DNA from: an uncultured Granulosicoccaceae bacterium
GTDB taxonomy: Bacteria > Pseudomonadota > Gammaproteobacteria > Granulosicoccales > Granulosicoccaceae
DNA length: 36,322 bases
Assembly (NCBI GenBank): GCA_938038175.1
Contig: CALHRQ010000255.1
Location: 1-36,322, forward strand
Direction: 5' to 3'
Shown: positions 1 to 36,322 of the stretch, one piece after another
How the letters are laid out: each line of letters opens with the position of its first letter
Numbering within the stretch: the first letter of the stretch is position 1
Program-made: the position numbers and the translations under genes
The notes under the pieces: model-generated
The model's database searches: none
What the model saw: the letters and a program-made list of their open reading frames with translations, nothing else
Told to the model about the DNA's origin: nothing

Positions 1-1323
1 CCATATTTCACATTCATTATTGTCATTCCAGACAGAATCGAAACCCGCGCCCAAGACCTGTTCCTGAATGCCTTTTTGCCACCAGCTTATGGTTTTAGGA
101 TTAGTAAAATCCAGACTTGCACCCAATCCACCCCAAAACATTTCCAGCACCGGCACTCCGGCCTTATCTTTTATAAACCCACCAAAGGCGGCAACGTCAG
201 CAAACAAAGGGTGATCATTTAACAGCACAGGCTTGGTGTTGGCGCAACTATACAAACCCATAGAAGCAATTTTTTTAAAGAACGTTTTTTTGTCCGGAAA
301 TTTTTTGTTGTTCCAGGTGAACACGTAGCGTCTGCCATCAATGGTTGTATAACCAGAGCCTGAATGAACGGCACTCATTGGCATACTACGCTCACGTGTT
401 TCCTCACAAAAAGACTGGATTGCATATTGCGCATTATCAGCATCAGCAAGGTGCATTGAAGTGTGTGCAAAACCAAGTGCCCAGCGCGGGTGGAAATGCG
501 GTTTGCCCGTTAAGCATTGAAACTGAGTAACCAGCTCTTTTATGGTATGGCTGGTTAATACATAAAATACCAGCGCATTTTCGTACACATCAGTTTGTCT
601 GTAGTGAGCGTGATAATTAGAATGCTCTGCACCAAAATCAAAATGTATCTCGGACAGGGTGTCGTAGAACAATCCGGTATAGCCATCAGTGCTATTGCCA
701 AACATAAACCAAGGTACATGCTTGTATAGCGGGTCACTGGTTTCGGCATTGTAGCCAAGTGCATCAGTTTGCAAACATCGAAAACGTTTGCCGGTTCTGT
801 CAAACGGACCCGCTTTGTCTCCCAAACCTACATGTCGATGCTTAAGGTTTCGAGTTTGTGCATGGAGAATTTGCCCACGACCAGCAAGGTTTCTATAAGC
901 CGCCACTGGCCTGTCTTCAAAGCAGCGTTGCCATTGACTATCGTGGAATCTGTAGATATTAATCGCAAGCGGGGTTTCCTGTATTTCCACCCGTACATTA
1001 TCACTAGCGAGCACCAACGGAGCATAAGGCTGAGCCTGCTCACGCCCCTCAATAGCCGAGCTTTGAAGATCAGAGTTTTGCAGCGTAGCGGCGGGGCAGG
1101 AAAAACCCGTGGTCGACAGCCTGGACCTGCCCTCCCACGGCACATCACCTTTTGGCGCAACCATCCAGGAAGGCTGCATATCCGAGTCAGCAGCAGGCGA
1201 TATAGCCACCCTGCATAGCCAGGGTTCAAGCACATCCACATGCAATGAATAACCTTCTGAAAGTGCTGCGCTTAGCCCACTGTCAGTGGCTTGTAGATCA
1301 GACTCCAGCTCTAAAACGCCCAT
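1..1323 (-). CDS. GH31 family alpha-glucosidase-type glycoside hydrolase (C-terminus beyond the left edge)
   Basis: The minus frame is open from an ATG at 1321-1323, preceded in frame by TGA at 1330-1332, to base 1, giving 441 residues without a stop. Features that identify glycoside hydrolase family 31: an N-terminal beta-sandwich region with VGLGDKAGPFDRTGKRF near residue 165 and a DPLYKHVPWF segment, PRWALGF at the start of the catalytic barrel, and WNDNNE at 432-437, where the Asp (about 434) aligns with the catalytic nucleophile of the WxDMNE motif. The acid/base residue and C-terminal domains lie off the window. GH31 enzymes cleave alpha-linked glucosides or xylosides; the substrate cannot be told from this half. 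No signal peptide is visible, so a cytoplasmic enzyme is likely. Antisense open frames in this stretch (for example 828-1241 in another minus frame) are shadows. It is divergent from nudC across a 272-bp gap. Confidence 0.88.
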   Translation of the reverse strand, partial: MGVLELESDLQATDSGLSAALSEGYSLHVDVLEPWLCRVAISPAADSDMQPSWMVAPKGDVPWEGRSRLSTTGFSCPAATLQNSDLQSSAIEGREQAQPYAPLVLASDNVRVEIQETPLAINIYRFHDSQWQRCFEDRPVAAYRNLAGRGQILHAQTRNLKHRHVGLGDKAGPFDRTGKRFRCLQTDALGYNAETSDPLYKHVPWFMFGNSTDGYTGLFYDTLSEIHFDFGAEHSNYHAHYRQTDVYENALVFYVLTSHTIKELVTQFQCLTGKPHFHPRWALGFAHTSMHLADADNAQYAIQSFCEETRERSMPMSAVHSGSGYTTIDGRRYVFTWNNKKFPDKKTFFKKIASMGLYSCANTKPVLLNDHPLFADVAAFGGFIKDKAGVPVLEMFWGGLGASLDFTNPKTISWWQKGIQEQVLGAGFDSVWNDNNECEIW

Positions 1324-1595
1324 CTTGAATCAACCAATTTAACTATCGCTGCTATGGCAACAATCCGGGAAAGCTCATTGTTTCCTGCCTTGCTGCTATC
1401 ACTATGTAATTTGAAATTTTATGAATAATGCATCATTTCATCGCTATACTGCAAAGAAACTGCCCATACATCAGATTTATTTCTCGACTTTTAATTCTCG
1501 CCAATAAGTAGCCAACGTGACGACAGCATTATTATGGCGGTAAAACTGATTTTTGCAGCAACGACATAAACACTAACCAAAACACACTTGCAAAC

Positions 1596-2555
1596 ATGTT
1601 TTATGCTCACGATGCCTTCGATCGCGCCGACCACCTGCGAAAACAACCCGAGGTACTGTCCGATTTTCTAAACAATACGGATTCTCAAGCTGTACCAGTT
1701 TGGCGTAACCGATCTTTGGTAGGCGATCGAAATGGACAAACAAGATGTCTTACGCTTCCCATAACAGTTTTCAAAAACATCAACTCTCAGGACAAGATTT
1801 TCCTGGGCCTGCATGCAACTAAAGCCTACTTCTCAGTAGCACTATCAGCCCTTGATGAAGATCAGTTAGAACAGACACTGACTGCAGCTAAAAAGGCCAA
1901 CCCAGAAGCAGACAACATCCGTTTTGAGGATCTGCGAGCAATAGGCCCACGCATCAGTGATGATGAAGGAACCATTTTGGCTTACGCTCGTGGCCTGTGC
2001 TACTGGCATGATACGGTTCGATTTTGCGCTGCCTGCAGTGGCAAACTCTCAAGCATCCATGGCGGGCATATTAAAAAATGCGAAACCGAGAACTGCCGTT
2101 ATCAATCATTCCCTCGCACCGATCCAGCAGTGATCATGCTGGTCACCTATCCTGCATCAGAGTCACAGCCAGAGCAGTGCTTGCTGGGTAGAAATAAAGC
2201 CTGGCCACAAGGTGTTTACTCCACCTTGGCAGGTTTCGTAGAAACCGGTGAAAGTCTTGAGCAAGCAGTCAAGCGTGAAGTGTTTGAGGAGTCTGCCATT
2301 CGCATACATAAAGTGGAGTACATTGCTTCACAGCCATGGCCATTCCCGCGCTCCATTATGCTGGGGTTTCAATCAGAAGCACTTAATACAGAAATAGTAT
2401 GTGACCCAGAAGAGCTCGATGACGCAAGGTGGTTTAGCAGAAGCGAAATTAAAACCTTTGGCACCTGGGGCGAAGAATCTGACAATTTCAAACTGCCTCG
2501 CACTGACTCCATCGCGCGCATGTTGATTAATCGCTGGATGGAAAGCGGTCGTTAA
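1596..2555 (+). CDS. nudC: NAD(+)/NADH diphosphatase (RNA deNADding Nudix enzyme)
   Basis: The 319-residue protein has the full NudC layout: a variable N-terminal domain, a four-Cys zinc ribbon (C144, C147, C162, C167), then a Nudix domain with its box at about 213-235 and the SQPWPFP signature at 245-251 that separates NudC-type NADH pyrophosphatases from other Nudix proteins. The known family reaction is hydrolysis of NAD(H) to NMN(H) and AMP and removal of NAD caps from RNA, in the cytoplasm. The Nudix box ends E-E-S-A-I, so the usual Gly of the REUXEEXGU consensus is Ala234; the metal-binding Glu residues are kept. ATG at 1596 has no clear Shine-Dalgarno sequence. It converges on the M48 protease gene with 28 bp between stops. 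Confidence 0.95.
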   Translation: MFYAHDAFDRADHLRKQPEVLSDFLNNTDSQAVPVWRNRSLVGDRNGQTRCLTLPITVFKNINSQDKIFLGLHATKAYFSVALSALDEDQLEQTLTAAKKANPEADNIRFEDLRAIGPRISDDEGTILAYARGLCYWHDTVRFCAACSGKLSSIHGGHIKKCETENCRYQSFPRTDPAVIMLVTYPASESQPEQCLLGRNKAWPQGVYSTLAGFVETGESLEQAVKREVFEESAIRIHKVEYIASQPWPFPRSIMLGFQSEALNTEIVCDPEELDDARWFSRSEIKTFGTWGEESDNFKLPRTDSIARMLINRWMESGR

Positions 2556-2583
2556 CAAAGCCTAAAAAAAATAATGCCTCTAG

Positions 2584-3432
2584 TCACTGTTTTAGCCAGT
2601 CATGAAATCTCGCTGGCAGAGGTGTTAAGTCGCCCTCAAGTGACCAGCCTGATTCTGCCGCTCGACGAGATACTGCGTCCAAACGGTCTTCGCTCAAAGG
2701 ATGAGTGGCGGCGAAGCGCTCAAGCCAATCAGGTGTTTTGTTTTCACCCGTATGCTGACGCATCACCTCGAACAACGCATCAGCACCATTAACATGCCCA
2801 TATTGTCTGGCTAAAGCAGCAAGCGCTGCCTGATCTGCCTCGTTTTCCATATGACGCGTAAATTGAGTACCGGTTACAAAACCCGTTTTATCAAGAATAC
2901 TGCCGGCAAAACCTGCCTGGCCTGTAATCATCGATAAACTCACCATACTCACAACACCTCCACCGAGACCCACCATTGGGTCTCGATGGAGAATATGAGC
3001 GATCTCGTGAGCCATGACCATTGCCAGAGCGTTTTCATTTGGCATCTGTTCAAGCAAGCCACGATAAAATAGTAAATTACCGCCCAAAGTGGCAAAGGCA
3101 TTAAAAACATCTTCTTTACTGTAATGCACATTCACACTCATCTGTTTGGGCAAAGGCATCACAGCAGACAGTTGTTGTGCAAGTCCATTGAGATAAGACA
3201 CCATCTCTGGTGGCGGAGATTCGGAACCAAGCGATATATCGACCTGCTCCATCAAAGCCTGCTCATACTGAAACGGTACTCGCTTGCCTATCCAGCCACC
3301 AAAAAACTGCAGCAACACAACCAAAATGATCACCAGTAATGCCGCGGCAAATAGCAACTGTGCAAACTGCTTGAATGGGTGTACCGGGGTAACGTTTATA
3401 CCTTCAGGCGCTTGTCGGTTTTCGTAACGCAT
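2584..3432 (-). CDS. M48 family membrane-anchored zinc metalloprotease
   Basis: The 282-residue protein has one hydrophobic segment at about 26-44, an HEIAH zinc motif at 142-146 followed by ILHRDP, and a downstream ENEAD at about 196-200 that supplies the third zinc ligand, the order found in M48 peptidases (HtpX/BepA/Oma1 relatives). A short cytoplasmic N-terminus and one anchor suggest a periplasm-facing catalytic domain, but topology is inferred. It is the last gene of a three-gene minus-strand unit, 4 bp after the membrane-anchored YbjQ-like protein, so a shared role with those oligomeric proteins in envelope quality control is plausible but unproven. No TPR repeats are present, unlike BepA. 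Confidence 0.88.
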   Translation of the reverse strand: MRYENRQAPEGINVTPVHPFKQFAQLLFAAALLVIILVVLLQFFGGWIGKRVPFQYEQALMEQVDISLGSESPPPEMVSYLNGLAQQLSAVMPLPKQMSVNVHYSKEDVFNAFATLGGNLLFYRGLLEQMPNENALAMVMAHEIAHILHRDPMVGLGGGVVSMVSLSMITGQAGFAGSILDKTGFVTGTQFTRHMENEADQAALAALARQYGHVNGADALFEVMRQHTGENKTPDWLERFAATHPLSEDRLDAVSRRAAESGWSLEGDLTPLPARFHDWLKQ

Positions 3433-3436
3433 CGTG

Positions 3437-3913
3437 CTACATCGCTCTGGGTGCTTCAGCAGTAGAAGGTGCAGGCTTTGATCCAGGGATTAAAGCGGTG
3501 CCATAAGCCAGCACTTCGATAGCGCCGGTACGACCGGTTGCAATACGTGTTGTCTCAAGCTTAATGTTAAAGATCAGATCGGCGTTGAGCTTGCTGGCCT
3601 CTTCTTTCATTCTTAACACCGCCTCACGCCTCCCCCTGTCCAGCAGCGGTTCAAACGGGGCTACCGCACCACCAAAAATATTGATTAATCCGGCTGTAAA
3701 TGATTTGAAATAATCAGATGCCACGACAACGTTCCCTGCGACAAGCTGTTGTTGGTAATACTGGTTTTCGGGTGGGTAACGGCTGGCTATTACTGGTAGG
3801 CTGTTAAAGGTTTTTTCACGCTCAATGATATCGTTGATGTGCTTTTTTTCGGCACGCCGCCCAAATAAATACCCGCAACCTAACAACACAACAAACGAGA
3901 TAATTTCAAACAT
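3437..3913 (-). CDS. YbjQ/DUF74-like protein with N-terminal membrane anchor
   Basis: The 158-residue protein begins with a hydrophobic segment (about 3-18, ending in GRR), then carries a YbjQ-type (UPF0145) domain: the stretches VVVASDYFKSF, INIFGGAV, a basic helix with REAVLRMKEEA, and ADLIFNIKLETT, then a short Pro/Ala-rich tail. YbjQ-like domains form rings and are sometimes labelled heavy-metal-binding, although the biochemical role is not established. The start overlaps the end of the upstream ybjQ-like gene by 8 bp, so the two are probably translationally coupled. This copy differs from the upstream paralogue by its anchor and tail, suggesting one soluble and one membrane-bound partner. 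Confidence 0.8.
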   Translation of the reverse strand: MFEIISFVVLLGCGYLFGRRAEKKHINDIIEREKTFNSLPVIASRYPPENQYYQQQLVAGNVVVASDYFKSFTAGLINIFGGAVAPFEPLLDRGRREAVLRMKEEASKLNADLIFNIKLETTRIATGRTGAIEVLAYGTALIPGSKPAPSTAEAPRAM

Positions 3914-4229
3914 GATCTTCTAGCTCAACCGCAGAGCCATACACGAAGATTTCAGCCGCACCAGCCGCAATGCTGGAGGTGCTGTAGCGAACGTTAAGCA
4001 CGGCATTGGCACCGATTTCCTGCGCTTGCTTTTGCATTCTCCTGGTGGCTTCCTCGCGAGATTCTTGCAGCAATTCGGTATATCCTTGTAATTCTCCGCC
4101 AAAGATATTTTTAAGACTCGCCATAATGTCCCGTCCAACATGCTTTGAACGCACCGAACTTCCCTGAACCAGCCCCAGATGCCGCACGATTTTTTGACCT
4201 GGCAGAACTTCCAGATTAGAAATTAGCAT
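3906..4229 (-). CDS. YbjQ/DUF74 family protein (soluble paralogue)
   Basis: The 107-residue protein matches the usual length and order of the YbjQ/UPF0145 family: a short beta N-terminus (LEVLPGQKIVRHLGLVQG), IMASLKNIFGGELQGYTELL, a charged helix with EEATRRMQKQAQEIGANAV, and a final strand pair ending IFVYGSAVEL. It is the first gene of the operon with the anchored paralogue and the M48 protease. The ATG at 4227-4229 is preceded by only a weak purine run. The family role is unknown; the pair of paralogues next to a protease is the main contextual clue. Confidence 0.82.
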   Translation of the reverse strand: MLISNLEVLPGQKIVRHLGLVQGSSVRSKHVGRDIMASLKNIFGGELQGYTELLQESREEATRRMQKQAQEIGANAVLNVRYSTSSIAAGAAEIFVYGSAVELEDHV

Positions 4230-4302
4230 GATGTTGATCTCAGTCTTTGAAAGGATTTAAGTGTAACGCGGTCAATCAGATGCACCAAACGTCTACAATA
4301 GC

Positions 4303-5118
4303 GTGATGACATCCATTTGCATAGTGACCGCTCTGCCTGCCGAGGCAAAACCACTGGTGGCGTATTATCGCATGCGCGCAGTGCAGCACCCCTATCTTAA
4401 ATTATATGAAGGTAGCGAGTGCATGTTGTTACAGTGCGGTGTAGGCAAACTCACAGCCAGCGCAGCCGTTGCTGCAACTTTACAATGCTATCCGGCGATT
4501 AAAGCGATCGTCAATGTCGGTATCGCTGGAGCTGAGCTTCCAATAGGCACAAAAGTGCTGGCTCACTCGGTGCATGACAAAGCCAGCGGACAAACATGGT
4601 ATCCGCACTTACCACCAATTAATCAAACAAAGCTGACAAAGACAGTTGAACTGATCACCGTGGACCAACCAGACAGTGACTACACAGAACAATGCGCATT
4701 TGATATGGAAGCATCAGGCATTACCGTTGCTGCCTGCAAAACGCTGGATTTATCTTTTGTACAGTTTTTAAAAATCATTTCTGACAATTCAGAACAAGGT
4801 ATAAAAGGGATTACCAAACAAGGCACCATAAATCTGATCGAAAGTGCAATAACAGATGTACAAGATTTGGTTAATGCGATACCACTGCAACTCCTGCCGA
4901 GCACATCAGATGTTGACACAATCATTAATCTACTTGTCCAAAAAATTCACTTCAGCCAAACACAGAGACATACACTAAAACGATTATTGTTAAGGTACAA
5001 GGCCTTACTGGGTGATTTGCCAACACAGGAAACGTTGCAACAGCAAAAAACCGCCGACCTTACCATTGATTATCTTGCAACAGCCCTATCCAACGCAAAA
5101 GTCAGGTATCTGGCTTAA
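4303..5118 (+). CDS. MTAN-like nucleosidase / nucleoside phosphorylase superfamily protein with C-terminal extension
   Basis: The 271-residue protein starts ICIVTALPAEAKPL, has NVGIAGA at 71-77, FDMEASGI at about 133-140 and ISDNS at 159-163. These match the methylthioadenosine/S-adenosylhomocysteine nucleosidase (MTAN) fold, with E14, E136 and D161 in the places of the catalytic E12, E174 and D197 of E. coli MTAN, so N-glycosidic bond cleavage is a reasonable family-level call. The region between the first and second halves is shorter than in MTAN, and about 100 helical residues follow the domain, which is not typical. It leads a trio with the SPL-like radical SAM protein (12-bp gap) and an SDR. 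A radical SAM enzyme that makes 5'-deoxyadenosine next to an MTAN-like enzyme could reflect by-product removal; that is inference. Confidence 0.75.
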   Translation: MMTSICIVTALPAEAKPLVAYYRMRAVQHPYLKLYEGSECMLLQCGVGKLTASAAVAATLQCYPAIKAIVNVGIAGAELPIGTKVLAHSVHDKASGQTWYPHLPPINQTKLTKTVELITVDQPDSDYTEQCAFDMEASGITVAACKTLDLSFVQFLKIISDNSEQGIKGITKQGTINLIESAITDVQDLVNAIPLQLLPSTSDVDTIINLLVQKIHFSQTQRHTLKRLLLRYKALLGDLPTQETLQQQKTADLTIDYLATALSNAKVRYLA

Positions 5119-5130
5119 CTTCAGATTTAT

Positions 5131-6129
5131 GTGACTATGGATACTATCTACATAGAACGGGAAATAGCAAACCACACAAGGGTTGAAGGTATTGTGGCGC
5201 GCTTTCCAAAAGCACGCTGCATACACATAGAAAGATACACTGACGTATTTAATGCACCTCACCAGAACTTCCGTGTTCAAAAGGCGAACCCGGCGCTAAT
5301 ACTTGCTAAAAAATACGGAAAACACGTTTTACCCACACCGCCTGACTATCACATTGGTGGTAAGCATAATTACTACTTTTCTCATATGCTCAACTGTGTA
5401 TATGACTGCCGATACTGTTTTCTACAAGGGATGTACCGATCGGCCAACTATGTCGTATTTGTCAACTACGATGAGTTTTTCGACAGCATTAAGAAAACAA
5501 GTGAGCACCATGAAGAACCCAGCTGGTATTTCTCAGGCTACGATTGCGATTCACTGGCACTGGAACCCATGACAGGCTTCATCTCCAGCTGTATTGATGC
5601 GTTTGAAACCATGCCCAAAGCCAACCTTGAGATTCGCACAAAAAGCACACAGGTGAGATCCTTGCTTTCAAGGCCTGCAATAGACAACTGTGTAATTGCT
5701 TATAGTCTGTCACCCTCTGGCATTGTCAAAAGCGAAGAACACAAGACGGCCTCATTGGAAAAACGTATATCAGCCTTGAAATCTTTACAGCATCACGGAT
5801 GGAAAATCGGCCTGCGATTCGACCCACTGATAAAAGCTGATAACTTTGAATCCATTTATCACGATCTCTTTAAAAACGTATTTGATGCGCTTGACGTTGC
5901 AAAGATCCACTCAGTGAGTATTGGGCCATTTCGACTACCTCGCCCATTTTATAAAAGAATGATACGTCTCTATCCGGAATCCAGTTTGCTCGCTCAGGAC
6001 ATGAATTTGCGGGACGGCATGCTCTCATACGATACGCAAACAGAGTCGACGCTACTTAACTACTGTGAGGAGCAGCTCGATAAGTACATCGCGAGAAAAC
6101 AGTACTTTCCTTGTGTAAGCGTGCCATGA
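5131..6129 (+). CDS. Spore photoproduct lyase-like radical SAM protein
   Basis: The 332-residue protein carries a CxxxCxxC radical SAM cluster motif (C89, C93, C96, in NCVYDCRYCFLQG), preceded by NYYFSH, and the flanking sequence pattern of spore photoproduct lyases (NYY...C...CYLQ, then a VNYDEFF helix). Family members use a [4Fe-4S] cluster and SAM to form a 5'-deoxyadenosyl radical; true SPL repairs thymine spore photoproduct. This host lineage does not sporulate, so DNA repair of another lesion or a different substrate is possible. The Cys nearest to the Bacillus catalytic C141 is C139 in YDCDSLALEP, shifted two places relative to a simple motif alignment. Start is GTG at 5131 or ATG at 5137; neither has a clear ribosome site. 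The stop overlaps the next ATG (ATGA). Confidence 0.82.
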   Translation: MTMDTIYIEREIANHTRVEGIVARFPKARCIHIERYTDVFNAPHQNFRVQKANPALILAKKYGKHVLPTPPDYHIGGKHNYYFSHMLNCVYDCRYCFLQGMYRSANYVVFVNYDEFFDSIKKTSEHHEEPSWYFSGYDCDSLALEPMTGFISSCIDAFETMPKANLEIRTKSTQVRSLLSRPAIDNCVIAYSLSPSGIVKSEEHKTASLEKRISALKSLQHHGWKIGLRFDPLIKADNFESIYHDLFKNVFDALDVAKIHSVSIGPFRLPRPFYKRMIRLYPESSLLAQDMNLRDGMLSYDTQTESTLLNYCEEQLDKYIARKQYFPCVSVP

Positions 6130-6824
6130 GAACCATCGTCGTCACTGGACACAGTAGTGGTATTGGTAAAGCGATAACACAACTATTGCTCACTTCTGGC
6201 TTTACGGTTTTGGGGCTGGCAAGAACAGGCATTGCCAATCAGCCTGACTTAATCCAATACGAGATAGACTTATCCGATATAAACAGCACCGAAAAAATGT
6301 CGAAACACTTGGCAAGTGAACACAAAATTAGCGGGATTATCTGTAACGCAGGCGCAGGCGACATTGGATCGCTGGAGAACTTTTCGGCGTCACAGATTAA
6401 CGCCAGCATCAGCCTGAATCTTACCAGCCCGTTAGTGCTTGTAAGACAAATCTTGCCAATGCTAAAACAACAACCCAGAAGCGATCTGATATTTATCGGA
6501 TCCGAGTCTGCACTTAAAGGCGCACGTTATGGCAGTCTCTACAGTGCAGCCAAATTTGGCCTGCGTGGAGCTGCACAGGCACTGCGTGAAGAGTGTGCCA
6601 ACAGCAACTGTCATGTTGGCATTGTGCATCCGGGCATGGTCAGAAGTGATTTTTTCAACAAACAGGATTTTGAGCCAGGAGAGAACGATGCAAATGCAAT
6701 CAGCTCAGAAGACGTTGCTACTGCCGTTTTAAGCATGATCAGCGCGGCGGACAATGCAGTGATTGAGGAAATAACGCTCAAGCCGCTCAAGCATGTTGTT
6801 AAAAAAAAATCTCGCGAAAACTGA
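6126..6824 (+). CDS. Short-chain dehydrogenase/reductase (SDR)
   Basis: ATG at 6126 overlaps the TGA of the radical SAM gene (ATGA), a typical coupled start, so I prefer it to the TTG at 6111; this gives 232 residues. TGHSSGIG at 7-14 is the TGxxxGxG cofactor motif of classical SDRs, followed by ICNAGAG, a catalytic Ser in FIGSES, and YSAAK, where Tyr and Lys complete the active site; VHPGMVRSDF follows. Such enzymes perform NAD(P)-dependent oxidoreduction; the substrate is unknown. As the third gene of the nucleosidase/SPL-like/SDR unit, it may act on the same metabolite series. No ribosome site of note. The C-terminus ends in a Lys-rich stretch. Confidence 0.85.
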   Translation: MRTIVVTGHSSGIGKAITQLLLTSGFTVLGLARTGIANQPDLIQYEIDLSDINSTEKMSKHLASEHKISGIICNAGAGDIGSLENFSASQINASISLNLTSPLVLVRQILPMLKQQPRSDLIFIGSESALKGARYGSLYSAAKFGLRGAAQALREECANSNCHVGIVHPGMVRSDFFNKQDFEPGENDANAISSEDVATAVLSMISAADNAVIEEITLKPLKHVVKKKSREN

Positions 6825-6897
6825 TTTAATCATCTCCGTAAATAACCACTAAAGAGAAACGCTATAATAAAGCTCCAGCAATACTTACCCATATTTT

Positions 6898-7074
6898 ATG
6901 AGTAACATTCTGCCATTTAAAAAGAAAAAGCCTCAAGGTGGAAACTTGATGTGCAAAAACAACCACCATAAATGGGAGGTGGTTAAAGAGCGCGAGTTTG
7001 ATGTAAAAAAAGGCAAGCTTGTCACTATAGAAAAGTGTGGTCGTTGCAGCAAAACACGCAATCGCCTTATCTAA
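6898..7074 (+). CDS. 58-residue Cys/His protein, probable zinc knuckle
   Basis: A short open frame from ATG 6898 to TAA 7072-7074 encodes a basic protein with C19, H23/H24 and a KCGRC motif (C47, C50). The pattern C-x4-H-x-W...C-x2-C resembles very small zinc-binding proteins (as in DUF1660-like prophage proteins), and the order around MCKNNHHKWEVV then KCGRC is what one expects of a structural zinc site. It sits between the SDR and the acetyltransferase on the same strand, ending 7 bp before the acetyltransferase ATG, which supports it as a real gene of that transcription unit. No Shine-Dalgarno sequence is evident. Function unknown. Confidence 0.6.
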   Translation: MSNILPFKKKKPQGGNLMCKNNHHKWEVVKEREFDVKKGKLVTIEKCGRCSKTRNRLI

Positions 7075-7081
7075 CACAATT

Positions 7082-7648
7082 ATGATAACGCGTAAAAGCA
7101 AACGGTTTCCCGAACTATGCACCGCCAGGCTGGTTTTGCGTGAAGCAACCTTGAACGATGTTGACGAATATCACACTTTACTCAACTGCCCTGAAATTTC
7201 AGCTTTTTCAGACATGCCCGTTAACCCGGACAGAAAACAAAGCCAACGATTCGTTCGTTGGATGGTAAAGCTGTTTAAACGAGGAAAAGGCTGTGCGTGG
7301 ATTATCGAAACTGAACATAATCACAAACTGATTGGCTCTGCGCGCATTAATTCGTTCGAAAAAAAGAGCAAAGCTGGTACGCTCGCTTATGAATTGCACC
7401 CAGAACAATGGGGACAGGGTTATGCAACCGAAGCACTTGCCGCCCTGGTAGATTATGCGCATATGGCGTTGGAAATCAATCGCCTTCAGGCGATCGTTTT
7501 GCAAGGTAATACCGCGTCCGAAAATGTTTTAATAAACAACGGCTTCAGACTGGAAGGCTTACTGCGACAAAAAGTGTTTTTTGACAATACATTTCATGAT
7601 GTTAAGCTCTTCGCACGCCTTGCGACAGACGCAAGACATAGAGCGTAG
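7082..7648 (+). CDS. GNAT family N-acetyltransferase, RimJ/RimL type
   Basis: The 188-residue protein has the RimJ/RimL-like pattern: TARLVLREATLNDVDEYH at the N-terminus, an IGSARIN strand, YELHPEQWGQGYATEA (the acetyl-CoA pyrophosphate-binding region, Q/R-x-x-G-x-A), and NTASENVLINNGFRLEG near the C-terminus. Family members transfer acetyl from acetyl-CoA to an amine, often a protein N-terminus such as a ribosomal protein, in the cytoplasm. The frame extends upstream to GTG at 7037, but that would overlap the small Cys/His gene, so I chose ATG 7082. The acceptor cannot be inferred. Confidence 0.85.
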   Translation: MITRKSKRFPELCTARLVLREATLNDVDEYHTLLNCPEISAFSDMPVNPDRKQSQRFVRWMVKLFKRGKGCAWIIETEHNHKLIGSARINSFEKKSKAGTLAYELHPEQWGQGYATEALAALVDYAHMALEINRLQAIVLQGNTASENVLINNGFRLEGLLRQKVFFDNTFHDVKLFARLATDARHRA

Positions 7649-7750
7649 TTTATTGCGACTGGCTGCACTAATTGGTGCTTATTACATCTTATAACTATCC
7701 GTAAGGCGCGATTTCCGAAATTATCAGCCATAGGCGCTGTCAATAGGCAT

Positions 7751-8392
7751 ATGAACATGATAGCTAAAGAACTCCCAATACTGAAGGAAACAAGCAGCGG
7801 CTTACACCGTAACTCCGATGCGCCGATGCCCGGCTCCCAGGGAGCGCAGGCATCTTTAAAGCCGCGCAGCGCAGCTGTATTGATACCGTTGGTAAAATCC
7901 AATGGCGATTGGCACGTACTGTATATCAGACGAGCGAGCAACAGTCGTGACAGACACAGTGGGCAAGTGGCATTTCCAGGTGGTGCAACTGAACCCACTG
8001 ACACTTCAGCTGTGCATACCGCACTGAGAGAAACCTACGAAGAAATTGGCATCGAAAACGCTCGCATCAAGATCATTGGCCAGATAGACAATTACTACAC
8101 AATAAGTGACTTTTGCGTTACACCAGTTGTCGGTATCGTTGAATGGCCAGCCAACCTCAAACTACAACAAAGTGAAGTTGCTCGTGCCTTTCTGATACCA
8201 CTTGACTGGCTTTGCGATGAACACAACTTTACATTCAGGGCACGCGCAGAAATGGATGCGCAAAGCGCCAAACGTCACCCCATCATCGTATACAACGAAT
8301 ACGACGAAGAAACTTTATGGGGCGCTAGCGCCAGAATGACGGTCAACTTCATTAAGGCCCTAAATGACAAAAGCATCTTACTGCCCCACTAG
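7751..8392 (+). CDS. Nudix hydrolase, coenzyme A pyrophosphatase type (NudL-like)
   Basis: The 213-residue protein has the UPF0035-associated stretch SGQVAFPGGATEPTD directly merged into a Nudix box ending LRETYEEIGI, the combination used to recognise CoA diphosphatases (NudL, Nudt7 relatives). These cut CoA to 3',5'-ADP and phosphopantetheine. The length is close to E. coli NudL (about 190), with a longer N-terminus of some 45 residues before LIPLVKSNG. The start is ATG 7751 with an alternative ATG two codons on. It follows the acetyltransferase by about 100 bp and converges with patB. Confidence 0.88.
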   Translation: MNMIAKELPILKETSSGLHRNSDAPMPGSQGAQASLKPRSAAVLIPLVKSNGDWHVLYIRRASNSRDRHSGQVAFPGGATEPTDTSAVHTALRETYEEIGIENARIKIIGQIDNYYTISDFCVTPVVGIVEWPANLKLQQSEVARAFLIPLDWLCDEHNFTFRARAEMDAQSAKRHPIIVYNEYDEETLWGASARMTVNFIKALNDKSILLPH

Positions 8393-8493
8393 CTATTGCT
8401 TGCTACTACCAAACTTAATGGCAAGCTAGTTATCGCCGGGCAGTGGATTGCCAAGCTTAGTCGACTTTTCGTTTTACTCTGTTCTGTCGAACT

Positions 8494-9690
8494 TTACGCC
8501 GAGCCTAAACTATCAACGGCAAGTTGCATTCTGGCCAATGCCTTATCCAGCGTATCGCGCGGACAAGCAAAGTTCATTCGGATGTAATTTGGCTGGCCAA
8601 ACTGCTCTCCACTGGAGAAGCCAACACCATGCTGTTCGAAAAAAGTTTGAACATTTTCAATATCCGGGTGCTGACTTAGTTCACTGGCGTCGATCCATGC
8701 CAGATAAGTTGCTTCCAGCTTCTCAAGCTTTACACCTGCGATGGAATCAAGCATCTCTTCAATTCTTGCAAAATTTCCAGCAAGGTAATCCAATAGCGAT
8801 TTACGCCACGGGCCACCGTGTCGATATGCCGCCTCTGTCGCCACCAGGGCAAGTGGTGGTACTGGCGGTATAAGCGACTGCTGTGCATCCATAAATTGTC
8901 TGCGCAAGCTTTCATCACTGATAATGGCGAACGATGTATTCAGGCCGGCAATGTTCCAGGTTTTGCTACCGCTCATGAGCGTGACAATACGATCCGCATA
9001 ATCGGGGCATGCTTTTGCAGTAGGAACATGTTGCACTGAGCGATCTATAACCAGATCACAATGAATTTCATCTGAGATCATCAGCATATTGTTGGCTTTA
9101 CACAAAGCTGCAACTGCTTGCAATTCATCTTCTTGAAATACGGTACCTGTTGGATTATGTGGTGTGCACATCATTAGCATTTGCATCGATGGTGTGCACG
9201 CTTTTGCCATCGCAGCAATATCATAAGTCCAACGATGACCTTGTTTGTGCAGCGGTACTTTAACCAGTTGTTGTCGCTTGTTTTCGTGAGAATCATAGAA
9301 ATGATGATAGATCGGTGGATTAACCATTATCTCTGCGTTATCCGAGCAGTAAGCTCGACAGCTGAGGGCCAGACCTGTTACAACACCAGGCAAAAATACG
9401 AGCCATTCTGGTTGTACTTGCCATTGATATTCCTGTTGCAAATGTGAGATGACAGCTTCGCGCAGGGAATCCGGCGCAACAGTGTACCCATATATAGAAT
9501 GTGCCAAACGCTCTTCTAATGCTTTTTGAATCGGCTCAGCAACCTGAAAATCCATATCGGCCACCCACATGGGAATGACATCTTGCCCAAGATAACGATC
9601 CCACTTCAAGCTATCCGTGTTACTGCGGGAATGCACAGTAGAAAAAATGCTTGAATCGACACTATCACCGGCTGAAATTGTATCTTTCAT
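8494..9690 (-). CDS. patB: PatB/MalY-type PLP-dependent C-S lyase or aminotransferase
   Basis: The 398-residue fold-type I PLP enzyme shows MWVADMDF at 41-48, IYGYT at 66-70, CTPHNPTGTVF near 175, a SDEIHCDL PLP-binding Asp region near 206 and the Schiff-base Lys in SGSKTWNIAGL (K243). This set is characteristic of the MalY/PatB branch, which cleaves cystathionine or cysteine conjugates to pyruvate, ammonia and a thiol. Length agrees with the family (about 390). It converges with the NudL-like gene and is divergent from dodecin across 91 bp. Substrate preference is not visible in the sequence. Confidence 0.9.
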   Translation of the reverse strand: MKDTISAGDSVDSSIFSTVHSRSNTDSLKWDRYLGQDVIPMWVADMDFQVAEPIQKALEERLAHSIYGYTVAPDSLREAVISHLQQEYQWQVQPEWLVFLPGVVTGLALSCRAYCSDNAEIMVNPPIYHHFYDSHENKRQQLVKVPLHKQGHRWTYDIAAMAKACTPSMQMLMMCTPHNPTGTVFQEDELQAVAALCKANNMLMISDEIHCDLVIDRSVQHVPTAKACPDYADRIVTLMSGSKTWNIAGLNTSFAIISDESLRRQFMDAQQSLIPPVPPLALVATEAAYRHGGPWRKSLLDYLAGNFARIEEMLDSIAGVKLEKLEATYLAWIDASELSQHPDIENVQTFFEQHGVGFSSGEQFGQPNYIRMNFACPRDTLDKALARMQLAVDSLGSA

Positions 9691-9781
9691 GTTGCAGATT
9701 TACTCAAATTGAACTGTTATCATGGAATATGAAGAGAGCTAATCTCTTTCTTGTTTAAAATTCACTTTAGAGGATGTACAA

Positions 9782-9985
9782 ATGTCAGTAGCAAAAGTAA
9801 CCGAAATCATTTCTTCTTCCAATAAAAGTTTTGATCATGCCGTCACAGAGGGTGTTACACGCGCTAATAAAACACTTAAAAATATTAAAAGCGTGTGGGT
9901 GAAAGAACAAAAAGCCATGGTTGATGGCGGCAAAATCACTGAGTACCGCGTCACAATGAAAGTGTCATTTGTACTTAATGACTGA
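9782..9985 (+). CDS. Dodecin family flavin-binding protein
   Basis: The 67-residue protein matches dodecin from end to end: VAKVTEIISSSNKSFDHAV, a central helix with EGVTRANKTLKNI, a VWVKEQKAMV strand carrying the Trp that stacks on the flavin in known dodecins, and ITEYRVTMKVSFVL as the last strand. Dodecins assemble into hollow dodecamers that bind riboflavin or FMN and buffer free flavin in the cytoplasm. A GAGGA ribosome site lies just upstream of the ATG. It is monocistronic by context. Confidence 0.93.
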   Translation: MSVAKVTEIISSSNKSFDHAVTEGVTRANKTLKNIKSVWVKEQKAMVDGGKITEYRVTMKVSFVLND

Positions 9986-10082
9986 TATTCCTGACCACTC
10001 TTTTCTATGTTCTCTCACACAAGCTTACCTGCTGTAAATTTATTGCAGTTACTCACCAACGTTTAAAGGTGAAGTGAAGCTA

Positions 10083-10154
10083 ATGTGTAAGCGGGCTAAA
10101 AAGGGTCAGTTTACGTGTTTTACGAGCGATAAAGGCAAGGTAAAAAATAGCTGA
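10083..10154 (+). CDS. Candidate 23-residue small protein
   Basis: A 24-codon frame starts at ATG 10083, 10 bp or so after AGGTGA within AAAGGTGAAG (10065-10074), a better ribosome site than most genes here have, and stops at TGA 10152-10154. It is followed within 20 bp by a perfect 10-bp hairpin. The peptide is basic, with two Cys (positions 2 and 12). No family is recognised. With so short a frame, chance is a serious alternative, and the transcript could instead be a noncoding RNA. Confidence 0.3.
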   Translation: MCKRAKKGQFTCFTSDKGKVKNS

Positions 10155-10170
10155 TCGCCTCGAAGTTAAG

Positions 10171-10200
10171 GCAGAGGCCAATTCAAATTCTGGCCTCTGC
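10171..10200 (+). terminator. Perfect 10-bp hairpin, possible terminator
   Basis: GCAGAGGCCA (10171-10180) and TGGCCTCTGC (10191-10200) are exact inverted repeats with a 10-base AT-rich loop. The sequence after it (TATCTTTACC) is only weakly U-rich, so it may end transcription of the small frame before it inefficiently, or act as a transcript 3'-end stabiliser. It also lies downstream of the minus-strand EamA gene. Confidence 0.5.
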
Positions 10201-10244
10201 TATCTTTACCCACCTGTGTATTCTATACAGTCTGCTTGATCTAG

Positions 10245-10283
10245 CCCACCAATTAAGCCAACCAACTAAGCCAACCTTTTTAG
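10245..10283. repeat. Three imperfect 13-bp tandem repeats
   Basis: Units at 10245-10257, 10258-10270 and 10271-10283 share the pattern CCAACCAAYTAAG; the third diverges at its end. They lie between the hairpin and the stop of the EamA gene. The rest of the 9986-10306 gap shows nothing beyond the small frame and the hairpin. Confidence 0.65.
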
Positions 10284-10306
10284 TCCCGCCAAATTAGATT
10301 CAGCAA

Positions 10307-11209
10307 TCAATTACGAATAAATTCGCGTATTGATTTTCGCCCAACGACAATAACATTCCCTATCAATACCAACACTACGCCCATAATCGACATGAATGTC
10401 CACTTAAAACCTTCGTACTGCGTACTCAGCGCTAACGCGACCAACGGAAACAACACTGTAGCATAGGCAGCCTTATCTGCTCCAATACGCCCTACCAGCG
10501 TCAGGTAAGCACCAAAAGCGATAACCGAAGCAAAAATGGCAAGATAGAGCAAAGAGAGTGTGTAAGCCGGCGTGGATTCATAGCTAAACTCTGCCCCGGT
10601 TACCAGGCTATATAAAAACAGAAATACGCTGCCATATAACATACCCCATGCATTGGATTGCAACACCGGAATGCCGCTTGCCTGATTACGTGCAGATAAT
10701 ATATTGCCAATTGAAGCGCAGTAAGTTGCAACAAGACCTAACGCCAAACCTTTTAAAACACGATCTGAAGACAAATCCTGACGTGCAGCAATCAGCTCAT
10801 GTCCAAACACCATTGAAATACCCACAAGACCAAACAATGCACCCAGCACCACAAGCGGCCGTACTGGATTTTTCAAAAACAGGGCGCTATTGAAAATATT
10901 CATCACAACCATGGTCGAGAACACAACAGCAACCAGCCCGGATGCAATATAGCCAGTACACCAATAAAACAGCAGGTAGTTCAAGCTAAACAGAAACAAG
11001 CCCTGCAGAGCGAGATAGAGGTGGTTTCTGGCGCTAAAACGCATGCCGGTACTGCGAACGATGCAAACACAAATCAATACAATCGCAGCAATCGCATAGC
11101 GATAAAATAATGAGACCGCTTCCTGAACCTCTCCTAACTGAAACGTTATCGCAAACCAGGAGGTGCCCCATATCAGTACCGTGGTGAGGTACAGCAATAA
11201 TTGTTGCAT
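10307..11209 (-). CDS. EamA/DMT family transporter
   Basis: The 300-residue protein is a string of about ten hydrophobic segments arranged as two EamA halves: TTVLIWGTSWFAITFQLG at the start (the WGTSW motif is common in DMT proteins), and a second half from about residue 150 ending VLVLIGNVIVV with a basic tail. Such inner-membrane proteins move metabolites, often amino acids or their derivatives, in an unknown direction here. It is divergent from the CAP-domain lipoprotein with 67 bp between starts. Substrate not predictable. Confidence 0.88.
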   Translation of the reverse strand: MQQLLLYLTTVLIWGTSWFAITFQLGEVQEAVSLFYRYAIAAIVLICVCIVRSTGMRFSARNHLYLALQGLFLFSLNYLLFYWCTGYIASGLVAVVFSTMVVMNIFNSALFLKNPVRPLVVLGALFGLVGISMVFGHELIAARQDLSSDRVLKGLALGLVATYCASIGNILSARNQASGIPVLQSNAWGMLYGSVFLFLYSLVTGAEFSYESTPAYTLSLLYLAIFASVIAFGAYLTLVGRIGADKAAYATVLFPLVALALSTQYEGFKWTFMSIMGVVLVLIGNVIVVGRKSIREFIRN

Positions 11210-11276
11210 TACAGATCGCGAGAAAGTGGCTTGCGTGCCAGCACGTTACACGAAAAACTGATAAAACATTGGTCTG

Positions 11277-11876
11277 ATGGCGATTAAATTCCAGCTCACC
11301 AATCATATAGCCAGCATGCTTGTGCTTGCCAGTATTACATCCTTTCTGGCAGCCTGTGATGGCCTCACAACACAACTATGCGGCCGCTATGCCTGCTTAA
11401 CTGTCGATGACACTAACCGTGGCAGCAGCAATGCAAGTCCACGCCAATGTGAATCAGCAAGCAGCATTCGAGACCGAGCACCCGCTATCCTTAACCAGTT
11501 AAGGCAATCGCAGCGAAGCTGTGCAGGGCTTGTACAAGCCAATGCAACACTGGTTTGGGATGCCGGTCTTGCCGACGCCAGCGTGACCCACACACGCGAC
11601 ATGGCACGGTTTAACTTTGATTCATTCACAGGCTCAGATGGCAGCTCGTCAGCAGATCGTGTTGAACGCGCTGGTGTAGTCGCGACGCAGCTTGCAGAAA
11701 GTATTGGCCGTGGACCACAAACCAGCGCTGAGATGATCAATACCTGGCTTGATATCCCAACAGATTGCCGGCAATTACTCAACCCCCAGTTCACGCGCGT
11801 GGGTATGGCCTGCAGTGTTGGCCAACAATCGCAAAACGGACCATTCTGGTCTTTGCTACTGGCAACGCCAAACTAA
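11277..11876 (+). CDS. CAP-domain (SCP/PR1-like) lipoprotein
   Basis: The 199-residue protein opens with a lipoprotein signal: a hydrophobic run and the lipobox FLAAC, with the acylated Cys at 27. After a Ser/Asn-rich linker comes a CAP domain: RDRAPAILNQLRQ, LVWDAGLADASVTHTRDMA, then SADRVERAG, a region resembling the usual SENI/A element, and FTRVGMACS near the end. Bacterial CAP proteins are extracytoplasmic and of uncertain biochemical role. It has several Cys that could form disulfides. The next gene, ybiT, starts 108 bp on and is probably separate. Confidence 0.85.
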   Translation: MAIKFQLTNHIASMLVLASITSFLAACDGLTTQLCGRYACLTVDDTNRGSSNASPRQCESASSIRDRAPAILNQLRQSQRSCAGLVQANATLVWDAGLADASVTHTRDMARFNFDSFTGSDGSSSADRVERAGVVATQLAESIGRGPQTSAEMINTWLDIPTDCRQLLNPQFTRVGMACSVGQQSQNGPFWSLLLATPN

Positions 11877-11984
11877 CTGCCTTCTTGTAGACAGATACGC
11901 AACAGAATCTATAAGTACACCCACAGTTGCAATAAACCCGATAAAATAGCGGGTTGAACCTTCAACGACCCTAAAACGAATCCT

Positions 11985-13580
11985 GTGATCTCTACTGCCA
12001 ATTTGACTATTCAGTTCGGTGCCAAACCGCTGTTTGATAATGTCTCGATTAAATTCGGTGAAGGTAACCGTTACGGACTCATAGGCGCCAATGGCAGTGG
12101 CAAGTCAACATTCATGAAAATCCTTGGTGGCGAGCTTGAACCAACGCACGGCAATGTCATGCTTGAGCCAAATAGACGCTTTGCCATGCTCAAGCAGGAC
12201 CAGTTTGCCTACGAGACACACACGGTGCTGGACACCGTAATCATGGGCTACGACGAGCTGTGGAAGATCAAACAAGAACGTGAGCGCATTTACTCGCTGC
12301 CAGAAATGAGTGAAGACGAGGGCATGGCGGTAGCCGAGCTTGAAGTTCAATTTGCCGAGCTGGATGGATATTCTGCAGAGGCCCGGGCGGGCGAACTCCT
12401 TTTAGGAGCAGGTATTGCCCTGGAGCTTCACACAGGTCCTATGAGTGAGGTCGCACCAGGTGAAAAACTCCGCGTTTTATTGGCGCAGGCCCTGTTTTCA
12501 GATCCGGATTTACTGCTGCTCGACGAACCCACAAACAACCTTGATATCAATACGATCCGCTGGCTCGAAGACGTACTAAACGAGCGCAATTCCACCATGA
12601 TCATTATTTCGCACGACCGTCACTTTCTAAATTCGGTGTGTACACACATGGCAGATCTCGACTACGGCGCTATCCAGTTATACCCTGGCAATTATGATGA
12701 TTTCATGATGGCATCAACACAAGCACGTGAGCGCCTGTACGCTGATAATGCAAAAAAGAAAGCACAAATTGCTGATTTGCAGGCATTCGTGCAGCGCTTT
12801 AAAGCAAATAAATCAAAAGCACGCCAGGCCACATCCAGACAGAAACAAATTGAAAAACTGCAAATAGAGAAAATCAAACCGTCCAGCAGACAAAATCCCT
12901 ACATTCGGTTTGAGATGGGCAAGAAGCTGTTCAGAAACGCGGTTGAGGCTGAGAAGCTAAAAGCGGGTTATGAGAACGAGCCTGTCCTTAACGACATGAA
13001 TTTTATGATCGAAGCAGGAGAGAAAGTTGGCGTCATTGGCCCTAACGGCATTGGTAAAACCACTTTATTAAAAACCCTGACCGGGCAACTGGAGCTAGAG
13101 GCTGGCAGTATCAAAATTACCGAAAACGCCAAAATAGGTTACTTTGCGCAGGACCATGCCGAAGACTTCTCCAAACCCACACCGATCATCGACTGGATGT
13201 CGCAATGGGGTAGCGAAGAGCACGATGAACAAGAGATACGCGGCATACTCGGCCGCTTACTGTTCAACAAAGATGATATAAAAAAACCTGTAAATGTTGT
13301 CTCTGGTGGAGAACAAGGGCGCTTGTTGTTTGGCAAGCTCATGCTGCAATCACCCAATATCATGATTCTAGACGAGCCAACCAATCACCTGGATATGGAA
13401 TCTATCGAATCACTCAACCTTGCAATGCATTTATATGAGGGCACGGTTATATTTGTAAGCCACGACCGGGAATTCGTCAGCTCACTGGCTAACCGGATAA
13501 TCGAGCTAGGAGAAGACTACTCTATTACAGACTATCGAGGAAACTACGAGGATTACCTGCAAAGCCAGGGAATCGTTTAA
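11985..13580 (+). CDS. ybiT: ABC-F family ribosome-associated ATPase
   Basis: The 531-residue protein has two ABC domains: Walker [10 protein letters not shown] at 34-42 and GPNGIGKTT near 355, each with a D-E-P-T-N Walker B region ([23 protein letters not shown]), separated by the Lys/Arg-rich P-site tRNA interaction linker ([20 protein letters not shown]). The N-terminus [16 protein letters not shown] and the LLLGAGI region track E. coli YbiT closely, rather than EttA, Uup or YheS. ABC-F proteins act on the ribosome E site and have no membrane partner. The start is GTG 11985. Confidence 0.93.
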
Positions 13581-13609
13581 AGCGTTTGACCTGGTAGCAG
13601 GCTAACTCT

Positions 13610-13637
13610 ACGCCACATTGGCAAAGCGTGGTTTTTT
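13610..13637 (+). terminator. Weak terminator-like structure after ybiT
   Basis: ACGC (13610-13613) and GCGT (13626-13629) can pair, with an inner GCC/GGC, and six T follow at 13632-13637. The stem is short and broken, so this is only a possible intrinsic terminator between the converging ybiT and pilE genes. Confidence 0.25.
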
Positions 13638-13721
13638 CACATTAAGCACGATTCGCTCGTATCGCGTTTCGCTTTGCAAAGCATGCCTTTCAGTAGTTTG
13701 CTGACGATATCTTTTTCCGCG

Positions 13722-14165
13722 TTACCAGCAACGATCTGGTGTCGCAGAAAAAGCACCAGTCACACCTTTGATCTCAGATGAACTAATCGTAAAACTGGCA
13801 CAATCGGTATCATTAGCCTGAACCTCACCTTCCACGGGTGTGGCAGTGAGTAAAAATGATGTTGCTGAATTATTGCTGACACTGACAAAATACAACCCTT
13901 CATCAGATAAAGCGGTAGCATCATCACCGTAGCCAAGCTCTGTCATTGATGTAGCGTAGCGATTGTATTCTGAGAAAAACCGAATCTGCTCACCCGCTGC
14001 TTCTTGCAGAATGACCTTAGCATCGGTACGCCGCGCATTTTCCATGTACGAAGAATACGAAGGCAAAGCAATCGCTGTTATGATTCCAACAATTGCGATA
14101 GCAATTAAAAGTTCGATCAGCGTGAACCCTTGATGTCTATTCCGTTCTGATATGCCATTTTTCAT
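13722..14165 (-). CDS. pilE: Type IV pilin-like protein PilE
   Basis: The 147-residue protein has a short basic leader ending at G13, then [15 protein letters not shown], the type III prepilin signal with Glu at mature position 5, followed by the ARRTDAK stretch of PilE-type minor pilins and a C-terminal Cys pair (one in DTDCASF, one near the end, DRCW). PilD would cleave and N-methylate it, and it would enter the type IV pilus through the inner-membrane assembly platform. It is the last gene of the minor pilin cluster, 79 bp after pilX, a gap too small for the pilY1 gene normally found in between. Confidence 0.9.
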
Positions 14166-14244
14166 CTTTCGTCACTTATTTATTATTTTATAGGTATTTA
14201 AATTTATTACTTATCAAATTAATGACAGGCACAAACCAGAGAAA

Positions 14245-14805
14245 TCAACTTTCAGGCGCAATACAATTGCCCGTAGAGAAGAGTTGTAAACCACTGTATT
14301 CCTCTCTTACTACATGGTCTGACCTTGCATTACTGTTACTGATAGTCGCTACTGACCTCACATCATAAATAAGGCCAACAATATTGGCCGTATCCAGAAC
14401 TGCTGTCAGTGAGGTCTCTGTAGGGGCAACTTCACCACAATACTGAACGCTGACATCTGCCGATATATCCACAGAGGTGCCTAACAAATTTGACTGGCTG
14501 AGCTGCTCCGTTAATTCGCCCGAAGTCATTGGTAACAACAAGGGCGGAGGGTTTTCAAATTCAGACCTGGCTTGATTACGATAGTCAGGATAATCATCTG
14601 AGGCGATCACAGAATTTATTGCAGACTCAGCCGTCTCATAGGTAATTGTTTTTTGCTGTGCATTGCTGCTTACTTTCTCAGCGATGCGCGTTCCGTTTAG
14701 CGCTGTCACACCTAAAGTGGTCATTACTAACATCAGTATAAGACTGATGGCCAGAGCAGCACCACTCTGCGACTGTCGGCTTTTCGTTATTGCCACTTCA
14801 TTCAC
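14245..14805 (-). CDS. pilX: Minor pilin assembly protein PilX
   Basis: The 186-residue protein begins with a basic leader and SGAALAISLILMLVMTTLGV, the PilX N-terminal pattern in which the prepilin cleavage site follows a Gly (about G15) but the Glu at mature +5 is absent. NGTRIAEKVSSNAQQKTITYETAE follows, typical of PilX. In pseudomonads PilX with PilV, PilW and PilE forms the priming complex at the pilus tip. It lies 24 bp after pilW in the same operon. Confidence 0.86.
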   Translation of the reverse strand: MNEVAITKSRQSQSGAALAISLILMLVMTTLGVTALNGTRIAEKVSSNAQQKTITYETAESAINSVIASDDYPDYRNQARSEFENPPPLLLPMTSGELTEQLSQSNLLGTSVDISADVSVQYCGEVAPTETSLTAVLDTANIVGLIYDVRSVATISNSNARSDHVVREEYSGLQLFSTGNCIAPES

Positions 14806-14829
14806 CTGTGGTTAATCTCAAAATATTTC

Positions 14830-15651
14830 CTAACGAGCAATATTAGTTAGCTCGCCATTACGAAGCAGTACGGTTGAACTGAATACGTTTCGCGCAATTC
14901 GATCATTTGTTGTGAACACTCGATCAAGTACGACATGGGTTTCCTCGCCTGATCGCGTTCTAATGCTTTCACCCGAGTTAACCAGCAAGGCGATCCGCAT
15001 AGCCAGTACATCTTGATTGCTGATACTCGGGTTATAAGTTACAAAACGATCAGGCACAGCATCATCGTCTGTATCAAGACCCCACAAAACCCGCATTTGA
15101 TCAACCCCTTCAACAATCGGCATAACTTCATTACCGATATTCCCAGTACAAGTGATGAGCTGATTTGCAGCATCATGCGCATAGGTATTGATAGCTATAC
15201 CGTCGTTCGGTGTTGTGTCACGTCCATTGCAATCAAATTCGCGTTGCATTTGCACCACGATTCTATTTTCACTGCTGGCTGCGATATCGAAAGGATCAAG
15301 CCCGCCAGTGGTCGAGTAGCCGGCCAACCTGATACCTTGTTGCAATACGGCTATGCCATAGCGTCCGTTCTCTTGCATACGCTGCAAGCCCTCGCTAAAA
15401 CGCGACGACCGGGTTGAGCCGAGGTAGGTATTGAAAACGGCACTGATTACAATAAGACCCAGTACCAGCCCAATCATCAGTTCGACCAGAGACAAACCGT
15501 GCTGCCGATTAAGACCAGGCCCATTAATTCGGCTTTTTACATGACGGATATTGCCGCGTTTGGGACCTGTCCGTACTTTGCCGTAGCTTGTGCGGCTTCC
15601 GCCAACAGTATGGGATTTAAGACATACCTTGCCATGATCATGCTGGCTCAT
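14830..15651 (-). CDS. pilW: Minor pilin assembly protein PilW
   Basis: The 273-residue protein carries the class III signal HGLSLVELMIGLVLGLI with cleavage predicted after G52 and Glu at mature +5, then FNTYLGSTRSSRFSEGLQRMQENGRY, the diagnostic PilW stretch, and later a VEGVDQMRVLWG segment. The ATG at 15651 overlaps the pilV stop (ATGA), which argues for it, but it implies a 52-residue basic leader where the other pilins here have 10-26. An internal GTG would shorten the leader. It belongs to the minor pilin operon. Confidence 0.87.
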   Translation of the reverse strand: MSQHDHGKVCLKSHTVGGSRTSYGKVRTGPKRGNIRHVKSRINGPGLNRQHGLSLVELMIGLVLGLIVISAVFNTYLGSTRSSRFSEGLQRMQENGRYGIAVLQQGIRLAGYSTTGGLDPFDIAASSENRIVVQMQREFDCNGRDTTPNDGIAINTYAHDAANQLITCTGNIGNEVMPIVEGVDQMRVLWGLDTDDDAVPDRFVTYNPSISNQDVLAMRIALLVNSGESIRTRSGEETHVVLDRVFTTNDRIARNVFSSTVLLRNGELTNIAR

Positions 15652-16247
15652 GGCTTTAACCTCACCTGCACACGGCGGTTAACAAACTCATCTGAATTGG
15701 TTCTGGCTCGGCCCTCACTCCAGGTTACATTCACCTGATAAACCGAATCAGCCCGGCATGGTGAAGACAGGCAAGCGATATTAATATTGCCATCTGGCAG
15801 AGTACCAAGTACCCCAGTGTTACCGCTGCCATTAGCAACCCCACCACAGGACACTGCATATAAATCAAAAACGGCAAGCTCAGCAGGAGAACAACTTTCA
15901 CCATCAGGCTTTGCAGCTGTTGCCTGACAGTACGGAGCCGGTGGAATCGCACAATTTACTGAGCCAGAATCCATGCCTGCGTAAACCGTGTTAGCAACGG
16001 CGATGGAGTTCATACGAATTCGCGCTGCCATACTCTGTGAAAACAACAACGCTTTGGATCGGTTAAGGCCACCCGTACTGTGCTTCATACCAGTTAATTG
16101 AAGACTTGCCATGCCAAGTACACCAAACGACACCACCACAAGTGCAACCAGCACCTCAATAATGCCGACACCTTTTTGAGCGCGCCTGACTTGACGGAAT
16201 CCGAATCTTCGTACGGCTATGTTAGTTTCCATTGACAATGTGCTCAT
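15648..16247 (-). CDS. pilV: Minor pilin assembly protein PilV
   Basis: The 199-residue protein has a basic leader ending KG at residue 26, then VGIIEVLVALVVVSFGVLG, the PilV pattern (G-x-G-x-x-E-V-L-V-A), then GMASLQLTGMKHS and a run of Cys residues that may form disulfides after export. The start overlaps the fimT end by 4 bp and the stop overlaps the pilW start by 4 bp, so the three are translationally coupled. It takes part in priming of type IV pilus assembly. Confidence 0.87.
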   Translation of the reverse strand: MSTLSMETNIAVRRFGFRQVRRAQKGVGIIEVLVALVVVSFGVLGMASLQLTGMKHSTGGLNRSKALLFSQSMAARIRMNSIAVANTVYAGMDSGSVNCAIPPAPYCQATAAKPDGESCSPAELAVFDLYAVSCGGVANGSGNTGVLGTLPDGNINIACLSSPCRADSVYQVNVTWSEGRARTNSDEFVNRRVQVRLKP

Positions 16248-16795
16248 GGTGCTGTTTTTGTGCTCACACGACCATTGGCAGATACGGTTAACTCTCTAAC
16301 CTGTGAACCATCGGCATAGTCGATTTCAATGACGCCGGATAAAGGTATTCCCGCAACATTCACACTGTTACCAGAATCATTGAAATAGATTTGGTCCTCA
16401 AAGGCAGTATCGGCCGTAACCCTGAAAGCACCACTTAACGCACTGTTACGGTTAATGATTTCTTCAACACCACCAGAATCACGCACACCATTTCCGTTAG
16501 CGTCCACATACACTATCCAGCCGGATTCGTAACCCGCTCCCGGGGCACAAACAGCCTCTTCGATATCAGGGTTTGCACTCACACACAATCCTGTAGGTAA
16601 CAGCCTCTCAACAGCCTCCGATCGAGCCAGCTGTAATGAGAAAACCAGGGAATTGTTTGCGGCAGCTACCTTACTATTAGCCGTGAAACTATCGAATGAA
16701 GGTATTGCGAGGCCGATGATTATTCCAGCAATAGCAATAGTGACAATCAGCTCTAAAGTTGTCAGGCCAGCTTGTTTTATCCGACTAAATTGCAT
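16244..16795 (-). CDS. fimT: GspH/FimT family pseudopilin
   Basis: The 183-residue protein starts with a nine-residue leader and G10, then LTTLELIVTIAIAGIIIGLAIP (Glu at mature +5), followed by LVFSLQLARSEAVERLLP, the helix-strand junction typical of GspH/FimT, and GWIVYVDANGNG in the globular domain. FimT-type minor pilins have been linked to DNA binding in natural transformation in some species. It is the first gene of the fimT-pilV-pilW-pilX-pilE cluster; the promoter is expected in the gap to its right. Confidence 0.88.
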   Translation of the reverse strand: MQFSRIKQAGLTTLELIVTIAIAGIIIGLAIPSFDSFTANSKVAAANNSLVFSLQLARSEAVERLLPTGLCVSANPDIEEAVCAPGAGYESGWIVYVDANGNGVRDSGGVEEIINRNSALSGAFRVTADTAFEDQIYFNDSGNSVNVAGIPLSGVIEIDYADGSQVRELTVSANGRVSTKTAP

Positions 16796-17040
16796 GCGAT
16801 GATCAGTATTCCAGCCCAGCGTTATAGTTTGGCGATATCCAGTTCACCAAGTTGTAAGTGTGATATCGACCGGACTAATTCTCGGTTTAGCTGTGAATGC
16901 TTTGATGGGGACTGTGTTGCAAAAATGGCTGAGAACTTATGTTCACAGCCATTATTTTAACGAGCTGAACGCAGTATTGCCTGATGACAAAGACTGCGCT
17001 TTTTACATAACACGGCAGATGCCGCGTGGGGCTGAATACG

Positions 17041-17079
17041 AAAAATACAAATTGTGATGCTTTAGTTAAGTGCATCACA
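17041..17079 (-). terminator. Intrinsic terminator-like hairpin downstream of gor
   Basis: TGTGATGC (17053-17060) and GCATCACA (17072-17079) form an 8-bp perfect stem with an 11-base loop. Read on the minus strand it is followed by a T-rich tract (17041-17052), as expected for the end of the gor transcript. Confidence 0.55.
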
Positions 17080-17092
17080 TTTCGGTATTCCG

Positions 17093-17111
17093 TGATCGTG
17101 TTCCACGATCA
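17093..17111. repeat. Short perfect inverted repeat
   Basis: TGATCGTG (17093-17100) and CACGATCA (17104-17111) pair around a 3-base loop, 38 bp after the gor stop. It may be part of the same termination region or a protein site; no U tract follows on either strand. Confidence 0.45.
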
Positions 17112-17148
17112 TAAAGAGGTAGGAACTGGAATTTGGCCTGCAGGCAAT

Positions 17149-18498
17149 CTACCGCATAGTGACAAGCTCTTCACCGCTGGTGGGGTGTATTGCGACGGTA
17201 TCATCAAACTGTTTTTTCGTCGCACCCATACTGATGGCCACGGCAAACCCCTGCATCATCTCATCAGCATCACGACCAATAAGATGACAACCGACAATTT
17301 TCTCGTCCTCACCTTCGACGATTAATCGCATAGTGGTCTTAACCTTGTGGTCGGTGAATGCCATATACATGGGATTAAAAGAGGATTCATATACTTTGAC
17401 CGAATCCCCGTATTCGGCCATCGCCTCTTTTTCAGTCAGCCCTATCGTACCAATTGGAGGATGGCTGAATACCACGGTCGCAATATTTTCGTATTTAAGA
17501 TGACGATCAGTCTGACCATTGTAGAGCCGATCTGCCAGGCGTCGCCCTGCGGCAATTGCAACCGGTGTAAGTTCAGCCTCTCCAATAACATCACCTACAG
17601 CGAACACACCTTTAACGTTTGTTTCCTGATACTTGTCTACCGGGATGTAACCGCGCTTATTAGTATTAACACCAGCCTTGGACAAATCCAATGGTGGCGT
17701 TAAGGGTGTGCGGCCGATGGCGAAAATAACCTCATCAAAGCCATCCAACCGAGTACCGGACTCAGCGATCACACTGAGGCTTTCACCGGTTTTTTCCACA
17801 GCACTTGCCGTAAATCCTGTTTCTATCGTGACCCCGTCTGCTTGCATTGCACCAAAGAGCTGATCAGAGACAGGCTCATCAAAGTCTCTCAGAAAACGAT
17901 CTTTACGAATTCCTAAAGTAACATCGGTACCCAGTGCCTGAAGCATGCCGGCCAATTCTACTGCGATATAACCTGCACCTAATACCATGACCTTACGCGG
18001 CTGCTGCTTCAAGGCGAAAAAACCATCTGATGTTATGGCGTGCTCGGCTCCAGGAATATCAGGCAAAGTGGGTGTTCCACCCACTGCGATCAGTATTCGC
18101 TCGGCACTGATTTGTTCATCGCCAACTCTGATGGTATTTTTATCGATAAATCGCGCTTCTCCATGGCGTGTTTCAACACCGTTCTTAGCGAAGGAACTGT
18201 CATAAAATTTGTTGATGTTACTAATGTAATTTTGGCGCTTTGCAACAAAAGCTGCCCAGTCGAAACTGCCAACCTGAACATCAAAGCCGTAGCCTGTCGC
18301 ATCGCGCAGCGCGTGCGCCATGCTGGCCCCGTACCACATGGCCTTCTTGGGCACACAGCCAACGTTGACACAAGTGCCTCCCATATAAGGGTCACGCTCA
18401 ATGATGAGACAACGCGCACCATAGCTGGCAGCTCGGTTAGTCGTTGCGATACCACCACTACCACCGCCAATGGTGATTAAATCAAAATCATAAGACAT
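17149..18498 (-). CDS. gor: Glutathione-disulfide reductase
   Basis: The 449-residue flavoprotein has GGGSGG near 11-16 for FAD, the redox-active [13 protein letters not shown] with C43 and C48, a NAD(P) motif [11 protein letters not shown] followed by [11 protein letters not shown] with basic residues that fit NADPH, and the C-terminal HPTSGEE of the dimer partner's active site. The layout and length match bacterial glutathione reductase (about 450) and rule out lipoamide dehydrogenase, which has a different redox motif (CLNVGC). It reduces glutathione disulfide with NADPH in the cytoplasm. It is divergent from ubiA across 97 bp. Confidence 0.94.
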
Positions 18499-18515
18499 AC
18501 TGATAAAAATCCTTC

Positions 18516-18537
18516 TGGCCCGCTATATACCGGGCAA
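18516..18537. promoter_or_regulatory. GC-flanked TATATA dyad upstream of gor
   Basis: GCCCG and CGGGC (18518-18535) flank CTATATAC in the short divergent gap between gor and ubiA. It could be a binding site or a -10-containing operator, but no matching -35 was found and no regulator is implied. Confidence 0.22.
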
Positions 18538-18595
18538 TGTCAATGTAAAACCCTATTGATTGTGCTGAATTGAGCCCTGTTATTAACGGTCTGTT

Positions 18596-19537
18596 ATGCC
18601 TGAGCAGACTCAAAGCAGTTACTATACTGCTAAACGAGGCCAGATGACCTGCTTAGCTGTGATTTCATACCCTGTAAGAGACAAGTTGTCAGCTTTTGTT
18701 TCATTGACAAGGATAAATCGTCCAATTGGTATCTATTTGTTGATGTGGCCCATGCTTTGGGCGTTGTGGTTCGCAGCAAAAGGCGTACCCGATGTAAAAG
18801 TACTTGTTATATTCATACTCGGTACGGTACTCACACGCTCTGCTGGCTGCGCCATCAACGACTATGCCGACAGGCACATAGATGCGCACGTTGAACGCAC
18901 AGCCGGACGCCCACTGGCGACCGGTGCACTAAGCAGCATCGAAGCATTATTACTTGCAGCTGTGCTAATGATGTTGGCATTTCTACTCGTACTATTTACC
19001 AACAAGCTAACTATTTTAATGTCTTTTGTAGCGCTGGCTCTGGCAACTGTATATCCGTTTACCAAACGCATCACCCATTGGCCACAGGCTTTTCTTGGTG
19101 CTGCATTTGCATGCGCTGTACCCATGGCTTTTGCAGCTCAGATTAACAATGTACCCAGCACTGCGTGGGTTATATTCGCCGCCGCCGTTATCTGGGCCAT
19201 GGCCTATGACACCCTATACGCCATGACAGATCGAGCATTTGATTTAAAAATTGGTGTAATGTCCACTGCCATTTTATTTGCGAAGTACGACCTCTTGGCC
19301 GTTGCTGTGCTACAGATCACTATGCTGGCATTGATGTTAGGCGTTGGGTTAAATCAGGGGCGGCAGTGGATTTATCTGAGCGGATTTATTGTTGCTGCTG
19401 CATTAATAATCCGTCAGCTATATCGCTGTAAGACGCGTGACCCTCAACGTTGCTTTGAGGCCTTTTTAAATAATAACTATGTTGGTATGAGTTTATTTAT
19501 TGCCCTCGCACTGGACTTTGCTGTCTTTCCGGCATGA
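18596..19537 (+). CDS. ubiA: 4-hydroxybenzoate polyprenyltransferase
   Basis: The 313-residue integral membrane protein contains the first Asp-rich motif NDYADRHID (88-96) and the second region YDTLYAMTDRAFDLKIG near 200-220, plus LTRINRPIGIYLLMWP early on, all typical of UbiA. It prenylates 4-hydroxybenzoate in the inner membrane in ubiquinone synthesis. The N-terminus is about 25 residues longer than in E. coli, so a later start such as ATG 18644 is possible. The stop overlaps the start of the downstream GTPase gene (ATGA), implying coupled translation. No ubiC is adjacent. Confidence 0.93.
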   Translation: MPEQTQSSYYTAKRGQMTCLAVISYPVRDKLSAFVSLTRINRPIGIYLLMWPMLWALWFAAKGVPDVKVLVIFILGTVLTRSAGCAINDYADRHIDAHVERTAGRPLATGALSSIEALLLAAVLMMLAFLLVLFTNKLTILMSFVALALATVYPFTKRITHWPQAFLGAAFACAVPMAFAAQINNVPSTAWVIFAAAVIWAMAYDTLYAMTDRAFDLKIGVMSTAILFAKYDLLAVAVLQITMLALMLGVGLNQGRQWIYLSGFIVAAALIIRQLYRCKTRDPQRCFEAFLNNNYVGMSLFIALALDFAVFPA

Positions 19538-21294
19538 CCATTAACACACAAGTCAGTGACCTTCTTTCGCGCTATCAACGTGTAGTGCAAACAGGTAATC
19601 AGAACGCAGCTGAGCTTGTTCCAGGCTACAACACTTTACGCCTGGCTAATGCTGCCTTGAATAAAAGTGCACTGGCTGAAAGCGCGCCAGAACACCCGTT
19701 ACAGGTTGTCATTGTCGGCCCAACCCAAGCTGGCAAAAGCACGTTGTGCAACCTGATCACCGATGCAAACCCCGCCGGAATAAGCGCACTCGCAGGTTAC
19801 ACGGTGCATGCCCAGGGCTTTGCTATTGGGGCGCAGATTGCTTCTCTGGAACCACTGCAGGCGTTAATGAAGCCACTACAAAAAGTGAGCATCTCTGAGC
19901 TTGATCATAACGATTTTAATCAATACGTACTCGACACTGTAGAAGCTGGCTCAGCGGCACTGATAGACAACGCGGTTGTCTGGGACTCACCCGATTTCGA
20001 CTCTATAGAATCACAGGGCTATCGTGGTGCCGTACTGCAAACCATCGCCATGGCAGACGTTTTAATTTTCATGGTCAGTAAAGACAAGTACGCCGACAAA
20101 ACCGTATGGGATATGCTTGAACTGGTCGCCAGTTTGGGAAAACCACTGTTTGTGTGTATCAACAAGCTCGACGCCGCCGATGAGGCCACGGTGACTGACT
20201 CATTTAAAAAAAGGTTTCAGGACAATTTCAATACCCCGTTACCGCAACTGGTTGCCTTGCCGTTTATAAAAAACACATCTAAACACAGTAATAGCGATAG
20301 AGATCAGACCATAGCGATTACAGATGCTTCTCGCGACAGTATCAAACTAGCTCTGAGCAATGCGATAGCGCAGGTTGATCGAGAAAATACAAGCCAACTC
20401 ACGCATGCCTTTATTCGCGAGCACTGGCCTTCGTGGATAAAACCACTCAAAGTGGAACTCTCTGCTCAGGAAGATTGGCAGAGCGCTGTTGCCGCAGCAC
20501 TCGAAGATGCTGAGACTCGTTATGTGTCACGTTTTCTGGATAATCCAAACAAGTACGATACCTTCGATAAAGCCATTGCAGAGCTTTTAACCTTGCTGGA
20601 AATACCCGGCATTGCGGGCACGCTTAGTACAGCACGCAGTGTGGTGACTTGGCCAGCACGTAAACTGCTCGGTATTGGTCAAAAGACGTTTGCGCGCGAA
20701 CACGTGCCTGCTGATCAGGAGCAGGAAGTACTCGAATTAATTCTGGAGCAATCACTGACAACACTGCAAGGGCATATTATTGTGGAGCAACAAAATAGTG
20801 ATGACCAGACGATTTGGTGGCAAGCCCTGCAAGCGCAACTTTTAAGAGATAAAAATGAACTAAGCACACGCTTCTCGTCAACGGCGGCGAAGGTTCAAAG
20901 CAGTTTCGAACCTCGCATCGAGGCAACTGCCCAGCAACTCTACAGCCAGTTGAAAGAGCAGCCGGCCTTGCTGAACTCATTGCGCGCAGCCAGGGTGACA
21001 ACCGATGCTGCAGCTGTCGTTATGGCAGTGAAATCAGGTGGCCTTGCACCAGCCGATCTGGTCATTGCACCCGCCATGCTATCAGTAACAACACTGCTAA
21101 CAGAAAGCGTACTGGGTCAGTATATGGAACGCGCCAAAAAGCAGTTAAAAGAAGAGCAGCTTACTGATGTACGAAAACAACTACTGCATGGTGTGCTGGG
21201 TCGGACGCTACACGAGATGAGCATTCAACTCGACAGTGATAACTTGCTCAGCGCGGGCACTGCAATGGATCTGAAACTTGCATCTTACTCTTAG
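19534..21294 (+). CDS. Large dynamin-like P-loop GTPase (first of a pair)
   Basis: The 586-residue protein has a GTPase domain within the first 280 residues: G1 GPTQAGKST at 62-70, G3 DSPDFDS at 151-157, and G4 NKLD at 210-213. About 300 mostly helical residues follow, with a hydrophobic patch at about 490-530 that could insert in a membrane, then a charged end. The arrangement recalls bacterial dynamin-like or stress-related GTPases, but I cannot name a family. It overlaps ubiA by 4 bp. A second GTPase with the same DxPDFDS motif lies at 23374-25020, with a CobT-like gene on the opposite strand between them. The stop is followed by 16-bp repeats. Role unknown; membrane or cell-envelope work is inference. 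Confidence 0.8.
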   Translation: MTINTQVSDLLSRYQRVVQTGNQNAAELVPGYNTLRLANAALNKSALAESAPEHPLQVVIVGPTQAGKSTLCNLITDANPAGISALAGYTVHAQGFAIGAQIASLEPLQALMKPLQKVSISELDHNDFNQYVLDTVEAGSAALIDNAVVWDSPDFDSIESQGYRGAVLQTIAMADVLIFMVSKDKYADKTVWDMLELVASLGKPLFVCINKLDAADEATVTDSFKKRFQDNFNTPLPQLVALPFIKNTSKHSNSDRDQTIAITDASRDSIKLALSNAIAQVDRENTSQLTHAFIREHWPSWIKPLKVELSAQEDWQSAVAAALEDAETRYVSRFLDNPNKYDTFDKAIAELLTLLEIPGIAGTLSTARSVVTWPARKLLGIGQKTFAREHVPADQEQEVLELILEQSLTTLQGHIIVEQQNSDDQTIWWQALQAQLLRDKNELSTRFSSTAAKVQSSFEPRIEATAQQLYSQLKEQPALLNSLRAARVTTDAAAVVMAVKSGGLAPADLVIAPAMLSVTTLLTESVLGQYMERAKKQLKEEQLTDVRKQLLHGVLGRTLHEMSIQLDSDNLLSAGTAMDLKLASYS

Positions 21295-21369
21295 TTCGCC
21301 GAATAACGGGTTGCGATAATGCACAGCGGATTAAATTTCTTTGTTTAATTGAGTACAATCAACTTAGAA

Positions 21370-21417
21370 CTCATTACTGTTACAACCCATTCCTGTTAAA
21401 ACCCATACCCGTTAAAA
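21370..21417. repeat. Three 16-bp tandem repeats (minus-strand unit TTTTAACGGGTATGGG)
   Basis: On the minus strand units at 21402-21417, 21386-21401 and 21370-21385 read TTTTAACGGGTATGGG, TTTTAACAGGAATGGG and TTGTAACAGTAATGAG. They occupy the 147-bp gap between the converging GTPase and cobT-like genes. The unit resembles the 16-bp unit of the array at 26113-26220. Confidence 0.75.
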
Positions 21418-21441
21418 TCCAACAAGTGCAACACCTTTGTA

Positions 21442-23307
21442 TTAAATATTAGCCGCACTCTTAAACAAGTGGCTAAGTTGAGTCAGCATGGCACGTCCAA
21501 GTTTTTTCACATCATAAATTGTGATCGACTTTTGATAATATGCTGAAACATCATGACCAATGCCAATCGCCACCAGCTCAATTTCTTTTTGGCTTTCTAT
21601 TTGTGCGATCACTTGGTGTAAATGCTCAACCAGATAATTCTCGGCATTTTGCGCCATGGTGCTTGTATCAATCGGTGCGCCATCCGAAATCATCATAATA
21701 ACTTTACGTTGCTCTGGCCGCCTGCGGATTCGCTGCTGCGCCCACAACAACGCTTCACCATCAATATTCTGCTTAAGTAAATCGCCACGCAACATTAAAC
21801 CTATGCCTTTTCTGGCATTGCGATACGGGACATCAGCGCTTTTGTATACGATATGACGTAGCCCGTTTAATCGACCAGGGTTTTCAGGTGCACCTTGATC
21901 AATCCATGTCTGCATGGCCTGGCTACCTTGCAATTCAGTTGTGGTGAAACCCAGTATTTCAACACTGACACCACATCGCTCCAGAGTGCGCGCCAGTATG
22001 TCTGTGCAGGCAGCTGCAATAGTGATGGGTTTCCCGAGCATCGATTTCGAATTATCTACGAGCAGGGTTATCGTGGTATCACGAAATTTTTGCTCACTCT
22101 CGGCTTTAAAAGACAAGGCAGATAAAGGCTGAGTAACTACGCGTGTCAGCCGTGAGGTATCAAGATAACCTTCATCAAGATCAAATTGCCAATGGCGTTG
22201 TTGCTGGGCCATAAGAACTCGCTGCAGTCGACCGGATAGCCTCCCTATAAGGGACGAATAGCGCTGTATCTGCTCATCCAGCCGCAAGCGCAATTCGCCC
22301 AGCTGAGCATCATCTGCAAGTTCTCGCGCACTCACAATTTCATCATATTGAGTTGAATACACTTGATAACTGCCACCGGCATAAAGTAAACCGTGCCCCT
22401 CCTCTCCAGCATCAGCGGACACCGGCGCATCACGATTCGGCATTATCGATGCCGATTGATCGGCCGCATCGGCTGCGCTCATAACAGTGTCGCGTTGCTC
22501 TTCAAGCTCTTCTCGCATTATTGTGGCGGCCGCTTCTTCCATCGCCAGCTCGTCGTCTTTGGGAAGAGTATCGGCATCAACATTCAGGACAGCAGCATCA
22601 TCCTGCTCACTGTCATCAGAAAGCAGTTGGTCTACTGTGGGATGCTCAGGTTCACCATCGGAAACGATAGACTGCACATTGATCAAACGAATGATCTCAA
22701 GCGATAACTTTGCGTAAGGTTGCTGGCTCGATGCGAGCTGTGCCAGCTGCTGGAAACGGTTGCCTGTCAGGTTATTGATGTTGTCACGCCAAAGAACCAA
22801 TAATGCACGCACACCAATGGGGGACGGCTCACTTGTGAGTGATTCACGCGTAATACACGCTACAATCAAGGTTAACTGCCGTAGCCCGGATGCTGTACGT
22901 ATAATGTCAGCTGAATGTGTACTGGCATGCAAGTGATCGAGGTTTTGCGCAACACCTGCATAGGAAGTCGCACCAAGAGACTCACAACGCACTTGCTCCA
23001 TTGCGTTAAACAGCTGCTCTTCGCGCCTATCCAACGGTTTGAGTCGCTGATGCAGTTTGCCATCATGGTGTGCAGTAACCAGCGCCAACGCATCACCAAT
23101 ACCGCGCAGCAATGTAATAGGCTGATCTTTCAGGTATGAGCTTGCAATCGTTGCAGACATCCCTAGCGCTTTTGCACAATGGTGATCAGCAAGCTCCGTC
23201 TGCATTGTTGGATTATTGGCAATTGAGCGCATACAGGCCGCATTGCATTGTTTAAAATGTGCTGTTGCCTCAGCGCTATACTTAATTGATTGTTTATTCG
23301 CGTACAT
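21442..23307 (-). CDS. cobT: CobT-like cobaltochelatase-family protein with VWA domain
   Basis: The 621-residue protein matches CobT of the aerobic cobaltochelatase CobN-CobS-CobT in layout: a long N-terminal helical part, an acidic low-complexity centre (about 215-300), then YQVYSTQYDEIVSARELAD, a helical linker, and a C-terminal VWA domain with the metal-ion-dependent adhesion site DNSKS at 418-422, GFTTTE, LRHIVYKSADVPYRN, IDGEALLWA and MMISDGAP. CobT works with the AAA+ subunit CobS to drive cobalt insertion by CobN in vitamin B12 synthesis. Neither CobS nor CobN is in this window, nor any other cobalamin gene, so it may serve as VWA partner of an AAA+ protein for another purpose. It is flanked by two large GTPases on the opposite strand, converging with one and divergent from the other (66 bp). 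Confidence 0.86.
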   Translation of the reverse strand: MYANKQSIKYSAEATAHFKQCNAACMRSIANNPTMQTELADHHCAKALGMSATIASSYLKDQPITLLRGIGDALALVTAHHDGKLHQRLKPLDRREEQLFNAMEQVRCESLGATSYAGVAQNLDHLHASTHSADIIRTASGLRQLTLIVACITRESLTSEPSPIGVRALLVLWRDNINNLTGNRFQQLAQLASSQQPYAKLSLEIIRLINVQSIVSDGEPEHPTVDQLLSDDSEQDDAAVLNVDADTLPKDDELAMEEAAATIMREELEEQRDTVMSAADAADQSASIMPNRDAPVSADAGEEGHGLLYAGGSYQVYSTQYDEIVSARELADDAQLGELRLRLDEQIQRYSSLIGRLSGRLQRVLMAQQQRHWQFDLDEGYLDTSRLTRVVTQPLSALSFKAESEQKFRDTTITLLVDNSKSMLGKPITIAAACTDILARTLERCGVSVEILGFTTTELQGSQAMQTWIDQGAPENPGRLNGLRHIVYKSADVPYRNARKGIGLMLRGDLLKQNIDGEALLWAQQRIRRRPEQRKVIMMISDGAPIDTSTMAQNAENYLVEHLHQVIAQIESQKEIELVAIGIGHDVSAYYQKSITIYDVKKLGRAMLTQLSHLFKSAANI

Positions 23308-23373
23308 CTGCTAATTATCAGTGAATCCTGCTATTTTCGCTAAAGGACTATTTCTAACATTGTTTGAGCCACC

Positions 23374-25020
23374 ATGCCCGAAGCATTAACTCACCTTCAG
23401 CAAAGCCTGAGCCACTGGGCCAATGATGCCCAGCAAGCTGGCTGGCTGAGCCCGAATGCCGCACGAACGCTCGATTCTACTGTGGTTGCCACACCGGGCT
23501 CACTGTTCTCAAAACCCAACAGGCCGCTGGTTGTCGGTTTTTTTGGTGGCACAGGTGTTGGCAAAAGCACTTTACTCAACCGCTTTGCCGGTCAATCAAT
23601 CGCAAAAGCGACAGCAGAACGCCCTACATCGCGCAATATCACCCTGTACATCCATGAGTCTGTTGCGATTGCCCATCTACCTAAAGAGTTTCCCATACAA
23701 CGTATTGAAAAAAACACCCACCAGAATAACCAGTATCGCTCGGTTATGTGGATTGACATGCCAGACTTTGACAGCGTCGAGCAAAGCAATCGTGAGTTGG
23801 TAAATCAATGTTTGCCTCACATTGATGTGGTCATTTATGTCGTCAGTCCCGAACGCTATAAGGACGATCGCGGTTGGCGCCTGCTGTTGGAGCATGGCGA
23901 ACAGCACGCCTGGCTGTTCGCGATAAACCATTGGGATAAGGGAGATGAGAGGCAGAAGGAAGACTTTCTCTCTATGTTGGTAGAGGCCGGCTTTAGTGAC
24001 CCACATTTGTTTTGTACAGACAGTAGTGGGACGGCAAATGGCGGGGATGACTTTGCCACTTTTCAGGAAACAGTCAACACGCTGGCTGACCAACAGTTGG
24101 TTGATCAACTGGAATCGCGTGGCGTGGTTCAACGGTTAAAGCAAATCCGTACCGTGACTGACCAGCTACGCGAAAAGATAGGCAGTGCGGAAGCAGCAGC
24201 GCAATATAAATCGAGCTGGCCCGCGCATTGGCAAGCGGCAGAGTCTGAACTGATTGATTCCAACGAATGGAAAATTGCCAGTATTGCCGAAACCTATGCG
24301 GCCACCGAAACGGGTCTAATGGCAAGTGTTGTTCAACGACTGCGAGGTAAGCCTGCAATGCAGAACCACACTCAGTTGGCCGAATCTCAAAGCCTGGGCA
24401 ATATTACAGATGAAGTTTACTTTGCAAGGATTACCGAATCGGTAGATGACTTCACTCAACGATCCATCGTAAACGGTATTCCAATGCCGGCCGTGAAAAA
24501 AATATTGCACGATACCAAGGAGCGCTTTGTGCAGCGCATTCCTGCCATTGTGGAGCAGTCTGTTCAGCGCTCCATGGCATCGCCTGGCAGTAAGGGACAG
24601 CGATTACTCTATAAAATGCTCAAATCGCTGAGTTGGTTGCTGCCCTTGCTGGCGCTTGGATGGGTCGCTTTCCGCGTAGTTAATGTGTTTCGCCTGGGCG
24701 CTGAAAATCCTGCTGTCTACCTTAGCAGTAACTTTGCAGTGCACAGTTTGCTGCTGGCGGGATTAGCCTGGTTTATTCCCGCATTTTTAGGCTTTCGACT
24801 TAAACCATCACGAGCAAACGCCGCTGCAAGGGGCGCTCGCGATGGCTTGGTACAGGCGAATACCTATATCAGTGAAGAGGTGTCTGCAGGGCTTGATAAA
24901 GTTGCTCGCGATCAAGCTCAGCACTTATCTCAGCTGGATGAGATTCTATCTTCAGGCCTTCAGTTTGATGACAGTGAACTCCCAGAGTCACTGCAGCGCA
25001 TGTTAATCAATGCGCCCTAA
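23374..25020 (+). CDS. Large membrane-anchored P-loop GTPase (second of a pair)
   Basis: The 548-residue protein has G1 GGTGVGKST at 58-66, a likely G2 Thr in RPTSRNIT, G3 DMPDFDS at 128-134 and a G4-like NHWD at 185-188 in which His replaces the usual Lys of NKxD. Two transmembrane segments (about 419-436 and 455-474) follow a helical middle region, and a basic then acidic tail ends the protein, so the GTPase head and tail probably lie on the cytoplasmic face. The G3 motif and neighbourhood link it to the GTPase at 19534-21294. Its start is 66 bp from the divergent cobT-like gene. It overlaps comF at its 3' end by 4 bp. Family resembles dynamin-like or YcjX/Era-type proteins only at motif level. 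Confidence 0.8.
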   Translation: MPEALTHLQQSLSHWANDAQQAGWLSPNAARTLDSTVVATPGSLFSKPNRPLVVGFFGGTGVGKSTLLNRFAGQSIAKATAERPTSRNITLYIHESVAIAHLPKEFPIQRIEKNTHQNNQYRSVMWIDMPDFDSVEQSNRELVNQCLPHIDVVIYVVSPERYKDDRGWRLLLEHGEQHAWLFAINHWDKGDERQKEDFLSMLVEAGFSDPHLFCTDSSGTANGGDDFATFQETVNTLADQQLVDQLESRGVVQRLKQIRTVTDQLREKIGSAEAAAQYKSSWPAHWQAAESELIDSNEWKIASIAETYAATETGLMASVVQRLRGKPAMQNHTQLAESQSLGNITDEVYFARITESVDDFTQRSIVNGIPMPAVKKILHDTKERFVQRIPAIVEQSVQRSMASPGSKGQRLLYKMLKSLSWLLPLLALGWVAFRVVNVFRLGAENPAVYLSSNFAVHSLLLAGLAWFIPAFLGFRLKPSRANAAARGARDGLVQANTYISEEVSAGLDKVARDQAQHLSQLDEILSSGLQFDDSELPESLQRMLINAP

Positions 25021-25811
25021 GATGCAACGCTCCCCAATGGTGTTCTGGCAACAGCCCACAGTTGAAGCTGGGCAACCTGGGTGTCCAATAGCTCCCGCGC
25101 CAACTCCTGAGTGGTTGCTCCAGTTGTAAGAACATCATCAACAACGGCAACACGTTTGTTGAACAATTGCTCAGACGCCTGAAAAACCCCAGTGACCGTT
25201 TGAATGCGCTCCGCGCGAGACAAGCCAGCCAGTGCCTCGGTTTCCTCCACTCTGCTTACAAGATTAGCTTTAACCGGAATATCCAAAGCCCGCCCACACC
25301 AAAACGCAATTTCTTCGGTGTGATTGAACCCACGTTCCATCCTGCGACGCAGATGTAATGGTACTGGTATAAGTACCTCTGGCCAATCATCGATACTCGG
25401 TAGCATTCGCCGAACATGACCAGCCAGTAACAAGCCCAGTAAACGACCACTGGGCAAATGAGATCGATATTTTAATTTTTTTATGAGCAGATCGACAGGT
25501 GGGTCGAATGAGTATGGTATTAACGTATGCGCATAAGGCGATGAAAATATGCCGCACTCTGCACATTTATCATCGGAAAAATCGATATCCAGCGAATGTC
25601 CGCACTGCATGCACAACTTTCTATGGAAGCGAAAGCCTTTCTCAGCGTATAGGACCGGAAAGCAGCAATGACAAAATCGGCATAGATCAATGTTTGATTC
25701 ACTCCGGCTGTGACAAAAACAACAATAGTGGGGGAAACGAGAGGCAATATATTGCATTATTTGACTTACAGTCCGCAGTCCTTGCGCACAGCCCATGAGT
25801 TTTTCCTTCAC
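25017..25811 (-). CDS. comF: ComF family phosphoribosyltransferase-like protein
   Basis: The 264-residue protein has an N-terminal Cys-rich zinc region (Cys at 30, 31, 33, 44, 47, 49, 50, 67, 70, 83, 86) and a C-terminal PRTase domain with the PRPP loop VAVVDDVLTTGAT at about 221-233, preceded by IPVPLHLRRRMERGFNHTEEIA, the ComF signature. ComF is needed for natural transformation in several bacteria, and its neighbours on the other strand are unrelated. Together with the fimT-pilVWXE cluster it is compatible with competence, but competence is not shown. The start is an ATG at 25811; a start five codons in is also possible. Confidence 0.9.
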   Translation of the reverse strand: MKEKLMGCAQGLRTVSQIMQYIASRFPHYCCFCHSRSESNIDLCRFCHCCFPVLYAEKGFRFHRKLCMQCGHSLDIDFSDDKCAECGIFSSPYAHTLIPYSFDPPVDLLIKKLKYRSHLPSGRLLGLLLAGHVRRMLPSIDDWPEVLIPVPLHLRRRMERGFNHTEEIAFWCGRALDIPVKANLVSRVEETEALAGLSRAERIQTVTGVFQASEQLFNKRVAVVDDVLTTGATTQELARELLDTQVAQLQLWAVARTPLGSVAS

Positions 25812-25917
25812 ACAATCTAACGAGTGCCGCAGGATAGCCTACACTCTCAAGTGGTCTCAAGCTTTGAGCGGATCAGGATGGTGTTGTATTTTTCACACAC
25901 ATTCAGTGGCTTTTTTG

Positions 25918-25946
25918 TTTACAATTGATTGAATAGCGGCTATAAA
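25918..25946 (+). promoter_or_regulatory. Sigma70-like promoter
   Basis: TTTACA (25918-25923), a 17-bp spacer and TATAAA (25941-25946) give close to ideal sigma70 geometry on the plus strand, about 600 bp before the OmpA-family start. Nothing coding follows for that distance. Confidence 0.5.
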
Positions 25947-26112
25947 AGACAAAAAAACAACAAGCGATCAGCCGTCTGGTGTACGGTGATATGCATTGCA
26001 GACATTAAAACCCTGCACTCATCGCCTGTGACGGTCCTTTGTGTCACGCGGACGCAAGGCAACATTGGTTATTTGCTGTGGCCAATACTGCGCTAATAAC
26101 AGATGACCGTGT

Positions 26113-26220
26113 TATTAGTAAGTCGTGCTTTTAGTGAGTCGTGCTTTTAGTGGGTCTTGCTTTTAGTGAGTCGTGTTATTGGGTCGTGTTTTTAGTGGGT
26201 CGTGTTATTGGTAAGTGACG
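26113..26220. repeat. Seven-unit 16-bp tandem repeat array
   Basis: Units begin at 26113, 26129, 26145, 26161, 26177 (13 bp, three bases short), 26190 and 26206 (incomplete). The consensus is TTTTAGTGRGTCGTGY. There are no spacers between units, so it is not a CRISPR array. It lies in the noncoding region before the OmpA-family gene. Confidence 0.85.
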
Positions 26221-26478
26221 TAACGCTCGTAACGCTATAGAGGCAACATTAAAGTTGGGCGTTACGATTATGTTGGCAGAGAAGTTATTGTTAAGTTGCA
26301 GCGATCGGGGTATTGCAGTGATCGGGGCAGGAAATTTATTAGGACAGGACGTGCTCCTGATTCCTTACAAGAGCAGGGTTTGAAAGAGTAGGATTTATGT
26401 TTTCCTTGTTTAAAACGAGCGGCGCATAGAACCAAGTAGTTTTAAAGCCGGCCTGAAAGAGGCTGATACATATAAATG

Positions 26479-26484
26479 TTGACA
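26479..26484 (+). promoter_or_regulatory. TTGACA -35-like element before the OmpA-family gene
   Basis: A perfect TTGACA lies 65 bp before the ATG at 26544, but the AT-rich sequence after it (CAATATTCAATT) gives no good -10 at 16-18 bp, so this is a partial match. Confidence 0.3.
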
Positions 26485-26543
26485 AAAAATCAGGCAGGCC
26501 AGTCAATATTCAATTATCTTTTCGACTAGTGGGAGAGCTAGAG

Positions 26544-27209
26544 ATGAAAAAAGTCATAGCATTAAGTTCAGTTGCAGCCTTACTTTTGGGCAGCAGTGCA
26601 TTGATGGCACATGAAACGGCATTGGATGGAGCCATCGCGCTCGAAGGCGACTCTAACAGCGCCTTTGTCAACTCAGGTGGCAACGCAGTCATTACAGGCC
26701 GAGGAGAATGTCTACAACTAGGCGGTTACTCAGAAGAAACCACCAACCTTGCCTGCGAAGGAAAAGTTGAAGAAGTTGCCGAAGCAGAGCCAGAACCAGA
26801 ACCAGTTGCAGCACCACCCGTTGTTGAAGCACCACCTGAGCCTATCGTATCGTTGGCTACTCTTGGCGGTAAAGCACTCTTTGACACCAACAAAGATTCG
26901 CTAAACGGCGAAGGCGAGCAAGCACTCGCTGACTTATTGGTCGAGCTAGAGAAATTCCAGGAAATTACTGCAATGTCCGTAACTGGCCACACAGATAGCC
27001 GTGGCTCAGAGGCATATAACCTGGATCTATCTCAAAGACGCGCCGCGACGGTTGCAGCATACTTGCAGGCAGCTTACCCAGACCTGGCTATCACCTCACA
27101 AGGGCTTGGTGAAGCTGTGCCACGTGAGACAAACTCTACACCAGAAGGCCGTCAAGCCAACCGTCGTGTAGAAATACAAGTAACAGCCAAGAGCATTACA
27201 CAGAACTAA
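26544..27209 (+). CDS. OmpA family outer membrane/peptidoglycan-associated protein
   Basis: The ATG at 26544 follows a GGGAGAG ribosome site and opens a clean signal peptide (MKKVIALSSVAALLLGSSALMA, cut before HE); the frame also extends to GTG 26529, which is less likely. The mature part has a short N-terminal region with a Cys pair (GRGECLQ and NLACEG), a Glu/Pro-rich linker, and a C-terminal OmpA peptidoglycan-binding domain: ALFDTNKDSL, VTGHTDSRGSEAYN, LSQRRAATV, and RQANRRVEI. There is no eight-stranded barrel, so it is a periplasmic or peptidoglycan-linked protein. A strong terminator follows. Confidence 0.92.
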   Translation: MKKVIALSSVAALLLGSSALMAHETALDGAIALEGDSNSAFVNSGGNAVITGRGECLQLGGYSEETTNLACEGKVEEVAEAEPEPEPVAAPPVVEAPPEPIVSLATLGGKALFDTNKDSLNGEGEQALADLLVELEKFQEITAMSVTGHTDSRGSEAYNLDLSQRRAATVAAYLQAAYPDLAITSQGLGEAVPRETNSTPEGRQANRRVEIQVTAKSITQN

Positions 27210-27240
27210 AAACCGATAAGGTTTTAGTGGAAACCGAGAG

Positions 27241-27272
27241 ACCGAGATGCCTTTAGCATCTCGGTTTTTTTT
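27241..27272 (+). terminator. Strong intrinsic terminator
   Basis: ACCGAGATGC (27241-27250) pairs perfectly with GCATCTCGGT (27256-27265) around a five-base loop, and eight T run through 27272. It ends the OmpA-family transcript. Confidence 0.92.
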
Positions 27273-27397
27273 GCACTAAGTTCTGAAATCTTCGTTCAAA
27301 TTCACGTAAGGCACTGTAAACAGTCTGGCGAGTTTCTTTTCCTGCGAACACGCACAAGATTCTACTGTTAGTAGAACTTCCATTACGTACACGGCTC

Positions 27398-27403
27398 TAT
27401 AAT
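27398..27403 (+). promoter_or_regulatory. TATAAT -10 element before the DUF3179 gene
   Basis: A consensus TATAAT lies 35 bp before the ATG at 27438. No strong -35 is seen at 16-18 bp. A GGGAGG ribosome site (27427-27432) sits 5 bp before the start codon. Confidence 0.42.
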
Positions 27404-27437
27404 AGATGCAATTCAGATTCGATAGTGGGAGGTTTCC

Positions 27438-28553
27438 ATGAAGCATTGGTTAGCTGGAATACTACTTTCAGCATTTCTTAGCTTGTCATATGCGCAATCT
27501 CACGGGTATCTGCCTAAAAGAGAGTTTCCAAAAACTGATTTTGACGACATATCGATTGATCTCAACACCATACTGCCAGGCGGTCCGCCTCGCGATGGTA
27601 TACCGGCTATAGACAACCCAAAGTTTGTCTCCATCGAAGATAGCTTTGAATGGCTCGGTGATCAGGAGCCTGTGGTTTCATTTTTCGATGCAGATGATGC
27701 GCGCGCCTATCCCCTGCAAGTACTCATGTACCATGAAATTGTTAACGACACCGTAAACGGCAAGCCCGTTTCAGTTACCTTTTGCCCGCTGTGTAACGCA
27801 TCAATTGTGTTTGATCGAATAGTGGAAGGTGAAGTACTCGACTTCGGCACCACTGGTCGCCTGAGAAAAAGTGATCTGATCATGTACGACAGGCAATCTG
27901 AAACCTGGTGGCAACAGTTTACGGGTAAGGGCATCATCGGCAAATACAACACGGTAAAGCTTAAACAGCTGCCCTCACAAATTGTGTCATTCGAGACTTT
28001 TCGTCAAGCATTCCCAAAAGGCAAGGTACTAAGCCGCGACACAGGCTTTTCAAGACCATATGGCCGCAACCCATACTCCGGTTACGATAAAATTGACAAT
28101 ATTCCGTTTCTCTACAGAGGAGATCTTGATGATCGCCTGCCAGCGATGGAGCGCGTGCTAAGTCTTGGAAACGATAATGCCGAGTCAATGCTCATTCCGT
28201 TGTCGATACTTAAAAATCACCCTATTATTAACACGACTTACTCCAAAACGCCGGTGGCAATCATTGCATCAACATCTGCAAATTCCGCACTGGATAAATC
28301 CACTATTTCAGACTCGCGCATGGTACCTGCAGCAGCTGCTTTTCACTCTGAAGTCAACGGACAAAAGCTGACACTAATACAGGACGGTGACCGTGTTATC
28401 GATACTGAAACCGGCAGCGAATGGAATGCCTTCGGCCAGGCAATAAAAGGAAAACTAAAAGGGCAGGTGATGAAACAGATAGATCGTGGTGTGCATTTCG
28501 CTTTCGCGTGGTTGGCATTTGAACCAGACTCGCATATTTTCAAAACCGAGTGA
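27438..28553 (+). CDS. DUF3179 domain-containing exported protein
   Basis: The 371-residue protein has a signal peptide (cut near LSLSYA-QS) and then a DUF3179 domain, marked by AYPLQVLMYHEIVND, VTFCPLCNAS (two Cys), LDFGTTGRLRKSDLIMYDR and TWWQQFTGKG, then FETFRQAFP and GYDKIDNIPF. The biochemical function of this family is not known. It is exported to the periplasm or surface. The GGGAGG ribosome site is the best in this part of the window. It converges on the fusion gene with 36 bp between stops. Confidence 0.9.
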   Translation: MKHWLAGILLSAFLSLSYAQSHGYLPKREFPKTDFDDISIDLNTILPGGPPRDGIPAIDNPKFVSIEDSFEWLGDQEPVVSFFDADDARAYPLQVLMYHEIVNDTVNGKPVSVTFCPLCNASIVFDRIVEGEVLDFGTTGRLRKSDLIMYDRQSETWWQQFTGKGIIGKYNTVKLKQLPSQIVSFETFRQAFPKGKVLSRDTGFSRPYGRNPYSGYDKIDNIPFLYRGDLDDRLPAMERVLSLGNDNAESMLIPLSILKNHPIINTTYSKTPVAIIASTSANSALDKSTISDSRMVPAAAAFHSEVNGQKLTLIQDGDRVIDTETGSEWNAFGQAIKGKLKGQVMKQIDRGVHFAFAWLAFEPDSHIFKTE

Positions 28554-28589
28554 CTTAGATAGCGAGCAATAAAACTGGCATAGTTTGGA

Positions 28590-30581
28590 CTACCTGAACA
28601 ACACGTCAACTTGATTGACAATGTAATCAAAATCCGGATTATAGGTAGAGCGGGCAACTGGCACACCATCCGGCGATTCGGTACCTTGTGCGCCAAACCA
28701 GTGGCCCCCGGGGTGATAAAGGCATGTGCTAAATGTCTTCCAATCATTACCATTACAAACCTTTATTGCACCACCTGCCCCAAATAATGGATTAGTAGGT
28801 GAAATCAATACGCTTTGGTGAGATTGGTTTAATACACGCAGTGTAGGAAAATATCCATTTCGGTATTCGACCTGCTCACTCGACTGCCCTGTCTTTTCAT
28901 TGTCATAGATAATCATTTTTCTATTTCCACTGAAACGCTTGTCAAACACTTTTTCCATGTAAGCGATACTCAAAACTGAGTCTTTACTGGCAGCGACCAT
29001 CAATACAGGTACATCTATTGGTTTTTTAGGCCATTTTTTTTTCAATTTGCGTGTGGTTTTATAATATTGGGATGCACTGTTAATCGGTATCGAATTGTAT
29101 TTCGTTGGATTGTCTTCAATGATCATATTTCCAAAAACCCAAGGCTGGAACCTTGAATAAATTCCAGCCCAGCGCAACAAATGATCTCTGGTACTTTTAT
29201 AGGCTGGTGAAAACAATAATAAGCCATCAACAGGATCAGACTCGATAGCCAACAGTGTTGCTATTACACCACCAAGCGAAAAGCCTCCTAAATAAAAAGG
29301 CTTATCCGGTTCACGATATAAAGCTAAATGCTGACGCGCAGCTGTAAGCCATAGCTTATAAGACATTTTTAGTTGTGCTTTTGGGGTGTTTCCATGCCCA
29401 GGCAACAAAATAACTCTTACATCAAAACCAAGCTTTGACAGCTCATCTGCCATATCACGCCATACATAAGGCGAATCGTTGAGCCCATGTATGAGCAAAA
29501 ATTTACCTCTATAGTTTGCAACTGGGTTAGCTGCAAGTTCAAACGGTAAATTGTACTGAACATCTTCAGCGCTGCGCTGGGGCATTTGCGTTGCAAGCAA
29601 ATGAGTCTTTAGTTTATTAACGTGCGAATCAAAATTAATTTCTGGAGCAGGGAACTGTCGATACACTGTTTGTGCATCTGCTTTTGTGACTTTGAATGGC
29701 AGCAGCAGCAGAACAACGCTGAGTGCTATTGTACCAACACCAATATACTCGCGACGAGTAATAACTTCTTTAAAAAATAGCGTAGTAATCAACACGGTGA
29801 ATATGAACTCTATTTGGCCAAGAGATTTTACAAGTGCTGGATCCTGGTATGTCATTGCAGTAAACCATCCTACAGAACCTAACGCACTGGTCGCACCAAC
29901 AAACGTTGCCAGCGACTTACGCTGGCGAATCAATGATATTTGTCCAGGCTCTTTAACAACACTGTACACAACGCAAATACAGGATTGAAGACTGACCATG
30001 ACAAACAGTGTTACAGCCGCACTTTGGACAACACCAAACTCTAAACTCAGGCTTGCCTCCCGTAGCCATAATGAGGTTAATGCAAAAGCACATCCTGAAA
30101 GTGTACCAAACAATACATTTAAGGGCTCCCACTTCAATTTTTTCTCTGGAACACTGACTATCAGAATTCCGATCACACCTAACAGCACGGCTAACCAACC
30201 TAAGACATTCAGCTGTGACCCAAAAAATAGTGCACCAAATGCAGCAGCCTGGATAGCTTCTGTTTTAGCAAAGCCAGTACCCACTGCAAAATTTCTGAAG
30301 TTGAACGTTTTTATCAATAAGTAAGTAGCGAGAATTTGCGCAATACCAGCCATTATTGCAAATGTGATGAAGCGAGATTGCTGTAACGCGTGCAGCAAAG
30401 CAGCCTGTAGATCTTCTCTTGTAACAAGGTATAAATAAATGAGCGCAAATGGCCATCCAAACACATAGCGCACCATAGTCGAACTCATGGGTGAAAGACT
30501 ACTGGTAAGCTGCTTTTGGCCTGCTGTGCGTATTGCCTGCATTACTGCTGCAAACAGAGTAAAAAGAATCCAACTACTCAC
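28590..30581 (-). CDS. Fusion of EamA/DMT transporter with alpha/beta hydrolase
   Basis: A single 663-residue frame. Residues 1 to about 297 form two EamA halves with about ten membrane segments (the second half starts near 155). Residues from about 310 form an alpha/beta hydrolase: LLIHGLND near 362-369 for the oxyanion region, nucleophile elbow GFSLGG with S435, D534 in VAASKDSV and H588 in NQSHQSV as a plausible catalytic triad. It resembles monoacylglycerol lipase/serine aminopeptidase_S33-type esterases. The hydrolase would be cytoplasmic if ten segments and the usual N-in/C-in DMT topology hold. The junction LLLLPFKVTKADAQT has a look of a cleavable signal, which is an alternative reading. 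No stop or frameshift separates the parts. Substrate unknown; coupling of transport and ester or amide hydrolysis is inference. Confidence 0.85.
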   Translation of the reverse strand: MSSWILFTLFAAVMQAIRTAGQKQLTSSLSPMSSTMVRYVFGWPFALIYLYLVTREDLQAALLHALQQSRFITFAIMAGIAQILATYLLIKTFNFRNFAVGTGFAKTEAIQAAAFGALFFGSQLNVLGWLAVLLGVIGILIVSVPEKKLKWEPLNVLFGTLSGCAFALTSLWLREASLSLEFGVVQSAAVTLFVMVSLQSCICVVYSVVKEPGQISLIRQRKSLATFVGATSALGSVGWFTAMTYQDPALVKSLGQIEFIFTVLITTLFFKEVITRREYIGVGTIALSVVLLLLPFKVTKADAQTVYRQFPAPEINFDSHVNKLKTHLLATQMPQRSAEDVQYNLPFELAANPVANYRGKFLLIHGLNDSPYVWRDMADELSKLGFDVRVILLPGHGNTPKAQLKMSYKLWLTAARQHLALYREPDKPFYLGGFSLGGVIATLLAIESDPVDGLLLFSPAYKSTRDHLLRWAGIYSRFQPWVFGNMIIEDNPTKYNSIPINSASQYYKTTRKLKKKWPKKPIDVPVLMVAASKDSVLSIAYMEKVFDKRFSGNRKMIIYDNEKTGQSSEQVEYRNGYFPTLRVLNQSHQSVLISPTNPLFGAGGAIKVCNGNDWKTFSTCLYHPGGHWFGAQGTESPDGVPVARSTYNPDFDYIVNQVDVLFR

Positions 30582-30722
30582 TAACTGAATATCTCACCAT
30601 TAATCTACGATCTGAGGTTGTGCTTTAAAAACTTATCTAACGCTTAAATTCAAAGCGATAACATAGGGTCAATAGTTAACACAGTATCAAATGTCAAAAA
30701 TATGAATAAGGATAAACAATAC

Positions 30723-31670
30723 CTAATTTTTCTTCTTTGGCAAAAGAGGCTGAAGATCTATGCGAAGACACCCGGACAATACAATAACGATGATGCCGAT
30801 CGCTGCTAGAAACGATAATGTTTCCTGAAAAATGACGAGCCCTATAAAAGTTGCTGAAACCACCTGCAAATAGACCACTGGAGCAAGTGTTGCAGGCCTG
30901 GCTCTCGCAAGTGCCATTATGGACAGAAGGTTAGCCAGCACAGAAGTCACCCCATTGGCAATAAGCAATGCAGGCGCATCTACGCCAACTTCGACCAGCT
31001 CCAAAATGCCAAGAGGGCTCAGCATTAGCGCAGCTAAAAGAAACTGTGTCGTAACCTGAGCAAGCGGTGGACCACAAGCAGCAGCCCAACGAGTTGCAGT
31101 TAAAAATGCACCGTAAAAGATACCCGCCAGAAAAGCCCAGTAAACCCCAACGCCTGCAGCTGAAGCAGCAGCTGCATTGTTGAGATACCCACTCTGAGCA
31201 ACCGTGGTATCAATATTAAATAATTCTGATAGAAACGCTGGTTGCACAACCAACACAACACCAAAGAAGCCAATGGCTACTGAAATCCATTCCAATGTTG
31301 TCGCTTTCTCTTTTAATAAAAACGAAGACAGTACGATAGATAATATTGGCCCAATAAAAAACGCACCAAATACATCTGCAATGGGACTTAGCCCTACGGC
31401 TTTTATAATAGTGACGACAGTAAGTACAATTAGAAAAGCACGAATAAGCTGCTTTTTATAGAAATCCTGGGTGAGAGATTTAAACCTGACTCTTTGTAAT
31501 GCAAACGGCAATACAATCAAACCACCCACAAGAAAACGTACAAAAGTAACAAACTGGGGTGAATATATCGTCGTATCGAGTATAACCCTGGCCATTGAAT
31601 CACCAACGGGTATCAAAATCATACCCAGTGCCATAAATCCAATTGCGGATATCGTCTGACTCTTCTTCAA
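30723..31670 (-). CDS. EamA/DMT family transporter
   Basis: The 315-residue protein has about ten hydrophobic segments in two EamA halves, with GFMALGMILIPVGDSMARVI at the N-terminus and a Lys-rich tail (KKKN) after the last segment. The longest start is TTG at 31670; an ATG twelve codons later (31634) would cut into the first membrane segment, and the frame upstream meets a TAG. It lies 141 bp before the transporter-hydrolase fusion, also with an EamA part, and 124 bp after the M20 amidohydrolase gene. Substrate unknown. Confidence 0.85.
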   Translation of the reverse strand: MKKSQTISAIGFMALGMILIPVGDSMARVILDTTIYSPQFVTFVRFLVGGLIVLPFALQRVRFKSLTQDFYKKQLIRAFLIVLTVVTIIKAVGLSPIADVFGAFFIGPILSIVLSSFLLKEKATTLEWISVAIGFFGVVLVVQPAFLSELFNIDTTVAQSGYLNNAAAASAAGVGVYWAFLAGIFYGAFLTATRWAAACGPPLAQVTTQFLLAALMLSPLGILELVEVGVDAPALLIANGVTSVLANLLSIMALARARPATLAPVVYLQVVSATFIGLVIFQETLSFLAAIGIIVIVLSGCLRIDLQPLLPKKKN

Positions 31671-31798
31671 TGTGCGGACACCAGGGAAATGGACCAGGAG
31701 CTAAACCGGGAATTGAAAAGGAAAAAAAACAGCTTAATGAACAGACTGCAGCGATCCCTCACCTTGAGCATATTGATTCTAAGTACGCCAATGACTAA
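31670..31798 (+). CDS. Candidate 42-residue small protein, antisense in the gap
   Basis: A frame from ATG 31670 to TAA 31796-31798 on the plus strand fills the gap between two minus-strand genes almost exactly. Its composition (Glu/Lys/Gln-rich middle, no long hydrophobic run) looks protein-like, but there is no ribosome site and a second open frame overlaps it, so chance is likely. Confidence 0.15.
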   Translation: MCGHQGNGPGAKPGIEKEKKQLNEQTAAIPHLEHIDSKYAND

Positions 31799-32940
31799 TC
31801 GGGAGTAACTGGCAAACAATGCTTTACTAATTCAGCCCAAAATGTAGCGCCCACTTCTAACAGCTTATCGTTAAAATCGTAATCTGATGAATGTAGGGGC
31901 TGGGCATGGCTCCCTTTATCTCCATTTCCCAACAGCAAAAAACAGCCTGGTACAGTAGAGCTGAAGTGCGCAAAGTCTTCAGAGAAGCTCATTGGATTAC
32001 AATCCAGGTTTCCATCAAGCCCAAGCTTACGGGCAACTGCGCGCACATTATCTGTTGGCTCTTGCGCATTGATCACTTCAACAAACTCCGTGTTAAAAGT
32101 TAGATTGCAATCTATAGCATGCGTGCTCGCTATACCATTGACTATTTGCCGCATAAAAGAATTTATTTTTTTACGGTCCTCAGGATTGCGTGCCCTCACA
32201 TCGCCTTTTAAAACCGCTTGACCTGGCAAGACATTGCGCTGGCCATCTGTGGTGAATTCGGTGACCGAAACAACTGCCCCGGCATCAGGTGGTAATTTTC
32301 TTGAGACAATAGTCTGCAAAGCCATTACCAATTCTGCACCCACTGTAATTGCATCAACACCCACATGAGGCATGGATGCATGCCCACCCTGCCCGCTTAC
32401 AGTAATTTCAAACAAACTCTCACTGGCGCACATTTGCCCGGATCTTGTTGCCAAATGCCCTATAGGTAGACCGGGCATATTATGTATCGCATAAACCTCT
32501 TGCACTGGGTGCTTATCCATAAACCCGTCTGCAAGCATCGCTTGTGCCCCAAGACCATGCTCCTCATTAGGTTGAAAGATAAACACTACGGTACCATCAA
32601 AGTCTCCTCTATTGGCTAGCAGCTCAGCTGCCCCTAACAACATGGAAGTATGGCCATCATGGCCACATGCATGCATGACGCCTTTATTTTTAGAAACATA
32701 AGAATGCGTTGATGTCTCTTGAATAGGCAATGCATCCATATCAGCTCGAAGCCCAATGGTTCGATTACCATTGCCTGATTTAAGTACCCCGACAACTCCA
32801 ACACCTTCGTAAACCTCAAGCCCTTTCGCTCTTAACCTTTCAGCGATCTTTGCTTTTGTTCTATGCTCCTGAAAACCTAATTCAGGGTAGCGATGAAGGT
32901 CTTTCCTGAAATCCTGCAGAGTTGCTGAGAAACTGTTCAT
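31795..32940 (-). CDS. M20 family metal-dependent amidohydrolase (hippurate hydrolase/aminoacylase type)
   Basis: The 381-residue protein shows RRDLH-like FRKDLHRYPELGFQE at the N-terminus, MHACGHDGHTSM (H90, C92, H94), QPNEEHG with E126/E127, and HNMPGLPIG with H153, the M20D metal-site pattern with Cys as ligand, then GQGGHASMPH in the dimerisation part and SEDFAHF near the end. Family members hydrolyse N-acyl amino acids, hippurate or IAA conjugates. It lies between the HAD gene (61 bp) and the EamA gene. Cytoplasmic. Confidence 0.92.
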   Translation of the reverse strand: MNSFSATLQDFRKDLHRYPELGFQEHRTKAKIAERLRAKGLEVYEGVGVVGVLKSGNGNRTIGLRADMDALPIQETSTHSYVSKNKGVMHACGHDGHTSMLLGAAELLANRGDFDGTVVFIFQPNEEHGLGAQAMLADGFMDKHPVQEVYAIHNMPGLPIGHLATRSGQMCASESLFEITVSGQGGHASMPHVGVDAITVGAELVMALQTIVSRKLPPDAGAVVSVTEFTTDGQRNVLPGQAVLKGDVRARNPEDRKKINSFMRQIVNGIASTHAIDCNLTFNTEFVEVINAQEPTDNVRAVARKLGLDGNLDCNPMSFSEDFAHFSSTVPGCFLLLGNGDKGSHAQPLHSSDYDFNDKLLEVGATFWAELVKHCLPVTPD

Positions 32941-33001
32941 AGACGTTTTATTCTATACATTGTAAAACCTGATGAGGCCTATGATCGCACAAATACAGTG
33001 A

Positions 33002-33604
33002 TTACTTTGCCTCACTGTATATCGATGCAAATTCTCGCACATCGACCGCCTGACAACCCGCCTGATGAATCGCAGCCAAACCAGAATCAGTATCCTCAAA
33101 AGCAATACAATTTTCCGGGTTTATCTTAAGTAGACTAGCAGCTGTTAAGAATGCATCTGGATGAGGTTTATGGTGCTCTACATCTTCTGCGGCCACTACA
33201 TGATCAAAATGCTGTAGTAGGTTTGCAGCGATTAGAGATCTCTCGATACAAGCCCGTTGCCCGCTGGACGCTACAGCCATGGGAAGTATCCCTGCATACT
33301 GAAGCACAATTGCCCCTGTTTCTGGAATTGGTTTTGACGACTCAGCAAGACTAAGATAGTGAAAGACAGAGTCCCGTACTGCACTTTTGATATCTATATC
33401 AACGGCATGGCTTGTGGCATATTCATCGAGTAAAGCGTCCCTAGACAAAGCCAGACGTTCTTGATACCAGTCCGGCATTAGCACACACCCTTGCTCTGCC
33501 AATGCTGCTTGAAAAGCTTTGAAGTGGAGAGGTGCAGTATCGACAAGTGTTCCATCACAATCGAATATAAGAGCATCAAACTTCAAAGCTGACAGATCAA
33601 TCAT
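33002..33604 (-). CDS. HAD superfamily hydrolase, beta-phosphoglucomutase-like
   Basis: The 200-residue protein has motif I FDCDGTLVD at 14-22 (nucleophile D15, second Asp D17), a helical cap region between about 25 and 85, motif II AVASSG, the motif III Lys region with HKPHPDAFL, and motif IV FEDTDSG. The layout matches subfamily IA phosphatases such as the YqaB/beta-phosphoglucomutase group. It removes phosphate from an unknown small metabolite. It begins a possible minus-strand series with the M20 gene. Confidence 0.9.
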   Translation of the reverse strand: MIDLSALKFDALIFDCDGTLVDTAPLHFKAFQAALAEQGCVLMPDWYQERLALSRDALLDEYATSHAVDIDIKSAVRDSVFHYLSLAESSKPIPETGAIVLQYAGILPMAVASSGQRACIERSLIAANLLQHFDHVVAAEDVEHHKPHPDAFLTAASLLKINPENCIAFEDTDSGLAAIHQAGCQAVDVREFASIYSEAK

Positions 33605-33621
33605 ATTTTATTCATTTGGAT

Positions 33622-33673
33622 CGCAAAGTTGGATCGCATAGTTAATTCGCATAGTTAATTTGCATAGTTAGAT
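33622..33673. repeat. Four 13-bp tandem repeats
   Basis: Units start at 33622, 33635, 33648 and 33661. The two central copies are identical (CGCATAGTTAATT); the outer two differ by a few bases. They lie just upstream of the HAD gene start, so they could affect its promoter. Confidence 0.85.
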
Positions 33674-33760
33674 CCTAGACAACCCTACCGCTGGAGTACC
33701 TCGTTCATTCTGAGTTACACGGCTAAGTATTTTACTAATGCATTTGCTGGACCCTTTAAC

Positions 33761-33796
33761 GGTGGCAACATCGGTGGCAACAACGGCGGCATCAAT
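33761..33796. repeat. Three 12-bp GGTGGCAACATC-like repeats
   Basis: Units at 33761-33772, 33773-33784 and 33785-33796 are imperfect copies. Their period would encode Gly/Asn repeats in one plus frame, but that frame has no start codon and ends at TAA just after, so I treat this as noncoding or a remnant. Confidence 0.6.
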
Positions 33797-33823
33797 TGTT
33801 AAATAATTTCATTGCCAGCCCAT

Positions 33824-34573
33824 TTATCCAATGAGAACAGCCATATCAATGGTCAAAACCGTGATACCCCCGCCAATCAAATACAAAAGAGGGCCATCCC
33901 AGGTATGAGGTGAAATCGCTTCGGCCAGAGTCATGGTTGTCGGTATTAAAATGACTGCTAATGTGAATTCCAAACTACTCATCTCATGACGTAACAACAC
34001 ACAAGCAATGATAGCACTCACAAAAACACACGCACTGCCCTCCAGGCTTCTTGTATATACGCGATCAGTGAATAACGCTTTCGTTTTATAAAAATGCTTC
34101 CCAAAGCGAATACCGACAGGTTCAGCCAGCCCATCACCAATACCTGCCACAAGCACTGTTATGTAAATCAGTGCTACTCGATCATAAGTTCCTAACCACC
34201 ATAAAACAAACATAAGCACTGCATAGGTTGCGACAAGTTGAGTCGAAACCCATAGCATAGTAAAAGGTCGATCTTCCGGCCTGTCGATTGCAGCAAATGC
34301 AGTGCTGATAAAAACACTGCGATCTCGAATTGGCTTTACCAATACCAAAAGCGAAAACAACAATACAGACCCACTAGTTAGAACTGTAAAAACGTTGGAT
34401 TCAAATGGAAGCTTGGAGGCTAAGAATATTGGTGAGAAAAACAGAATAAAATGAAATATTTTGCGGGTATAGTTAACACGAATATTATGCCTTAGAACCA
34501 AACTACCCAGAAAGAAAGCGGACGAAAAAAGTAAACTTACCTTTATCGCTTCCAGTATCCAGAAGTTAGTCAT
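33824..34573 (-). CDS. CTP-dependent polyprenol/phytol/diacylglycerol kinase-like membrane protein
   Basis: The 249-residue protein has about seven hydrophobic segments and the motifs of the dolichol kinase/VTE5/DGK1 family: YTRKIFHF early, VAGIGDGLAEPVGIRFGKH in the middle (the GDxxAxxxGxxxG catalytic CTP-binding region), and TRSLEGSACVF, the conserved RSLEGS element. These enzymes phosphorylate a lipid alcohol (dolichol, phytol, farnesol-like, or diacylglycerol) with CTP. It lies 3 bp after the GS-like gene and so is probably co-transcribed. Substrate unknown. Confidence 0.82.
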   Translation of the reverse strand: MTNFWILEAIKVSLLFSSAFFLGSLVLRHNIRVNYTRKIFHFILFFSPIFLASKLPFESNVFTVLTSGSVLLFSLLVLVKPIRDRSVFISTAFAAIDRPEDRPFTMLWVSTQLVATYAVLMFVLWWLGTYDRVALIYITVLVAGIGDGLAEPVGIRFGKHFYKTKALFTDRVYTRSLEGSACVFVSAIIACVLLRHEMSSLEFTLAVILIPTTMTLAEAISPHTWDGPLLYLIGGGITVLTIDMAVLIG

Positions 34574-34576
34574 GAT

Positions 34577-35842
34577 TTAAACGAATGGCAAATAGTAGTT
34601 GCGCACTTCATCGACGCTTTTACCCAGCAAACGCTCCACTTCATCACGCTTTAAATATAACAAGGCATTACAGTAAAGCTCTCCAACTGCATTCCGAAGG
34701 GCTGTATCTCTATCAAGCGCATCCAACGCTTTATCGAGGTTTGCAGGAACGTGTCGGGTCGCACGCACATGCTCTACGCCATCAAGATCCTCAGCAGGTT
34801 GGAGTTTCAGCGAATTCTTTACACCCAATTTTGCAGCCTGTAGAACAGCAATAACAGCCAGGTAGGGGTTGCATGCACAATCGGCCATACGGTGCTCTAA
34901 ACGAGCACTTCTTGCCGAGCCAGTAGAGCATCGTGTTGTTACCATTCGATGATCTTCTGCCCAGTTTGCCCAATAACCCGCCATACTACCTGCACGTAAT
35001 CGGTCATAGCTATTGACTGTTGACGCAAGTAAACCAGCAAGGCCCTGATGATGATGCATCAGACCAGCCATGCAATGCTTTGCAAGATCTGATAATTGGC
35101 CATCGGGTGCAATCACGTTTTTGCCTTGGTTATCAACGAAGCTAAAATTCACATGCAAACCCGAACCACCACGATCAGGAATTGGCTTTGGCATAAACGA
35201 AAGTAATAGCCCTTTTTTTAACGCTATTTCACGCGCCATCACCCGCATTAGAAAAGCGTCATCGCAGGCTTTTAAAGCATCATCAAATCGCAGCGTTAAT
35301 TCAAACTGCCCATTATCGAATTCGCCGTTGGTACTCTCTAACGGAATGTCGCATGCATAGGCTGTTTCCCATATTTCATCCATTAAACCGCGTGGATCAT
35401 TTTCAGCTCCTGTGCCATAAACAAAAGCACCAGGTGTATCGTAAGGGCGCCAAACACCATCGGCATCACATTGGAAGACATAGGCTTCTGTTTCAAGACC
35501 TATCATGGGCTTGAAGCCCAGCGCCTGCCATTCGGCTATGGTACGTTTGAGGTGGGAGCGGGCACATAAACCAAACACCTCTTCGTTTGCATAAAGATCT
35601 CCCAAGGCAATTTCTGTTGCGCTTTGCCAGGATTTACGCCGCGTTTCATCTAGCCTTAACTCCATATCTGGCAGTCCATCGTGCACACCACAGCCAGGTA
35701 CCGGCAGCAATTCACGATCGAAGGAGACCGCAAACGCACCACGGGCAAAACCAATCGGCCCTTCGTTGGCGACATCTGACGGAATATACTTGCCTCTCGG
35801 AAGGTTCAGTAAATCGCAAAAAAGTGCTCTTGTGCGTTTCAT
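34577..35842 (-). CDS. Glutamine synthetase-like gamma-glutamyl ligase
   Basis: The 421-residue protein has the GS C-terminal catalytic fold: LETEAYVF with E117 and E119, STNGEFDNGQFEL with further metal-ligand Glu (174, 181), GSGLHVNFSF with H230, NSYDRLRAGSMAGYWANW around 277-294, and ARLEHRMADCACNPYLA near 313-329. It is shorter than GlnA (about 470) and lacks the adenylylated-Tyr context, so it is more like the PuuA/GlnA-like gamma-glutamyl-amine ligases, which join Glu to an amine with ATP. Its start is 4 bp after the P450 stop and its stop 3 bp before the lipid-kinase start. Substrate not determinable. Confidence 0.85.
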   Translation of the reverse strand: MKRTRALFCDLLNLPRGKYIPSDVANEGPIGFARGAFAVSFDRELLPVPGCGVHDGLPDMELRLDETRRKSWQSATEIALGDLYANEEVFGLCARSHLKRTIAEWQALGFKPMIGLETEAYVFQCDADGVWRPYDTPGAFVYGTGAENDPRGLMDEIWETAYACDIPLESTNGEFDNGQFELTLRFDDALKACDDAFLMRVMAREIALKKGLLLSFMPKPIPDRGGSGLHVNFSFVDNQGKNVIAPDGQLSDLAKHCMAGLMHHHQGLAGLLASTVNSYDRLRAGSMAGYWANWAEDHRMVTTRCSTGSARSARLEHRMADCACNPYLAVIAVLQAAKLGVKNSLKLQPAEDLDGVEHVRATRHVPANLDKALDALDRDTALRNAVGELYCNALLYLKRDEVERLLGKSVDEVRNYYLPFV

Positions 35843-35846
35843 GATA

Positions 35847-36322
35847 TTAGGCTACCCGAACCCTGAGGCGCTTAACTCCACATATAAAGTTAGAACGTGT
35901 CCACGAAGGCTCGCTTATCGCTTCGATCATTGAGGTGCGCTTCAACAGCTCCTGTAAAACAATTTTGACCTCAAGCTTTGCCAAATGTCGCCCCAGACAA
36001 AGATGCGGACCACCCTGCCCAAAGGCAAGGTGTCGATTTGGTTTGCGACCAAGCTCAACAGCATGAGGATTTTCGTACATGGCTTCATCACGACTACCTG
36101 ATACAAACCACAGCAGAACCTTATCGCCCTCTTTAATGCGTTTGCCATGCAATTCGTAATCTTCAGTGGCGGTTCTTCTAAAGTGCATCGTTGGTGATGC
36201 AAGACGAATAAACTCATCTGCGCAGGTATCCCAGTAAGCACCTGTTTTCAGCTGTTGAATCAATTCAGGCTTGATACTGAGTAGATACAATGCCATCGCA
36301 ATAGAATAGCGCGTGGTGTCGT
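35847..36322 (-). CDS. Cytochrome P450 (C-terminal part; N-terminus beyond the right edge)
   Basis: The minus frame is open to the right edge; the visible 158 residues start in the I helix (DTTRYSIAMAL, matching the conserved acid-Thr of the oxygen-binding groove), then carry the ExxR motif EFIR, the FRRTATEDYEL meander, and the haem-binding loop AFGQGGPHLCLG with the axial Cys and RHLAKLE. The loop has one more residue between Phe and Cys than the common FGxGxHxC, as in several CYP124/CYP125-like P450s. It presumably hydroxylates a small substrate using an external reductase; none is in the window. It is probably upstream in the operon with the GS-like gene. Confidence 0.9.
   Translation of the reverse strand, partial: DTTRYSIAMALYLLSIKPELIQQLKTGAYWDTCADEFIRLASPTMHFRRTATEDYELHGKRIKEGDKVLLWFVSGSRDEAMYENPHAVELGRKPNRHLAFGQGGPHLCLGRHLAKLEVKIVLQELLKRTSMIEAISEPSWTRSNFICGVKRLRVRVA

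Follow-up and report, generated by a model that had tools for sequence, protein, structure and literature searches.

A gene for a CobT-like VWA protein, read on the opposite strand, separates two large GTPase genes of an uncultured Granulosicoccaceae bacterium, with no other cobaltochelatase gene in view. The question raised by this locus is whether the three products work together or whether the CobT gene is a stranger between two partners. The original prediction took the trio for a GTPase-driven membrane machine that employs CobT outside B12 synthesis. The window, i.e. the whole stretch of DNA analyzed here (36,322 nt), belongs to a 3.25 Mb draft assembly that is 64% complete; it was compared with a family set of 48 genomes, 27 of which represent the window's own genus.

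A dynamin-like GTPase pair

The locus starts with ubiA (18596..19537, plus strand; TIGR01474 above the cut-off), which overlaps the gene of GTPase A (19534..21294, plus strand; 586 aa) by 4 nt. The cobT gene (21442..23307, minus strand; 621 aa) follows, then the gene of GTPase B (23374..25020, plus strand; 548 aa) and a ComF/GntX-like gene (25017..25811, minus strand) that is a conserved neighbor after B. All three central genes are genuine, judging by ORF calls and domain matches, and the position of ubiA upstream of A is common to relatives with and without CobT. A consensus scan of the cobT-B region for promoters and terminators returned nothing above chance. Elsewhere in the window, five consecutive minus-strand genes (13722-16795), several of them with type IV pilin-like N-termini, look by eye like a minor pilin cluster, which several congeners have in the corresponding position. 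Further downstream, a 663-aa ORF (28590-30581, minus strand) combines an EamA-type transporter region with an alpha/beta hydrolase; this region consists of two ORFs in the loci L037 and L040, so that the long ORF is either a fusion or an assembly effect.

The two GTPases are related to each other (hhalign probability of 99.6 over 344 columns). The G3 motif D-x-P-D-F-D-S that had been proposed as their common feature is found in both, as WDSPDFDS in A and DMPDFDS in B; in the alignments of 27 homologues of each protein, its residues D, P, D, D and S are invariant, and the F position varies among the B homologues. B passes the Dynamin_N cut-off of 27 bits with a score of 28.8, whereas A stays below it with 14.4 and matches MMR_HSR1 at 7.8e-9.

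The AlphaFold2 models (mean pLDDT of 83.1 for A and 84.5 for B) place both proteins close to dynamins. In structure comparison, B matches Fzo1 best (Z of 23.4, 287 residues, 3.2 Å), followed by mitofusin and EHD proteins, and its top Foldseek matches are BDLP, IniA and the Campylobacter DLP pair. The structural matches of A, less certain than those of B, comprise BDLP (1.9e-7 by Foldseek, with a low TM-score), Drp1, the Campylobacter DLP pair and Fzo1 (Z of 17.8, 292 residues, 5.5 Å). For both proteins, the TM-scores against full-length dynamins are low, which may mean that the hinges are in different states or that the match is loose. On the strength of the models, B is firmly assigned to the dynamin superfamily, as a mitofusin/BDLP-like member, and A is assigned to it with fair confidence, its predicted architecture being a G domain with a long helical stalk and a hydrophobic patch.

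The hydrophobic patch of one GTPase and, as two hydrophobic helices, the putative membrane segments of the other, both part of the original prediction, are seen in the sequences and the models alike. B carries a C-terminal hydrophobic hairpin, predicted to enter the membrane, whose two helices (24619..24798, plus strand; residues about 416-442 and 452-475) are seen in the sequence and in the model. The hydrophobic region of A (20962..21105, plus strand; residues 477-524) is nearly invariant in the alignment of 27 sequences and is modeled as two helices, 477-501 and 507-524, with low confidence near the turn; it may serve at the membrane and is a candidate membrane-binding tip. By analogy with other bacterial dynamin pairs, A and B would act together as a heterotypic GTPase that tethers or remodels membranes, anchored by the hairpin of B. 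Bacterial dynamins are mostly encoded as operon pairs (PMC6104087), and A and B fit this pattern. The membrane part of the proposed machine is thus supported in that the GTPases resemble a dynamin-like pair; the inclusion of CobT is not supported, as the gene neighborhoods indicate.

The junction between the two GTPase genes

A and B are present, essentially in single copy, in all 48 family genomes. Outside the window's genus, they make up a compact two-gene unit: in all 21 family genomes of other genera, A adjoins B on the same strand, at a distance of 35-238 nt by profile coordinates, with no CobT between them. In a class sample of 369 gammaproteobacterial genomes, 27 encode B. A lies directly beside B in 19 of the 20 loci inspected, including L107 from the window's own family; in other gammaproteobacterial families, the two genes are adjacent without CobT in 18 readable loci, a count that leaves out L112, where the ORF calls gave no clear A/B arrangement. 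The two genes overlap by exactly 4 nt in at least nine mapped loci, and the gor-ubiA-A-B-comF surroundings known from the window recur, again without CobT, in several (among them those of G047, G046, G002, G005, G015, G006 and G001). It follows that the GTPase pair needs no CobT. In a phylum-wide sample of 398 genomes, the sole match of the B profile is the window's own genome, so that the pair seems to be limited to some gammaproteobacterial lineages, as far as a sample rather than a census can tell.

Within the genus, the orphan CobT is found in 22 of the 27 genomes. It shares a contig with B and is divergent to it in 20 of these; in G035, the CobT contig carries a 60-residue piece of B just beyond CobT. 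Hence the divergent order is seen in 21 of the 21 genomes in which it can be assessed. The position of A is far more variable. It lies within 5 kb of CobT-B in 14 genomes and lies elsewhere in five (27 kb away in G020 and 184 kb away in G043; the other three are G044, G045 and G029, the last judged from the gene map); it is not assessable in G026, G035 and G037. The expectation that the trio would be conserved as neighbors in relatives accordingly fails outside the genus and in part inside it, where the divergent CobT-B order still stands in all 21 assessable genomes.

In the remaining five congeners (G021, G023, G030, G031 and G039), the orphan CobT was not found, and A and B are kept. A gene for a peroxiredoxin-like redoxin (PF08534) is the only one between A and B in three of these five genomes, and it accompanies CobT at the junction in many other congeners (examples of the redoxin gene are L133:5157-5642, L134:5478-5960, L135:4971-5474 and L055:9755-10270). 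A and B of G021 are some 10 kb apart, the space being filled by unrelated genes with no CobT among them (L132:4700-14700). Overall, the A/B junction behaves as an insertion-prone site.

An orphan CobT in a family that rarely encodes CobN

The protein between the GTPases is a CobT over its full length, as had been suspected: it combines PF06213 with PF11775 and matches the solved CobT chain 9uka_G from end to end (1e-144). Its TIGR01651 score, 566.3 bits, is below the equivalog cut-off of 759.05. In the maximum-likelihood tree, it belongs to a clade of 32 rows (support 100/99) that stands apart from the CobT paired with CobS in these genomes, and the locus maps place no CobS beside any of the 32. 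In the genus g5, CobT of this clade sits elsewhere, with no GTPases nearby. The MIDAS of the VWA domain (DxSxS, here DNSKS; 22042..22056, minus strand; residues 418-422) is intact, all five MIDAS residues being identical in 29 of 29 orphan and 16 of 16 paired CobT sequences. Five other positions are fixed differently in the two groups, and three of these (459, 460 and 548) follow the MIDAS residues in the sequence; as a reading of the alignment, the differences near the MIDAS may mark a changed client face. A third, deeply diverged CobT type of about 580 aa occurs beside a second CobS in some family genomes (L065, L067, L069 and L070).

Two other readings were considered and set aside. A phage source of the window CobT is not backed by its PHROG matches, which are partial and far weaker than that to TIGR01651, and a role in defense finds only weak LeoA/LeoBC matches of the GTPases in PADLOC (3e-5 or weaker, mostly in the G domain) and none of CobT.

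Profile searches detected neither CobS nor CobN in the window, in line with the original prediction, nor in the rest of the assembly, and CbiC/CobH was likewise not detected in this genome; at 64% completeness, these absences prove little by themselves. In the relatives, CobS, suggested in the original prediction as a possible AAA+ partner encoded elsewhere, occurs in 44 of the 48 family genomes and in 27 of the 28 high-quality ones, compared with only 16 of the 369 genomes in the class sample, and most relatives carry a CobS-CobT pair at a separate locus. At the CobS-CobT locus, the neighboring genes (for example EF-G-like, sulfate permease, SHMT and MatE) vary from genome to genome and yield no functional clue.

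PF02514, the domain shared by CobN and BchH, is found in 15 of the 48 family genomes. The two proteins were split by score bands (about 1324-1331 bits for CobN, about 1050-1110 bits for BchH) that are anchored by NCBIfam-type checks of two high-band CobN and two low-band BchH, the rest being assigned by band. By this measure, true CobN is present in about six of the 48 (G020, G026, G043, G044, G045 and G047) and BchH-type proteins in about nine or ten. CobN appears to be absent from about 23 of the 27 high-quality genomes with CobS and from 13 of the 17 high-quality genomes with the orphan clade, and CbiC/CobH is found in three of the 48 (G020, G026 and G035). Since most members of the genus lack the tested B12-synthesis genes, the extra cobT copy probably has another job, which agrees with the proposal of an orphan CobT outside B12 synthesis.

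A similar picture emerges from kelp-associated Granulosicoccus MAGs, where cobS and cobT were found in eight of eight genomes and credited with aerobic cobalt insertion, and corrin-ring genes in one of the eight (PMC9238374). Because nearly all members of the family retain CobS and CobT and CobN and CbiC are rare, cobS plus cobT alone is a poor marker of B12 supply. The retention of CobST without CobN, on which no report was found among open-licence papers, points to a second use of the CobST motor.

Competing explanations and known systems

The preferred explanation, to which we assign a probability of about 0.6, is that the dynamin pair is of a known kind and that a duplicated CobT, likely an alternative client adaptor for a shared CobS motor, has come between its genes. 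The ancestor would have had A and B as a dynamin-like operon of two genes behind ubiA, and in the window's genus a cobT paralog would have entered between them on the opposite strand; parsimony favors this direction of change over a loss of CobT elsewhere. The orphan CobT would act as a VWA adaptor and bind, through its MIDAS, some client that is not CobN; it would borrow the AAA+ CobS motor from another locus to remodel or metallate this non-corrin client. The model draws by analogy on NorQ/NorD, where the client, but not the motor, requires the MIDAS for its interaction (PMC9976466). The co-occurrence of CobS with the orphan CobT is uninformative here, CobS being nearly universal in the family.

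This explanation claims no link between CobT and the GTPases and is therefore compatible with a passive insertion, in which the paralog landed at the junction by chance and its place beside B was simply inherited. The odds of that are roughly even: other inserts (a redoxin gene, or some 10 kb of further genes) are found at the junction in some genomes, cobT forms no operon with the GTPase genes given its opposite strand, and the same clade is located elsewhere in g5. The divergent CobT-B order, however, persists in 21 of 21 genomes even though A has left in five, a constancy beyond what frequent rearrangement at the site would lead one to expect. This persistence, together with the 14 genomes that have A within 5 kb, is also what speaks for a single membrane machine of three parts, in which CobT would link an AAA+ motor with both GTPases. 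Such a machine is nevertheless unlikely, because A and B do without an intervening CobT in every other genus of the family as well as outside the family, the five congeners without this CobT retain both GTPases, redoxin fills the same junction, A is no longer a neighbor in another five, and in g5 the orphan clade has no GTPases nearby. The strict CobT-B neighborhood could still reflect a functional link to B, beyond what the preferred explanation covers. B as a client of the orphan CobT is a speculative idea, and it would be a long shot that the orphan CobT and the shared CobS motor disassemble or activate dynamin B, i.e. that a bacterial dynamin is under the control of an AAA+/VWA motor of the chelatase type.

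The remaining candidates concern chelatases. Full-length similarity and an intact MIDAS are what an ordinary cobaltochelatase subunit, working in B12 synthesis with CobN and CobS encoded elsewhere in the genome, would display, and CobN and CbiC do occur in a small number of congeners, G020 and G026 among them. That role is improbable, even more so than the three-part machine, in view of the 13 of 17 high-quality orphan-clade genomes that lack CobN by score band, the scarcity of CbiC (3 of 48), the CobS-linked CobT already available in the relatives and the score below the TIGR01651 cut-off. The least probable candidate is a service to magnesium chelatase (BchH) in phototrophic members of the family: the BchH-type proteins noted above would provide a partner, but the high-quality orphan-CobT genomes G022, G032, G034 and G015 have neither CobN nor BchH. 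Two points of interest remain: CobST is retained across the family without CobN, and CobT keeps strictly to its place beside B.

Among known systems, the orphan CobT is closest to the CobT of the aerobic cobaltochelatase CobNST (9uka), with the same domain order, full-length similarity and MIDAS; it differs in forming a separate clade, in having no adjoining CobS, in its sub-equivalog score and in that most relatives lack CobN and corrin genes. Virus-encoded cobST of cyanophages and haloarchaeal tailed viruses likewise combine cobS and cobT without a full B12 pathway (PMC8651126), whereas here both genes are chromosomal, the surroundings of the orphan CobT are not viral and the PHROG similarity is partial. 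The proposed mode of action resembles that of the MoxR AAA+/VWA pairs (NorQ/NorD, RavA/ViaA and CbbQ/CbbO), in that a VWA MIDAS would bind the client and an AAA+ ring would remodel it; unlike these pairs, CobS and CobT make up a family of their own, and the genes of the motor and the orphan adaptor lie apart.

The GTPases, in turn, resemble in their models the paired bacterial dynamins, such as Campylobacter Cj-DLP1/2, Streptomyces DynA/DynB, Nostoc BDLP and mycobacterial IniA, in having a G domain, a helical stalk and a putative membrane tip. As in bacterial dynamin pairs (PMC6104087), two unequal partners are encoded side by side, an arrangement seen in the relatives. The sequence identity of A and B to the solved members is low, and B is closest to mitofusin/Fzo1. 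Unlike in other dynamin pairs, the A-B operon is interrupted by cobT in the window and its genus, and the split pair is a natural case that tests whether bacterial dynamin pairs must stay coupled.
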